The notes beneath the pieces are model-generated. The model saw nothing but the letters and a program-made list of their open reading frames with translations, did not search any database and was not told where the DNA came from. Made by a program: the position numbers and the translations under genes. From assembly GCF_030453185.1 (NCBI RefSeq), contig NZ_JAKDKW010000001.1:62001-126000 (forward strand): DNA of 64,000 nt, read 5' to 3'. Origin of the DNA: Yaniella sp. GTDB taxonomy: Bacteria > Actinomycetota > Actinomycetes > Actinomycetales > Micrococcaceae. This document shows, in pieces, positions 1-64,000 of this stretch (position 1 is its first letter; every line of letters starts with the position of its first letter).

Positions 1-525
1 CGTTATGGCGAGCGTGCTGGTTCTGAAATCGAATACCTCCCGATTATGGAAGTCACCTACTGGGGCTTCCGGCTGATGATTACCTTCGGTGGTATTGCAG
101 CAGTAGCCGCAGCACTTGGACTATGGATCGGGCGCAAAGGCACGGTGCCCCATGATAAGACCCTGATGAATATGGCGTGGTTATCGATTCTGGCCCCGTT
201 TGCTGCTAACTCAGCCGGATGGATCTTTACCGAGATGGGACGACAGCCCTTTACTGTTGCTCCAAACCCGGATCCAACTGGCGTTGATCAGGTCTGGCAG
301 TACACTGCAGCGGCGGTATCGCCAGGAGTGACCGGTCAAGAGATAGTATTTTCCCTTGCCGCATTGACGCTGATCTACGCGTTGTTATTGGTAGTCGAAG
401 TCGTGTTGTTGGTTCGATACACCAAAGGTGGGCACCCGGCGGGGATGCCTGAACTGTTGGCGGATGAGGACACCGATGATGACGACCATAAACCGTCTTC
501 CGATGTGTTGTCCTTCGCATACTAA
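1..525 (+). CDS. cydA: Cytochrome bd ubiquinol oxidase subunit I, C-terminal part (5' end outside the window)
   Basis: Frame +1 is open from base 1 (RYGERAGSEIEYLPIMEVTYWGFRLMITFGG...); followed directly by cydB. Confidence 0.9.
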   Translation, partial: RYGERAGSEIEYLPIMEVTYWGFRLMITFGGIAAVAAALGLWIGRKGTVPHDKTLMNMAWLSILAPFAANSAGWIFTEMGRQPFTVAPNPDPTGVDQVWQYTAAAVSPGVTGQEIVFSLAALTLIYALLLVVEVVLLVRYTKGGHPAGMPELLADEDTDDDDHKPSSDVLSFAY

Positions 526-563
526 TGCGGGTCTCAACAGGAACAGAAAGGTAAAACACCATC

Positions 564-1583
564 ATGGAATTTCTTCCAACGTTGTGGTTCATCCTCATTG
601 CTGTGCTGTGGATCGGATACTTGGTCCTCGACGGCTTCGATTTAGGCGTCGGCATGTTAATGAAGGTTTGGGCGAAAAACGAATCTCAGCGGCGTGTCTT
701 GCTGAACTCCATTGGACCCGTTTGGGACGGCAACGAGGTGTGGCTCGTTACGGCAGCTGGCGCAACCTTTGCGGCCTTCCCACACTGGTATGCTTCGATG
801 TTTGCTGGTTTGTATATTCCGCTCACCCTTGCCCTGCTGGCATTGATTTTGCGCGCGGTATCGATTGAATACCGGGGTAAATCGCACAGTCAAACCGCAC
901 GCAACCTGTGGACTTGGGCCATGGCCGGCGGATCATTTGTCGCAGCTTTCACCATCGGCGCGATGCTGGCCCTGACCACAACAGGTCTACCACTCAACGA
1001 ATACGGTGACCGCGTGGGCGGGCCGTTTGCCTGGTTCAACGGTTGGGCTGTTTTGGGTGGCCTGGCAGTTGTCGGTATTTCACTTGCTCAGGGGTGGGCC
1101 TTCTTATCGCTGAAGACTCTGGGCGCACCACGGCTAGCGGGCAATCGCCAACTTCGACGCTACTTACCGTTGTATTTCTTACCAGCGGCCACCTGGGCGA
1201 TCCTGGTCGTAATGCGCTACCCGAAGGTGCCATCGTGGGGCATGCTCACTGTCGCAGCAGTTGGTCTGGTGTTGGCATGGGGCGCTTCGAGCCGACGAAA
1301 AGAAGGGTTAACCTTCACCGGCATGGTGGTGTTTATCGTTTTTGGGGTCGGAGCGATTTTTACTGCACTGTACCCAAACGTGCTGCCATCAACGATCAAC
1401 GAGGCATACAACCTCACCGTCACGACGGCGTCGTCCTCGGACTATACATTGACCGTCATGGCTATTGTCACGGCGATCTTCTTCCCGTTGGTTCTGGCGT
1501 ATAGCGTATGGAGCTACTGGGTGTTCCGCCAACGTCTCGGGGAACAGCACATACCTGAGTCCGTGGTGGTGACCCCGGTTTGA
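564..1583 (+). CDS. cydB: Cytochrome bd ubiquinol oxidase subunit II
   Basis: 339 aa; MEFLPTLWFILIAVLWIGYLVLDGFDLGVGML and GPVWDGNEVWL are CydB hallmarks. Confidence 0.96.
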   Translation: MEFLPTLWFILIAVLWIGYLVLDGFDLGVGMLMKVWAKNESQRRVLLNSIGPVWDGNEVWLVTAAGATFAAFPHWYASMFAGLYIPLTLALLALILRAVSIEYRGKSHSQTARNLWTWAMAGGSFVAAFTIGAMLALTTTGLPLNEYGDRVGGPFAWFNGWAVLGGLAVVGISLAQGWAFLSLKTLGAPRLAGNRQLRRYLPLYFLPAATWAILVVMRYPKVPSWGMLTVAAVGLVLAWGASSRRKEGLTFTGMVVFIVFGVGAIFTALYPNVLPSTINEAYNLTVTTASSSDYTLTVMAIVTAIFFPLVLAYSVWSYWVFRQRLGEQHIPESVVVTPV

Positions 1584-4500
1584 TACCGGAACTCCCCGCT
1601 TCCAAAACTGGACGCCGAGCTCTCATCGGGCTCGGCGTCTTAGCCCTGTTCAAACTGGCCGGTTGGATTCTCATTGCGGTGTCCCTGTCACAGGGCATCT
1701 CACGGCTCGCGACGGCCTTGCCTGCCTCGGATGCAGCACAGCTACTGCAGTTGCTGTTCAACTCGCCGCGTACCGCCCCGGGTCTTATCGACTCACTGGT
1801 CGATTTCACCATGAGTAATGACTTTATGATGACGCTGGGGCTCGGGTTTGGCGGTGCGATCCTGCGGGGCCTTGCTGAGTGGGGGCAACAAGTCTTGGCG
1901 ACCAAAGCGGCACTTGGTGAGAAAGAGCATCTGCGACACCAACTGATCCGTCATCGACTCGCCGCAGCAGGGGCGCACACAGAGCGTGCCGGTGAAGATA
2001 CCATTTTGGCTTCGAAGGGTCTCGACGGTCTTGACGACTACTACACCGACTTTTTGCCATCCTTGGTGGCGGCGCTCGTCATTCCACTGGGACTGGGCAT
2101 CTGGATCCTGCTTCATGACTGGTTGAGTGCGGCAGTGCTGCTATTGACCATCCCGCTGATTCCGATGTTTATGATCCTCATCGGAAGATATACCGAACAC
2201 CGCGTCGATGAAGCAGCCACCGGGTTGAATAAACTCTCGCATCACTTACTCGAACTGGCGCGGGGCCTCCCGGTGCTGGTTGGTTTGCGCCGTGCCGGGA
2301 CGCAACGCCAAGCGCTGAAGCAGGTCTCTGACAGCTATCAACGAACCACCATGAACACGCTGAAGGCAGCGTTCATGTCTGGCTTAGCGCTCGAGCTGTT
2401 GGCGTCGTTGTCCGTGGCCATTATTGCCGTGGTCATCGGCATCCGATTGGTGAACGGCTCCATGGAACTTTATGCCGGCATCATGGTGCTGACCTTGGCG
2501 GCCGAAGTGTACTTGCCGTTTCGGAATATCGGTTCAGCATTCCACGCATCGGAAGACGGCGTGGAGGCCCTCAAACGGGCCAAGGCACAGATCAACCAGC
2601 CGATTCCCCTGTCCATGGCAACCGTGCTCGACAAGCCATCGGCTACCCAAGCGGCCGTTGAACTCTCGCAAGTGACGATTTCCTATAAGGCGCTCCATGA
2701 AATTCCTCGTGCGTCCTACACGGGGCCGGACTATCTGACCCCGCAACAATTCACCGAAGCCCAAAAAGCAGCCCAAGACCAGCCGACGGGCGATGACGAA
2801 GCCTATCTACCCCAATACGAGGTCGAGGTACTGGACCCAGTCATCACTGATCTGACTTTGCGTCTCGAGCCGGGGAAGTACACGGTCCTGGGTGGCGCAT
2901 CCGGGACAGGCAAATCAACCTTACTGTCAGCGATCGCTGGACTCTTGACTGACGCTGAAGCCACATTTGAGGGAACCGCGAGCGGCTTAGCTACACGACC
3001 CATGGCCTATCTCAGCCAACATCCGGTGTTCGTATCGAAAACTGTGGCTGAAGAACTAGCCATGGTCGCTGAAGGGACAGTAGTCGAGTATGTTCCAGAG
3101 AGGTCTGCGCCGAACATTGCTGAGCTCATCGGTATTGCACTCGAACACTCAGGTCTACCGGATACACAATTGCGATACATTGACAATCTGTCTCCGGGGG
3201 AACGACGTCGTCTCGGTTTTGCTCGAGTACTGATCCGACTGCTAGCTGCCAGCGCAGCCGACTCCACCCCGCAGTCGTGGCTGGTCGTACTGGATGAACC
3301 AACCGCACACCTAGACCACACATCGGCAACCCTCATTCGTAGTGCGCTGCGTGACCTTGCTGACGGCAAACTGCCCAACGGACAACAGCTCAATGTGATG
3401 CTCCTGGTGGCTTCGCATGATCGTTTGGTCCACGCAGCAGCTGACCAGTTGCTTGGTAACTCCGTGGTGGCACCTACGCCGATCACGGACAACGAAGCCA
3501 CTGAGGCTGCCGAGTACTCACGCAATGGAGGCCAGGAACCCAACGATGTTCCTGTCCAGAGAGTTCGCCTGCGCGATTGGTTCCACTACTTGCCGCTCAA
3601 CAACGTGAAATTCTTAGCGGGCATTGGCTGGGCTATTGCAGCGTATCTGGCAGCAGCCTTGCTCTCGGGGCTGTCGGGGTGGCTCATCGTCCAGGCGGCA
3701 TATGAGCCACCGATTTTATACTTGTTGGCGGTTATCGTGGGAGTGCGATTCTTCGGTACCGGCCGTGCGATCTTCCGCTACGCAGAGCGAGTGACCGTCC
3801 ATGATGCTGTACTGTCGTGGGCCAACCGTATCCGGCTACGCGTCTGGGATGCACTGGGTTCGCACGCCGTGCAGTGGAATAAGCTCACGCGGTCTGGTGG
3901 GGCGCTGTCTGTCTTGATATCAGACGTTGATCAGCTGCGAGACGCTGTCCCACGCGTTATCGTCCCGATTCCAGCGGCTGTGATCACCTGGGCGCTCGCC
4001 ACCGGCATCGTGGCCTACATGGCCCCGGGCTCCTGGTGGCCCGCCGTGGTAGCCGGGATAGCAGCATTCATCATTGTCCCGGTAATCGTCCGCCTCGTCG
4101 ATGCGCGCACCACCACGGCGCTCGCAGATCATCGCACCGGCCTGGTTACGGCTACCTCCCGGCTCTTCACCGCCGCCGGGGACATGGCGGCCAACGGTAT
4201 GACTCACCGTGCCATCAACGACTTCGCTACCGCAGATATGCGAAATAGCGCACCCTTGAAACGCAATGCCCTCGCGGCAGGACTCGGCGACGGGCTCACT
4301 TCGTTGGTTGCCGGCTGGGCAGCAGTCCAGACGCTGTGGGTGGCCTTCACGAACGGGATTTCCGCGCCCAACACTGCGCTGGTGGTGATGCTCATGCTTG
4401 CCATGGCCGAGCCGTTTGGACGATTCAGCGAAGCAATGACAGAATCCCGCACGCTACATCATCAGCTGGGTAAACTCCTGCCCTTACTAGAACAGGACGA

Positions 4501-5191
4501 CGACCACAGCCAGCAGTGGGTGGCACTAGAACAGACCAATGACGAGGGCATAGAGCGTCTCAAGCTTGATGAGATCTCCGTGTCTTACGGTAGCGACCGT
4601 CCTGAAGTGTTAGCCGGGTTGTCTCTGGAAGCGATGAAAGGTGACTTCATGGTCGTCGTAGGGCCTTCGGGTTCCGGCAAATCTACTCTTCTGGCGGTGC
4701 TACAAGGCTTTTTGCAACCTCAACACGGTTCCTATACGGTCACGACTTCAGAAAAAACGTCCAACGAGGCGTTGCGACACGTGGCGTGGTGTCCACAGGA
4801 AGCATATCTGTTTGACTCAACACTGCGATCCAATCTGGCGTTAGCTCGAGACCCATCCCAACGACCCACCGACGCAGAACTCCATACCGTGTTGGAAACC
4901 GTAGGACTTGGTGACTGGGTTGCTACTGCACCTCAGGGCCTCGACACAAGGTTGGGGCCCTCGGGTCATTTTATCTCCGGCGGGCAGCGCCAGCGTGTGG
5001 CCGTAGCCAGAGCATTACTGGCCGACGCCCACGTCGTATTACTCGATGAACCCACGGCACATTTAGGCGCGGATGAAGCAGCAGAACTCATCGTTGATCT
5101 ACAGCGTGCGCTCGCAGAGAAAATCACCATCATGGTGACCCACGACCAACGGTTTGCGGCCGCGGGAACACCGGTTCGGTTAGCGGATTAG
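1580..5191 (+). CDS. cydDC: Fused thiol/heme-type ABC exporter CydD-CydC
   Basis: 1203 aa with two TMD-NBD halves; Walker [11 protein letters not shown] and GPSGSGKST; signatures LSPGERRR and ISGGQRQR; overlaps the cydB stop by 4 nt. Confidence 0.92.
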
Positions 5192-7722
5192 TTATCTTGT
5201 GCTGACTCACTGTCGTTGGAGGTGGGGGACGTGCCGTGACCAATGACACCAACGGCGGAGTCCAGCATGATGCCTGAGGCATCTCGGTCCGAATATTCCT
5301 GTGGCAGCGCACGGGAGACCCCGCCGACCGTCGAAGCTAATGGTTCTGGCCCGGCCCACGCCAACGCTAAGCCGAGTTCGCCGCGCAACATTCGGTGGGC
5401 ACGGAGGCCCTGGGTATTGCGTCCCTTGGGAGTGAACTCCGCTAATTTTGTGACCTTCGCGGTCGGGGCAGATTCCAGCATGTCATCGTCCGTTTCGGTG
5501 ATCGTTACGACCATGGCGTCATCCAGTTGAGTTGCAGGTGCAACCGTAAAGGACAGCACCTGGTCACCATCGACGAGTTTCATTCCGGCGATACCGCTGC
5601 CGGTGCGACCTTGCGGGCGCACTAGCTCGGCAGCAAAGCGCAACAATTGACCAGAAGTGGAAATAAACACCAACTGATCTTCGTCATCAGCGGCAACGGA
5701 AGCACCCACGACTTTGTCATCGCCCTTGAGCGTGATGGCTTCAAACTCATCCTGGTTTAGCGGCCAATCGTCGTGCCGCACGCGCTTCACGACACCATCA
5801 CGAGTGCCCAGTGCTAAGACTTGATTCAACGGTACGAGTGCTACGAGTTTTTCACCTCGTTGCAGGGTCACAAAATCAGTTGCTTTCACACCATCTGCCA
5901 ATGTGGGTGTGGTGGTGGGCTGATCTAGTGCAGGGAGCTCGACGGTATTAAGTCGAACGAGTCGTCCGGTATCCGTCAGAGCGCCGACCTCACCGCGGGC
6001 AGTGGTTGCCACCACCGAGGTATACACGTCGTGACGGCGACGGCGACCTTCGGCCGTTATTGGGGTGCGGTCCTTCGTACGCAGCAGTCGTCCAGAAGCC
6101 GATAACACGGCCCAGCACGGATCGTCCGGGACCAACAGGGCCGAAGCGGCAGCAGCCCGCTCGGTTTTGGTCGATGACGCAGTAATGGCCGGTGCAAGTT
6201 CTTCGGACTTGACGAGTTTGGTGCGTCGCTGATCGCCGAATTGTTCAGCAACTTCTGCTAGTTCAGTGGAAACAGTTTCACGCAGTTTCGCATCTGAATT
6301 CAGGATCGCTTCCAACGCTTCAATTGCCGCCATGAGGTCATCCCGTTCTGTCTCGAGATCTAAGCGGGAGAATTTCGTCAGTTGGCGCAGGCGCAGTTCC
6401 AAAATGTGGCTGGCCTGCACCTCGGTGAGATCAAATACCAGCATGAGACGTTCCCGAGCCGCAGCGGCGTCGTCGGAGGTTCGAATGATTTCGATGACCT
6501 CGTCGATATCAACGAGTGCCAAGAGCAGGCCTTCGACCAAATGCAGCCGGTCTTGGCGTTTGCGCAGGCGGTGTGCGGTACGACGACGTACAACAGTCAG
6601 GCGATGATCAATGTAGACAGCTAAGAGGTCTTTGAGCCCCATGGTCTGCGGCTGGCCATCAACGAGGGCCACATTATTGATACTGAAGTTTTCTTCCAGG
6701 GGCGTGTGCTTGTAGAGCTGCGCCAGCACTGCCTGCGGGTTGAAGCCGGCTTTCAGTTCGATGACCAACTTGAGCCCGTTGTGACGGTCTGTGAGGTCCA
6801 TGACATCGGCGATCCCTGTCACTTTTTTGTTGTTGACCGCGGTTTTGAGTCGGTCGATGACCCGTTCCGGTCCTACACCGTAGGGGAGTTCACTGACGAC
6901 CAGGCCAGTCCGTCGTGCTGAAACCTGTTCGACGTCAACGGTAGCGCGCATGGTAAAGCGCCCCCGTCCGGTCTCGTAGGCTTCCTTGACGCCATCGAGC
7001 CCAACGATGCGGGCGCCCGAAGGCAAATCAGGGCCAGGGACGAACTTCATCAAAGCCTTCGTATCGGCTTCGGGTTCCTCAAGTAAATGGCGTGCTGCGG
7101 CAATGACTTCACCCAGGTTGTGCGGTGCCATATTGGTAGCCATACCGACCGCGATGCCTGCGGCACCGTTGACCAACAAGTTGGGGAACGCAGCGGGCAA
7201 AACTGACGGCTGCTGCATCTGATTGTCATAGTTGGGTTCGAAATCAACTGTGTCTTCATTGAGATGGGCGGTCATGGCCACCGCAGCCTGTGACATGCGC
7301 GCTTCGGTATAACGTGACGCAGCCGGACCGTCGTCGACAGAACCAAAGTTGCCGTGCCCATCAACCAGTGGCAACCGCAAGTTGAAGTCTTGGGCCAAGC
7401 GGACCATCGCGTCATAGATCGCTGAGTCGCCGTGGGGGTGGAGTTTACCCATCACTTCGCCGACCACCCGGGCGGACTTCACATGGCCCTTGTCCGGGGT
7501 AAGTCCCATCTGGTCCATCATGTACAAGATTCGTCGCTGGACCGGTTTCAGACCGTCGCGTGCATCGGGCAGTGCACGGGTGTAGATCACCGAATAGGCG
7601 TACTCCAAAAAGGAATGTTCCATCTCGGAAGCGACATCAATGTCGACAATGTTCTGGTCTTCAAGCGGTACAAGTGCAGTACTAGCCTTTGTGGAAGACC
7701 TCGGTTTTGAACGTTTTGACAT
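5188..7722 (-). CDS. DNA gyrase/topoisomerase IV subunit A (ATP-hydrolysing type IIA topoisomerase)
   Basis: 844 aa; [57 protein letters not shown] (active-site Tyr). Confidence 0.93.
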
Positions 7723-7777
7723 CTGACCTTTCCTGTCACGTGGTTCCCACGGCCTGATTGTGGCTTAAGATAATTAT

Positions 7778-10528
7778 ATGGCTGAACAGAAAACCAAACG
7801 CCCATATCCAGCCCACTGGGAAGCCGATGTGCTTTTACGCGATGGCGCTACCGCTCGACTGCGCCCGGTTTCTCCAGACGACGCCGATGCACTACAAAAA
7901 ATGCACGAGGGTCAATCCCAGGATTCTATCTACTTTCGCTATTTTACGTATAAGTCCCAGCTTTCAGCCAAAGAGCTGGAGCGTTTCACTGTAGTTGATT
8001 ATGTCGACCGAGTAGCCTTTGTGATTCTCTTGGGCGATGAACTGATGGGCATTGGCCGCTATGACCGCTTAGGAGACGCCACCGAAGCAGAGGTGGCTTT
8101 CAACATAGCAGATGCTCACCAAGGCCGTGGCCTGAGCTCAATTTTCATGGAACACCTGGCTGCCGCTGCCAAAGAAAATGGGATCCGAACGTTTACCGCA
8201 GAGGTCCTTCCAGAAAACCGCAGAATGTTGGCGGTGTTTCAGGCAGCGGGCTTCGAGACCTCTCGGTCGTTTGAAGACGGCGTTGTCGTCGTTGAATTCC
8301 CAATTGATCCAACAGCGCGTGTTCGAGCCGTGATGGAATCACGTGAGCACCGTGCTGAAGCTCAATCGGTTGCAGAATTGCTGCGTCCCGAATCTATTGC
8401 GGTGATCGGTGCCTCGCGGCAGTGGGGCTCGGTCGGGTTTGCCTTACTTGAGAACATCATCGAAGGCGGCTACACAGGGCCGGTATACGGGATCAATAAG
8501 GACGCCCTTGAAATTGCTGGGATGATCTCACGCGCTGCCCTTTCTGAAGTACCCCAAGACATCGATCTCGCCGTCGTTGCAGTGCCATATGACCAAATTC
8601 CATCCGTTGTCCAAGATTGCGCTGAGCACGGTGTCAAAGGTCTTGTCATTGTCACAGAAGGTTTCAAGGGTGAAGAGGGCCTGGCCGAACAGCGTCGGCT
8701 GGTACAAGTGGCGCGTCGTCACGGTATGCGGGTCATTGGTCCGGCATCGGCAGGCATTATCAATACAGATCCCGACGTGAGTCTGAACGCATCGGTCTCA
8801 CCGACTATGCCGCGCCACGGTTCGGTCGGTCTATTCTCGCAGTCAGCTCCGATCGGTGCCATGTTGTTTACCGCAGCACAACAGCGGGGGATTGGCATCT
8901 CTTCGATGATCAATGCGGGCAATCGTGCTGATGTATCGGGCAACGATGCCATGCAGTATTTGGAAGACGATCCCAATACCAGTGCTGTAGGACTGTATCT
9001 AGAATCCTTTGGCAACCCACGCAAATTCTCGCGGATTGTACGGCGTCTGGCGCGCAAAAAACCCGTGGTCGTATCCCGGTCACACGGCATGGGACGACGA
9101 ATTCCACCTGGACACTCCACGCGAACCACCGAAGCACCGCGTGGGACGGTACCATCTATGTTGCGACAAGCCGGTGCAATTGAGACAGACAGCTATACCG
9201 AACTGATTGATATTTTGCAGGTGCTAGCTTGCCAGCCGGTCCCAGCCGGGCCACGACTAACGGTCATTGGTAACGCCCCGGCTATCAACAGACTCACCGT
9301 TGAAAACGCCAGAAGCGCTGGCCTCGAAATCGTTGATGTTCAAGACGTTGCCATCTTGGATGCTGAGCATTCGGTAGAACAAGCTATTGAAACGCTGACG
9401 AAGGTCATCCAAGAGTCGATCGACGCCGGGCAAACCGATTCGATCATTGTCCTGGTCCAACCGAGCATGTATCAGTCGGAGGGCGATGCCAGAATGATTG
9501 CCCAAGCGATCAGTCATGCCGGCGGGGACACTGATGTGAGTATCATGGCTTCATTCACCGCCGTGCTCGAGCGCAACTTTAGTCCAACAACCATTATCGG
9601 TGAAGGTAAACTCCGCGACCAATTGACTGCCGAATCCGATGACCAGACCAAAAGTCCAAGACAATATGGACTTCCGCTCTTCTCATCGGCCGAACGGGCC
9701 GTCGCAGTGTTATCAGAATTGGTACGGTACCGTGCTTGGCGTGATGCCGAACAGGGTATTGCGGTGGAGTACGAAGATATTGATCGCTACAGGGCTGAAC
9801 AGCTCGTTACCGAATGGACTGAAGAAGCCTCGGGTACCGAACTGGTGAAACTCTCTCGAGCTCAAACCGATGAACTGTTGAGCTGTTATGGGATTGGTGT
9901 CCTGCCATCCCGGCGTTTTCAAAGTACGGACCAGGCTCTAGATTATGCTCAAGAATTTGGCTATCCGGTCGCGTTGAAAGCAGACAACTCGATCCTGCGC
10001 CACCGGCTTGATCTGGGTGGGGTCCGACTGAATATTGAAACTCCGGAAGCGCTTCGTGCCAACATCGAATCGATGCGCGAAGTCTTGGCCCCCTATGGCG
10101 CCCCTTCTATTGAGATTCAAGCTATGGCGCCGCCAGGCCAAGGCTGTATCGTTGCTGCGGTTGAGGATCCGCTCGTGGGCCCCGTCTTATCCTTTGGTAT
10201 TTCTGGCGATGCCGTGGAGCTTTTGGATGACTGGGTGCATGTGGTGCCACCACTCTCGGACCATGACCTAGAACGGCTTCTTCGTACGCCACAGGCTTCC
10301 GCTAAACTCTTTGGTTACGGTGATATCCCGGCTGTCGACATCGAAGGGATGAAGGACCTGCTCGCACGAGTTTCGCAGCTTAAGGACGATCTGCCTCAGG
10401 TCGCACGGTTGCGGTTCAATCCACTGCTAGCTGCGCCTGGTGCAGTCACCGTGCTGAAAGCAGAAATTTATATTGCAAATGCTGCCGTACGTACCGACTC
10501 AGCGCGCCGCGCGTTGTTGATTCACTAG
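7778..10528 (+). CDS. GNAT N-acetyltransferase fused to NDP-forming acyl-CoA synthetase/CoA-binding and ATP-grasp domains (Pat-like)
   Basis: 916 aa; N-terminal GNAT (HQGRGLSSIFMEHLAAAAKENGI), CoA-binding (PESIAVIGASRQWGSVGFALLENI), C-terminal ATP-grasp (GYPVALKADNSILRHRLDLGGVRLNI). Confidence 0.88.
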   Translation: MAEQKTKRPYPAHWEADVLLRDGATARLRPVSPDDADALQKMHEGQSQDSIYFRYFTYKSQLSAKELERFTVVDYVDRVAFVILLGDELMGIGRYDRLGDATEAEVAFNIADAHQGRGLSSIFMEHLAAAAKENGIRTFTAEVLPENRRMLAVFQAAGFETSRSFEDGVVVVEFPIDPTARVRAVMESREHRAEAQSVAELLRPESIAVIGASRQWGSVGFALLENIIEGGYTGPVYGINKDALEIAGMISRAALSEVPQDIDLAVVAVPYDQIPSVVQDCAEHGVKGLVIVTEGFKGEEGLAEQRRLVQVARRHGMRVIGPASAGIINTDPDVSLNASVSPTMPRHGSVGLFSQSAPIGAMLFTAAQQRGIGISSMINAGNRADVSGNDAMQYLEDDPNTSAVGLYLESFGNPRKFSRIVRRLARKKPVVVSRSHGMGRRIPPGHSTRTTEAPRGTVPSMLRQAGAIETDSYTELIDILQVLACQPVPAGPRLTVIGNAPAINRLTVENARSAGLEIVDVQDVAILDAEHSVEQAIETLTKVIQESIDAGQTDSIIVLVQPSMYQSEGDARMIAQAISHAGGDTDVSIMASFTAVLERNFSPTTIIGEGKLRDQLTAESDDQTKSPRQYGLPLFSSAERAVAVLSELVRYRAWRDAEQGIAVEYEDIDRYRAEQLVTEWTEEASGTELVKLSRAQTDELLSCYGIGVLPSRRFQSTDQALDYAQEFGYPVALKADNSILRHRLDLGGVRLNIETPEALRANIESMREVLAPYGAPSIEIQAMAPPGQGCIVAAVEDPLVGPVLSFGISGDAVELLDDWVHVVPPLSDHDLERLLRTPQASAKLFGYGDIPAVDIEGMKDLLARVSQLKDDLPQVARLRFNPLLAAPGAVTVLKAEIYIANAAVRTDSARRALLIH

Positions 10529-10553
10529 TGATAAAGGACCAAGACTCATTAAT

Positions 10554-11135
10554 ATGCCAAACCCCGTACTGCCAGCTGAACTGGCACTCGATATTCAACG
10601 TGCAGGGTTTTACCCACAACTTGTTGCCGATGTCATGGGACAACAACTGGGTGAGCGTCAGATTTTGTCGCACTACGTGCACGTTGAAACGCACTTCGGA
10701 TACGACGACCTGCACCGTCATATCACGGTGCTGGTATTAGCCGAAGGTAATGTTTTGGCTGCCTTGCACCTCAATGATTTGCAAGATGAACCACAAAGCG
10801 CAGCACGAGCGTCGGTGGCTACCGAGCTAGTTCCATTGTCGAAAATCGACTCCTGTGTCGTTACCACCGGCTACGATTCGCCGCAGCAGTACCAACCTGG
10901 TCAACCGCCATCGGAAGTCACTTTGGTGCTGAGCTGGGCCGGTGGCGCACGAATGGAATTTCTTCCCAATCTCTGTGACGATCCTGAGTGCGAGGCCGAC
11001 CATGGGTATCTGGCCACCCACATCGCAGAGGACCTCGTGTTACGAATCGCTGGCAAAGCCGATGGGCAGCGCGCCGTCGACAAAGCACTGGCATTTAGCC
11101 GAAAGCTCCGCGACGCGATATTAGAGAATGCATAG
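10554..11135 (+). CDS. Conserved actinobacterial protein (DUF5998-like)
   Basis: 193 aa; conserved context upstream of an alkaline phosphatase-family gene. Confidence 0.6.
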   Translation: MPNPVLPAELALDIQRAGFYPQLVADVMGQQLGERQILSHYVHVETHFGYDDLHRHITVLVLAEGNVLAALHLNDLQDEPQSAARASVATELVPLSKIDSCVVTTGYDSPQQYQPGQPPSEVTLVLSWAGGARMEFLPNLCDDPECEADHGYLATHIAEDLVLRIAGKADGQRAVDKALAFSRKLRDAILENA

Positions 11136-11140
11136 TCACG

Positions 11141-12304
11141 ATGTCTTTGCCTACTGGATACGCCAAGCACCGTAACTTAACGCATGTTTTTCCTTCACTG
11201 GCTGCAAGTTTGGGCGCAACCTCTGAGAACACTCTCAACCTCCCTAGCGCGCGGTCTGCGGTACTGTTGCTCGTCGATGGCCTAGGACTAGAACAGTTGC
11301 AACGGCATTCAGCACATGCACCGTTTCTGCGTGGCGTGATGAAGCGGCAGACGCCAGCTCAAACAGAAATGTCTTCGGTGTACCCCTCGACCACGGCGGC
11401 CGGCCTGTCCTCGCTGGGCACCGGGTTAGGGCCGGGGGAACATGGTCTGGTCGGTTATGACGTCTATGATCCACAACGGGGAGTAGTCATTAACCAGCTG
11501 GGCGGATGGGACGAAAGAACTGATCCAACGAACTGGCAACCGCAGCCTACAATTTTTGACACACTGAACGCGCAGCGTGATGCGGGAGACCATGGCATCG
11601 AACCGATCGCCGTATCACTGCCGGCATTCGAAGAATCTGCGCTCACACGAGCAGCGCTGCGCGGCCCACGATTCATCGGGCAAAGTGATCTGGCCAAACG
11701 TTTTAACCAGGCGGCATATGAAGCGCAGCGTCCAGGGGCTCTGATCTACCTGTATGTCAATGAACTCGACAAAATCGGGCATGCGTGGGGCCCCGGTTCC
11801 GCGCAGTGGTTAGAAGTGCTGGAAGAACTTGACTCCCTTATCCGACGTCTCAGTCGCAAGCTTCCAACCGGAACTCTAGCTGCGGTAACAGGGGACCACG
11901 GGATGATTGAAGTCAAGCAAGAAGATCGTATCGACTTCTCAGCCCACGGCGAGTTGATCGAACATATTGCACATACAGCGGGTGAACCACGGATGGTGCA
12001 ACTACATTTTGCCCCTGACGCGACCGCGGACCAAAGGGCTGCGAGTAAAACTGCTTGGCAGAAACGTTTCGGTGGTCGTGCCTGGATCGCTACGCGTGAT
12101 GAAGCTATTGCAGCCGGTTGGTTCGGAGACGTCACGGAGCGTGTAAGACCACGTATCGGAGACCTGATTGTCTCAGGCTACGAACCTATCGCTTTATACG
12201 ACGCACGCCGTGCCGCACCAAACAGTTTTTCGATGGTCGGACACCACGGAGCTCCAACGCCCGCTGAAGTTCGGGTCCCATGGGTCATCTTTAACACACC
12301 GTAG
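11141..12304 (+). CDS. Alkaline phosphatase/nucleotide pyrophosphatase family protein
   Basis: 387 aa; LLVDGLGLEQLQ, MSSVYPSTTAAGLSSLGTGLGPGEHGLVGY, TGDHGMIEV, HHGAPTPAEVRVPW metal-binding motifs. Confidence 0.88.
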   Translation: MSLPTGYAKHRNLTHVFPSLAASLGATSENTLNLPSARSAVLLLVDGLGLEQLQRHSAHAPFLRGVMKRQTPAQTEMSSVYPSTTAAGLSSLGTGLGPGEHGLVGYDVYDPQRGVVINQLGGWDERTDPTNWQPQPTIFDTLNAQRDAGDHGIEPIAVSLPAFEESALTRAALRGPRFIGQSDLAKRFNQAAYEAQRPGALIYLYVNELDKIGHAWGPGSAQWLEVLEELDSLIRRLSRKLPTGTLAAVTGDHGMIEVKQEDRIDFSAHGELIEHIAHTAGEPRMVQLHFAPDATADQRAASKTAWQKRFGGRAWIATRDEAIAAGWFGDVTERVRPRIGDLIVSGYEPIALYDARRAAPNSFSMVGHHGAPTPAEVRVPWVIFNTP

Positions 12305-12332
12305 AAATGACTGCGCGTCCTGTCCTGCGTGG

Positions 12333-13580
12333 TTAGGAATCTTTTCGCGTGCCGAAAATTATCTCGTCCCAGCTTGGTACTGTGGGACGACGGCGGGGAC
12401 GACTTGGCTGCTCAGACTTCTTGAGCGCCTCTCTAGCTTCGTCATCTGCCATATCCTCAAATGCGTCAGTCTGGCCGTCGAGTTGTTGATCGGCGCCAAC
12501 ATGGTCGTTTGCTTCCGGCTCGTGGTCGCCTTGGCCTGCTATAACTTCTTGGCCATCCCAGTCGGCGGGGTCTTCGGCGTCAGCGTCGGACCAAGCAATC
12601 TCGTACTCAGTTGTCCATTCAGATTCGTCCTGTTCGAAATCACGCTTTGACTCGTCGTCTTGCGAGACGACCAATTTTGGTCGCAACTGTGCCGTGGGCT
12701 CTTCATCTCGAGTGATCATTGCGGCGAGTTCGTCGTCCGATTCTTCATCGACCCCTAAACGCTGGCCGCGCCGAGCGTGCAGGACATCTAGCAGCTCTTC
12801 ATGAGTTTCATGACCGGTATACGGGTGAGCCTTTTGCGAAGGTGTATCTGATTCGAGATCAAATGGGGCATCTGCCACGGTCGACAGACGATTTCTAGGC
12901 GATGTGGAAGCAACTGGAGAGTCGGCAGGTCCAAATTCGCTGAGGACTTGTGCCCAGCGGTTGGAATTCTCCAAATGCTGAGATTGCAGCTTATAGGACC
13001 ACAAGGCTGGGGGTGGATCGCCAATCGATGAATCACCGAGGCCCTGAATGGAGAAGTTTGCAGAAATTGTCCAGAGCGTGGAATCAGCTTCGCGCCAAGC
13101 GTCCCACTGGACCGACTCTGGGTCGAGGCCCATGGCTTCCAAGCGATGACTAACCATTTCGCCTAATAAAGCGGGTTCGTCCCCAAAAACTGCCTCATAA
13201 GCATGATTGCCCAACTGCGGTGCCGCAACTTCAAGCTCCTGGGCTTGTCGAGCGATCCAATCGCGTTCAGCGACGATCGGAGTGGCGTATACGTCGAGTC
13301 GATCTCGATCCATGTCGTAATGTGCCGCGAGTTCACCAACTGTGGCGCCCGCACGCAGCATCGCCTGGATCTCGCGAGGCGAGAGCTCGGTTGCAGCCTC
13401 GTCTGCGGCAGCTGCTGAGGGCCGCCCTATGGGGCGTGTGGCAGCGTTGCGCAGCGCGTCATTGATCGGCAAATAGAACTCTTCGCCGTCACTATTGGAT
13501 AGGACAAGCTCGTCGCCGTTGTCGGCGACTCCCACTAAACGAAGCCGACGAGCCGAATCGTGCTTGATAGATGAACCCAT
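12333..13580 (-). CDS. sepH: Septation protein SepH (DUF3071 family)
   Basis: LRLVGVADNGDELVLSNSDGEEFYLPINDALR, LSPREIQAMLRAGATVGELAAHYDMDRDRLDVYATPIVAERDWIA and C-terminal RPRRRPTVPSWDEIIFG; start placed at the internal Met (13580) rather than the longest ORF (13700). Confidence 0.85.
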   Translation of the reverse strand: MGSSIKHDSARRLRLVGVADNGDELVLSNSDGEEFYLPINDALRNAATRPIGRPSAAAADEAATELSPREIQAMLRAGATVGELAAHYDMDRDRLDVYATPIVAERDWIARQAQELEVAAPQLGNHAYEAVFGDEPALLGEMVSHRLEAMGLDPESVQWDAWREADSTLWTISANFSIQGLGDSSIGDPPPALWSYKLQSQHLENSNRWAQVLSEFGPADSPVASTSPRNRLSTVADAPFDLESDTPSQKAHPYTGHETHEELLDVLHARRGQRLGVDEESDDELAAMITRDEEPTAQLRPKLVVSQDDESKRDFEQDESEWTTEYEIAWSDADAEDPADWDGQEVIAGQGDHEPEANDHVGADQQLDGQTDAFEDMADDEAREALKKSEQPSRPRRRPTVPSWDEIIFGTRKDS

Positions 13581-13878
13581 GCAAGGCCTCCGAACGTATA
13601 CTACTTCTTTGTGAACTCTGCCATGAAAGGCAAGAGATTGCTTGGAATTGGCCCGGTGTGGCGTACTATTTCGCAGTTGGTTCAGACACATCATTGACAC
13701 GGGAATGTTTCGACTTGCAATGTGGGCAGCAATAAGGTTAGATCACCTCGAAAACGTTGAGTCAGAATCTGCCCAAGGTGAATCTGACTCACAGATGTCA
13801 AGTGACGTGATAGAACGTAGAGCACATCTGAACCACAGCATCAAAACATGATGTGACCACCTACCGAATGCGAGATTC

Positions 13879-14178
13879 ATGGCTACGGATTACGATGCCC
13901 CCCGCAAGAACGACGACGAGCTTCGCGAGGACTCCATCGAGGAACTCAAGAACCGCCGGACTGACACTCAGTCGGCTGTTGTAGATGAGGATGAAGCGGA
14001 AGCTGCTGAAGGATTTGAACTCCCTGGCGCCGATCTTTCTGATGAGGAATTGCAAGTCACCGTTCTCCCAGCACAGTCAGATGAGTTTACCTGTGCTTCT
14101 TGCTTCCTGGTACGTCACCGTTCCCAGGTCGCTTTAGAAGAAGACGGTATGCTCTACTGCACTGACTGTGAGGGCTAG
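13879..14178 (+). CDS. DUF4193 family protein (small zinc-ribbon-like protein)
   Basis: 99 aa; MATDYDAPRKNDDELREDSIEELKNRR; CxxC...CxxC (FTCASCFLVRHRSQ...YCTDCEG). Confidence 0.85.
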   Translation: MATDYDAPRKNDDELREDSIEELKNRRTDTQSAVVDEDEAEAAEGFELPGADLSDEELQVTVLPAQSDEFTCASCFLVRHRSQVALEEDGMLYCTDCEG

Positions 14179-14233
14179 ATTTGAAATGCGACATGCCGCA
14201 TAGTCGTTCAAAGTAAATACCAGTAAGAAACAA

Positions 14234-14271
14234 CAAAGGGGCTCTACCGTGTGCACACGGTTGCCCCTTTG
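14234..14271. terminator. Hairpin terminator-like inverted repeat, possibly bidirectional
   Basis: caaaggggc-tct-accgtgtgcacacggt-t-gcccctttg; between DUF4193 (+) and the DUF3093 gene (-). Confidence 0.7.
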
Positions 14272-14305
14272 CCTATTTCATAGCGGAATACGCGCTAGTT
14301 GAGAG

Positions 14306-14902
14306 CTATTTTCCCTGCTCTGTTGTATCTGAAGCTTGCTCAGCCTCTAATTGTTCGCGTTCAGCATCGATGAGCCACTGCGGGATTTCTTCTTCGTGAC
14401 CGATGTCGAGATCTTCTTGTACGTGCATTGACCCGCCAAGAAGGTTCGTGAGCTCTTCTGGCTTATTCGTTGAAGTCAGCCAGTACGGAGTGCGGTCCTG
14501 TCTGTCTTCAATCTGGATGCGAACGACAGGTTTGACCCAGCTGCGCAGGTGAAGATAAGCCAAGCCATGGAGCTTGGGCCCGCGTTGCTGAAAAGCGTCA
14601 TCGCCACGGTAACCGGTTACCGTTCCGACATGTTTTCGCTCAATAGTTGCACGGCCAACCTGCACATGGGTTGTAGTAACGCTGATATCTGTTGTTGTGG
14701 ATATCAGCACAAAGGCGGCGACGGCCGCTACTACAATCCCGGATCCGATGCCCCAGCTGGTTCCGAAAGGCGCCAGAGTTAGCCAACCGATCCCTCCGGC
14801 TAGTAACACCATTAGCCACATCGGCCATGTGGGCCGCAATTTCTCGTGATAAACGATCGGGGATCCGCCCGGTCCAATTCGCTTTTCAACATTTTCAGTC
14901 AT
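14306..14902 (-). CDS. DUF3093-like membrane protein
   Basis: 198 aa; YHEKLRPTWPMWLMVLLAGGIGWLTLAPFG; located next to dut. Confidence 0.72.
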   Translation of the reverse strand: MTENVEKRIGPGGSPIVYHEKLRPTWPMWLMVLLAGGIGWLTLAPFGTSWGIGSGIVVAAVAAFVLISTTTDISVTTTHVQVGRATIERKHVGTVTGYRGDDAFQQRGPKLHGLAYLHLRSWVKPVVRIQIEDRQDRTPYWLTSTNKPEELTNLLGGSMHVQEDLDIGHEEEIPQWLIDAEREQLEAEQASDTTEQGK

Positions 14903-15006
14903 ATTGTCCAGCCTACAGCTCCAGTTGATGCCTCCATCATTTTGGGCAATAGTGGCTCCTGGTGACTAGACTGTGACCTTGTACCACTGATATAAACTCC
15001 AGGAGC

Positions 15007-15504
15007 GTGCGCTACATGACAGCCACACCGTCCGACGCCAAGCACTCACCACATCAGCTCCGTATTGAGTTGAAGATGTTAGATGAGAGTATTGCCGCAC
15101 CTCGATATGCTCTGCCCGGTGATGCAGGAGCCGATCTCAGTACAACTGTTGACGTTTCACTGGCTCCAGGGGAGCGCCAACTGGTACCGACTGGCGTCGC
15201 GATGGCCATTCCTGAAGGATTTGCAGGTTTTATTCATCCCCGTTCAGGGCTAGCTGTAAGAGCAGGGCTGAGCGTGGTTAATGCCCCGGGAACAATCGAT
15301 GCTGGATATCGCGGCGAAATCAAAGTCCCATTGATCAATCTTGATCCTAGCGAGACGATCCATTTAGCGCGGGGTGAGCGAATCGCACAACTAGTCTTAC
15401 AACCTGTTTATCAGGCTGAGTTTACCGCCGTCGATGAACTGCCAGACTCCGTCCGAATGGATTCTGGCTTTGGGTCCACCGGAGGCTTTGTGCCAGGCCC
15501 CTAG
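15007..15504 (+). CDS. dut: dUTP diphosphatase
   Basis: 165 aa; PGDAGADLSTTVD, HPRSGLAVRAGLSVVNAPGTIDAGYRGEIKVPLINLD, RIAQLVLQPV, SGFGSTGGF. Confidence 0.97.
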   Translation: MRYMTATPSDAKHSPHQLRIELKMLDESIAAPRYALPGDAGADLSTTVDVSLAPGERQLVPTGVAMAIPEGFAGFIHPRSGLAVRAGLSVVNAPGTIDAGYRGEIKVPLINLDPSETIHLARGERIAQLVLQPVYQAEFTAVDELPDSVRMDSGFGSTGGFVPGP

Positions 15505-15547
15505 CCTGCACTACGGTCCTACTGAGTTATGAGGAGAGTTTTTCACG

Positions 15548-16258
15548 ATGCTTTTTGGACGCAATAGAAACGTTCAAGCTGAAACAGTCGTTTTACCGGA
15601 GCATTTGCGAGATCCAGAAGACGCACCTGCCGCCGACGAAAGACTAACGGGTCCATTTGATATTTCTGAGGTTGAGACTCGTGACTTCAGCAAGGGATAT
15701 ATGGATCTTGGGGCTATTAAAGTTCCGATGCGGAAAAAGGTCTCTTACCGTTTAGAACAAGAGCAAGCTAAAAATAAAGTTTTTGCTGTGTCGGCTGTGC
15801 ATGACAACTCCACTCTCCAAATACAGGCGTTTGCCGCACCGCATTCCGGTGGGCAGTGGAACGAGATCCGTCAGGAGATGTTCGACCAGAACAAATCCGC
15901 TAAAGGGGCCAAAGTCACCACCGAAGAAGGAGAGTTCGGTAAAGAGCTATTGATTCGGATCCCGGCAGAGCTACCTGACGGTCGCAAAGGCGAAAGAATT
16001 GCGCGGTTCCTAGGTGTCGATGGTCCTCGGTGGATGATCCGCGCAATGATCATGGGCAAGGCCGCACTGAACCAAGACCAAGCTGCGCTCCTATACGACA
16101 TATTGAAGAACACGGTGATTGATCGCGGCGAACAGCCGCTGCCAGCTCGGCAAATGCTGGAACTGACACCGCCAGAAAATGTGCAAGTTGCTATGCGAGA
16201 AGCAGCAGCACGTCGTCGTCAAGAGGCCAAAGCTCAACAACAAGCCAAGCAGAACTAA
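15548..16258 (+). CDS. DUF3710 family protein
   Basis: 236 aa; YMDLGAIKVPMRKKVSYRLEQ... LQIQAFAAPHSGGQWNEIR; typical gene downstream of dut in Actinobacteria. Confidence 0.82.
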   Translation: MLFGRNRNVQAETVVLPEHLRDPEDAPAADERLTGPFDISEVETRDFSKGYMDLGAIKVPMRKKVSYRLEQEQAKNKVFAVSAVHDNSTLQIQAFAAPHSGGQWNEIRQEMFDQNKSAKGAKVTTEEGEFGKELLIRIPAELPDGRKGERIARFLGVDGPRWMIRAMIMGKAALNQDQAALLYDILKNTVIDRGEQPLPARQMLELTPPENVQVAMREAAARRRQEAKAQQQAKQN

Positions 16259-16308
16259 GAATTGGTTCGGAACTTTTTTATCCTTACAAGCCGGAAACGA
16301 GCACAATA

Positions 16309-17055
16309 TTGACTCACGCTGATCAGCAGCCCGATGACAAGGACCCGCTCAAGCAGGTCGCTCAACGACTTGCCGGAAGCACATCCGTAACTTCTACTGG
16401 GGGCTTGGACCTGTTGGCCTCCGTTGGGGGCTTGCGAGGCATAGCTGAGGCGATCGTTCCCGCTCTTGTATTCTTGGTGACCTTCGTTGTCACTTCGGAT
16501 GTCTGGACATCTGCGATCTGGGCTGTGGGATTAGCCGCCCTAGCAAGTGTTCTGCGGCTTATACAGCGACAGCCCCTCACACAAGCGTTAGCGGGTGTCA
16601 TCGGAGTGGCAGTCTCGGCTGCAGTCGCGTTACTGCAGGGCGACGCCCGCGGTTACTACGTCATAGGCTTCTATGTTTCCGCAGCGTATGGACTTGCGTT
16701 CGCGATTTCTATGGCAGCCAAATGGCCAATTATGGGCCTCATCTATGGCTGGATCCGGGGCGAAGGTCTGGCCTGGCAGAAGGATCTTGTTCGACGACGA
16801 AAGTATCAGATCGCCACACTGCTCATGGTCTGTGTGTTTGCGACACGGCTCGTTGTTCAGCTGCCAATGTACTGGGCAGACGATGTCGTTGCACTCGGGG
16901 CCGCTCGTCTGGTGATGGGTGTGCCCCTGTATGCGCTTGTCTTGTGGTTCGGTTGGTTGGTATCGCGTCCTACACCGGTCGACAATACACAACGAAACAA
17001 CAAACGAGACGACGGCGAGTCGGCTGCAGATGCGGAGACAGATCCAAAAGTATGA
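16309..17055 (+). CDS. DUF3159 family membrane protein
   Basis: 248 aa; GLRGIAEAIVPALVFLVTFVVT, RRKYQIATLLMVCVFATRLVVQLPMYWAD; TTG start proposed. Confidence 0.8.
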   Translation: MTHADQQPDDKDPLKQVAQRLAGSTSVTSTGGLDLLASVGGLRGIAEAIVPALVFLVTFVVTSDVWTSAIWAVGLAALASVLRLIQRQPLTQALAGVIGVAVSAAVALLQGDARGYYVIGFYVSAAYGLAFAISMAAKWPIMGLIYGWIRGEGLAWQKDLVRRRKYQIATLLMVCVFATRLVVQLPMYWADDVVALGAARLVMGVPLYALVLWFGWLVSRPTPVDNTQRNNKRDDGESAADAETDPKV

Positions 17056-17200
17056 CCCTTCAAGACACAGTGATACATCACACACGGGCGAGGGCTACTA
17101 TGATGGTCAGGACATTGATAACTGAATTAGGCGTGAAAATCGGTTTGCCGAGATTCACAGAAACACAACACTCACATCACAATTTGAAGCAGGCCGATCA

Positions 17201-18679
17201 ATGACAAGCACAGGTTCACAAACTGCCGCGCATCTGGCAGCACATGACAAAGATGCTGGCCAGATTCTTACTCTTGAAGTTGGAGCAATGGCCCACGGGG
17301 GTCACTGTGTTGCTCGCCATGACGGCCGTGTCATCTTTGTACGACACGCAATTCCAGGCGAAATAGTCAACGCAGCCGTCACCTCTGGGGGAGATGACGC
17401 ACGATTCTGGCGAGCCGACACCGTATCGGTTGCCCGACCGTCAGAGTTTCGTCGTTCCCACCAGTGGAAACTCGCGGACGCGATTCGCGCACATGCCTCC
17501 GGACGCTATCCGGTAGGTGGGGCAGAATATGGGCACATCACTTTGGAACACCAGCGTCGGCTTAAGGCACAAGTGTTTCGGGATACGATGACTCGCATTG
17601 GAAAGCTCAACGTCGAGGCCCAAGTGGTGGGCATAGCCGAGGACGAACCAACGGGCCTGCATTGGCGCACCCGAAATGCTTTCGCTGTCACATCGGCAGG
17701 CCGTTTGGCGATGAATGTTCATCGTTCCGCCGCTGTAGTGCCAGTTCGCAACATCCCATTGGGTGTACGTCAGCTTGATGCGCTCCAGCTCTGGGACATC
17801 GATTTTAGCGGTGCAGGCCGTGTCGAAGTAGCAACTCCAGCCCACGGAGAAGAAGTCCTAGTCGTGATCTTCCCGCTGGAATCTGTAGGTGCCGATAAAA
17901 AACTTCTTGAGCAGCACATCGCCCAGTGGCGCAAACGAATGGTTCACCTACCGTCCAAAGTTTCGGTTGTAGTTGGCTTGCGTTCCAAACAGTTTGGCCC
18001 AGTAGAACTTGTCCGTCTCCGTGGCCGCACCTGGGTGAGCGAACTCGTAGAGACTCAAACATACGGTGCTCATCAATTCCGCATCTCTGGAGACGGTTTC
18101 TGGCAAGTCCACCGGGATGCACCCGAAACTCTGGTCAATGCAGTCATGGATGCTCTTGATACACAGCCCGGTCAGGTGATCGCTGATCTCTATGGCGGTG
18201 CAGGACTATTCTCCAAATTTATTGCGGATGGTGTTGGAGAGGACGGCGTGGTGCTGTCCGTTGAAGCCTCCCCGGGCGCGTCACGAGATGCACGAAAGAA
18301 TTTACACGATAAGAAACAAGCATTTGTGATCAATGGCCTTACCGATCGCATCATCGGGTCTTGGCTGCAAAATCCTGACGCGCCGCTCGAAAAGGGCGGC
18401 CTGGGTGGTCGACAGGTTGATGCTGTTGTGCTCGACCCACCTCGTTCTGGTGCGGGGCGCGCGGCCATCACAAGGATTCATCAGTTAGACGCTGAAAAAA
18501 TCGTGTACGTCTCGTGTGATCCAGCATCGTTTGCGCGAGACACAAAATGGTTGGTGGAGCACGGCTGGGAAATTGAGGAAAGTACCATTTATGACCTGTT
18601 CCCAGACACCTTCCATATGGAGACGGTGACGACCTTCCGCCCCTCCGCTGCTTTGAGACAATCACGCACTGACAGCTGA
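17201..18679 (+). CDS. Class I SAM-dependent RNA methyltransferase, TrmA/RlmD type with TRAM domain
   Basis: 492 aa; N-terminal TRAM (LEVGAMAHGGHCVARHDGRVIFVRHAIPGE), DLYGGAGLFS, VVLDPPRSGAG, VYVSCDPASFARD. Confidence 0.92.
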   Translation: MTSTGSQTAAHLAAHDKDAGQILTLEVGAMAHGGHCVARHDGRVIFVRHAIPGEIVNAAVTSGGDDARFWRADTVSVARPSEFRRSHQWKLADAIRAHASGRYPVGGAEYGHITLEHQRRLKAQVFRDTMTRIGKLNVEAQVVGIAEDEPTGLHWRTRNAFAVTSAGRLAMNVHRSAAVVPVRNIPLGVRQLDALQLWDIDFSGAGRVEVATPAHGEEVLVVIFPLESVGADKKLLEQHIAQWRKRMVHLPSKVSVVVGLRSKQFGPVELVRLRGRTWVSELVETQTYGAHQFRISGDGFWQVHRDAPETLVNAVMDALDTQPGQVIADLYGGAGLFSKFIADGVGEDGVVLSVEASPGASRDARKNLHDKKQAFVINGLTDRIIGSWLQNPDAPLEKGGLGGRQVDAVVLDPPRSGAGRAAITRIHQLDAEKIVYVSCDPASFARDTKWLVEHGWEIEESTIYDLFPDTFHMETVTTFRPSAALRQSRTDS

Positions 18680-18840
18680 CTCGCGTTAGAATAAGAGCCA
18701 CACCGCCCTCGCATGCGATGATCGGGCTGGGCGGTTCGCACCGGCAATGCCCTGAGGTGTCACCTGCATGCGTAGAGGGTCAGCGCTAACACAGGACAAA
18801 GGAATCGCCCTAAATACGGGCGGGAAAAGAGGAGTCCACT

Positions 18841-21546
18841 GTGACTACAGTAGATAGCTTCGGTTCCAAAGGCGTCTTGAACGTCGATGGTGCTGAGTAC
18901 GAAATTTTTCGACTCAACAAAGTCGAAGGTTCGCAGAAACTTCCCTACTCACTGAAAATTCTGCTAGAAAACCTGCTTCGCACTGAAGACGGTAAGAACA
19001 TCACCAAGGATCAGATTGAGGCACTAGCCAGCTGGGAGCCATCAGCTGATCCAAGTACCGAAATTCAGTTCACTCCGGCACGTGTCCTTATGCAGGACTT
19101 CACCGGTGTACCCTGTGTCGTTGACTTGGCGACCATGCGCGAAGCCATCACCGACCTTGGTGGCGACCCAACACTGGTGAACCCGCTGGCACCGGCCGAA
19201 CTGGTTATTGACCACTCGGTTCAGATTGATCACTTCGGTACCCCAGATGCCGTCGAGCGGAACGTTGAAATTGAATACCAGCGTAATGGTGAGCGTTACC
19301 AGTTCCTTCGCTGGGGACAAACCGCATTTGACGATTTCAAAGTGGTTCCTCCTGGCATGGGTATTGTCCACCAGGTCAACATTGAATACCTTGCACGCAC
19401 CGTTATGACTCGTGAAGTCGACGGGGTCCTGCGGGCCTACCCAGACACATGTGTTGGTACTGACTCCCACACCACCATGGTCAATGGTCTGGGCGTACTC
19501 GGCTGGGGCGTTGGCGGCATCGAGGCCGAAGCTGCAATGCTCGGCCAGCCAGTATCCATGCTGGTACCACGCGTGGTCGGCTTCAAGCTGACCGGTGAAA
19601 TTCCAGCTGGCGCTACGGCAACCGACGTCGTGCTAACCATTACCGAAATGCTGCGTGAACACGGCGCCGTTGGCAAATTCGTTGAGTTCTACGGTCAAGG
19701 CGTTGGTTCGGTACCACTGGCCAACCGTGCGACCATCGGTAACATGTCGCCAGAGTTCGGTTCGACCGCAGCCATGTTCCCAATTGATGACGTAACCCTG
19801 GACTACCTGCGCCTTACCGGTCGTTCTGAAGAGAACATCAAACTGGTTGAGGCCTACGCCAAAGAACAGGGTCTGTGGCACGATCCTTCGGACGAAGTCG
19901 AATATTCCGAATACATGGAACTGGACCTGTCAACGGTTGTTCCTTCAATCTCGGGTCCACGTCGTCCACAGGACCGCATCATTCTCGATGATTCCAAGGA
20001 CCAGTTCCGCAAGGATATTCATGACTTTGCGGACGCCGATGAAGCTGGCGTCGGTCGTCCATCACGGACCGCCGATGTTGCATTGAGCAACGGTAACGAA
20101 TTCGAGCTTGACCACGGTAAAGTTGCGATCGCCTCGATCACCTCGTGCACCAACACCTCGAACCCATCGGTCATGATGGCTGCTGCCGTGTTGGCACGCA
20201 ACGCCGTGGAGAAAGGTCTGACGTCGAAACCATGGGTCAAGACCTCCGTTGCACCAGGCTCGCGTGTGGTCACCGAATACTACGAAAAATCCGGTCTTAT
20301 TCCACACTTGGAAGAACTCGGTTTCTCCATCGTGGGTTACGGTTGCACGACTTGTATTGGTAACTCCGGGCCGCTTGCCCCAGAAATCTCCCAAGCCGTC
20401 AACGACAACGACCTTGCGGTCACTTCGGTACTCTCCGGTAACCGTAACTTCGAGGGACGCATCAACCCAGACGTCAAGATGAACTACCTGGCCTCACCAC
20501 CTCTGGTTGTTGCATATGCACTGGCCGGTACCATGGACTTCGACTTCGAGAACGATCCACTGGGACAAGACAGTGAAGGCAACGACGTCTTCCTGTCTGA
20601 GCTCTGGCCTGATCCAACCGAAGTACAGCAGATCATTGATCGTTCGATCGACACTGAAATGTTCAACGAAGAATACTCGACCATCTTCGACGGTGACCAT
20701 CGCTGGAAGGCACTCAACACTCCAGAAGGCAAAACCTTCGAGTGGGATCCAGAGTCAACCTACGTACGGAAACCGCCCTACTTCGAAGGCATGACTCTTG
20801 AACCAGAGCCAGTCCAAGACGTTGCTGGCGCGCGTGTTCTGCTGAAACTGGGTGACTCGGTAACAACCGACCACATTTCTCCCGCTGGTGCCTTCAAATC
20901 TGATACTCCAGCCGGCCGGTACCTCATTGAAAATGGTGTAGCCCGTAAAGACTTCAACTCCTACGGCTCCCGCCGTGGTAACCACGAAGTTATGATTCGC
21001 GGTACATTCGCAAACATTCGCATCCGTAACCAGATGCTAGACGGTGTTGAGGGTGGTTTCACTCGCGACTTCACTCAAGAAGGCGGACCGCAGGCATACG
21101 TCTATGACGCCGCTATGAACTACCAGGAAGAAGATATTCCACTGGTCGTTCTTGGTGGTAAGGAGTACGGCTCCGGTTCGTCACGTGACTGGGCAGCGAA
21201 GGGCACCGCACTCCTGGGTGTCAAGGCAGTAATCACCGAATCATTTGAGCGTATTCACCGTTCAAACCTGATTGGCATGGGTGTACTCCCGCTGGAATTC
21301 CCAGCAGGTGAGTCCGCAGACTCACTGGGACTGACCGGTACTGAGACCTTTGACATCACTGGTATCACCGAACTCAACAAGGGCGGCACCCCGGAGACCG
21401 TTCACGTCACCGCAACTAGCGAAGACGGCAACAAGGTCGAATTCGACGCTAAGGTACGCATCGATACTCCGGGCGAAGCTGACTACTACCGCAACGGTGG
21501 TATTCTGCAGTTCGTTCTACGTCAGATGGCTACTAAAAACGACTAG
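18841..21546 (+). CDS. acnA: Aconitate hydratase A
   Basis: 901 aa; [66 protein letters not shown]. Confidence 0.98.
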
Positions 21547-21585
21547 TTACTAGTCGACGAGCCACGCGTCGAACATTCTGACGCC

Positions 21586-21632
21586 CGGATGGCCCGAAAC
21601 CCCACGTGGGTTTCGGGCCATCCGTTTCTTTT
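21586..21632 (+). terminator. Strong intrinsic terminator of acnA
   Basis: 17-bp perfect stem cggatggcccgaaaccc / gggtttcgggccatccg followed by tttcttttt. Confidence 0.93.
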
Positions 21633-21713
21633 TACACCTTTCCCGCTCAGAGCTGTAGAGTTTTGGTACACCCTTCAGCCAGCAACGCTAGGACGACTTT
21701 GACCATACTTCGC

Positions 21714-22202
21714 ATGTACCTTCACACCCCTGACTCAAAACGTCCGACGCACTATCGGGAAGCCTGGTGGGAAGAAGACACTAAAGAGTTCGTGCTGCAT
21801 TACGGCAAAGTGGGGGAGATAGGCACAACGAAAGTTGAATCGGTTTCCAATCCAAATGAGGCAGAAATGTTGCTGTCATCTTTTCTTGAACAGAGTCGAA
21901 ACGACAGCTACGTTGACGTCGTCGAAGTCGACCAAGACACCTTTACCGTGACGATCAAACAAAAGGGCAAAGAGCCTACCGCTGTGGAAATGACCAACGC
22001 GGAAAAGTTCCTCCAGGAATATACGGGCCTTCTTGCCTGGCGTGGTATCGGAGCAGTCGAGGACTGGGAATCAGTATCGGGTCAGGGAAAATTCGTTTTC
22101 AATGTTCGCACGGTGCACCGCAATAAAGCTATGAAGTTGGCTTCTCAGGCTGTACAAAAAACGGACTTTCGAGCAGATCGTCTGAGCACCGAAGGGCGCT
22201 AA
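21714..22202 (+). CDS. Conserved hypothetical protein, possibly WGR-like
   Basis: AWWEEDTKEFVLHYGKVGEIGTTKVESV; start placed at MYLHTPDSK (21714), since the longest ORF (21606) begins inside the acnA terminator. Confidence 0.5.
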   Translation: MYLHTPDSKRPTHYREAWWEEDTKEFVLHYGKVGEIGTTKVESVSNPNEAEMLLSSFLEQSRNDSYVDVVEVDQDTFTVTIKQKGKEPTAVEMTNAEKFLQEYTGLLAWRGIGAVEDWESVSGQGKFVFNVRTVHRNKAMKLASQAVQKTDFRADRLSTEGR

Positions 22203-22204
22203 CC

Positions 22205-23179
22205 ATGAAATTTCGACGTGTCGGTGATTCTGGGTTAGTCGTTTCAGCCATTGGTTTTGGCTGCAACAATCTCGGGCGTCCCAATTCTGCAACAGAGGAA
22301 GCAGGCGAGGCGATCCGAGTTGTGCAAGCTGCGGTGGACGCAGGGGTAACCTTCTTCGATACGGCAGATACGTACGGGAGATCTCCTGGTTTATCCGAAC
22401 AGTACCTTGGTCAAGCGCTGAAACCCGTGCGTGATCAGGTGATCATCGGCACGAAATTCGGTATGGATATGCGGGGTGCCAACGGGATGGACTTCGGCGC
22501 TCGAGGATCGCGACGCTACATCGTGCGGGCGGTAGAAGCCTCTTTGCGTAGGCTAGACACCGAATATATCGATCTACTGCAATACCACACCCCGGATAAC
22601 CTGACCCCTGTCGAGGAGACGCTGGCGGCACTCGATCAACTTATCTCAGACAGTAAAGTGCGATATATCGGGCATTCGAATATGTCTGGATGGCAAATGG
22701 CTCAAGCGCACTATGTTGCCAAGGAGCTCGGCCGAGAACGGTTTATCTCAGCACAAAATCATTATAATCTCATGGACCGCCGTGCAGAACTTGAGGTCCT
22801 GCCTGCCGCGATAACTTTTGGAATGGGTGTCTTTCCGTACTTTCCACTCAATAACGGTCTACTCACGGGAAAATATCGACCGGACGGAGGACCGGAAGGT
22901 TCTCGACTGTCATATGTACGTCAGCACATGGTCACCGATGCTGATTGGAACCAGCTGTCCCAGTATTCGAATTTCGCACAGGAACGTGGCATTACTGAAG
23001 TTGAGGCCTCCTTTAGCTGGTTAGCATCACAGCAACCTGTGGCGTCTGTTATTGCAGGAGCGACACGTGTGGCGCAAGTACAGCAAAATGCACGTGCTCT
23101 AGAATATGAAATGAACTCACAAGACCTTGCAATCCTCGATGAAATTTTCCCTCCAGCTGACCGCGTCGCCCTGTACTAA
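22205..23179 (+). CDS. Aldo/keto reductase
   Basis: 324 aa; TFFDTADTYGRSPGLSEQYLGQAL, SLRRLDTEYIDLLQYH, VASVIAGATRVAQVQQN. Confidence 0.95.
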   Translation: MKFRRVGDSGLVVSAIGFGCNNLGRPNSATEEAGEAIRVVQAAVDAGVTFFDTADTYGRSPGLSEQYLGQALKPVRDQVIIGTKFGMDMRGANGMDFGARGSRRYIVRAVEASLRRLDTEYIDLLQYHTPDNLTPVEETLAALDQLISDSKVRYIGHSNMSGWQMAQAHYVAKELGRERFISAQNHYNLMDRRAELEVLPAAITFGMGVFPYFPLNNGLLTGKYRPDGGPEGSRLSYVRQHMVTDADWNQLSQYSNFAQERGITEVEASFSWLASQQPVASVIAGATRVAQVQQNARALEYEMNSQDLAILDEIFPPADRVALY

Positions 23180-23310
23180 GAACTCAAAACAGGTTTGGAC
23201 AAAACCGTGGGCAATTTCGTTATACATGGCTGAACCGAAAGTAGCTCGAAATCGTTACTAGCATTATCAATATCACCACAACTCTCGGCGCCATCGCACT
23301 TGTCATCTTC

Positions 23311-23556
23311 ATGGTGTGGTCGCTATGGAGCCTCAGCCAATCGCCTCTGAACCCTGTGCAGAGGGTGTGGTGGATTCTGGCCGTGTTTATTTTGCCTGGC
23401 TTCGGCTCAGTTGCATGGTGGTGGTGGATCAAACGTCATTATCCACGCCGAAAAGCAGAAGACCCGGACTGGGATCCTGCAGTAAATAAGCATGCGCGAG
23501 GCCAGCAAGGGCGTCCACGCCCTAGTCGGGGTAGGTACAAACAGATTGACGACTGA
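23311..23556 (+). CDS. Small membrane protein with PLDc_N-like domain
   Basis: WWILAVFILPGFGSVAWWWWIKRHYPRRK; start codon uncertain. Confidence 0.55.
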   Translation: MVWSLWSLSQSPLNPVQRVWWILAVFILPGFGSVAWWWWIKRHYPRRKAEDPDWDPAVNKHARGQQGRPRPSRGRYKQIDD

Positions 23557-23566
23557 TGACCTACAG

Positions 23567-24004
23567 TCAGCTTGGTTCCACTTCCACCAGGATCCAGCCG
23601 TTTTCAATCGATGTATCGTGCCTGGTGAGGGGTAATTGAGCCGGTCCGGCGACGGCCTCACCGGTTGCTTTATCGAAGTTTGATGAGTGACAAGGACATA
23701 TAAAGGGGTCAGCCACGTTGGCACTAACTCCAACGATACAACCTTGGTGAGTGCAGACGGCTGAATAGGCTCGTACAGTTTCGTCGGACTCCCGATATAT
23801 GAGAACCTGATTGCTTCCTACTGCTAGCTGTACAGCTTCACCCACCGGTAGTTGATCCAGTCTAATGGCTTGGGTTAGGGCACCCCCTGAGAACGTTTCT
23901 TGTTCTGGGCCCGTTGAACATGCTGCGAAGGTCACTGCCGCGGTGGCGATGCCACTGGCTGCGAGGAAGGAACGTCGCGACGGGTTATTCTGACAGCAAC
24001 TCAT
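23567..24004 (-). CDS. Rieske [2Fe-2S] protein with Tat signal and lipobox
   Basis: NPSRRSFLAASG twin-arginine, FAACS lipobox, CTHQGC...CPCHSS Rieske motifs. Confidence 0.93.
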   Translation of the reverse strand: MSCCQNNPSRRSFLAASGIATAAVTFAACSTGPEQETFSGGALTQAIRLDQLPVGEAVQLAVGSNQVLIYRESDETVRAYSAVCTHQGCIVGVSANVADPFICPCHSSNFDKATGEAVAGPAQLPLTRHDTSIENGWILVEVEPS

Positions 24005-24015
24005 ATGGAATTCGA

Positions 24016-25404
24016 CTATTTTTCTAATGGGTCTGGATCAAGCAAGGCCACGGTAATGACAGCCGAGGTTGCTTGGATCTGCCAGGGGCGTGCTCCCAAA
24101 TCAGACAGACGACGTTCAACTGATTCTGGAGTGATGGGTTCCGGCGGGCGCCAGCAAATCTCTCGCAAGGTTTCAGGCAGCAAAAGATTCTCTAGGGGCA
24201 TGTTCTGCTGATCGGCAACTCGTGCCAGCCGATTACGACACGTTTGCAGCCGGCGAGCAGCCAGTGGTTCCTTGTCGCGCCATGCCTTGACTGCCGGTGG
24301 TGACTGGGAGGACGCTCGCATGGGAGGTACCTTGTCCGGATCTTGGGCTACTTTAATGCCATCCTGGACGGCTTGCAGCCAACGGCGTGCGTCACGAGAG
24401 GCGGCCTTGCGGCGCATCCGTGGAATTTTCATGAGCTGAGGCACGGTGCGTGGCTTTGATTTTGCTACCGCGACGAGAGACCGGTCATTGAGGAGCTTAC
24501 CTGGTGGGAGATCTCGTGATCTGGCAATCTTTTCACGTGTTGTCCATAGCGATTTTACGATCGCTAGTGTCCGACGATCCGTGATCTCGTGTATTCCTGA
24601 GGTGCGCCTCCACGGATCTTTGCGGGGTGGCTTGTGCGGTCGAGTGAGTAGTGAATTGAACTCTTCGTAGGCGATTTCAAGCTTGTGAGCTGCCTGCAAC
24701 TCGAGGATGATGACGTCACGCAACTCGTGTAGTAGTTCAACATCAAGCGCTGCATAGTTCCGCATATCTTCTGGTAACGGCCGGACTGACCAATCTGCTG
24801 CAGAGTGTTCTTTGGCCAGTGTGATGTTGAGCTTGTGCTCGAGTAGAGCAGACAAACTCACCTTGTGGTACCCGAGAAGACGACCGGCTAGCTCGGTATC
24901 AAAGAGTCGGTCGGGCCATAAGCCGGCTTGTCGTAGCGAAGGAAGATCCTGGATGGCTGCGTGGAGAATCCACTCGACACCGTTGAGGGCTTGCTGAATT
25001 GGTGCAAGACTTTCCAAAGCTTCTGGATCCAGCAGCCATATAGTGTCGCCTTGACGCTTGAGCTGAATGAGAAAGGCACGTTGTCCGTATCGGTAGCCAC
25101 TAGCCCGTTCAGTATCAACAGCTACGGGCCCGGTGCCGGCACGAAGTTTTTCCGCAACGTGCTCGAGCTGGGCTTGAGTATCAACGATTGGGGGAATCCC
25201 ACCGACTGGCTGTTCAATGAGGGTCGGCTCGTCGTGACGGTCTTGAGGTTGATGGCCCTGGTGGACGTTATCTGGAGAATCTTCAAAACCATCTGCGGTG
25301 AGATGCGCGCTAGAAATCGTTACTTCCTTCGGATTGGATTCAGTGGGATCACACCCTCTGAAACGGGTGGCAAACCGGCGAACGTGCACACCATATCGGT
25401 CCAA
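24016..25404 (-). CDS. rnd: Ribonuclease D / HRDC domain 3'-5' exonuclease
   Basis: VAVDTERASGYRYGQRAFLIQLKR, LFDTELAGRLLGYHKVSLSALLEH, YAALDVELLHEL; HRDC region follows; start uncertain. Confidence 0.9.
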   Translation of the reverse strand: MDRYGVHVRRFATRFRGCDPTESNPKEVTISSAHLTADGFEDSPDNVHQGHQPQDRHDEPTLIEQPVGGIPPIVDTQAQLEHVAEKLRAGTGPVAVDTERASGYRYGQRAFLIQLKRQGDTIWLLDPEALESLAPIQQALNGVEWILHAAIQDLPSLRQAGLWPDRLFDTELAGRLLGYHKVSLSALLEHKLNITLAKEHSAADWSVRPLPEDMRNYAALDVELLHELRDVIILELQAAHKLEIAYEEFNSLLTRPHKPPRKDPWRRTSGIHEITDRRTLAIVKSLWTTREKIARSRDLPPGKLLNDRSLVAVAKSKPRTVPQLMKIPRMRRKAASRDARRWLQAVQDGIKVAQDPDKVPPMRASSQSPPAVKAWRDKEPLAARRLQTCRNRLARVADQQNMPLENLLLPETLREICWRPPEPITPESVERRLSDLGARPWQIQATSAVITVALLDPDPLEK

Positions 25405-25913
25405 GCTGTCAAATGTCTATTTAGATTATCGCCGGCGGGCGTCCACGATGCGCGCAGTTCTAAATCGGTGGTCTCACTCTGTTGATCGAGCATGCCGAAG
25501 CCTTTTGAGAGAACTCTAGTGGCTGTGCCGCCTGGTTGCCGGTACGTGGCAGAAGCTTCGTCGAGTGATTCCAGAATCCAGGTCCAGGCGACCTCAGTCA
25601 GGAGGGGATCCTCTCCAAGGTCAGATTCGACACTCGTGCGAATGTAGGTGATAATTCTGAAATTGCCATCCCATACATCAGAGTGTTGACTGTCATAGAG
25701 GAGAATGAAACGTCCTACGGCCCGCGCTTCGCCGTCACTATCTGCGACGTCTGCGGCCATTGCGACGGCGTAAGGTGCAAGCTTTGCGGGAGCAGGTACT
25801 TCCACAATGTCAACCTCAGCACGCGTGCTTGCCTGCCGCAGCTCATCAAGGGCGGCCCGGAAAGTCTGCGGCGCATCATGCAGTGCTTGCGTGTGGGATT
25901 CTTGTGGATTCAC
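25320..25913 (-). CDS. DUF3000 family protein
   Basis: 197 aa; FRAALDELRQASTRAEVDIVEVPAPAKLAPYAVAMAADV, conserved upstream of rnd. Confidence 0.85.
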   Translation of the reverse strand: MNPQESHTQALHDAPQTFRAALDELRQASTRAEVDIVEVPAPAKLAPYAVAMAADVADSDGEARAVGRFILLYDSQHSDVWDGNFRIITYIRTSVESDLGEDPLLTEVAWTWILESLDEASATYRQPGGTATRVLSKGFGMLDQQSETTDLELRASWTPAGDNLNRHLTAWTDMVCTFAGLPPVSEGVIPLNPIRRK

Positions 25914-25979
25914 ACTCCTAGGTTAAACCCGTACTTGAAGGATTCGGTGGCGGCGCGCCGCACGAAAACGATGAGACGA

Positions 25980-26435
25980 TTATTCTGCAGACTTTGTCAA
26001 ATCCAAGCTGAGCGAATTGAGGCAATAGCGCAAATCAGTTGGTGTATCGAAGCCTTCACCGGAGAAGACGTGGCCCAGGTGAGATTCGCAGTTTCTGCAA
26101 AGAACTTCAACTCGCGTCATCCCCATTGAAGTGTCTTCGACGTAGGTGATTTTGTCGTTGTCCGTTGGGGCATAAAACGAAGGCCACCCGCAACGGGCAT
26201 CGAATTTTGTTTCGGATTTGAAGAGCTCTTCACCGCAGGCCCTGCAGGAGTAGGTACCGACATCTTCGGTGTCCCAGTATTCTCCCGTGTACGGTCGCTC
26301 AGTACCTGCTTGACGAAGCACATGAAAAGCTTCCGGGCTGAGTCGTTCTTGCCATTGTTGGTCGGAAAACGACTGAGCTTCTGCACGGGATAACCGCTGA
26401 TTGGTGTTGGTAGAAAGATCTGATGGAGTAGTCAT
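25980..26435 (-). CDS. msrB: Peptide-methionine (R)-S-oxide reductase
   Basis: 151 aa; ERPYTGEYWDTEDVGTYSCRACGEELFKSETKFDARCGWPSFY, RVEVLCRNCESHLGHVF, RYCLNSLSL. Confidence 0.97.
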   Translation of the reverse strand: MTTPSDLSTNTNQRLSRAEAQSFSDQQWQERLSPEAFHVLRQAGTERPYTGEYWDTEDVGTYSCRACGEELFKSETKFDARCGWPSFYAPTDNDKITYVEDTSMGMTRVEVLCRNCESHLGHVFSGEGFDTPTDLRYCLNSLSLDLTKSAE

Positions 26436-26565
26436 GACTCTAATATATCGTGGAGAAAAGTCTGGTGGCTAGAGATTTGCCTGACTGCAAAACCTGCCGT
26501 ATTCGAACAGAGGTACTGTGACAGAGACACTAGCGAAATGTGTGCGTACAGGTAACAATGTAGGC

Positions 26566-27867
26566 ATGGGTGATAGCAACCTTCGAAACATTGTTCGACA
26601 GCCTTTTCGTGGCCTGCAGCATCAACCAGCAAAACGGACTGTGCGCTGGTCTGCAGTTGGTGCAATTACTGGTGCTCTTGCAGGTACTGCACTTGCTGTC
26701 ATTCCGACGCTGGCGTCAATTTTTGCTCGCACAGTGGTGACGCCAGACCCGAAGCCTACGGAAGACGTACACGTATATAACTATTGGCCGCGCCGCGGAA
26801 CATCCGGACATGGCTTGATCGAATTATCCATCACACACCAGACAACCGTACGGGGTCAGTATGCCCTGGTTTTCGATGAAGGTAACGGTGTGGCACGTAT
26901 CGGTGCGGTCACGGCTACTGACCGGAAACGGGACACAGTAACTCGGATTGTCGAAGAGGTATATAGCGGGGATCTTGCCCAAACTGTTCGTGGTAGATGG
27001 GCGGGGTTCGTTTGGCCTACTCCAACTGAAGCCGGTTATGCATTTCGTAATATCGACATTCCTGTGGATGATGGTTTAGCTCCAGCCTGGTTTATCAAAC
27101 CAAAACGTCCATCCCAGCATTCCAATACTTGGCTCATCACTGTTCACGGCAGAGGTTCTAAACGCAATGAGGGTCTTCGCATGATGCGTGTAGCCCAGCG
27201 GATGGGTATGCCTGGATTGCTGGTCTCGTATCGAAACGACGGTGACGCACCGGATGCTCGGGACCGAAAATTTGGTCTTGGAGCAACGGAGTGGCCAGAT
27301 ATTGAAGCTGCGATTCTCTATGCATTGAATAATGGAGCCACCTCTGTAGTTCTGGGTGGTTTTTCGATGGGTGGTGCAGTCAGCCTCCAAGTCATGTACC
27401 GGTCAGCATTGTCCAGCTACATTCGTGGGCTCGTCCTGGTGGGCCCTGTCATCGATTGGATGGACGTTCTGCGTCACCAAGCACAGATCAATAAATTGCC
27501 ACACATTGCAGGCAAGTTGGGGAGCTGGCTGATCGAGTCACCGTGGGGGAAGACCATCACTGGTTTGGCGTCACCGGTCGACCTGCGACGTTTGGACTGG
27601 GTGGCACGTTCTGACGACATCACCCACCCGATCCTGATTTTGCATTCCGAACACGATGATTTTGTGCCGATTGGCCCCTCAGCGCAGCTTGCTGCAAAGA
27701 ACCGACAGTTGGTCAGTTTGGTTCGCTTCCAAGATGCTCGCCACACTCGCGAATGGAATGTGGACCCGGAAAGATTCGATTCGGCAATGCTTACCTGGTT
27801 ACACGTTTTGTTGACTGGCCCTCAACAGCCTCGATTAAGCCTGTCCAGCCCAAAGACTGCTGAATAG
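26566..27867 (+). CDS. Alpha/beta hydrolase with N-terminal membrane segment
   Basis: WLITVHGRGSKRNEGLRM, nucleophile elbow VVLGGFSMGGAVSLQ, HPILILHSEHDDFVP; longest ORF begins at 26518. Confidence 0.85.
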   Translation: MGDSNLRNIVRQPFRGLQHQPAKRTVRWSAVGAITGALAGTALAVIPTLASIFARTVVTPDPKPTEDVHVYNYWPRRGTSGHGLIELSITHQTTVRGQYALVFDEGNGVARIGAVTATDRKRDTVTRIVEEVYSGDLAQTVRGRWAGFVWPTPTEAGYAFRNIDIPVDDGLAPAWFIKPKRPSQHSNTWLITVHGRGSKRNEGLRMMRVAQRMGMPGLLVSYRNDGDAPDARDRKFGLGATEWPDIEAAILYALNNGATSVVLGGFSMGGAVSLQVMYRSALSSYIRGLVLVGPVIDWMDVLRHQAQINKLPHIAGKLGSWLIESPWGKTITGLASPVDLRRLDWVARSDDITHPILILHSEHDDFVPIGPSAQLAAKNRQLVSLVRFQDARHTREWNVDPERFDSAMLTWLHVLLTGPQQPRLSLSSPKTAE

Positions 27868-27943
27868 TCGGCTTGCCTCTATAATGGGAGCAATCAGTTT
27901 TCCAGAATGCCCGTGACGAAACGCGGGAGAGGAGTTCTATACA

Positions 27944-28705
27944 GTGGCAGGTCACTCAAAATGGCACACAACGCGACATAAGAAAGCAGCGTTGGATTCC
28001 AAGCGTGCCAAAATGTATGCCAACCACATTAAGGCGATTGAAGTTGCCGCGCGTGCCGGCGGCGCGGATCTTGACGGGAACCCAGCGTTAGAAGTCGCGG
28101 TCACCAAAGCCAAGAAGCAGTCGGTGCCCAATGACAACATCGATCGCGCTATTAAACGTGGTGCAGGACTCACCGGTGAAGTTATTGATTATGCCGAGAT
28201 TATGTATGAAGTCCGTGGTCCTGAGGGGTCAGCGCTGTTAGTTGAATGCCTGACGGACAATCGCAACCGTGCGGCATCGGAAGTTCGTGCAACTGTTACC
28301 CGTAACGGTGGCTTTATGGCAGATCCTGGTTCCGTCGCCTTCATGTTCCAACGCAGAGGTGTTGTGCGCGTACCAGCTGATGACCACTCTGAAGACGACA
28401 TCATGATGGCTGTCATCGAAGCCGGTGCGGATGAAATCCTTCGTTCTGGGACAGCCTTTGAAATTGTCTCCGATCCTTCGGACATCCAAGCCGTCGCCAA
28501 GGCGCTAGATGACGCAGAAATTTCGTACGACTCTGATGATGTCGAATTTTTTGCTGATATGAAGGTCGAACTGGATGCAAAATCTGCCCAATCCTTTATC
28601 GAACTCTGGGATGCTGTGGAAGAGCTCGACGACGTGCAAAACGTCTATGCCAATGTAGAGATTACTGCTGAAGTTCTTGAAGAACTGTCAGCGCAGGACG
28701 CTTAG
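27944..28705 (+). CDS. YebC/PmpR family protein
   Basis: 253 aa; [40 protein letters not shown] start. Confidence 0.96.
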
Positions 28706-29350
28706 GTGCAAGACCGCAGTCGCCGGTCCCAGCCGGTCAGTCAGCTTCGTGTGTGTGCAGTCGACCCTGGACTGACCAGGTGTGGCATCGCGGTCGTCGA
28801 TATTGCAGCCAATCGCAAGGCAGAACTCGTGGATGTCGTGGTCGTCGGAAGCCCGGGGACGGATCCCATTGGTGAACGCCTAGCCGTGATCGATAAGGCC
28901 ATGGACACATGGTTGGATAAGTATCAGCCGGACCACTTAGCGATTGAACGGATGTTTGCCCAGAACAATACGCCGACGATTATAGGGACAGCCCAAGCTT
29001 CCGGAGTGGCCATCGCCGCCGGCGCAAGGCGCAACGTTCCGACAGCATTGCTAACACCGTCGGAAGTCAAAGCCGCTGTCACCGGTTCGGGATCAGCGGA
29101 TAAGAATCAGGTCACCTCGATGGTGATGCGTATTCTGGGTTTGAAAGCTGCGCCAAAACCTGCCGATGCTGCCGATGCGATCGCGATCGCCATTGCACAT
29201 GCCTGGCGAGGTGGGCTCTTTGGCCGGGGCTTAGACACCGGAAAGCTCACCAGTCGTAGCGCTGCTTCAAAGTTTTCTAGTGCTCGGCCGGAAACGAATC
29301 TGACGCCAGCACAAAAACTCTGGCTTGCAGCAGAACGGCGCGCTAAATAA
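28706..29350 (+). CDS. ruvC: Crossover junction endodeoxyribonuclease RuvC
   Basis: 214 aa; VDPGLTRCGIAVVD, LAIERMFAQNNTPTIIGTAQASGV, DAADAIAIAIAHAW. Confidence 0.97.
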   Translation: MQDRSRRSQPVSQLRVCAVDPGLTRCGIAVVDIAANRKAELVDVVVVGSPGTDPIGERLAVIDKAMDTWLDKYQPDHLAIERMFAQNNTPTIIGTAQASGVAIAAGARRNVPTALLTPSEVKAAVTGSGSADKNQVTSMVMRILGLKAAPKPADAADAIAIAIAHAWRGGLFGRGLDTGKLTSRSAASKFSSARPETNLTPAQKLWLAAERRAK

Positions 29351-29435
29351 TCGAAAAATTGTGGGCATTGGTACGGTTATCCCATACGGGGTCCACACTG
29401 ATTTGATGGCGTTATTGCTATCAGAGGGAGAATGC

Positions 29436-30065
29436 ATGATCTCGTCGCTAACCGGCGAAATTCAACACATCACCGTCGATAACGCTGTCATCGCGGTCGG
29501 TGGGGTCGGCTATCTTTTTTCGGCAAGCCCAAACACACTCTCAATGCTTCGGACCGGCCAAGAGGTAACTGTCCAAACACAATTACTGATTCGTGATGAT
29601 AATCCAGTGTTGTATGGGTTCAGTACGGCCGATGAACGCGAAATTTTTGAAGTCATGATGAGCGTTTCGGGTATCGGGCCACGAATCGCACTGGCTGTAC
29701 TTTCTGTATTTGATCCAGACGAAGTGCGACAATATATCGATCAGCAAGATGATAAAGCGTTTACGAAAGTTCCGGGTATCGGCCCAAAATCTGCTCGACG
29801 CATTATTCTTGAACTCTCCGGAAAACTTGTTCCACGTGAAGAAGCCGAGACTGGTGCCAAATCGTCCCGAAGCGGAGAGCCTGTTTGGAAAGAGCAAGTC
29901 CATCAAGCACTGATTGGACTTGGTTGGAATGAAAAAGACGCCACCAAAGGTATTGAACAAGCGTTGGAAGCTGACTCAGAACTGGCAAGCTCTGTAGACA
30001 TTTCGGCAGCATTGCGCGCTACGCTCCGCAACCTTGGTGAGGGACAGACAAGGCAGCGACTCTAA
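29436..30065 (+). CDS. ruvA: Holliday junction branch migration protein RuvA
   Basis: MISSLTGEIQHITVDNAVIAVGGVGY; HhH motifs VSGIGPRIALAVLS and VPGIGPKSARRIILEL; start at 29436 rather than the longest ORF 29325. Confidence 0.96.
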   Translation: MISSLTGEIQHITVDNAVIAVGGVGYLFSASPNTLSMLRTGQEVTVQTQLLIRDDNPVLYGFSTADEREIFEVMMSVSGIGPRIALAVLSVFDPDEVRQYIDQQDDKAFTKVPGIGPKSARRIILELSGKLVPREEAETGAKSSRSGEPVWKEQVHQALIGLGWNEKDATKGIEQALEADSELASSVDISAALRATLRNLGEGQTRQRL

Positions 30066-30068
30066 TTT

Positions 30069-31241
30069 ATGACTGAATCCGCATTACCACCGAACTCCGA
30101 TGAGGATCGCATAGTTGCCGGTAGCGCAGTGAATGAAGAGCGCGAGGTCGAAGCAGCGCTTCGGCCTAAAAACCTTGCGGACTTCGTCGGTCAGCATCGA
30201 GTTCGCAACCAACTCTCCCTTGTTTTGGAAGCAGCTAAACTTCGCGGTGCAACTGCCGACCATATTTTATTGTCCGGCCCCCCTGGCCTGGGGAAAACCA
30301 CCCTGTCGATGATCGTTGCAGAAGAGATGGGATCTCCGTTACGTATTTCTTCCGGACCAGCAATTCAGCACTCGGGAGATTTAGCTGCCATCCTGTCGTC
30401 CCTCACCGAAGGTGAAGTCCTCTTCCTTGATGAGATTCACCGTATGTCACGTCCGGCAGAAGAAATGCTCTACATGGCAATGGAGGACTTTCGTGTAGAT
30501 ATCGTGGTTGGTAAGGGCGCCGGAGCGACATCGATCCCACTAGAACTTCCTCCTTTCACCATCGTCGGAGCAACGACCAGAGCGGGGCTTCTTCCTGGGC
30601 CGTTACGTGACCGGTTTGGATTTACTGGACACCTTGATTTTTATTCAAATGAAGAACTGGAACTTGTGCTCCGTCGTTCCGCTGCCATGCTGGACATGCG
30701 ATTGAATAGTGCGGCATTTACCGAGATCGCGTCACGGTCTCGAGGCACCCCGAGGATTGCGAATCGTCTGCTGCGCCGCGTGCGCGACTGGGCGCTGGTC
30801 AATAAGCTCTACGATGTCGATGAGCATGCTGCAGCAGCGGCATTGGATATGTACGAAGTCGATTCACGTGGTTTAGACCGCTTAGACCGGGCTGTTCTCG
30901 ATGCACTGTGTACAAAATTCCATGGGGGACCAGTCGGCTTATCTACCCTGGCAATAGTGGTCGGGGAGGAGGTCGAGACCGTTGAAACCGTAGCGGAGCC
31001 GTATTTGGTTCGGGAGGGGCTGCTGGGCAGGACGCCCCGAGGCCGTATCGCAATGCCAGCAGCCTGGGAACATCTTGGCCTTACGCCACCGGAGGATTCA
31101 ACGACCAAGGGTTTATGGTCGTTAATGGACGACGGTGCTTCCCGACAGACCGACACCGCATCGCGGCTCAATGAACAGCCTACTGACGCGGTTCAGGGGA
31201 GCGTCGATGATATCTTATCCACCGATGACGGCGACGACTGA
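30069..31241 (+). CDS. ruvB: Holliday junction branch migration DNA helicase RuvB
   Basis: 390 aa; [54 protein letters not shown]. Confidence 0.98.
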
Positions 31242-31411
31242 GCTACCGCTCTTCGTCTGAGGCGTGTTGAGTAGTCACGGAATTCACGCTATTTCGGTGT
31301 GCACATTAGGATAGGCTGAGACATTATATATAGATTGCCGGATTTCCGGCCAATTTTCTCGTGGATACTGCCCAGTGTCCAGTACGAAAACAAGATAGTT
31401 GGTAGACGCTT

Positions 31412-31873
31412 ATGACTTTTAATCTCGAAACAGCCACCGTCGTTGCACAGGCTGGGGGCGGTGAACAAGGCGGCTCCAGCATGTTTATGCTTATCATGTT
31501 GGCAGTACTGGGCCTGTTGTTCTTCATGATGATCCGTCGCAGCCGCAAAGCCATGAAGAAGCAGCAAGAACAGCGTGCTTCCATGGAACCTGGCATGGAC
31601 GTTATGACTACATTCGGCCTGTATGGCACAGTCGTGGATGTGAACCACGACGAGAATAAAGCAACGCTCGAACTGTCACCCGGTCAGTACGCCACTATTC
31701 ATTTGCAGGCTGTTGGTCAAGTCGTGGAAGAACCTGCCGAAGACGAGCTGCCAGAATCTGACATCACGGTCGATGACGTACCTGATTACCCAGAGCAGTC
31801 TTCCACCGAGCCTTTAGAGAATGAATACGGTTCAGAATATAAGAACGATCCACGCGATGATAGAGATCGCTAA
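31412..31873 (+). CDS. yajC: Preprotein translocase subunit YajC
   Basis: 153 aa; MLAVLGLLFFMMIRRSRKAMKKQQEQRASMEPGMDVMTTFGLYGTVVDV; upstream of secD-secF. Confidence 0.95.
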   Translation: MTFNLETATVVAQAGGGEQGGSSMFMLIMLAVLGLLFFMMIRRSRKAMKKQQEQRASMEPGMDVMTTFGLYGTVVDVNHDENKATLELSPGQYATIHLQAVGQVVEEPAEDELPESDITVDDVPDYPEQSSTEPLENEYGSEYKNDPRDDRDR

Positions 31874-31919
31874 CCATCCGCACTCAATAACGAACAAACA
31901 ATCGAAGGCCCCTTGACCT

Positions 31920-33659
31920 ATGGCGTCTAAGACCCCACAATCCCGTGCCCGGCGATCTCTGGCGTGGCTAACTGCGATCATCGTTGGCCTAGGTATCATC
32001 CTGGGGATCGGTATTGCAACGGATAATTCGAACGGTGTGCCGCTGTTGGCGCTCGATCTTGAGGGCGGCACCCAAATGGTGCTATCCCCAGAAACATCTA
32101 CTGGTGAAGCCGTCACCTCGGAACAGATGAGTCAGGCTGTCGAAATTATTCGTCAACGTGTTGATGGTTCTGGTGTTTCGGAAGCAGAGATCAATACTCA
32201 GGGCGACAACAACGTTGTGGTATCGATGCCTGGCGCCCCGGACGAACAGACGCGTGAGCTTATTCAAGCTTCCGCGAATATGGAGTTTCGTTCAGTGATA
32301 ACGTCTGGGCCATTTACTGCAGTCCCAGAAGAGGAACGCACGGACGTATCTGACATTCCGGAACCTGAAGCGGAACCCGAAAACGGTTCGGACCCCAACT
32401 GGATCACGCCTGAGTTGTACGATGAGTTCCAGAGCACCGATTGCAGTGCCTCTGATGCCAACCAGGTTCGCGATAACCTCCCGGCTGATGAAGCCGTTAT
32501 CGCCTGTGACTTCGACACGGGCTCTAAGTACATTTTGGGACCAATGGAGATTTCTGGTGATCAGATCGATTCTGCAGATCACGGAATGTCTCAGACCCCT
32601 ACCGGCGTCTCGGCTAGCTCATGGGTTGTTAATATTGCTTTTGAGGATGAAGGGTCTGCCGCCTTCCGTGACGTTACCCAGCGTTTGACGGGAATGAACC
32701 CGCCGCAGAATCAGTTTGCTATATTGCTAGACGGTCAGATCGTATCCGCCCCGGCATCGCAAGCGGTGATTACAGACGGTCGAGCCCAGATTTCTGGTGA
32801 CTTTAACGAAGAAAGCGCTGCACAACTTGCCGAGCAGCTCGAATATGGTGCGCTCCCTATTACGTTTGAAGTTGAATCGGAGCAGCAAATTTCGGCGACT
32901 TTAGGACAGGACCAACTGTTCTGGGGTCTCGTTGCCGGTCTCATCGGATTGGGGCTGGTAGCGGTCTACCAGTTCTTCCAATACCGCGCCTTAGGCTTGG
33001 TTACGTTATCGTCCATCGTAATTATGGGCTTCTTGACATATCTGTCGATCGTGTTGCTCGGTTGGTCAGATAACTATCGGCTTTCGCTGGCAGGTATCGC
33101 AGGCATCATCGTTTCGATTGGTCTTACTGCGGACTCCTTCATTGTGTATTTTGAACGCATAAAGGACGAAATGCGAAACGGACGACCATTCGAGTCAGCG
33201 GTTAACTATGGCTGGGATCGGGCCAAACGAACCATTACTGTGTCGAAGCTTGTGAACGTTCTGGCGGCAGTGGTTCTGTATTTCGTAGCTGTTGGCAACG
33301 TGAGAGGATTCGCTTTCACCCTTGGACTCACCTCCATAGCGGATCTTATTGTGGTGTTCTTGTTTACTCACCCGGTCATGAAGTTGTTGGCCACCACCAA
33401 ATTCTTCGCGAGCGGCCACCCCATGTCGGGGATGGATCCTTCCCTGCTTGGCCAGAAACCTCTCTATCAGGGTGCCGGACGTGTTCGTGAATTTCGTCCA
33501 GATGAGGCCGTGGCGCCACAACGCGGGAAGAAGAACACTAGGTCCAGCAAGGAAGCCCAGAAACGACAAACTATCGCTGAACGGCGAGCTGCCGAGAGAG
33601 CGGAAGCATTACAAACGACCAGATCATCGGACAATACGTCTGCACAGGAGGACTCATGA
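31920..33659 (+). CDS. secD: Protein translocase subunit SecD
   Basis: 579 aa; LALDLEGGTQMVL, IRQRVDGSGVSEAEINTQGDNNVVVSMPG, SIGLTADSFIVYFERIKDE. Confidence 0.97.
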   Translation: MASKTPQSRARRSLAWLTAIIVGLGIILGIGIATDNSNGVPLLALDLEGGTQMVLSPETSTGEAVTSEQMSQAVEIIRQRVDGSGVSEAEINTQGDNNVVVSMPGAPDEQTRELIQASANMEFRSVITSGPFTAVPEEERTDVSDIPEPEAEPENGSDPNWITPELYDEFQSTDCSASDANQVRDNLPADEAVIACDFDTGSKYILGPMEISGDQIDSADHGMSQTPTGVSASSWVVNIAFEDEGSAAFRDVTQRLTGMNPPQNQFAILLDGQIVSAPASQAVITDGRAQISGDFNEESAAQLAEQLEYGALPITFEVESEQQISATLGQDQLFWGLVAGLIGLGLVAVYQFFQYRALGLVTLSSIVIMGFLTYLSIVLLGWSDNYRLSLAGIAGIIVSIGLTADSFIVYFERIKDEMRNGRPFESAVNYGWDRAKRTITVSKLVNVLAAVVLYFVAVGNVRGFAFTLGLTSIADLIVVFLFTHPVMKLLATTKFFASGHPMSGMDPSLLGQKPLYQGAGRVREFRPDEAVAPQRGKKNTRSSKEAQKRQTIAERRAAERAEALQTTRSSDNTSAQEDS

Positions 33660-34681
33660 GTCGCTTAGCAACTTGGGGTAATGAACTGTATGCGGGCAAG
33701 AAATCGTACCCGTTCGTGCAAAAGTGGAAAACCTGGTTCACGGTCGCACTAATTTTACTGGCCATAGCCGGCGGGATTACTGCTCTGCGCGGTGGTTTCA
33801 ACATGGGCATTGATTTCCGAGGTGGCTCTGAGTTCACCGTCTCAGGCGTCGAGAATACGGATCCTGTACTCGGTGAAGAGGCTGTTTCTGAAGTGATTCC
33901 GGAAACCGAAGCTACAGCAACGAATATTGCTGGCGGCACCATCCGCGTTCAGACAACAGAACTGTCGGATGAACAGACTCTGGAGGTTGCCGAGAATTTA
34001 CAGCAGGGATACAACGTCACCGCTGAGCAAGTGACCTCGAACTTCGTTGGTCCTACTTGGGGTCAAGCAGTGTCCCAGCAGATGTTCGTGGGCCTGATCG
34101 TATTTCTGGTGTTGGTAGCCTTGTATCTGACGATTTATTTCCGAACTTGGAAGATGTCCGCTGCAGCTATCGTCGGCCTTCTGTACGTCGTGATCCTGAC
34201 AGTGGGCATTTACGGGGCCATTGGTTTTGAAGTCACACCACCGGCCATTATCGGCTTTCTACTCATTCTGTCCTATTCTCTCTATGACACAGTGGTGGTC
34301 TTCGACAAGATACGGGACAACACACAGAACTTAGCAGAGGATCGCCAGAGAACATTTGACGAGCTCGTCAACTTGGCAGTCAACCAGACATTGGTTCGTT
34401 CCATCACAACTTCCATCGTGGGAATTTTACCGGTCGGTTCGATTCTGTTCATTGGTGCCGGACTACTGGGTGCTGGGACGCTGCGTGATATTTCCCTTTC
34501 CATTTTTGTGGGCATTATTGTCGGAACTATCGCTACCTTGTTTATTCAGGCCCCGTTGTATGCCCTGTTCCGCAGAAACGACGACGATATTACAGATCGC
34601 GATGAACGTATTTTACGTCGTCGCGGGTATGAAACAGACCAAGAGACTGAAAACGATGCCGAAACTGCGACGTCTCAATAG
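33656..34681 (+). CDS. secF: Protein translocase subunit SecF
   Basis: 341 aa; GGFNMGIDFRGGSEFTV, LSYSLYDTVVVFDKIRDN, SLSIFVGIIVGTIATLFIQAPL. Confidence 0.97.
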   Translation: MSRLATWGNELYAGKKSYPFVQKWKTWFTVALILLAIAGGITALRGGFNMGIDFRGGSEFTVSGVENTDPVLGEEAVSEVIPETEATATNIAGGTIRVQTTELSDEQTLEVAENLQQGYNVTAEQVTSNFVGPTWGQAVSQQMFVGLIVFLVLVALYLTIYFRTWKMSAAAIVGLLYVVILTVGIYGAIGFEVTPPAIIGFLLILSYSLYDTVVVFDKIRDNTQNLAEDRQRTFDELVNLAVNQTLVRSITTSIVGILPVGSILFIGAGLLGAGTLRDISLSIFVGIIVGTIATLFIQAPLYALFRRNDDDITDRDERILRRRGYETDQETENDAETATSQ

Positions 34682-34701
34682 ACGGTAGTAGTGGAATATA
34701 C

Positions 34702-34753
34702 GCGCTGTCCTGTAGCCTGGAATCCAAGCTGCGGGGCAGCGCTTTATTTTATT
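34702..34753 (+). terminator. Intrinsic terminator downstream of yajC-secD-secF
   Basis: gcgctgtcc ... gggcagcgc (one G-U pair) followed by tttattttatt. Confidence 0.75.
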
Positions 34754-34848
34754 AAAGTGCTCGAACGTCGCTGAGAAATGGTTGAAACGTAATTGCGCGA
34801 AGTAAGCTAAGTCTCTCAAGCAAATCTTCAGGGAAAAGGGGAGGGATC

Positions 34849-37131
34849 GTGGCTTCAACTCGACCGGCTTCATCTCACGGCGGGCAGACAGGCTCCGATG
34901 CGCTAGTACCCGCACGTGGTTTTGGTCGGTTTTCTCGTCTGGCCGGTCGCGGCTACTCACCGCTATTGGAACCTTTGATCCGCACATTGAAGGTACGTCA
35001 GCCAAAAGACGATATTGGTCCTATAATCCGCGCGTTCAATGTGGCGAACTATCACCACCGTGAGCAATACCGGAAATCCGGTGATCCTTACATTACGCAT
35101 CCGGTGGCTGTAGCCACGATCCTTGCGGAATTAGGGCTTACCGGCGAGACCCTTATTGCCGCACTCCTTCACGATACCGTCGAAGATACCGATTATACGC
35201 TTGAACAGCTGGACAAAGATTTTGGCCCGGACGTCACGCTCCTGGTAGATGGTGTCACGAAACTTGATCGTGTTAAATTTGGAGCCGCGGCAGAGGCCGA
35301 GACGGTTCGCAAAATGATCATCGCCATGGCTAAGGACGTGCGTGTGCTGATGATCAAGCTCGCTGATCGGCTCCACAATGCTCGAACATGGCGATATGTT
35401 GCCCCAGAATCCTCAGCCCGCAAGGCCAAGGAGACTCTTGAGATATATGCCGCCCTAGCGCACAGGCTGGGTTTGAATACCATCAAATGGGAGCTTGAGG
35501 ATCTTTCGTTCGCCGCCTTGTGGCCAAAGGTCTATACGGAGATTGTGCGGTTAGTAGGCGAGCGAACTCCGCAGCGCCAGAAGATTGTCGCGAACCTGAC
35601 AGAGCAGGTTGATAAGGAGCTCCGGTCATCAAAGATTCGTGCCACAGTCACGGGACGTCCAAAGCATTACTACTCTATTTATCAAAAAATGCAGGAGCAG
35701 GACAAAGAATTCAATGAGATCTACGACCTGCTCGGGATTCGCGTGCTCGTAGAGTCTGTACGCGATTGTTATGCCGTATTAGGGGCGCTGCATTCTCGGT
35801 GGTCGCCGATCCCAGGCCGGTTCAAAGATTACATTGCCATGCCCAAGTTCAATATGTATCAGTCATTGCATACCACTGTGATTGGACCCGGCGGCAAGCG
35901 GATCGAAATTCAGATTCGCACTCACGAGATGCACCACCGGGCTGAATACGGTGTAGCGGCCCACTGGGCATATAAACGCGCTGGAACTGCTGATGCAGAA
36001 ACACCTGGCTGGTTGAAGACGGTGTTGGATTGGCAAGAAGACGCATCTGATCCTAATGACTTTCTTGATTCCCTGCGGACCGAGATTGGTGCAGCAGAAG
36101 TCTACGTGTTTACACCAAAGGGCGAGATCAAAGCGCTGCCCTCTGGTTCTACCCCGGTCGATTTTGCTTATAGTGTGCACACCCAGGTTGGACACCGAAC
36201 TGTGGGTGCCCGAGTGAATGGTCGCCTCGTACCGCTGAACACAGTGCTCAACCACGGCGACTCGGTGGAAGTCTTCACCGATAAGGATGAAAGCGCGGGC
36301 CCGTCTCAAGATTGGCTTGGATTCGTCCGGTCTGGTCGAGCCCGTAATAGGATTCGACACTGGTTCTCTAAAGAACGCCGTGATGAAGTTATTGAGCGGG
36401 GCAAAGAGCTTCTGACCAAAGAAGCTCGCAAACACACACTTTCGCTTCAACAGATGTTGAGCACCGATACATTAACAAAAGTTGCCAAGGGATTACACTA
36501 CGAAGACATCCAAGGGCTTTATGTAGGCATCGGGGAGGGGTCCGTTTCCTTACAAAACGTCTTGCAGCGGATCGAAAACATCCTCGAACCGGAGCCTCAT
36601 AAGGATGAACCTGAACCTGATACTGTGTCGATCCCCACGATCCCGCAACCGTCCCGTCATGCAGATTCGGGGATTGTTGTGCCTGGTGCCGGCGACGTAC
36701 TGGCCAAGTTGGCACGTTGTTGTGCTCCTGTGCCACCGGACCGTATCGTAGGTTTTGTCACGCGAGGGTCGGGAATTTCCGTTCATCGAAACGACTGTCC
36801 TAATGTGGTTCACACTCCGGAATCGGATCGTCTAATAGAAGTCGAATGGGCTCCAACCTCTGAAGCAGCATTTACAGTTGACATTCTTGTATTGGCCTTG
36901 GACAGAAAACAGCTCCTCTCAGACCTGACGGTCGTATTAGCTGAACACCATGTCAACATACTTTCGGCCAACGTGAAGACTCGACGTGACCGGGTGGCGG
37001 AAACAAGTTTTGTTTTTGAAATGGGAGATACTGGACATTTACAACACCTGATGAATACGGTGCGGCAGGTTGACGGTGTTTATGACGTCTACCGTCGATC
37101 GGATCGAAAAAAGAAGCCTTCGGCAAATTAA
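34849..37131 (+). CDS. relA: Bifunctional (p)ppGpp synthetase/hydrolase RelA/SpoT
   Basis: 760 aa; HD (ALLHDTVEDT), YQSLHTTVIGPGGKRIEIQIRTHEMH, TGS (VYVFTPKGEIKALPSGSTPVDFAYSVHTQVGHR), C-terminal ACT. Confidence 0.97.
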   Translation: MASTRPASSHGGQTGSDALVPARGFGRFSRLAGRGYSPLLEPLIRTLKVRQPKDDIGPIIRAFNVANYHHREQYRKSGDPYITHPVAVATILAELGLTGETLIAALLHDTVEDTDYTLEQLDKDFGPDVTLLVDGVTKLDRVKFGAAAEAETVRKMIIAMAKDVRVLMIKLADRLHNARTWRYVAPESSARKAKETLEIYAALAHRLGLNTIKWELEDLSFAALWPKVYTEIVRLVGERTPQRQKIVANLTEQVDKELRSSKIRATVTGRPKHYYSIYQKMQEQDKEFNEIYDLLGIRVLVESVRDCYAVLGALHSRWSPIPGRFKDYIAMPKFNMYQSLHTTVIGPGGKRIEIQIRTHEMHHRAEYGVAAHWAYKRAGTADAETPGWLKTVLDWQEDASDPNDFLDSLRTEIGAAEVYVFTPKGEIKALPSGSTPVDFAYSVHTQVGHRTVGARVNGRLVPLNTVLNHGDSVEVFTDKDESAGPSQDWLGFVRSGRARNRIRHWFSKERRDEVIERGKELLTKEARKHTLSLQQMLSTDTLTKVAKGLHYEDIQGLYVGIGEGSVSLQNVLQRIENILEPEPHKDEPEPDTVSIPTIPQPSRHADSGIVVPGAGDVLAKLARCCAPVPPDRIVGFVTRGSGISVHRNDCPNVVHTPESDRLIEVEWAPTSEAAFTVDILVLALDRKQLLSDLTVVLAEHHVNILSANVKTRRDRVAETSFVFEMGDTGHLQHLMNTVRQVDGVYDVYRRSDRKKKPSAN

Positions 37132-37754
37132 AGTGCGTGGGTTTCTGCTGAACTTCTAGCTTGCAGCCGAAGCTGCTCTAGACATTTCAGAGCTTGTTGC
37201 ATGCCATCTAAGTGGCGTTTGTTGTGGAAACGCTCTTGAAGATGATCTAGATCCACCTGGTTAGCTAGTTCTCCTGCACAGGAGTGGTGGCGTGCGGTGC
37301 GTCCCGTACGCAGTAGGTCTTCGATGGTTAATTCCAAGCTCGTGACAACGATGCCTCCGCTGACCAGAAGATCTTCATCCGCAATATCACTTCGTTGCAA
37401 ATAGTCGATATGTCGAAATGCGGTTGGGATAATTTTTGAGCGTAAACGCGTCCCTTGGTAGGTGGCAGTGGCGGCTTCAAACATTTCAGGTGATTGCCCA
37501 CCGAGGTGAATCCACGCAGCCGTGAGCATCGTCGCCGTCCAGTCGCCGGCGATGAGCTGTTCACCTGCTAAACGGACCCCCTTTGCTCGCTGCGCTGCTG
37601 TATCGGGTGTGGTGACGTCAACGTAGTACGGTCCGAATTGTGGGCGCAGCACACCGTGGTATGTCATTGCTGAGAGTTCCGACGGTGAATAAGGCTCGTG
37701 CGGAACGTAGAGATCGTAGTGGTTCGTGATGGAATCAAGTGCAAGAAAAACCAT
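37128..37754 (-). CDS. Hypothetical protein with AbiEi/transcriptional-regulator-like architecture
   Basis: 208 aa; YSPSELSAMTYHGVLRPQFGPYYV...TMLTAAWIHLGG...DLLVSGGIVVTSLELTIEDLLR resembles actinobacterial AbiEi-like proteins. Confidence 0.5.
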   Translation of the reverse strand: MVFLALDSITNHYDLYVPHEPYSPSELSAMTYHGVLRPQFGPYYVDVTTPDTAAQRAKGVRLAGEQLIAGDWTATMLTAAWIHLGGQSPEMFEAATATYQGTRLRSKIIPTAFRHIDYLQRSDIADEDLLVSGGIVVTSLELTIEDLLRTGRTARHHSCAGELANQVDLDHLQERFHNKRHLDGMQQALKCLEQLRLQARSSAETHAL

Positions 37755-37773
37755 GAGACCATGATGACAAAAA

Positions 37774-37808
37774 ACAACCCCGGCCGAAGGTGTGTCGGCC
37801 GGGGTTGT
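37774..37808. terminator. Hairpin terminator-like inverted repeat
   Basis: acaaccccggccga-aggtgtg-tcggccggggttgt, 14-bp perfect stem; sits upstream of the 37128-37754 gene and downstream of the DUF349 gene (both -). Confidence 0.85.
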
Positions 37809-37843
37809 GGATAACTATTTGACAGGGATATTAGCTCGCTGGG

Positions 37844-39205
37844 TTATTCACTAGCTGCTTGAACGACCTGCAACCACTGGCGACGCGCCTCTAGAGCTTC
37901 TGTTGCAGCAGCAATCTTCTGCTGATCGCCTGCTTCTTCGGCTTGGGCTAGATCTGTTTCCAACTGTTCAATAGCGTCTTCCAACTGCGTTTGGGCTGAG
38001 TTGGTCCGTGCTTTAGTTTCCGGATCGCTACGGCGCCAATGATCTTCTTCTAGTTCAGTCAAAGCCCGTTCAAGTTTACCGATTCCGGCTTCCATACGGC
38101 TCATGTCCTTGCGAGGTACACGACCCGCTGCTTCCCAGCGGGCACGAATATCCTTCATGACATTCCGCGCCGAATCGATGTTTTTGAAAGGCAGATGTTG
38201 CTGAGCCTCCTGGAGGATCTCGTCCTTGGTCGCAAGATTCGCTTCATACTCGCGATCAACTTCGGCGTTTGCCGCATCGCGAGCGTTGAAGAACACGTCT
38301 TGTGCGCCACGGAAACGAGCCCACAAGGCGTCGTCATCTTTTCGCGAGGCACGGGGGGATTCCTTCCACTCGTTCATCAGATCTCGATACTTCAGAGTGG
38401 TTGGGCCCCAGTCGGTGGAGTTCTGCAGAGCTTCGGCACGAGCAATCAGATCTTCTTTAACCTTCTTGGCTTCAGCGTTACGGGCGTCTAACTGGGAGAA
38501 GAACGCGCGACGATTCTTTTCGAATGCATTGCGAGCGGAGCGGAAACGTTGCCAAAGAGCATCTTCAGCAGTGCGCGGTAGGCGAGGACCAGCTTTTTGG
38601 ACGGCACGCCAGTGGTCAAACAATTCGCGCATTTTGGCAGTGGATTGTTTCCATTGAGTCTTGTTTGGATCCTGAGCCGAGATTTCTTCGGCGCGCGCAA
38701 CGATTTCCTCACGTGCGCTTTGTTGTTCAGCAAGCGCTTTCTCGCGTTGAGCCTGTTGCTGAGCATGTCGTTCGACGAGTGCGTTACGTAGTGTCTTTGA
38801 CTGCTCACGAAGTTTGGTCATATTGCCCACCATTTGACGTTGGGCAATCACCTCGTCGATCTGAGCGAGCGTTTTTTCTAGTTCCCTATTGGCTGCATCG
38901 GTCTCTAGACGCTGTTTGAGGAGCTGCAGCTGCGTCATAACATCGTCATATTTGCGAACGAAATAGGCTAGAGCATCGTCTTTGGAAGCTTCTGGAACCT
39001 GGCCCACTTCAACTTTTTCATCGCCATCAAGGAGAGTTACGACTCCCTCATCAGAAATTTCAGCAAATTGTTGAGCTTCCGTGAGATTCGAAGTATATGC
39101 CGGGGCTGGTGCAACTGGCGCCACCGGAGTTACTTCGGCAGGCGTTACAGAGCTTGGCTTGGGAGCCGCCGGTTTTGGGACGTCGGGTTGTTGACTAGGT
39201 GTCAC
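37844..39205 (-). CDS. DUF349 domain-containing protein
   Basis: 453 aa; repeated W..A...R.LF..W.A..K.GP.....D..LW.RFR.A...F modules. Confidence 0.92.
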   Translation of the reverse strand: MTPSQQPDVPKPAAPKPSSVTPAEVTPVAPVAPAPAYTSNLTEAQQFAEISDEGVVTLLDGDEKVEVGQVPEASKDDALAYFVRKYDDVMTQLQLLKQRLETDAANRELEKTLAQIDEVIAQRQMVGNMTKLREQSKTLRNALVERHAQQQAQREKALAEQQSAREEIVARAEEISAQDPNKTQWKQSTAKMRELFDHWRAVQKAGPRLPRTAEDALWQRFRSARNAFEKNRRAFFSQLDARNAEAKKVKEDLIARAEALQNSTDWGPTTLKYRDLMNEWKESPRASRKDDDALWARFRGAQDVFFNARDAANAEVDREYEANLATKDEILQEAQQHLPFKNIDSARNVMKDIRARWEAAGRVPRKDMSRMEAGIGKLERALTELEEDHWRRSDPETKARTNSAQTQLEDAIEQLETDLAQAEEAGDQQKIAAATEALEARRQWLQVVQAASE

Positions 39206-39376
39206 CGCTAAAACTTTCTTCCTAGGTGGAGATCCCGTCAGCCATGGGAGGACTGTTATGAGATGGTCACTGTTAGCTTACGGGAAACGCATACAATGGC
39301 AGAGTACTTTAAAAAGCAGGCACGAATGTGCTCATTGCAGCGCAGGCGAGCTTAACCCCTTGGAGAATATACCGAC

Positions 39377-40735
39377 ATGTCCCGTAAGACTTCATTATCT
39401 GGATTTCACGAATGGTTGCCACAAGAGCGTCTCGTTGAACTCCATGTGCTCAATACGCTTGCAGAGGTCTTCGAACTCCATGGATTTTCTAGCATCGAAA
39501 CCCGCGCCGTTGAATCGCTGGGTACGCTCCTTCGTAAAGGGGAAATCGATAAAGAGGTATACACCGTTTCACGCATCCACGAAACTGATGCACCGGACCC
39601 CACGGATACCTCTCGACTCGCCCTGCACTTCGACCTGACAGTACCCTTTGCGCGCTATGTGACCGAAAACGCCGGCCACCTAACCTTCCCGTTCCGTCGG
39701 TACCAGATACAAAAAGTCTGGCGGGGCGAACGACCTCAAGAGGGTCGTGCTCGCGAATTCACACAGGCTGATATCGACGTGGTCGGCGACGGCGCACTGG
39801 ACTTCCGGCATGACATAGACGTTGCACTGGTCATGGCCGAAGCATTAGCGAAACTGCCGATCGGCCAGTTCGTCATTCGCATCAATAACCGCAAACTTGC
39901 CGAGGGCTTTTATCAGGGTATTGGGCTGGATGACACCGCCGGGGTATTACGCAATATCGATAAATTGGAGAAAATCGGTGCAGACAAAGTTGCCGAAGCA
40001 CTCCAAGCAGAACTCGGGGCTTCTGCAGAACAGGCTGAACTAGCTCTGTCGCTGGCTCAGATCCGTGCCGAAGACTCTTCGTTCGTTGATGAGGTGCGTG
40101 CACTGGGTGTCGAAAATTCACAACTGGAAGAAGGTCTTCGCGAGCTTGCTGAGGTCATTGATGAGCTCCATAAACGTGCTCCAGGAACTGCCGTCGCGGA
40201 TCTTTCAATTGCCCGCGGCCTCGACTACTACACCGGCACCGTGTACGAAACGAACCTCGTTGGCCATGAGCAGTTAGGCTCCATCTGCTCTGGCGGTCGG
40301 TACGACTCGCTGGCGACCAAGGGCAAGCGCACATTCCCAGGCGTTGGACTTTCCATCGGGGTAACACGATTGATTTCGCGAATGTTCTCGCAAAACATGG
40401 TGGAAGCCACTCGCAATGTGCCCACCGTTGTATACGTGGCATTGACCTCTGACGACGACTGGTCGGCAGCCCAAGACATCGCACAGACTCTGCGGTCGCG
40501 CGGCATCAACACCGAGGTGGCCACCAAGGCCGAGAAATTTGGCAAACAAATCCGTCACGCTGATCGTCGCGGTATCCCATATGTCTGGTTCACCAGCTAT
40601 AACGAGGGTCAAGTTAGCCACGAAATCAAAGACATTCGCTCCGGCGATCAGGTCGCGGCAGACCCTGCCGTATGGATGCCTCCGACTGACGATCTGCAAC
40701 CAGCCATTGTCGAAATCGATCACACCGGCAAATAG
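39377..40735 (+). CDS. hisS: Histidyl-tRNA synthetase
   Basis: 452 aa; LHFDLTVPFARYV, RYQIQKVWRGERPQEGRAREFTQADIDVVG, IARGLDYYTGTVYE, GGRYDSL. Confidence 0.95.
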   Translation: MSRKTSLSGFHEWLPQERLVELHVLNTLAEVFELHGFSSIETRAVESLGTLLRKGEIDKEVYTVSRIHETDAPDPTDTSRLALHFDLTVPFARYVTENAGHLTFPFRRYQIQKVWRGERPQEGRAREFTQADIDVVGDGALDFRHDIDVALVMAEALAKLPIGQFVIRINNRKLAEGFYQGIGLDDTAGVLRNIDKLEKIGADKVAEALQAELGASAEQAELALSLAQIRAEDSSFVDEVRALGVENSQLEEGLRELAEVIDELHKRAPGTAVADLSIARGLDYYTGTVYETNLVGHEQLGSICSGGRYDSLATKGKRTFPGVGLSIGVTRLISRMFSQNMVEATRNVPTVVYVALTSDDDWSAAQDIAQTLRSRGINTEVATKAEKFGKQIRHADRRGIPYVWFTSYNEGQVSHEIKDIRSGDQVAADPAVWMPPTDDLQPAIVEIDHTGK

Positions 40736-40812
40736 CATTGCCGCCGGTAGACTGACCACGAACACCACCAAGTTTTTATCAAATACGTAGAACTCAAAAG
40801 GGGAAACACAAC

Positions 40813-42630
40813 GTGCTTCGCACCCATCAACTCGGCACACTCAACGCCGAGCACATCGGACAAACCGTTACAGTGGCGGGCTGGGTTGCCCGCCGCCGAG
40901 ACCACGGTGGGGTAGCTTTTATCGACCTTCGCGATGCCTCGGGCGTCGCACAAATTGTGGTCCATGATGAAAGCCAATTCGATCATCTGCGCAACGAGTA
41001 CGTGCTGCAGGTTACCGCCGAAGTGAAAGCACGCCCAGAGGGCAGCGAGAACGCGAATATTGCCACGGGTGCCGTTGAACTGTATGCCTCGGAAGTCACC
41101 GTGTTGAATACTGCAGCACCCCTACCGTTTCAGATCGATGAGCACGTTGAAGTCGGTGAAGAAATTCGCCTGGCCCACCGGTACTTGGACCTGCGCCGGC
41201 CAGAACCAGCCCGCATCATGCGCCTGCGGTCCGAAGTCAACCGAGTGGCACGTAACTTGTTGGCTGGTCAGGAATTCATTGAGGTTGAGACCCCAACCTT
41301 AACTCGTTCCACCCCGGAAGGTGCCCGCGACTTTGTGGTCCCAGCGCGGCTCGACCCAGGCTCCTGGTACGCGTTGCCACAGTCCCCACAGCTGTTCAAA
41401 CAGTTGCTGCAGGTCGGTGGAATCGAACGCTATTACCAAATCGCACGTTGCTACCGTGACGAGGACTTTCGCGCCGACCGGCAGCCAGAATTTACCCAGC
41501 TGGATATCGAAGCCTCTTTTGTCGAAGAAGATGACATCATCGCGTTGGCCGAAGAACTCTTAGCAGCCATTTGGAAACTCATCGGCGTTGAGATTACTAC
41601 ACCGATTCCACGGATGACGTACCGCGAAGCGATGGAACAGTACGGAACCGACAAGCCAGACCTGCGCTTTGGCCTGCCCCTGACTGATATGACCGAATAC
41701 TTCAAGGACACACCATTCCGGGTCTTCCAGAACGACTACGTCGGTGCCGTGGTCATGCCCGGTGGTGGCTCCCAGCCACGCCGGCAGCTCGACGCCTGGC
41801 AAGAATGGGCCAAACAACGCGGCGCACACGGTCTGGCCTACGTCCTGTACAAGGAAGACGGTGAGCTGACAGGTCCGGTCTCCAAGAACATCTCCGAAAC
41901 AGAACTGGCTGGTCTAGCCGAAAAAGTCGATGCCAAGCCTGGGGATGCCATCTTCTTCGCCGCCGGTGATCCTGCCGCATCACGAGCACTGCTAGGAGCA
42001 GCCCGAGTAGAAATCGGTCACCGCACAGGTCTCATCAAGACCAACTCAGAAGTACCAGCAGAAGAACAAGACTGGGCCTTTGTCTGGGTAGTCGATGCCC
42101 CAATGTTTGAACCCGCGTCCGTGGCTGAAGCCGAAGGCGACGTCGCCGTTGGTGATGGCGCATGGACGGCAGTGCACCACGCCTTCACCTCACCCAAACC
42201 AGAATTCATGGATACCTTTGATACGAACCCGGGTGAGGCGCTGGCCTACGCTTATGACATCGTGGTCAATGGCAATGAGATCGGTGGTGGCTCAATCCGT
42301 ATCCACAACCAAGAAGTCCAAAAACGGGTCTTCAACGTTATGGGTATCGCCGATGAAGAGGCCCAAGAAAAATTTGGGTTCCTGCTCGAAGCCTTCAAAT
42401 ACGGTGCACCACCACACGGTGGCATCGCTTTCGGTTGGGACCGTATCCTGTCGCTACTGGCCGGAACCGACTCGATTCGCGAAGTCATTGCCTTCCCGAA
42501 GACCGGTAACGGACATGACCCACTCACTGATGCGCCGGCGCCCATCACCGTTGAGCAACGCGCCGAAACCGGTGTGGACTACGTTCCAGAAGAAGATGAA
42601 GAAGACGTGACCCAAGAGGCCGACGCCTAA
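40813..42630 (+). CDS. aspS: Aspartyl-tRNA synthetase
   Basis: 605 aa; [65 protein letters not shown]. Confidence 0.98.
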
Positions 42631-42645
42631 CAGACGTAGCCCGCC

Positions 42646-42681
42646 AAACGCCGATCGAATCACCCAGTTCGGTCGGCGTTT
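42646..42681 (+). terminator. Hairpin downstream of aspS, probable terminator without a clear U-tract
   Basis: aaacgccgatcgaa-tcacccag-ttcggtcggcgttt, 14-bp stem with one G-U pair. Confidence 0.6.
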
Positions 42682-42836
42682 CGTGTTCCGGAATGCGCAT
42701 CTTGTCCGAACGGCATCATCAATTGGCCCACTGCCACCGTGTAACTTAATCTAGAACGTTTTCTTCAAGTCTGGACGATGTATTGGTTAGGCTGAGATGA
42801 AAATGGCTATGACTAGGCGCTGAGGAGTCACCGCAC

Positions 42837-45680
42837 ATGGAGCAAACTGGGGAGTCAACGAACGGGCTCAATGTTGTGCCCGGTTCGGTTGTCAGTGTGC
42901 GTGATGCTACCTGGGTGGTCACTTCTGCCACGGCAACCCCCTCCGGCACGTTGGTCAAAGTCCAAGGCCTATCAGAACTCGTACGCGACACAGAAGCAGC
43001 GTTCTACTCTGACCTCGACACTATTGAAGTGATTGATCCACGTGAGGCGACGGTCGTTGCTGATGAATCACCACGGTACCGCCAGACCCGGTTATACCTA
43101 GAGACAGTGCTTCGCACCACTCCGGTACCGTCGATCTCAGACGAGCTCACGGTCAGCACTCGAATACTGGCTGACCCGCTCCAGTATCAACGCCGAGCCG
43201 TGGCCAAAGCACTAGATCCATCGTTGATTCGCCCGAGAATACTGCTCGCAGATGCCGTTGGTCTTGGCAAGACGCTTGAAATCGGGATGATCCTGGCTGA
43301 ACTCGTTGCTCGCGGTCGTGGTGAGAACATCCTGATTGTCACCCCACGCCACGTGCTGGAACAGATGCAGCATGAAATGTGGACGCGTTTTGCTCTGCCG
43401 TTTGTGCGGCTGGATTCAGTTGGTCTGCAACGCATTCGCCAGACGATCCCGGCAACTCGGAATCCTTTTACATATTTTAAGCGCGCTATTATCTCTATCG
43501 ATACGCTCAAAACTCCACGGTACCGGGCACACTTGGAAAAACGTCGGTGGGATGCGGTCGTGATCGACGAATCCCATAACCTCACCAATACCGGCACGTT
43601 GAATAACGAGCTCGCTCGCGTCCTGGCCCCACGCACCGATGCGCTGATTCTCGCGAGCGCAACTCCACACAACGGGAAAGAAGAATCCTTTGCGGAACTC
43701 TTGCGACTGCTCGATCCAACCGTGGTGAGTCCGCAAGGCGAAATCGACTATGAAGCAGCCAAGAAACTGGTGATCCGACGGCATCGGTACTCGCCCGAAG
43801 TTGCCAGTGAAGTTGGGGCGGACTGGGCTGAGAGACCAGAACCGCAGAACCGGCTGATCGCAGCGAGTCCAGCAGAAGATGCTATCGCTACGGAACTGGC
43901 TGAAACGTGGCTGCATAACCCACATGGCAGCCCAGGGACCAACCGCCTCTTTGGGTGGACACTCGCCAAAGCATTTCTCTCCAGCCCGGCAGCGCTTGCA
44001 GAAACCATTCGTGAACGCCTCCGGCCTTCCAAGAACGCCAGTGCCACAGAAGTCACGGCACTCAAACGACTCCTCGAACTCACCGACGAAGCCATGGAAA
44101 AGTCGTCCTCGAAATTCGAGGCACTCGTCGACCACCTAAAAGCCATTGGTGTCGGTCCCCGAAATGACACCCGAGTCGTAGTGTTCGCAGAACGACTTGC
44201 CACACTCCATCACCTGCAGCAAGACGTGCAAGCTGCGCTGAAGCTCAAGCCGAAGCATATCGGTCTGCTGCACGGGGGACTGTCTGATGTTGAGCAATTA
44301 GAGACGGTTGAAGAGTTCAAACGCGGTACCTCAGATCTCAAAGTCTTGATTACCGGTGATGTGGCATCCGAAGGGGTGAACCTGCATGCTCAGTGTCACA
44401 ACTTGGTGCACTACGACATCCCGTGGTCGTTGATCCGCATCGAACAGCGCAATGGACGTATTGATCGGTACGGTCAGACCAAGCCACCGCAGATCACAAC
44501 ATTGCTCTTGGAACCTTCGAACGAAAAGTTTTCGGGGGATGTGCGGATCTTTACTCGGCTGGTGCAGAAGGAGCACGAAGCACACCGGGCATTCGATGAT
44601 GTTGGCGTGCTGATGGGGAAGTACTCTGCCGAAGCGGAAGAAAGAGCAGTTCGAGATGCACTGGTACAGCAACAGGATCTCGAGACAGCAGTCCCAGATA
44701 AGCCTGATCTTGGCAACGACCCGGTCGCCGCACTCTTGGTAGGGATGAGCATCACGGACTCGCTCCTTTCAGAAACACGAGCAGAGCCTGCTGCCGAAGC
44801 AAACGCTGAGACCGACAGTCTGACTCCAGTCGTTGTTGCTACGGAACCAGGGCTCTATGCGACGGATCTGCAGTACCTCGATGAAGCGCTTGACGAAGCG
44901 TTTAACGATCCACAGCGAGCAGTGGACTGGGACACCGACGACCGATACCACGTGGCCACGCTCGCGCCACCCAGAGATCTACAACGCCGGCTGAGATTCC
45001 TACCGCGTGATTACGTGCGCGAACGGAAAGTCCTGCAACAATTGCGGTTGGCGACCAGTAAACAAGCCGGTGAGAAATCCCTACGTGACGCGCGATCAGA
45101 TGAGGATACAAACTGGCCGGCCGCTCACTATCTCGGCCCCCTGCACCCTGTGCTGGACTGGGCATCGGATCGAGCACTTGCCAACATGAGTCGTAATGAA
45201 GTGCCGGCCGTTCGAGGTGATGTGCCTGCGATCTCCTATCTGATGCTCGGCACGATTACGAACAAGCGCGGCCAAATTCTGAACCGAACATTTATGGGTG
45301 TTACCGGTGGTTTAGTCCAACCGGTTCAGAACCTCAGCGAATACTTCGCAGATATTGGGCTGACCGCAGACACCGCAAACCCGGGTGCCGTGAACACCGA
45401 ACCGTTGCAAGCAGAAATGGCTGCAGCTGTTGATGCTGCAGCGCAACACCTGTCCTGGGTGCGGCACAGCCTATCGGCGGATGCCGAAGACCGGCTTGAG
45501 GCATGGATCCAACGCGCGCAACGGTGGACTTCTGAGTCAGACACGCTGATACAGCGAACCACTGTGCAGCAGCGCGCCGGTCGTGTTCGTGAAGAACTTG
45601 ATCTGGCTGAAGAGCTCCGCCCGAACCAAGAGCTGGTACGTCCCTTATTAGCTGTCATGCCCCGTGAAGAAGGAGTGTAG
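42837..45680 (+). CDS. SNF2/Rad54-family DEAD/DEAH helicase, DrmD-like (putative defence component 1)
   Basis: 947 aa; LLADAVGLGKTLEIGMILAEL, VVIDESHNL, LILASATPHNGKEESFAELLRLLDP, LITGDVASEGVNLHAQCHNLVHYDIPWSLIRIEQRNGRIDRYGQ. Confidence 0.87.
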   Translation: MEQTGESTNGLNVVPGSVVSVRDATWVVTSATATPSGTLVKVQGLSELVRDTEAAFYSDLDTIEVIDPREATVVADESPRYRQTRLYLETVLRTTPVPSISDELTVSTRILADPLQYQRRAVAKALDPSLIRPRILLADAVGLGKTLEIGMILAELVARGRGENILIVTPRHVLEQMQHEMWTRFALPFVRLDSVGLQRIRQTIPATRNPFTYFKRAIISIDTLKTPRYRAHLEKRRWDAVVIDESHNLTNTGTLNNELARVLAPRTDALILASATPHNGKEESFAELLRLLDPTVVSPQGEIDYEAAKKLVIRRHRYSPEVASEVGADWAERPEPQNRLIAASPAEDAIATELAETWLHNPHGSPGTNRLFGWTLAKAFLSSPAALAETIRERLRPSKNASATEVTALKRLLELTDEAMEKSSSKFEALVDHLKAIGVGPRNDTRVVVFAERLATLHHLQQDVQAALKLKPKHIGLLHGGLSDVEQLETVEEFKRGTSDLKVLITGDVASEGVNLHAQCHNLVHYDIPWSLIRIEQRNGRIDRYGQTKPPQITTLLLEPSNEKFSGDVRIFTRLVQKEHEAHRAFDDVGVLMGKYSAEAEERAVRDALVQQQDLETAVPDKPDLGNDPVAALLVGMSITDSLLSETRAEPAAEANAETDSLTPVVVATEPGLYATDLQYLDEALDEAFNDPQRAVDWDTDDRYHVATLAPPRDLQRRLRFLPRDYVRERKVLQQLRLATSKQAGEKSLRDARSDEDTNWPAAHYLGPLHPVLDWASDRALANMSRNEVPAVRGDVPAISYLMLGTITNKRGQILNRTFMGVTGGLVQPVQNLSEYFADIGLTADTANPGAVNTEPLQAEMAAAVDAAAQHLSWVRHSLSADAEDRLEAWIQRAQRWTSESDTLIQRTTVQQRAGRVREELDLAEELRPNQELVRPLLAVMPREEGV

Positions 45681-45682
45681 CG

Positions 45683-48600
45683 TTGAGCTCATCTGAAGCA
45701 TTTGTCATTATCAATGACTGGATCAGTGAACACTACTTCACCGATACCGGGCGAGGCGAGACATTCCAAAAGCAGATTCGTGCGCTAAGAAAAATCTGGG
45801 ACGAAGATGCTGCCGATGGACACGACACCCCAGTCACGCGGTTCTCAGCCGAACGTCTCAAGATCCAGGAAGCCTTAGCCGGTTTGTCGATTGACGGTGC
45901 TGAAACGGCAGAGCGCGCGCGAGACGCATATGCCCGGTTACGCCAGATATTTGGCCACCACGGTCAACCCGAAGACCTCACGATGCAGCGTTCTCAAAAC
46001 GATCTGACGATTACTGCGACCCGACTTGGTGAAGCGACAGATGTGCTGTGGCTAGATGCCACTGCTGTCACCGGGACTGACCAGGGGCCAGACCAAGTCC
46101 AACTCCTGGGCACCAACTGTCTGGATGACACTCCGCGGCCCGACCAGCCGGTCTCGAAACTCCTGTCCGAGCTTTATCTAACAGAAACGGCACCGAGCTT
46201 TATCGTCGTGGCGGCAGGCAACGTCTTGTTCCTCACCGATCGCCAACGTTGGCCAGAAGGCCGGTACCTCGCGGTTGATGTACAACTCGTAGCAGATCGG
46301 AACGAGACCAAAAAGGGTGGGGAGATTGACCGCCTTCTGGCAGTGTTTAGCCGGAATTCCCTGATGCCAAGCGATGATGGCAGTATTTGGTGGACCCAAC
46401 GGCTCGAAGAGTCTCATCAACATGCAGTAGGGGTCTCACAAGATCTTCGCGACGGCATACGTGAATCCATTGAAATTATTGCCAACGATGTACTGATGCG
46501 AAGAACAGACCAAGGCCTCAGCAACGATGAGATTGACGGACAAGACTTGGCTCGTCAGTCGTTGCGATTCCTCTACCGCATACTGTTCCTGCTCTATGCG
46601 GAAGCATTCCCAGAACTGGGTGTCTTACCGAAGGGCGCGGGGGAGTACGATGCCGGCTACGGTATTGATCGTCTCCGAGAACTCTCCATGGTCGAATTGA
46701 CCGACAGTCGGGAACAGCAAGGCACTCACCTTTATGAATCACTCGCTTTGCTCTTCCAACTGGTAAACGGCGATCATGCGACCCAACAGCATAAGAGTCC
46801 TCACGAAGATGAGCTCGAGGACGAACTCGAAACGATTTCCGCTGAAGGCCTGGTCTTCGAGTCATTAGAAGCCGACTTGTTCATGCCTGAAGCTACTCAC
46901 CTGATCAACAGTTCCAAGCTCGGCAATTTGGCCATGCAGCACATTCTGCAACGCTTACTTCTTAGCCGCTCGGATAGTAAAGGGCCCCGCGGGTTTATCT
47001 CATATGCCAACCTTGGCATCAACCAACTCGGTGCCGTGTACGAAGGGCTGATGTCCTACACCGGCTTCATCGCAGAAACAGACCTTCGTGAAGTAGCGAA
47101 GAACGGGGACGCGTCCAAAGGATCCTGGGTTGTCTCCGTAGAAAAAGCTCTGGAGATCGATCCGAAGCACCTCGTAACCCGAATCGATGAACAGACGGGT
47201 ATAAAAGAACCAGTCCTACATCCGAAAGGCAGTTTCGTATTCAGACTGTCAGGTCGGGAACGTCAACAGTCGGCTTCGTTCTATACGCCAGAGGTGATGA
47301 CAAAGTTCGTTGTATCCCAGGCATTGGCAGAGTTATTGGACGAAAACACTCGCGCCGATGACATTCTGAACCTCTCCATCTGTGAGCCCGCACTTGGATC
47401 AGGTGCTTTCGTCATTGAGGCAGTACGCCAGCTAGCTGATGAATACCTCACCAGGAAACAAGATGAGCTCGGACAACAAATCGAGCCTGAAAGCTATGCT
47501 CAAGAACTTCAAGCAGTAAAAGCACAGATCGCGCTCCACCAAGTCCATGGAGTGGATCTGAACTCTACTGCCGTCGAACTGGCGGAAGTATCCCTCTGGT
47601 TGGACACTATGCAGCCGGGGCTCCATGCACCTTGGTTTGGGCTGCGACTAAAACGCGGTAACTCGTTAGTAGGTGCGAGGAGGGCTACCTACACGACTTA
47701 TGGAGTCGAGAAGAAAAAATACCTCACCGAAGCTCCGGAACCTGCCCCAATGACCGGGTTAGCTGATGCATTAGAGCGGGGTTCTGTGGATTCCGCCGTG
47801 CAGGGACGGATCCATCACTTCCTCCTCCCGGGTGAAGGCTGGGGTGCTGGCGGCAAAGCTAAAGAAGTAAAGGACCTTGTTCCTACTGAGCAGAAGGCTC
47901 TGAATGACTGGGCACGGAGTACAAAAACAAAGCTCAGCAGTGACCAGATCAGAAGACTTCAAGGGTTAGCGCAGCGGGTTGAGACGCTATGGGGTCTTGC
48001 CACACGACGCTTACAAATTGCTGAATCTGAAGCGAGAAGATTCATTGACTATTGGCCACGAGAACGTGAAGCAGAGCATAACGTAATTACTCGTGAACAA
48101 ATCGAGGCGTCGCTGGCCAATGAAAATGGCGCCTACCGCCGACTCAAACGGGTCATGGACGCCTGGACTGCCCTCTGGTACTGGCCACTCACGGAACGCG
48201 AAGTGCAACCACCAACCATCGATCAATGGATCGATGCCCTCGAAAGGATCCTTGGCAAACCAGGTAAAGAATCGAAGTTTGAAGGCCAAGACACATTACT
48301 GAGTTCAGCCGATTGGGACGAGCTGAACGAGTTTGAGGAACTGGATCTTGATTTTGCAGGGGCAGCCCGGATAGACGAGAAATTCTTCGACGATCATCCT
48401 TGGTTGCGAGTGCTGGAAGATGTTTCCCAGGAGCAAGCATTCTTCCATTGGGAGCTGGAATTCGGACCAGTATTTGCGCATGGCGGCTTTGACCTCCAAG
48501 TGGGTAATCCTCCGTGGGTAAGACCCCGTTCAGACGAATCTGCACTTCTTGCCGAATTTGATCCGTGGTGGCAACTCGCGGAGAAACCAACGCAGGCAGA

Positions 48601-50317
48601 AATTAGAACCAAACGCACGAACACTTTATCCACTACGAACCGTATTGATGAGTTTGTAGATGCGGCTGCAACAGTTCCTGCATTAGCTACTTTCTTACGT
48701 GCAAAATCTCAGTACCCAATCTTGAGCGGTCTGCAACCAGATTTATACAGGGTATTTATGGAGCGGACCTGGCGTTCGGCAAATGAACACGGCGTGAGCG
48801 CACTTGTACATCCTGAGTCACACTTCACAGAGAAAGGTGCTTGGAATCTTAGAACAGTTGCATATCAACGGTTGCGTCGCCACTGGCAGTTCATTAACGA
48901 ATTTAAGCTGTATGAAATTGCCAATACAGCCACATACGGAGTTCACATTTACGGAGACCGGCGTACCAATCCTCACTTTGCAATGGCCGTTTCTCTATAT
49001 CATCCTGATACTGTCGAACGCTCTCTGGAACACGAGGGAGGTACGGAAGTTCCTGGGCTCAAAGACTCTGAAGGGAATTGGGATACTAGACCTCACCGAG
49101 AGCGAATCCTTGACATCAATATCGACACACTTAATATTTGGGCAAGGATTCTAGACGAACCGGGTACGCCGCCATTACACGCTCGAATGATTTACCCTGT
49201 GAATAGGGCAAGTATGGCTGTACTCGAAAAGCTAAGCCATGCTCCGAGAGTACGAAAATTAGGACTGCAATATTCTCCTGGGTGGCACGAAACTGCTGAT
49301 CGAAAACGTGGCTATTTCGAGGTTGGCTCCAAGACCAACGCATCATGGGAAGACGTCATATTACAAGGTCCGCATTTCAATGTTGCCAACCCCTTCGCAA
49401 AAATCCCGAACCCCACTATGAAGAGCCACAGAGATTGGGCTTCATTAGACCTAGAAGCGCTTCCCGTAAGCTTTATCCCTCGCACCAGTTATCAACCGGT
49501 CAGAGGTGTCAATTCGACCTATGATCAGGACTACGGCAATTGGCTAGATCGTGGTGGAGAGCCGAAACCGCAAAGGAATTTCTATCGTATAGCCTGGCGT
49601 AGAATGGCATCCAGAACGGGTGAGCGCACTCTGCGTGCCACGGTAATCCCTCCTCAAGCTGCCCATATTAATACTGTGCAGTCGGCTTGGCATAACGAAG
49701 GGGACCTCGAATCGACAGTACTTTTGGCGGGAGTTTTTTCTTCGATAGTCGCTGATTTTATGATCAAAATTGGTGGTGCATCAGATATTCTCGGCAATAC
49801 CATCGATGCTCTTCCAATTGTTTCGGGCGAATCAATTGCTATTGCAATTAGGAGACGTGCCATCGCTCTCATGAAATTAACGGAAGCCTTTGATGGTTTA
49901 GAAACTATAGATCGATTAGGAACAGCTCCAATTTCGGCACTTAGAGTGGCCAGTGAGAGGCGTCAGGCACTTATTGAGATTGATGCCCTAGTCGCCTTAG
50001 ATTTGGGCATTTCTATCGATGAGCTGTGCACAATCTACCGTACACAGTTCCCAGTATTGAGGGGATACGAGCAAACTGATTTGTATGATGCAAATGGACG
50101 TCAGATTCCCATAGAGATGAATCAGAACTACCGACAAGTCGGCGAAAACGGCATGACTGTAGAAGCCCGTACTTGGGTACATCCACAGAGTGAGGTCGAG
50201 TACGTCTTCGAATTCCCCTTTAGAAGCTTTGATCGTGAGGAAGACATGCGTGCAGCTTATGAAAGATTTAGCCGCATGCTCGAAGACCACGGCCGGATCA
50301 TTGAAGACGAGGACTAA
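45683..50317 (+). CDS. Large Eco57I/PglX-type N6-adenine DNA methyltransferase, DrmMI-like (putative defence component 2)
   Basis: 1544 aa; FYTPEVMTKFVVSQAL, SAM motif ICEPALGSGAFVIEA, HGVDLNSTAVELAEVSLWLDTM, catalytic QVGNPPWVRP; TTG start 2 nt after the previous stop, with aaggag upstream. Confidence 0.88.
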   Translation: MSSSEAFVIINDWISEHYFTDTGRGETFQKQIRALRKIWDEDAADGHDTPVTRFSAERLKIQEALAGLSIDGAETAERARDAYARLRQIFGHHGQPEDLTMQRSQNDLTITATRLGEATDVLWLDATAVTGTDQGPDQVQLLGTNCLDDTPRPDQPVSKLLSELYLTETAPSFIVVAAGNVLFLTDRQRWPEGRYLAVDVQLVADRNETKKGGEIDRLLAVFSRNSLMPSDDGSIWWTQRLEESHQHAVGVSQDLRDGIRESIEIIANDVLMRRTDQGLSNDEIDGQDLARQSLRFLYRILFLLYAEAFPELGVLPKGAGEYDAGYGIDRLRELSMVELTDSREQQGTHLYESLALLFQLVNGDHATQQHKSPHEDELEDELETISAEGLVFESLEADLFMPEATHLINSSKLGNLAMQHILQRLLLSRSDSKGPRGFISYANLGINQLGAVYEGLMSYTGFIAETDLREVAKNGDASKGSWVVSVEKALEIDPKHLVTRIDEQTGIKEPVLHPKGSFVFRLSGRERQQSASFYTPEVMTKFVVSQALAELLDENTRADDILNLSICEPALGSGAFVIEAVRQLADEYLTRKQDELGQQIEPESYAQELQAVKAQIALHQVHGVDLNSTAVELAEVSLWLDTMQPGLHAPWFGLRLKRGNSLVGARRATYTTYGVEKKKYLTEAPEPAPMTGLADALERGSVDSAVQGRIHHFLLPGEGWGAGGKAKEVKDLVPTEQKALNDWARSTKTKLSSDQIRRLQGLAQRVETLWGLATRRLQIAESEARRFIDYWPREREAEHNVITREQIEASLANENGAYRRLKRVMDAWTALWYWPLTEREVQPPTIDQWIDALERILGKPGKESKFEGQDTLLSSADWDELNEFEELDLDFAGAARIDEKFFDDHPWLRVLEDVSQEQAFFHWELEFGPVFAHGGFDLQVGNPPWVRPRSDESALLAEFDPWWQLAEKPTQAEIRTKRTNTLSTTNRIDEFVDAAATVPALATFLRAKSQYPILSGLQPDLYRVFMERTWRSANEHGVSALVHPESHFTEKGAWNLRTVAYQRLRRHWQFINEFKLYEIANTATYGVHIYGDRRTNPHFAMAVSLYHPDTVERSLEHEGGTEVPGLKDSEGNWDTRPHRERILDINIDTLNIWARILDEPGTPPLHARMIYPVNRASMAVLEKLSHAPRVRKLGLQYSPGWHETADRKRGYFEVGSKTNASWEDVILQGPHFNVANPFAKIPNPTMKSHRDWASLDLEALPVSFIPRTSYQPVRGVNSTYDQDYGNWLDRGGEPKPQRNFYRIAWRRMASRTGERTLRATVIPPQAAHINTVQSAWHNEGDLESTVLLAGVFSSIVADFMIKIGGASDILGNTIDALPIVSGESIAIAIRRRAIALMKLTEAFDGLETIDRLGTAPISALRVASERRQALIEIDALVALDLGISIDELCTIYRTQFPVLRGYEQTDLYDANGRQIPIEMNQNYRQVGENGMTVEARTWVHPQSEVEYVFEFPFRSFDREEDMRAAYERFSRMLEDHGRIIEDED

Positions 50318-50320
50318 GTC

Positions 50321-53300
50321 ATGGTTGCGCTGCTCCCGACCCGTCAGGCCACGGATCTTGTCTCAGGTATCCAGGACTATCTCACAACGACTTTCGCGCT
50401 GTCAGACAAGCCGGCACAGGCTGCAGTCCGTGAGTTCCTGTCGGATCGTGACAATGGCATGTTCAAGGGGCCGTATATCCGGTTGCGGCTGCCGTTCCAA
50501 CCGGCTCAAGACGGTTGGGAGAATTTCCTCGGTCATCATTTTGGGGAGTTCACGCCCTACGGGCACCAAGCGCTGGCGTATGAGCGTTTAAGTTCGTTTG
50601 GACGTGATGGCCAACGGTTCCGTCGTCCTGAACCGACGTTGGTCACCACCGGTACCGGGTCAGGCAAGACCGAGGCGTTCTTGCATCCGATCTTGGATCA
50701 CGTACTGCGTGCTAAGCGCGAGGGCATTACCGGGATGAAAGCACTCATCTTGTATCCAATGAACGCATTGGCAAATGATCAAGCAGCACGACTAGCACAG
50801 CTTCTCACCACGGATACACGACTCTCCGGTATCCGCGCCGCTCTCTACACAGGTCAAAAAGGGAAAGATCGGTCTCGAGTCACCGCCGACAGTTTGATCA
50901 CCAACCCCCAAGCGATTCAAGACCATACGCCAGATATCTTATTGACCAACTACAAAATGTTGGATCAATTGCTGCTGCGGCATAACGATGCTCCTATCTG
51001 GGAAGCCTCGGCGCTGAGTCTGCAGTACTTGGTTCTTGATGAATTCCACACCTACGACGGTGCTCAAGGAACCGACGTGGCCATGCTGCTGCGACGCTTA
51101 GGCATGACGCTGAAGTCCTATTGGCCAGCATCATCTGATGGCGGCGCTGATGCAGTCACTGCTGAAGATCGACAACGTCCACTGGGCATGATCACTCCCG
51201 TGGCCACGTCGGCCACACTGGGCGGTGGTGACGGTGGCGAGGAGATGCTGCACTTTGCCGAAACCATCTTTGGCGAAAAGTTTGATGAGGCATCGCTGAT
51301 CACCGAATCGCGTATGAGCTTTGCCCAGTGGCAGCAGTTGAGCCCAGCGGGTGCTGGCTTGCCCCGCGGTCTTGAAGAGCTTAGTGCGTCTATTTCTGAG
51401 ACCAATCGGGTGGTCGAAGCTAACCCGTCTGAAGAAGAAATTCTTGACACGATTTTGGACGCGCTGTTTGAACAGCCTCCAGAACATGAGCCTCACGTGA
51501 TGCTTGATGCGCTGCGCCACCATCCGCTCACAGAATTCTTGGTCGTGCACACTGAAACTGCCCGGGATATCACTGAACTGACAGAGTTGCTGTTTCCGAG
51601 GTTGACCGGGGAGAAGGAACTTGTAGAGGCCGCCGAATTTGTGAGCCACATCCTGGCCCTGTACTCCTATGTTCGCGTTGCGACAGGACGTCTGGCGCTA
51701 ACGGTTGAAACGCACTTATGGATCCGAGAACTCACCCGTATTGACGCGAAAGTGGATACGTCTCTTGAGTTCCGTTGGGGCGATGACCCGGTGGTGGAGA
51801 CCGAAGAACTTGCACAGGGTGAAGCACCGGCAACCTATCTGCCGGCAGTCTACTGTCGCCACTGTGGCCGGTATGGGTGGGGTGCAAAGCTCGCTCCGAC
51901 ACAGTCAGAACTGATCATTGATCCAGATGAGATCCGCCAGGCCTCGCTGACTCACGAAGCAGACTTTCGTGTCCTGCTCGAAGGCGGAGCAGAAGCCGAC
52001 GAAGCCGCGCGGGAAGGCCGCAGCTACCGCTCTACCAAAGCCATCGGGCTGCGGTACTTTCATCGACAAAAACAAACACTGGATACCAGGCCGCCAGAAG
52101 ATGATGATCCAGATCTACATCGAGGTCTGATCATTCCGGTTCTGGCTTTAGACGGTGATGAGGTTGTCGAACAGTCACAAAACGATGTCTGCCCGGCGTG
52201 CTTCACCGAAGATGCCATCCGTTTCGTAGGTTCTGCTGTTTCCACCCTGACATCGGTTGCGATCTCTACGCTCTTTGGCGACTCTGATTTGGATCGTGCA
52301 GAGAAGAAAGCGCTGGTCTTTACCGACTCTGTTCAGGATGCATCACATCGAGCCGGCTTTATCCAGGCACGCTCGCGCACGTTTACCTTGCGTAGCCAGT
52401 TACGCAACGGTTTTGCCGACACCGGATATGCCACGATGACCTTGGCACAGTTAGTCAATAGTGTCATGAACGTTCCCGATGTGGCTGATGAGCGTTTTCA
52501 TCGCTTCCGTCTAATCCCGCCGGATTTGGTTGAGCGCAAAGGTTTTGCTGAGTTCTGGCAAGAACGTGCCACCGGACGGGACCGGAGCCGTGCTTACACC
52601 AATGTGCAGCGGCGGCTTTCCTTCGACGCTGCCTTGGAATTAGGGCTGAGCGCTCGTATGGGGCGGACCCTTGAACTCACCGGATCAGTCGTTGCTGAGG
52701 CAGACGCAGGATCTGACGCGAAACTTGCCGCCATCGCACAAAAAGCCTGGGACACCACGCTGCATATCCTGCCCGATACGGGCGTCCCATCGCAGGAGGA
52801 ATTCTTGCACTGGGCTCGTGGATTCTTGGTTCGCATGCGACTGCGCGGCGGGATTTATCACGACTGGTTACGGCGCTACATTGAAAGTGGCGGGCGTAGA
52901 TATTGGCTCTGGGGAGGTCGCCCTCGAGAACAAGGCATGCAAGCGTTTCCCAAGGGTCGCCCCGCGCCAGCGTTTCCGGTGGTGGGATCAACACTTCCCG
53001 ATAGCGGCTTAGACCCGGTAGCCTCTCGTCGGAGCTGGTATAACGACTGGACCCATCGAACCCTGGAAGTTGGTCGGGATGATGCCAGTGTCTTAGCCAG
53101 AAAACTGTTCGAGCTGCTCCATGAAGGTGGCATCCTCATGGCGTTGAAAGCCGAACCGGGTGCAACTGCTTATGCATTAGCTCCGGAACAGGTCATGCTG
53201 GCTGTTCCCAGTGCTGCAGGGCTGCGCAATGGGGAGCATGCGGTGCAGTGTTCGGTGTGTGGGACCATGAGCTTCGGGACGCCACTGGTCGTTGAGCAGT

Positions 53301-56300
53301 TGCTTGGTGCACCATGTCTGCGTCAAACCTGCAAGGGATTCCAAGAACGCGGCATTTTTGACCCGAAAAATTATTATCGCCAGTTGTATGCCTCAACCGA
53401 CGGCAAACGCGTGGTCGCCAAGGAACATACGTCGGTCTTGAAGGATAAAGACCGGCTTGCATATGAGGATGGTTTCAAGAAGACGTTGCAGGATCCGGGC
53501 GACCCCAACGTGCTGGTTGCCACGCCCACCCTGGAAATGGGCATCGACATTGGTGACCTCTCCTGTGTCATGCTGGCCTCCCTCCCAACATCTGTTGCCA
53601 GCTATGTGCAACGTGTGGGCCGTGCAGGTCGCCTGACCGGGAATGCCTTGGTTGTTGCGTTTGTCCAAGGCAGGGGAGCGCACCTGCCGAAGCTCAACGA
53701 TCCACTGTCTGTTATTGATGGTGAAGTTCGTCCACCCAAGACGTATCTGGACGCTGAAGAGATTCTGATGCGTCAGTTTATGGCATTTCTTGGCGATAAA
53801 CTTGCCCGAGATCCTGAGGCAGCACACCCGCGGCAGGCCAAAGAGGTCATGCAATCGGTCAAACCGAATAGCTATTTCGGGCAGCTTATCGCGTTGGCTC
53901 AGTCTGATGACCGTGCACTGGTTGATGAGTTCCTGCACGCTTTTGGCAGTCTTGTCTCGGAGTCCAGCCAGCAACGGCTCTATGCCTGGGTGCAACATGA
54001 GATGGCAGGTGTACTGGAACATGCAACGGTTGAGTGGCAACAACTCGGTGAAGCGTTACGGCACCGCATCCGTGATGTCCAAGACGCCCTTGAGGACCTG
54101 ACGCAAGATTTCCACCAGGCCCAACACGATTTCGGCCACGACGAGAAACATCCGAAGTTGAAAGAGGCGGAACGTGACGTCAACTCCGCTACCGCCCAGC
54201 TCAAACGGCTTCGGGCGGAAGAAAATGAATTGAACACCGGCTGGTGGATTGCACAGCTGGAACGACATGGCATCTACCCGAATTACACGTTGATCGGTGA
54301 GCCAGTCGTCCTCAACGTCGGTGTTTCGTGGCGAGATGAAGACACGCAAGAATTTGAAACCGAGACCTATGAATTAGAACGTATGGCTGACGTTGCAATC
54401 CGTGAGCTTGCCCCAGGCGCCACGTTCTATGCCTATGGGATGGAAATCGACATCGATGCTGTCGACCTCGGCCCGCAAAACCGGAACTTGCAATACTGGC
54501 AGATCTGTCCAGGATGCGGCTGGATTAATGCCATTGAGCATACCGGTACAGAGCGTGGTTATAGTGGTCTGGTTTCCAGCTGTGCTCGCTGTGATTCCAA
54601 CGCTATCCATGACCAGGGGCAGATTTATACGACACTGGAACTGAGCCGGGTCAGTGCTGAAGTGCGCCGCGACGAAGCGTCCATCAGTGATAACCGGGAT
54701 AGCCGCCGAAGAACACGATTCACCGTGGTTCCGGTCAATGATGTTGAACCCAATGGTGTCGACACTCGTTGGTTCGTGGCTGAAAATGGTTTCGGTGTCG
54801 AATATCTTCGTCAAACCACGGTCACCAACCTCAACTTTGGCCTTACTTCGCGGCGATCTACCGTGCGTGATATTGCAGGACAACGCATTGCCAACGCACC
54901 ACTGTTTACGATTTGTGCCTATTGTGGTCAGCTACGTCGGTCGGAACAAGCCCATTCAAAATATGATCACCGCTTATGGTGCAGATATCGCAAGGCGGAT
55001 GAGGCACCCGAAGAAGATGTACTGTTAGCCCACCGGTTGCGGACTCAAGGCGTCAAGCTGCATCTACCGTTGCAGCCCGAATACGCTGATGATTATGTAG
55101 CACCCACGCTACTAGCCGCGGTGCAGCTGGGACTCGTGGAACACCTGGGCGGCGCCACCGGACAGGTCGCTGCGTTTGAGCTACTAGATCACGACACAAT
55201 GCACGCCATGACCCTGTTGATCCATGACAGGGTTCCTGGCGGAACCGGCTATCTGGCAGCGTTTAAAGAACCTCAGACCGTCTTCGAAGTGCTCAAAGCG
55301 GCCTGGGAAATCGTCAGTCAGTGTCCATGTCAGCAGGAGGAGCGGCGAGCATGTCACCGTTGTCTGCTGCCGTATGCGCCCTACAAAATGGAAGACCACG
55401 TAGCCCGTGTGACCGCAGAACGGCTCCTGACTGAACTTCTCGCAGTCCCGGATGGTGCCTCAGATGTTCAGAGCATGCCGTGGACCATCCAAAATGATCC
55501 GGTCGAACGCGACGCAGGGGAATCCATGCTGGAAGTGGAATTCCGGGACGCATTGAAACAGCGGTTGGATTCCCAAGGCGTCAAATGGGAATCGGTCCCC
55601 ACAGCGCGCGGTGAGGAATTGCGCTTCCGAATACCGGATAAGCGAACCTCGGGCAGATTGCATTCCTGGAGCCTCCGGCCGCAGGTCGATATCGAGGGGA
55701 CACGCCCGGATTTTAAGCTCATCTCTGGTGATGCGAATCTTCCAAGCCTGGCAATCTACACCGACGGATTCACCTACCACGCGACACCCGGTTATAACCG
55801 GGTCGGTGATGATGCCATGAAACGACACCGGTTGCGGATGCAAGGCGATGCGTTGCCCTGGGCGATCACATACCAAGACATAGAATTGTTCCTGGTCAAC
55901 CGTGAACATAGCAATACTGCCGTGCGGGCGAATGCTTGGTTGAACCAAAACACCGTCCAAGCGCTGCAACAGCAGCATGCGTTCCAAAAAGATATTGTGG
56001 AATCCATTCCGCGGGGCAACCTGGAGCTGCTGTGGCAGTGGATCCAAGACCCGGATATTAGCCAATGGCAACACACCGCAAACTTGGCCGGAGCATTGGC
56101 CTTGTCAGATTCCGCAGCGCAAGGCTCCATCGAACAAGAACACGCAAGCGAGTTTCAATTAACTGCTGAACAAGCCAATACGCATCTAAACACCGCACAG
56201 GGTGACTATCTCCACTGGATGCGGCAACTCGGTGCAGTCAATATGTTGGTCAGAGGCGACCTCAGAAACTCGCTAACTATGCGCAGCATACTGGTACTTC

Positions 56301-56770
56301 ATGATGGTTCAGATGCTATGCACACCTACGACTACAAACACGCCTGGCAGCAGTGGCTCACCTGGTCGAACATGTTGGCTTTCGTATCTGACCCCGGTTC
56401 CGTGCTGATCGCTACCCAATCCACGGCTCAGACTCTGTGGGAAGAGCTCTACGGCGCCTCCGATGTCCGAGTCACCGAGGCCCCGGGAATCGATGTGGCA
56501 CGGCCAGCTGTACCGGTGGGCTGGGAAATTGTCTTCGAAGAAGCCGAAGCCGATGAACATGCCTTTTTCCAAGAGCTAGCAGAGCACGGTTTACCGGTGC
56601 CCGAGATTGGCGATGAAATGGACGGTGTCATGCTGCAGGTTTCCTGGCCAGACCACAAGGTTGCGGTCGTCTACGATCCCGAAGACATCGAACCGGTCCA
56701 GTCCAAGGGTTGGACCGCTGTGGTAACGGACGACACCGCAGCAGTACTGGTAGCACTGGGGCAGGACTAG
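50321..56770 (+). CDS. Giant DEAD/DEAH-box helicase with zinc-ribbon and DUF1998/MrfA-like regions (DruE-like or DrmA-DrmB-like) and C-terminal PD-(D/E)XK-like module (putative defence component 3)
   Basis: 2149 aa; TTGTGSGKTEAFLHPILDHVL, LVLDEFHTYDGAQGTD, VATSATLGGG, VLVATPTLEMGIDIGDLSCVMLASLPTSVASYVQRVGRAGR, CPCQQEERRACHRCLLPYAP plus several CxxC ribbons. Confidence 0.87.
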   Translation: MVALLPTRQATDLVSGIQDYLTTTFALSDKPAQAAVREFLSDRDNGMFKGPYIRLRLPFQPAQDGWENFLGHHFGEFTPYGHQALAYERLSSFGRDGQRFRRPEPTLVTTGTGSGKTEAFLHPILDHVLRAKREGITGMKALILYPMNALANDQAARLAQLLTTDTRLSGIRAALYTGQKGKDRSRVTADSLITNPQAIQDHTPDILLTNYKMLDQLLLRHNDAPIWEASALSLQYLVLDEFHTYDGAQGTDVAMLLRRLGMTLKSYWPASSDGGADAVTAEDRQRPLGMITPVATSATLGGGDGGEEMLHFAETIFGEKFDEASLITESRMSFAQWQQLSPAGAGLPRGLEELSASISETNRVVEANPSEEEILDTILDALFEQPPEHEPHVMLDALRHHPLTEFLVVHTETARDITELTELLFPRLTGEKELVEAAEFVSHILALYSYVRVATGRLALTVETHLWIRELTRIDAKVDTSLEFRWGDDPVVETEELAQGEAPATYLPAVYCRHCGRYGWGAKLAPTQSELIIDPDEIRQASLTHEADFRVLLEGGAEADEAAREGRSYRSTKAIGLRYFHRQKQTLDTRPPEDDDPDLHRGLIIPVLALDGDEVVEQSQNDVCPACFTEDAIRFVGSAVSTLTSVAISTLFGDSDLDRAEKKALVFTDSVQDASHRAGFIQARSRTFTLRSQLRNGFADTGYATMTLAQLVNSVMNVPDVADERFHRFRLIPPDLVERKGFAEFWQERATGRDRSRAYTNVQRRLSFDAALELGLSARMGRTLELTGSVVAEADAGSDAKLAAIAQKAWDTTLHILPDTGVPSQEEFLHWARGFLVRMRLRGGIYHDWLRRYIESGGRRYWLWGGRPREQGMQAFPKGRPAPAFPVVGSTLPDSGLDPVASRRSWYNDWTHRTLEVGRDDASVLARKLFELLHEGGILMALKAEPGATAYALAPEQVMLAVPSAAGLRNGEHAVQCSVCGTMSFGTPLVVEQLLGAPCLRQTCKGFQERGIFDPKNYYRQLYASTDGKRVVAKEHTSVLKDKDRLAYEDGFKKTLQDPGDPNVLVATPTLEMGIDIGDLSCVMLASLPTSVASYVQRVGRAGRLTGNALVVAFVQGRGAHLPKLNDPLSVIDGEVRPPKTYLDAEEILMRQFMAFLGDKLARDPEAAHPRQAKEVMQSVKPNSYFGQLIALAQSDDRALVDEFLHAFGSLVSESSQQRLYAWVQHEMAGVLEHATVEWQQLGEALRHRIRDVQDALEDLTQDFHQAQHDFGHDEKHPKLKEAERDVNSATAQLKRLRAEENELNTGWWIAQLERHGIYPNYTLIGEPVVLNVGVSWRDEDTQEFETETYELERMADVAIRELAPGATFYAYGMEIDIDAVDLGPQNRNLQYWQICPGCGWINAIEHTGTERGYSGLVSSCARCDSNAIHDQGQIYTTLELSRVSAEVRRDEASISDNRDSRRRTRFTVVPVNDVEPNGVDTRWFVAENGFGVEYLRQTTVTNLNFGLTSRRSTVRDIAGQRIANAPLFTICAYCGQLRRSEQAHSKYDHRLWCRYRKADEAPEEDVLLAHRLRTQGVKLHLPLQPEYADDYVAPTLLAAVQLGLVEHLGGATGQVAAFELLDHDTMHAMTLLIHDRVPGGTGYLAAFKEPQTVFEVLKAAWEIVSQCPCQQEERRACHRCLLPYAPYKMEDHVARVTAERLLTELLAVPDGASDVQSMPWTIQNDPVERDAGESMLEVEFRDALKQRLDSQGVKWESVPTARGEELRFRIPDKRTSGRLHSWSLRPQVDIEGTRPDFKLISGDANLPSLAIYTDGFTYHATPGYNRVGDDAMKRHRLRMQGDALPWAITYQDIELFLVNREHSNTAVRANAWLNQNTVQALQQQHAFQKDIVESIPRGNLELLWQWIQDPDISQWQHTANLAGALALSDSAAQGSIEQEHASEFQLTAEQANTHLNTAQGDYLHWMRQLGAVNMLVRGDLRNSLTMRSILVLHDGSDAMHTYDYKHAWQQWLTWSNMLAFVSDPGSVLIATQSTAQTLWEELYGASDVRVTEAPGIDVARPAVPVGWEIVFEEAEADEHAFFQELAEHGLPVPEIGDEMDGVMLQVSWPDHKVAVVYDPEDIEPVQSKGWTAVVTDDTAAVLVALGQD

Positions 56771-56786
56771 AAGGAGCTCGATCACA

Positions 56787-59012
56787 ATGCCTATGGTGAC
56801 TATGGCAAATCACAAGAACAAACTGGATGGTTCGGTTCATCAAGCGGCCTATAAGTTCTTACACAAACTGCAGGCTGATGACACGACCCTGGGCCTGCAT
56901 ATTGAACCCATGGTGAACGCCCGTGATGACCGCGCCAGAACCGGTCGGGTGAATAAACAATGGCGAGCAGTGCTCTACAAGATCACCTCAGATATGGGAA
57001 ACCATTATGTCTATATGGGGACCTACCCGCACGATGAGGCTATTGAAATTGCCAGAAGCCACGTGTTGAAGATGAACCTGGCACTGGGCGTGCCGGAGTT
57101 CCAGAAAATCGTCGATGAAGATGTCCCCAAAATTCCTGCGACACCAAACACTCCCACGGCGGAGCAGTCGGCTGTCGCACCGGAAAACCCAGAACCGGTC
57201 GCTTCCGAACCTGACTGGGAGAACCATCTTGGGAAACACTGGACACAAGAGACCCTCGTCCAAGAAGCTGGTATTGCTTCCGAACGAGCTACCAAGGCAC
57301 TTGCCGCCACCACAATGTCCGAGCTGCATGCAGTCATAGACGACGCCCCCGAAGCTCAAGGCCTCGTCCTTCTGGGTCTTGCCAATGGGCGAGACTTTGA
57401 GGAGATCAAAGACGAACTAGGACTGGAACCGCTCGAGGCCGGCGATGAAGAAACTCAACTTGCAGAGTCTCTGCGCAAGGCATCGGTCGGCTTCGTCTAT
57501 GTTGGAGACAACCCCGATGAGCTTAAGGACGCTCTGGAATCGAAAAACTTTGATAGCTGGCGGGTGTTTCTCCACCCCGAACAGCGTCGCTTTGCCGAAC
57601 AAAACACCTCAGGCGCCTACCGGCTATCTGGGGGAGCAGGAACCGGGAAGACCGTGGTGTTGGTGCATCGCGCTCGCAATCTAGCGAAGAAATACCCGCA
57701 GGCACGCATTATCTTGTCGACCTTCACAAAGGTACTCGCGGAGTCTTTACAATCCCAATTGAAGAAACTTGATGCCTCGGTGCAACAAGTACAGCGCATT
57801 GGGACACCTGGTGTCGCTGTCCTGGGACTCGACCAAATAGCCGCCCAGGTTGTTGCTCAAACAGAACCAAAAGAGCTTACTGAAGCCACGCAAAAGGTTC
57901 TGGGACCAACAGCCAATTCCCTAGCAGGGCGAACGCTGAACGTCCACGAAGCCTTCGAAACTGCTGCACGAATTGCGCAACCAGATCTTGCCGAGGATCT
58001 GTGTCATCCTAGCTTCCTAGAACAAGAGTATGTTTCGGTTGTGCTGGCACACCGGATTGTCGATGAGACAGCATATGTCCGCGCCAACCGAAAGGGACGA
58101 GGTACAGCACTGGGGCGGAAGCAGCGTAAGGAATTATGGAAGGTGTTTCACCAGTTCCGGCGTGACCAGCAATTGAATAACCAAGTGACGTTTCCCGAAG
58201 TTGCCACGATTGCAGCCGCCATCTTAGAAGACCGTGCCACGCAGGGAGTCTCCTTGCCAGCTGACCATGTGCTGGTCGACGAAGGACAAGACCTGCACAG
58301 TGGCCACTGGGCCATGTTGCGAGCCATCGTCCCAGAGGGGCCGGACGATTTGTTTATCGCCGAGGACTCACATCAGCGAATCTACGGACAGAAAGTTCCG
58401 CTATCGCGCTTCGGCATCAATATCGTTGGTCGTGCACGCCGACTGCGGCTGAATTACCGCACAACGGCCGAAAACCTTGCGTTGGCGGTACGAGTGTTGG
58501 ACGGGGGAGACTACACCGATTTAGAAGATATACCGGAAGATGCATCTGGATATCAGTCCGTGCGCTCAGGCCCACGGCCTCATCTGGTTGCTGCTGGGTC
58601 GCTTCGTCAACAAATTGTGGAAGCTGCGAAGTTCATCCGCTCCTGGGTAGACGATGGTGTTGCCCCCGATGCCATCGGCGTGATGGTTCGCAGCGAACGC
58701 ATTAAAGACCAAGTGGAACGCGGCCTACGGGATGATGAAGCGTTGGCACCTAATACGGGTTCCGATTCAGCTGTACAAATCATCACCATGCACAGCGCCA
58801 AGGGCATGGAATTCGAACGTGCCATTATCATCGGGGCTGGTGCAGACCAGATACCAGCTGCTTGGCAACTTGCCGACCTGCCCGAGTCTGAACAGCACGA
58901 TATCGAACTTCGAGAACGGTCTCTGTTGTACGTGGCCGCAACCCGCGCACGTGATGAACTGGTGATCACTTGGGCTGGCGAGGTGTCTGGCTATCTCACG
59001 CGAGTTTCATAG
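56787..59012 (+). CDS. UvrD/Rep-family superfamily 1 helicase with N-terminal RelE/ParE-like domain (putative defence component 4)
   Basis: 741 aa; N-terminus LDGSVHQAAYKFLHKLQADDTTLGLHIEPMVNARDDRARTGRVNKQWRAVLYKI...YVYMGTYPHDEAIEIAR; helicase motifs LSGGAGTGKTVVLVHRA, VLVDEGQDL, LNYRTT, IITMHSAKGMEFERAIIIG, LLYVAATRARDELVITW. Confidence 0.87.
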   Translation: MPMVTMANHKNKLDGSVHQAAYKFLHKLQADDTTLGLHIEPMVNARDDRARTGRVNKQWRAVLYKITSDMGNHYVYMGTYPHDEAIEIARSHVLKMNLALGVPEFQKIVDEDVPKIPATPNTPTAEQSAVAPENPEPVASEPDWENHLGKHWTQETLVQEAGIASERATKALAATTMSELHAVIDDAPEAQGLVLLGLANGRDFEEIKDELGLEPLEAGDEETQLAESLRKASVGFVYVGDNPDELKDALESKNFDSWRVFLHPEQRRFAEQNTSGAYRLSGGAGTGKTVVLVHRARNLAKKYPQARIILSTFTKVLAESLQSQLKKLDASVQQVQRIGTPGVAVLGLDQIAAQVVAQTEPKELTEATQKVLGPTANSLAGRTLNVHEAFETAARIAQPDLAEDLCHPSFLEQEYVSVVLAHRIVDETAYVRANRKGRGTALGRKQRKELWKVFHQFRRDQQLNNQVTFPEVATIAAAILEDRATQGVSLPADHVLVDEGQDLHSGHWAMLRAIVPEGPDDLFIAEDSHQRIYGQKVPLSRFGINIVGRARRLRLNYRTTAENLALAVRVLDGGDYTDLEDIPEDASGYQSVRSGPRPHLVAAGSLRQQIVEAAKFIRSWVDDGVAPDAIGVMVRSERIKDQVERGLRDDEALAPNTGSDSAVQIITMHSAKGMEFERAIIIGAGADQIPAAWQLADLPESEQHDIELRERSLLYVAATRARDELVITWAGEVSGYLTRVS

Positions 59013-59041
59013 TGTCTTTACGAGGACATCCTCATCGTCAA

Positions 59042-59506
59042 TTAGCTAGACGAGCCGCCGCGGCGCGGAGCAGCTAGATCATCGGAATCAATGACCAGCG
59101 TGAACGGTCCGCTGTTCACCAAAGCAACGTCCATCATTGCTCCAAATTCGCCGGTGGAAACCTCAAGCCCCTGAGCTCGGACCTGTTCTACGAAATATTC
59201 ATACAGTGGCTCAGACTGTTCAGGGCGGGCAGCATTTGACCAGGATGGCCTACGGCCCTTTCGAACATCAGCGTTGAGCGTGAACTGCGAGACCACCATG
59301 ACAGGCGCATTCAGATCCACCGCAGATTGCTCGTCTCCAAGAATCCGCAAATTTACGATCTTATTGACCAGGGCATCGGCTTGTTCCTCGCCGTCGTGGA
59401 CGTGTACTCCCAATAAGATCATGAGACCTGGACGGGGGAGTTCACCCACCACTTTTTCATCGACGGTGACACTGGCTGAAGTTACGACTTGGATGACTGC
59501 ACGCAT
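59042..59506 (-). CDS. dtd: D-aminoacyl-tRNA deacylase
   Basis: 154 aa; MRAVIQVVTSASVTVDEKVVGEL, VVSQFTLNADVRKGRRPSW, GEFGAMMDVALVNSGPFTLVID. Confidence 0.95.
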   Translation of the reverse strand: MRAVIQVVTSASVTVDEKVVGELPRPGLMILLGVHVHDGEEQADALVNKIVNLRILGDEQSAVDLNAPVMVVSQFTLNADVRKGRRPSWSNAARPEQSEPLYEYFVEQVRAQGLEVSTGEFGAMMDVALVNSGPFTLVIDSDDLAAPRRGGSSS

Positions 59507-59562
59507 GGCTTCAAGTGTAGCTGTGGTGTTGCCCGGGTGGCCGAATCATTAGAGTAGGGGAT

Positions 59563-60975
59563 GTGCAAGATTTGTTCTCCTCGGCCCACGACGACAATGA
59601 TCGTCCAGATTCCTCAACCAACGTATCGGCTGCCGCTCCCTTAGCGGTGCGTATGCGTCCCAGAACCCTGGACGAGATTGTGGGCCAACAGCATTTGTTA
59701 ACCCCCGGTTCGCCGTTGCGAAAACTGACCGAAGCGAACGGCCCTGCCGGTGTGGGGCCCTCCTCGATCATGCTGTATGGGCCCCCGGGTACCGGTAAAA
59801 CGACCCTTGCCCATGTGATCTCCCAGGCACCGGATCGAAAGTTTGTACAGCTATCTGCGATATCTGCGGGTGTAAAAGACGTTCGACGCGTCATGGAACA
59901 AGCCCTCGACAATAGAGATCTCTACGGCCGTACCACCATCTTATTCTTGGACGAAATACACCGATTCAACAAAGCTCAGCAGGATGCGCTTTTGCCGGGA
60001 GTAGAGAATCGCTGGGTTGTGCTCGTGGCTGCAACCACTGAAAATCCGTCGTTCTCGGTCATATCTCCGCTCCTGTCCAGGTCGATCATGCTCACACTTG
60101 AACCGCTAACCGACGGCGATATCGGTGAGCTTATTGATCGGGCCTTATCCGATGAACGCGGACTCAATGCCACGGTGGAGCTCGAGCACGAGGCCCGAGA
60201 ATATTTGATTCGAATGGCTCAGGGGGATGCACGGCGAGCCCTGACGACTTTGGAAGCAGCTGCCGGTGTTGGATACGATCAGGCTGCGGGAGAACAGTCA
60301 CCAGTGGTGACCGTCGAACATGCTGCTCAAGCCATGGACCAAGCGGTATTGCGCTACGACAAAGATGGCGATCAGCATTACGACGTCATCTCAGCATTTA
60401 TCAAGTCGATCCGAGGATCCGATGTTGATGCGGCTTTGCATTACCTGGCGCGAATGATTCATGCCGGTGAGGACGCACGATATATTGCCCGACGCCTGAT
60501 TGTTCACGCATCGGAAGATATCGGAATGGCTGACCCTACGGCACTACAGTCTGCGGTCGCGGCAGCGCAAGCGGTCCAGCTCATTGGCATGCCGGAAGGG
60601 CGCATCCCTCTTGCCCAAGCGGTGGTCCATTTGGCGACTGCACCAAAATCGCCTGGAGCCTACGACGGTATTAACGCTGCACTAGCTGATGTCCAAGCAG
60701 GTCGGGCGGGAGTTGTGCCAAAACACCTACGCGATTCACATTACGCAGGGGCGAAGGCACTCGGGCACGGTGAGGGTTATAAATTCCCACACTCCTACCC
60801 GCATTCCATCGTGGCCCAACAGTATTTACCAGATGAACTTTTAGACCGGCAGTACTATCAGCCAACGACCAATGGTCACGAACACATGATTTCGGAACGC
60901 GTCGCCAGACTTCGTGCTGTATTGCGCAACGAACCTCCAGCACCGCAAACGCCCGATCAGACGAGTGACGATTAG
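59563..60975 (+). CDS. rarA: Replication-associated recombination protein A (MgsA/RarA AAA ATPase)
   Basis: 470 aa; [64 protein letters not shown]. Confidence 0.96.
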
Positions 60976-61194
60976 GTCGACAGGTCGGCTTCTGCTAAGC
61001 TATCCCTTTGTCTGGCACGTTTCTGCCCAGTTGTAGGAATGGTAGTTATGACGGTTGGCGGTATAACCCTCAGCTCTCTGGAAAACAGTGACATCAGAGG
61101 CCAGGATTCATCTACATCAATGGCTAGTCGGCTTTGTCGTGAAGATGATACAAAACCAATCGATACCGTATGACAAGAAAAGGAAGCCACAAAC

Positions 61195-61821
61195 ATGGCA
61201 AAAGGTCTACGTACCCGTCGCACAGTGCGCCACTCACGCGCACTCGGCATTGCGCTCACCCCTAAAGCTGAAAAGTACATGGAGCGCCGTCCTTACGGTC
61301 CAGGTCAGCACGGTCGTGCACGTCGTCGTGCCGATTCTGACTACTCGGTCCGTCTGAAAGAGAAACAGCGTCTCCGCGCTATTTACAACATTCGTGAAGC
61401 CCAGATGCTGCGCTACTTCAACGAAGCGCGTCGTCGCGCTGGTCTAGCCGGTGAAAATCTGGTTGAAATCCTAGAATCCCGTCTCGATGCCCTCGTGCTG
61501 CGTGCAGGCTTTGCCCGCACCATTGCTCAGGCACGCCAGATGGTTGTTCACCAGCACATCTTGGTTGATGGCAAGCGTGTGGATCGTCCATCCTTCTTGG
61601 TTTCCGAAGGCCAGCTGATCCACGTTGCTGAACGCAGCGAAACTATGGTTCCGTTCCAGATCGCTGCAACTGGTGCACACCAGGAAGTACTGCCAGATGT
61701 GCCAGGCTACCTCGATGTAGAAATCGACAAGCTTCGTGCAACCTTGGCTCGTGAGCCAAAACGCGCCGACATTCCTGTTTCGATCCAAGAAAACTTGGTC
61801 GTCGAGCACTACTCGCGCTAA
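61195..61821 (+). CDS. rpsD: 30S ribosomal protein S4
   Basis: 208 aa; YGPGQHGRARRRADSDYSVRLKEKQRLRAIYNIREAQMLRYFNEA, S4 RNA-binding domain LDALVLRAGFARTIAQARQMVVHQHILVDGKRVDRPS. Confidence 0.98.
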   Translation: MAKGLRTRRTVRHSRALGIALTPKAEKYMERRPYGPGQHGRARRRADSDYSVRLKEKQRLRAIYNIREAQMLRYFNEARRRAGLAGENLVEILESRLDALVLRAGFARTIAQARQMVVHQHILVDGKRVDRPSFLVSEGQLIHVAERSETMVPFQIAATGAHQEVLPDVPGYLDVEIDKLRATLAREPKRADIPVSIQENLVVEHYSR

Positions 61822-61971
61822 GCACACAGTTCTACACTTACATACCGGCTCGGTGGATCTTGCTTCGGCAAGGCCCCGGGCCGGTGGTGTCTTGATTCCT
61901 AAAGTATCGACTTCAATGGCCCATCCCAACTCTGGATTGGTAGAGTAAGTACGGTTACGAAACAGAAAGGG

Positions 61972-62304
61972 TTGGCGGTTGTGAAACGAGTCATACTTGT
62001 CGGCGTAGGTGCTGCAATCGGGTGGTACGGTCACTCCAAGTTGTCCAAAGGTCGGGACGAGGCGGCGCTGCGTGCTGAAGAAGCCCTGCGTACATCACTC
62101 GCCCCAGAGAACCTGGGTCGTACAATCGGCGAGGGAGCTGCCAATATTATCGTGGAGTCAACACGCGGCTTCTTTTCAACCGTGCGAGAACAAATTCCTG
62201 CGCTGAATCGTGGGCAGGCTCTTCCTCCTGTCGTAGAGAACTACGAGGAAGTTCAGCCCTTGCAAGGCGAAGTCACCGACGTGACTGCGGAACGCGCCGA
62301 ATAA
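61972..62304 (+). CDS. Small membrane-anchored hypothetical protein (DUF6167-like)
   Basis: N-terminal hydrophobic VKRVILVGVGAAIGWYGHSKLSKG; position between rpsD and alaS typical of Actinobacteria; GTG at 61981 is an alternative start. Confidence 0.5.
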   Translation: MAVVKRVILVGVGAAIGWYGHSKLSKGRDEAALRAEEALRTSLAPENLGRTIGEGAANIIVESTRGFFSTVREQIPALNRGQALPPVVENYEEVQPLQGEVTDVTAERAE

Positions 62305-62378
62305 CGTTTAGTTCCAAAAGATTTTTTGCCCTTCAGCCGGTGTGACCCCCGGTTTCTACGTTGTGATGGAAAACAGTT

Positions 62379-64000
62379 ATGCAAACACATGAAATTGCCC
62401 GCCGTTGGAATGCCTTCTTTGAAAAGAACGACCACAGCGTAGTTCCCTCGGCGTCGTTGGTTTCTCCCGACCCCTCCTTGCTGTTTACCGTCGCTGGCAT
62501 GGTCCCGTTCATTCCGTATTTCCTGGGTCAGCAAACGCCACCGTATATTCGTGCTGTATCGGTTCAAAAATGCATTCGGACCGCCGATATCGAAGAGGTT
62601 GGGAGAACGGCCCGCCACGGCACGTTCTTCCAGATGGCTGGAAACTTCTCCTTTGGCGATTATTTCAAAGAAGGCGCCATCACCATGGCGTGGGAACTGC
62701 TCACCACACCGCAGGAAGACGGCGGATACGGCCTCGATCCAGAGCGTTTATGGGCGACGGTGTATACCGAAGATGAAGAGGCATATAGCATCTGGCGCGA
62801 TGTCGTAAAACTGCCAGAAGATCGCATTCAACGCATAGGGAAAGAAGACAATTACTGGCACACAGGCCAACCCGGTCCGGGCGGTCCGTGCTCTGAAATT
62901 TTCTATGACCGCGGTCCCGCATATGGCAATGCCGGGGGACCTGCCGCAGATGACACCAGATACCTCGAGATTTGGAACCTGGTGTTCATGCAGTATCAGC
63001 TGGCCGATGTCCGTAGTCAAGCTGACTTCGACGTTGCTGGCGAGCTTGCCAACAAGAACATCGACACCGGGCTGGGGCTAGAACGCTTGGCCATGATTTT
63101 GCAGGGTGTCGAGAACATGTATGAGACCGACCAGGTTCGCCCGGTCCTCGACCGGGCCGCTGAACTTGCCGGTGTGACCTACACTTCAACGGAAGACGCC
63201 GAGGACCCAAATTTCGCCAATGATATGCGGTTGCGATATATCGCCGACCACATTCGTTCAGCGTTGATGCTGATCAGCGACGGAGTTGTACCCGGCAACG
63301 AAGCAGGTGGCTATGTGCTGCGTCGCTTGATTCGTCGTGCAGTCCGCGCGATGCGACTCATGGGAGTTACCAATGCTGTGCTCCCGGAGCTCCTTCCGAT
63401 TTCACGCGATGCGATGCGCGGGACCTATCCACAAGTTGCAGAAGACTTCGAACGAATCTCACGCATTGCCTACGCAGAAGAGCGCGCATTTTTGCGCACC
63501 ATCGCTGCAGGTACCACACGCTTGGAATCTTCCGTTGCGCAGGCACGAGCAGCCGGCACACAATTATCGGGCAACGCGGCATTTGAACTCCACGACACCT
63601 TTGGTTTCCCTATCGACCTGACCCTAGAAATGGCAGAAGAGGCCGGAGTGTCGGTGGATCAGAGTAAGTTCACGGACTTGATGCAAGAACAACGTGAACG
63701 TGCACGCAAGGACGCGAAGGCAAAAAAGACAGGTCACGCCGATACCAGTCTGTACTACCAAGCGCATGCTGGCCAGGATACGGTCTTTACCGGTTATACC
63801 GAACACACCACCGAATCTCAGATCCGCTCACTGTTAGTCAACGGCGAGGAGGCCGGTTTTGCGGAGCAAGGACAGCAGGTAGAAGTCGTTCTGGACGCTT
63901 CCCCGTTCTACGCTGAAGCTGGTGGACAAGCTGCAGATACCGGATTAATAACCGGCGACGGATTCGTTATCGAGATCCAAGATGTACAGTCACCCATTAA
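62379..64000 (+). CDS. alaS: Alanyl-tRNA synthetase, N-terminal part (runs off the window end; absent from the ORF track)
   Basis: ATG at 62379; [83 protein letters not shown]; no in-frame stop to 64000. Confidence 0.96.

What the first reader, a model, noticed from the sequence alone, without database searches (positions are those of the whole stretch)
56787..57085. RelE/ParE toxin-like domain fused to the N-terminus of a UvrD helicase
The first ~95 aa (KLDGSVHQAAYKFLHKLQADDTTLGLHIEPMVNARDDRARTGRVNKQWRAVLYKITSDMGNHYVYMGTYPHDEAIEIARS) follow the RelE-superfamily layout: two helices, then 'R(T)GRV...WRAVLYKI', then a terminal strand ending in HDEA. A Pro/Ala/Glu-rich linker (IPATPNTPTAEQSAVAPENPEPVASEP) and a small helical segment lead into a complete UvrD motor. 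No antitoxin gene is adjacent. Inference: the motor domain or its partner proteins may restrain a ribonuclease/ribosome-targeting or gyrase-targeting activity that is released on infection.
Basis: partly seen in the sequence, partly recalled or inferred. Interest (0 to 1): 0.72.

Follow-up and report, generated by a model that had tools for sequence, protein, structure and literature searches.

The report
ARMADA type II helicase with RelE domain
The gene is the fourth gene (armD) of a recently described four-gene anti-phage system, ARMADA type II: a DNA-helicase motor that carries at its front a genuine RelE/YoeB-type nuclease domain whose catalytic residues look intact, most likely used to destroy phage nucleic acid directly rather than to poison the cell.

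Summary
Residues 1-112 of the 741-aa ORF at 56787-59012 form a RelE-superfamily domain, fused through a linker and a helical spacer to a complete UvrD motor, with no antitoxin gene nearby. Evidence: an AlphaFold model (pLDDT 85) whose 26 best PDB matches are all RelE-superfamily toxins, a family-profile search, and alignment to E. coli YoeB. YoeB's general base E46, arginines R59/R65 and general acid H83 map to E40, R54, R60 and H82; R60 is invariant in 56 non-redundant relatives. YoeB Y84 is replaced by an almost invariant D83. The locus is not new in kind: the four-gene operon 42837-59012 is ARMADA type II (Bell et al. 2025 preprint), whose ArmD is described there as a UvrD helicase with a RelE-like domain. 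New here: the YoeB-type active-site map; a second, in sampled Pseudomonadota commoner, home of the same fusion (BPTD_3080 restriction endonuclease + type III-like methyltransferase + RelE-UvrD), with His, as in YafQ, at the general-base position; and empty and scarred insertion sites in congeners. Whether the domain cleaves RNA, DNA or nothing is untested.

The parts
56787..59012 (+). armD: 741-aa protein, RelE-like domain + linker + helical spacer + UvrD/GajB-like SF1 helicase
   Evidence: ORF; Pfam UvrD-helicase/UvrD_C over cut-off; PADLOC GajB and NERD+UvrD models
56787..57122 (+). RelE/YoeB-superfamily N-terminal domain, residues 1-112
   Evidence: AlphaFold; Foldseek PDB; profile vs PDB; hhalign vs E. 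coli YoeB
56904..56906 (+). E40, aligned with YoeB general base E46 (E 24, K 6, R 1 in ARMADA relatives; H in all 18 restriction-modification relatives)
   Evidence: YoeB residue roles PMC3814384
56946..56948 (+). R54, aligned with YoeB R59 (54/56 R, 2 K)
56964..56966 (+). R60, aligned with YoeB R65; invariant in 56/56 non-redundant relatives
57030..57035 (+). H82-D83: H82 aligned with YoeB general acid H83 (52/56 H, 4/56 R); D83 at the place of YoeB Y84 (52/56 D)
57120..57215 (+). Pro/Ala/Glu-rich linker, residues 112-143, low pLDDT
57216..57572 (+). helical spacer, residues 144-262, ending at the conserved WRVFLHP motif before the motor
   Evidence: secondary structure; alignment
57573..59012 (+). 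UvrD motor, residues 263-741
42837..45680 (+). armA: SNF2/BrxHII-DrmD-like helicase, 947 aa
   Evidence: homologues in the same order in other ARMADA loci
45683..50317 (+). armB: PglX/YeeA-like adenine methyltransferase, 1544 aa, NPPW at 942
50321..56770 (+). armC: YprA-like DEAD helicase with MrfA Zn-binding (MZB) domain and a C-terminal PDF...TDG stretch that could be the Vsr-type nuclease described for ARMADA (nuclease not tested here), 2149 aa
   Evidence: architecture PMC12458937
40813..42630 (+). aspS, left flank of the insertion
59042..59506 (-). D-aminoacyl-tRNA deacylase (dtd), right flank; aspS and dtd are neighbours in congeners without the operon
   Evidence: sequence (name from recognition); empty sites

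Best explanation
The gene is armD of an ARMADA type II anti-phage operon. Its N-terminal domain is a true RelE-superfamily domain of the YoeB type with general base (E40), two phosphate/transition-state arginines (R54, R60) and general acid (H82) in place. It most likely acts as a nuclease module carried by the UvrD-type motor: ArmA and ArmC (SF2 helicases) with the methyltransferase ArmB recognise and process non-self DNA, and the UvrD motor moves along the resulting single strand (or RNA-DNA hybrid) and feeds nucleic acid to the RelE active site, so phage DNA or nascent transcripts are cut on the spot without harm to the host. Shown here: the fold, the fusion, the conservation, the operon identity. 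Shown by others: all four E. coli ARMADA genes and the ArmD Walker A lysine are needed, and defence is non-abortive. Inferred: that the domain is catalytic, its substrate, and the hand-over from the motor. (Identity as ArmD with a RelE-superfamily domain: about 0.95; the nuclease mechanism: the figure given.)
For: Fold. Homology: profile hits; stand-alone relatives, one of which is Pfam ParE_like over the cut-off and another (L113) has an adjacent MazE-type antitoxin ORF. Active site: hhalign to YoeB places E46/R59/R65/H83 on E40/R54/R60/H82, supported at E40, R60 and H82 by the S. aureus YoeB alignment; the most conserved N-domain columns in 56 non-redundant relatives are R60, R54, H82, D83; natural variants at 82 (R) and 40 (H, K) are residues found in other active RelE-family toxins (YafQ H50 PMC3814384). 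Non-abortive defence and need for ArmD: PMC12458937. The best Foldseek match is Agrobacterium YoeB; a YoeB toxin from that species cleaves RNA and single- and double-stranded DNA without the ribosome (PMC7878887). The same fusion recurs with a BPTD_3080 restriction enzyme and a type III-like methyltransferase, which fits a DNA-processing role.
Against: No catalytic residue of any ArmD RelE domain has been mutated or assayed, as far as found. YoeB needs Y84 (Y84A abolishes activity, PMC3814384) and ArmD has D83 there; a tyrosine three residues later, common in relatives, is Ile in the window. The YoeB alignment is weak on its own (hhalign probability 50%, pairwise E 1.6e-4); hhalign to RelE and YafQ gave nothing. 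The full-length model is too poor (pTM 0.37) to say where the domain sits on the motor.
Confidence: 0.5

Rival explanations
1. Non-catalytic adaptor: the RelE fold has been kept as a nucleic-acid- or protein-docking platform that anchors the UvrD motor to the ArmABC complex or to a DNA/RNA end; the conserved Arg/His/Asp contact phosphate or a partner.
For: YoeB Tyr84 is replaced by Asp and the window clade lacks the following Tyr; Walker A, not the RelE domain, is what has been shown to matter in ArmD (PMC12458937); the same N-domain is found in front of a Ser/Thr kinase in a Streptomyces plasmid with Ser at position 40.
Against: The four best conserved N-domain positions are the YoeB R59/R65/H83/Y84 positions, and position 40 holds residues known as general base elsewhere.
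Confidence: 0.27
2. Restrained ribosome-dependent mRNA interferase: the motor or ArmABC hold the RelE domain inactive; phage DNA frees it to cut mRNA on ribosomes and stop the cell.
For: RelE/YoeB-type catalytic residues; no antitoxin, so restraint would have to be in cis; stand-alone relatives look like toxin-antitoxin toxins.
Against: E. coli ARMADA type II cells stay intact with little metabolic change on infection (PMC12458937).
Confidence: 0.18
3. ParE-like gyrase poison fused to a helicase.
For: Some relatives score against Pfam ParE_like; ParE structures appear among weaker Foldseek hits.
Against: RNase-type catalytic positions are kept; ParE toxins are described as lacking them (PMC11980606); the best fold and sequence matches are YoeB/RelE.
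Confidence: 0.03

Closest known systems
ARMADA type II (armABCD), Bell et al. 2025 preprint PMC12458937
   Same: Same four genes in the same strict order and strand; ArmD is a UvrD/GajB-like helicase with N-terminal RelE-like domain; methyltransferase NPPW, YprA-type ArmC, SNF2-type ArmA.
   Different: Actinobacterial (Yaniella-like) host; window ArmD only about 29% identical to an E. coli plasmid homologue; Ile instead of Tyr after HDEA; anti-phage activity of this operon untested.
YoeB (E. coli; Agrobacterium 6n90)
   Same: Fold; general base Glu, two Arg, general acid His at aligned positions.
   Different: Fused to a helicase, no YefM antitoxin, Asp in place of catalytic Tyr84, longer C-terminal helix and hairpin.
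Gabija GajB (UvrD-like helicase)
   Same: UvrD-type motor of a defence system; the best PADLOC matches of ArmD are NERD+UvrD and GajB models.
   Different: Carries a RelE domain and works in an ARMADA operon; no GajA in the operon.
BPTD_3080 restriction endonuclease (NF046055) + type III-like methyltransferase operons with RelE-UvrD (found here)
   Same: Homologous RelE-UvrD protein of about 690 aa at the 3' end of the operon.
   Different: No ArmA/B/C; a well-separated clade of the helicase tree; His instead of Glu at the general-base position.

Membership tests
ARMADA type II | Gene order SNF2/BrxHII-like helicase, PglX-like methyltransferase, YprA-like helicase, RelE-UvrD, one strand | tested here: met
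   Window ORFs 42837-59012; the same order in independent loci, e.g. the E. coli plasmid locus L026.
ARMADA type II | Catalytic motifs of the four proteins (Walker A in A, C, D; NPPW and GxG in B) | tested here: met
   GLGKT, NPPW, GSGAF, GTGSGKT, GGAGTGKT found.
ARMADA type II | C-terminal Vsr-type nuclease in ArmC | tested here: inconclusive
   PDF...TDG motif at 1796-1816 of ArmC, but no Pfam hit there.
ARMADA type II | Placement of ArmC in the ARMADA type II clade of the YprA tree | not tested
   Only pairwise matches to ArmC homologues were made.
ARMADA type II | Protects against phages | not testable with these tools
   Shown only for E. coli systems (PMC12458937).
RelE/YoeB superfamily (BECR fold) | Fold | tested here: met
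   AlphaFold pLDDT 85; Foldseek prob 1.00 to many RelE-superfamily toxins.
RelE/YoeB superfamily (BECR fold) | Sequence homology | tested here: met
   Profile hits in PDB, HigB-like E 1.3e-4 for a family member, YoeB hhalign; not detectable from the window sequence alone.
RelE/YoeB superfamily (BECR fold) | YoeB catalytic set E46, R59, R65, H83, Y84 | tested here: inconclusive
   Four of five matched (E40, R54, R60, H82); Y84 replaced by D83.
RelE/YoeB superfamily (BECR fold) | Nuclease activity | not testable with these tools
   Needs biochemistry.
Type II toxin-antitoxin module | Adjacent antitoxin gene | tested here: not met
   Neighbours are armC and, on the other strand, dtd.
ParE gyrase inhibitor | Loss of RNase catalytic residues | tested here: not met
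   E40, R54, R60 and H82 are kept.

The most novel reading that the evidence does not exclude
RelE-UvrD is a portable motor-nuclease, used in two otherwise unrelated methylation-guided defence systems (ARMADA type II and BPTD_3080 restriction-modification), in which a YoeB-type active site is delivered along phage DNA or transcripts by a helicase and cuts them directly, i.e. a RelE-family domain working as a processive anti-phage nuclease instead of a toxin-antitoxin toxin.
Probability: 0.3. Interest if true: 0.72.

Novelty: new member of a known kind. Interest (0 to 1): 0.42.

Why it matters
The architecture itself was published in 2025, so the window adds an actinobacterial example. What is useful is that the published work mutated only the motor motifs of ArmD (K266A, D454N; PMC12458937); the residue map given here says which RelE-domain positions to mutate. 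Finding the same fusion, with a different general-base residue, in a distinct restriction-modification operon that is commoner than ARMADA type II in the sampled Pseudomonadota suggests the module is a general effector and gives a second system in which to test it.

Tried and rejected
Direct Pfam, NCBIfam and PDB sequence searches with the window domain alone: nothing. hhalign of the family to E. coli RelE and YafQ: no useful alignment, so residue mapping rests on YoeB. Full-length AlphaFold with eight rows: pTM 0.37, not interpreted. Viral-contig scans with the window, E. coli plasmid and Rhizobium proteins found nothing; an alphaproteobacterial ArmD and an alignment did find relatives. Considered and rejected: chance resemblance (fold, profile and conservation agree); toxin-antitoxin module (no antitoxin); DISARM proper (in the window the YprA helicase and its Zn-binding region are one 2149-aa gene; PMC12458937 describes split genes plus a PLD nuclease for DISARM). 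Foldseek against viral structures: no E below 0.001; two hits are annotated ParE-like phage proteins.

Full report
Observation. Residues 263-741 are a complete UvrD motor (PF00580 and PF13361 over cut-off; Walker A at 282, DEGQD at 498).

Family. Homologues were collected from whole genomes, GTDB contigs, plasmids and viral contigs. A 20-row alignment of the N-domain (A1) scores RelE/YoeB chains as its four best PDB matches (2khe, 3bpq, 7v5y, 7v6w), and single members score against HigB-like (E 1.3e-4), ParE_like and YoeB in Pfam. In genomes of the window's phylum the profile also finds stand-alone 84-122 aa relatives. A representative of one group is Pfam ParE_like over the cut-off, and another relative (L113) lies next to a MazE-type antitoxin ORF.

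Fold. AlphaFold on residues 1-114 with nine sequences of the window and of loci allowed for folding gives pLDDT 85, pTM 0.80, elements E3-6 H15-30 E50-54 E59-68 E71-81 H82-91 E92-97 E102-107. The 26 best PDB matches are all RelE-superfamily toxins or toxin-antitoxin complexes, first 6n90 (Agrobacterium YoeB/ParE toxin, E 9e-4, prob 1.00, TM 0.54/0.67), then E. coli YoeB, M. tuberculosis RelE1, YafQ, HigB.

Active site. hhalign of the family to E. coli YoeB aligns YoeB E46, R59, R65 and H83 with window E40, R54, R60 and H82; the S. aureus YoeB alignment agrees at E40, R60 and H82. In YoeB these are general base, two transition-state/RNA-contact arginines and general acid; Y84 is also needed (PMC3814384). 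In 56 non-redundant RelE-UvrD fusions (85% identity cut) R60 is 56/56, R54 54/56, H82 52/56 (the other four Arg), D83 52/56. Position 40 is Glu in 24 of 31 ARMADA rows (Lys 6, Arg 1) but His in all 18 restriction-modification rows; His is what YafQ has at the matching position. Thus the base/acid pair and the arginines look kept, with Asp in place of Tyr84. This argues for a catalytic rather than a ParE-type domain, but it is conservation, not activity.

Operon. The gene is the last of four co-directional ORFs, 42837-59012, with gaps of 2, 3 and 16 bases: SNF2/DrmD-BrxHII-like, PglX-like methyltransferase with NPPW, YprA-like helicase with MrfA Zn-binding domain, RelE-UvrD. This is ARMADA type II as described by Bell et al. 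(PMC12458937), including the RelE-like domain at the N-terminus of ArmD. That work reports that in E. coli all four genes and the ArmD Walker A lysine are needed and that infected cells stay intact with little metabolic change. It predicted but did not test the RelE domain. No later ARMADA paper was found in the library. ArmABCD homologues in the same order recur in actinobacterial and proteobacterial loci, e.g. L026 (E. coli plasmid), L170, L171, L173, L176, L181, L182, L184.

Second home. Many Pseudomonadota relatives lack ArmA, B and C. Neighbour clustering shows a conserved order instead: about 1020 aa BPTD_3080 restriction endonuclease (NF046055, 1319 bits; Pfam ResIII and RE_endonuc), usually one variable ORF, about 950 aa type III-like methyltransferase (PADLOC MTase_III, 1212 bits), usually another variable ORF, then RelE-UvrD. 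In the two searches of the 399-genome Pseudomonadota sample NF046055 is found in 28 genomes and strong N-domain matches (E below 1e-27) in 25; 17 genomes have both, 16 of these on the same contig within about 13 kb, whereas six of the 25 are ARMADA loci. In the helicase tree (479 columns, quick method) the 18 such rows sit with two unassigned rows and L157 in one group of 21 (support 100, midpoint root), apart from the 31 ARMADA rows and four unassigned ones. L157 also has a 2031-aa YprA-type helicase upstream. One actinobacterial copy lies next to McrC (L172, PF10117) and a more distant one near a 1223-aa AAA_5 protein (L186). No paper describing the BPTD_3080 link was found; the library is limited, so this is not proof of novelty.

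Mobility. Nine genomes of the genus were looked at, the window's included. Besides the window, two carry ArmD sequence at this place (G297, in contig pieces 98% identical to the window; G299, a C-terminal part at a contig end), five have aspS next to dtd-rarA without arm genes, and one (G301) keeps a broken ArmD C-terminal remnant (residues 668-739) between aspS and dtd. The operon is therefore gained and lost at one site, as expected of a defence island.

Mechanism. Best supported: a motor-coupled nuclease acting directly on phage nucleic acid within ARMADA (0.5). The non-abortive phenotype and the recurrence with a restriction endonuclease favour this over a released toxin (0.18). The Asp for Tyr84 change and the Ile in the window clade leave a non-catalytic adaptor open (0.27). 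A gyrase poison is unlikely (0.03). A published YoeB from Agrobacterium cuts RNA and both single- and double-stranded DNA without the ribosome (PMC7878887), so a DNA substrate is possible for this fold. Which substrate ArmD uses cannot be told from sequence.

Noticed in passing
L151, L153, L155-L166, L168, L169, L174 (whole), L034, L036, L037: Recurring operon BPTD_3080 restriction endonuclease - variable ORF - type III-like methyltransferase - variable ORF - RelE-UvrD. The variable slots hold unrelated defence-type genes, e.g. a GmrSD_N protein (L166) and an AAA_15/AAA_21 ATPase (L165). Not found described in the library.
   Followed up: partly
L025:11977-14037: Streptomyces plasmid protein with the same RelE-like N-domain and spacer fused to a Ser/Thr protein kinase instead of UvrD, with Ser at the general-base position; a barstar-family gene lies just downstream on the other strand (14468-14758).
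   Followed up: partly
L172, L186: RelE-UvrD next to McrC (L172), and a more distant RelE-UvrD relative near a 1223-aa AAA_5 protein (L186): possible further contexts.
   Followed up: partly
L200:2449-2657: Scar: broken ArmD C-terminal remnant between aspS and dtd in a congeneric genome that has otherwise lost the operon.
   Followed up: yes
L027:18100-19893: Tsukamurella plasmid ARMADA locus carries a second UvrD-type helicase gene directly after armD.
   Followed up: no
L033, L177, L178, L179: Streptomyces ArmD variants end the RelE core with HRKxVY or HRGQVY, the canonical RelE-like motif, instead of HDxAY, a natural swap at the general-acid position.
   Followed up: yes
L157:10940-17032: A 2031-aa YprA-type helicase lies upstream of a BPTD_3080 - methyltransferase - RelE-UvrD operon, a possible hybrid between the two systems.
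   Followed up: partly
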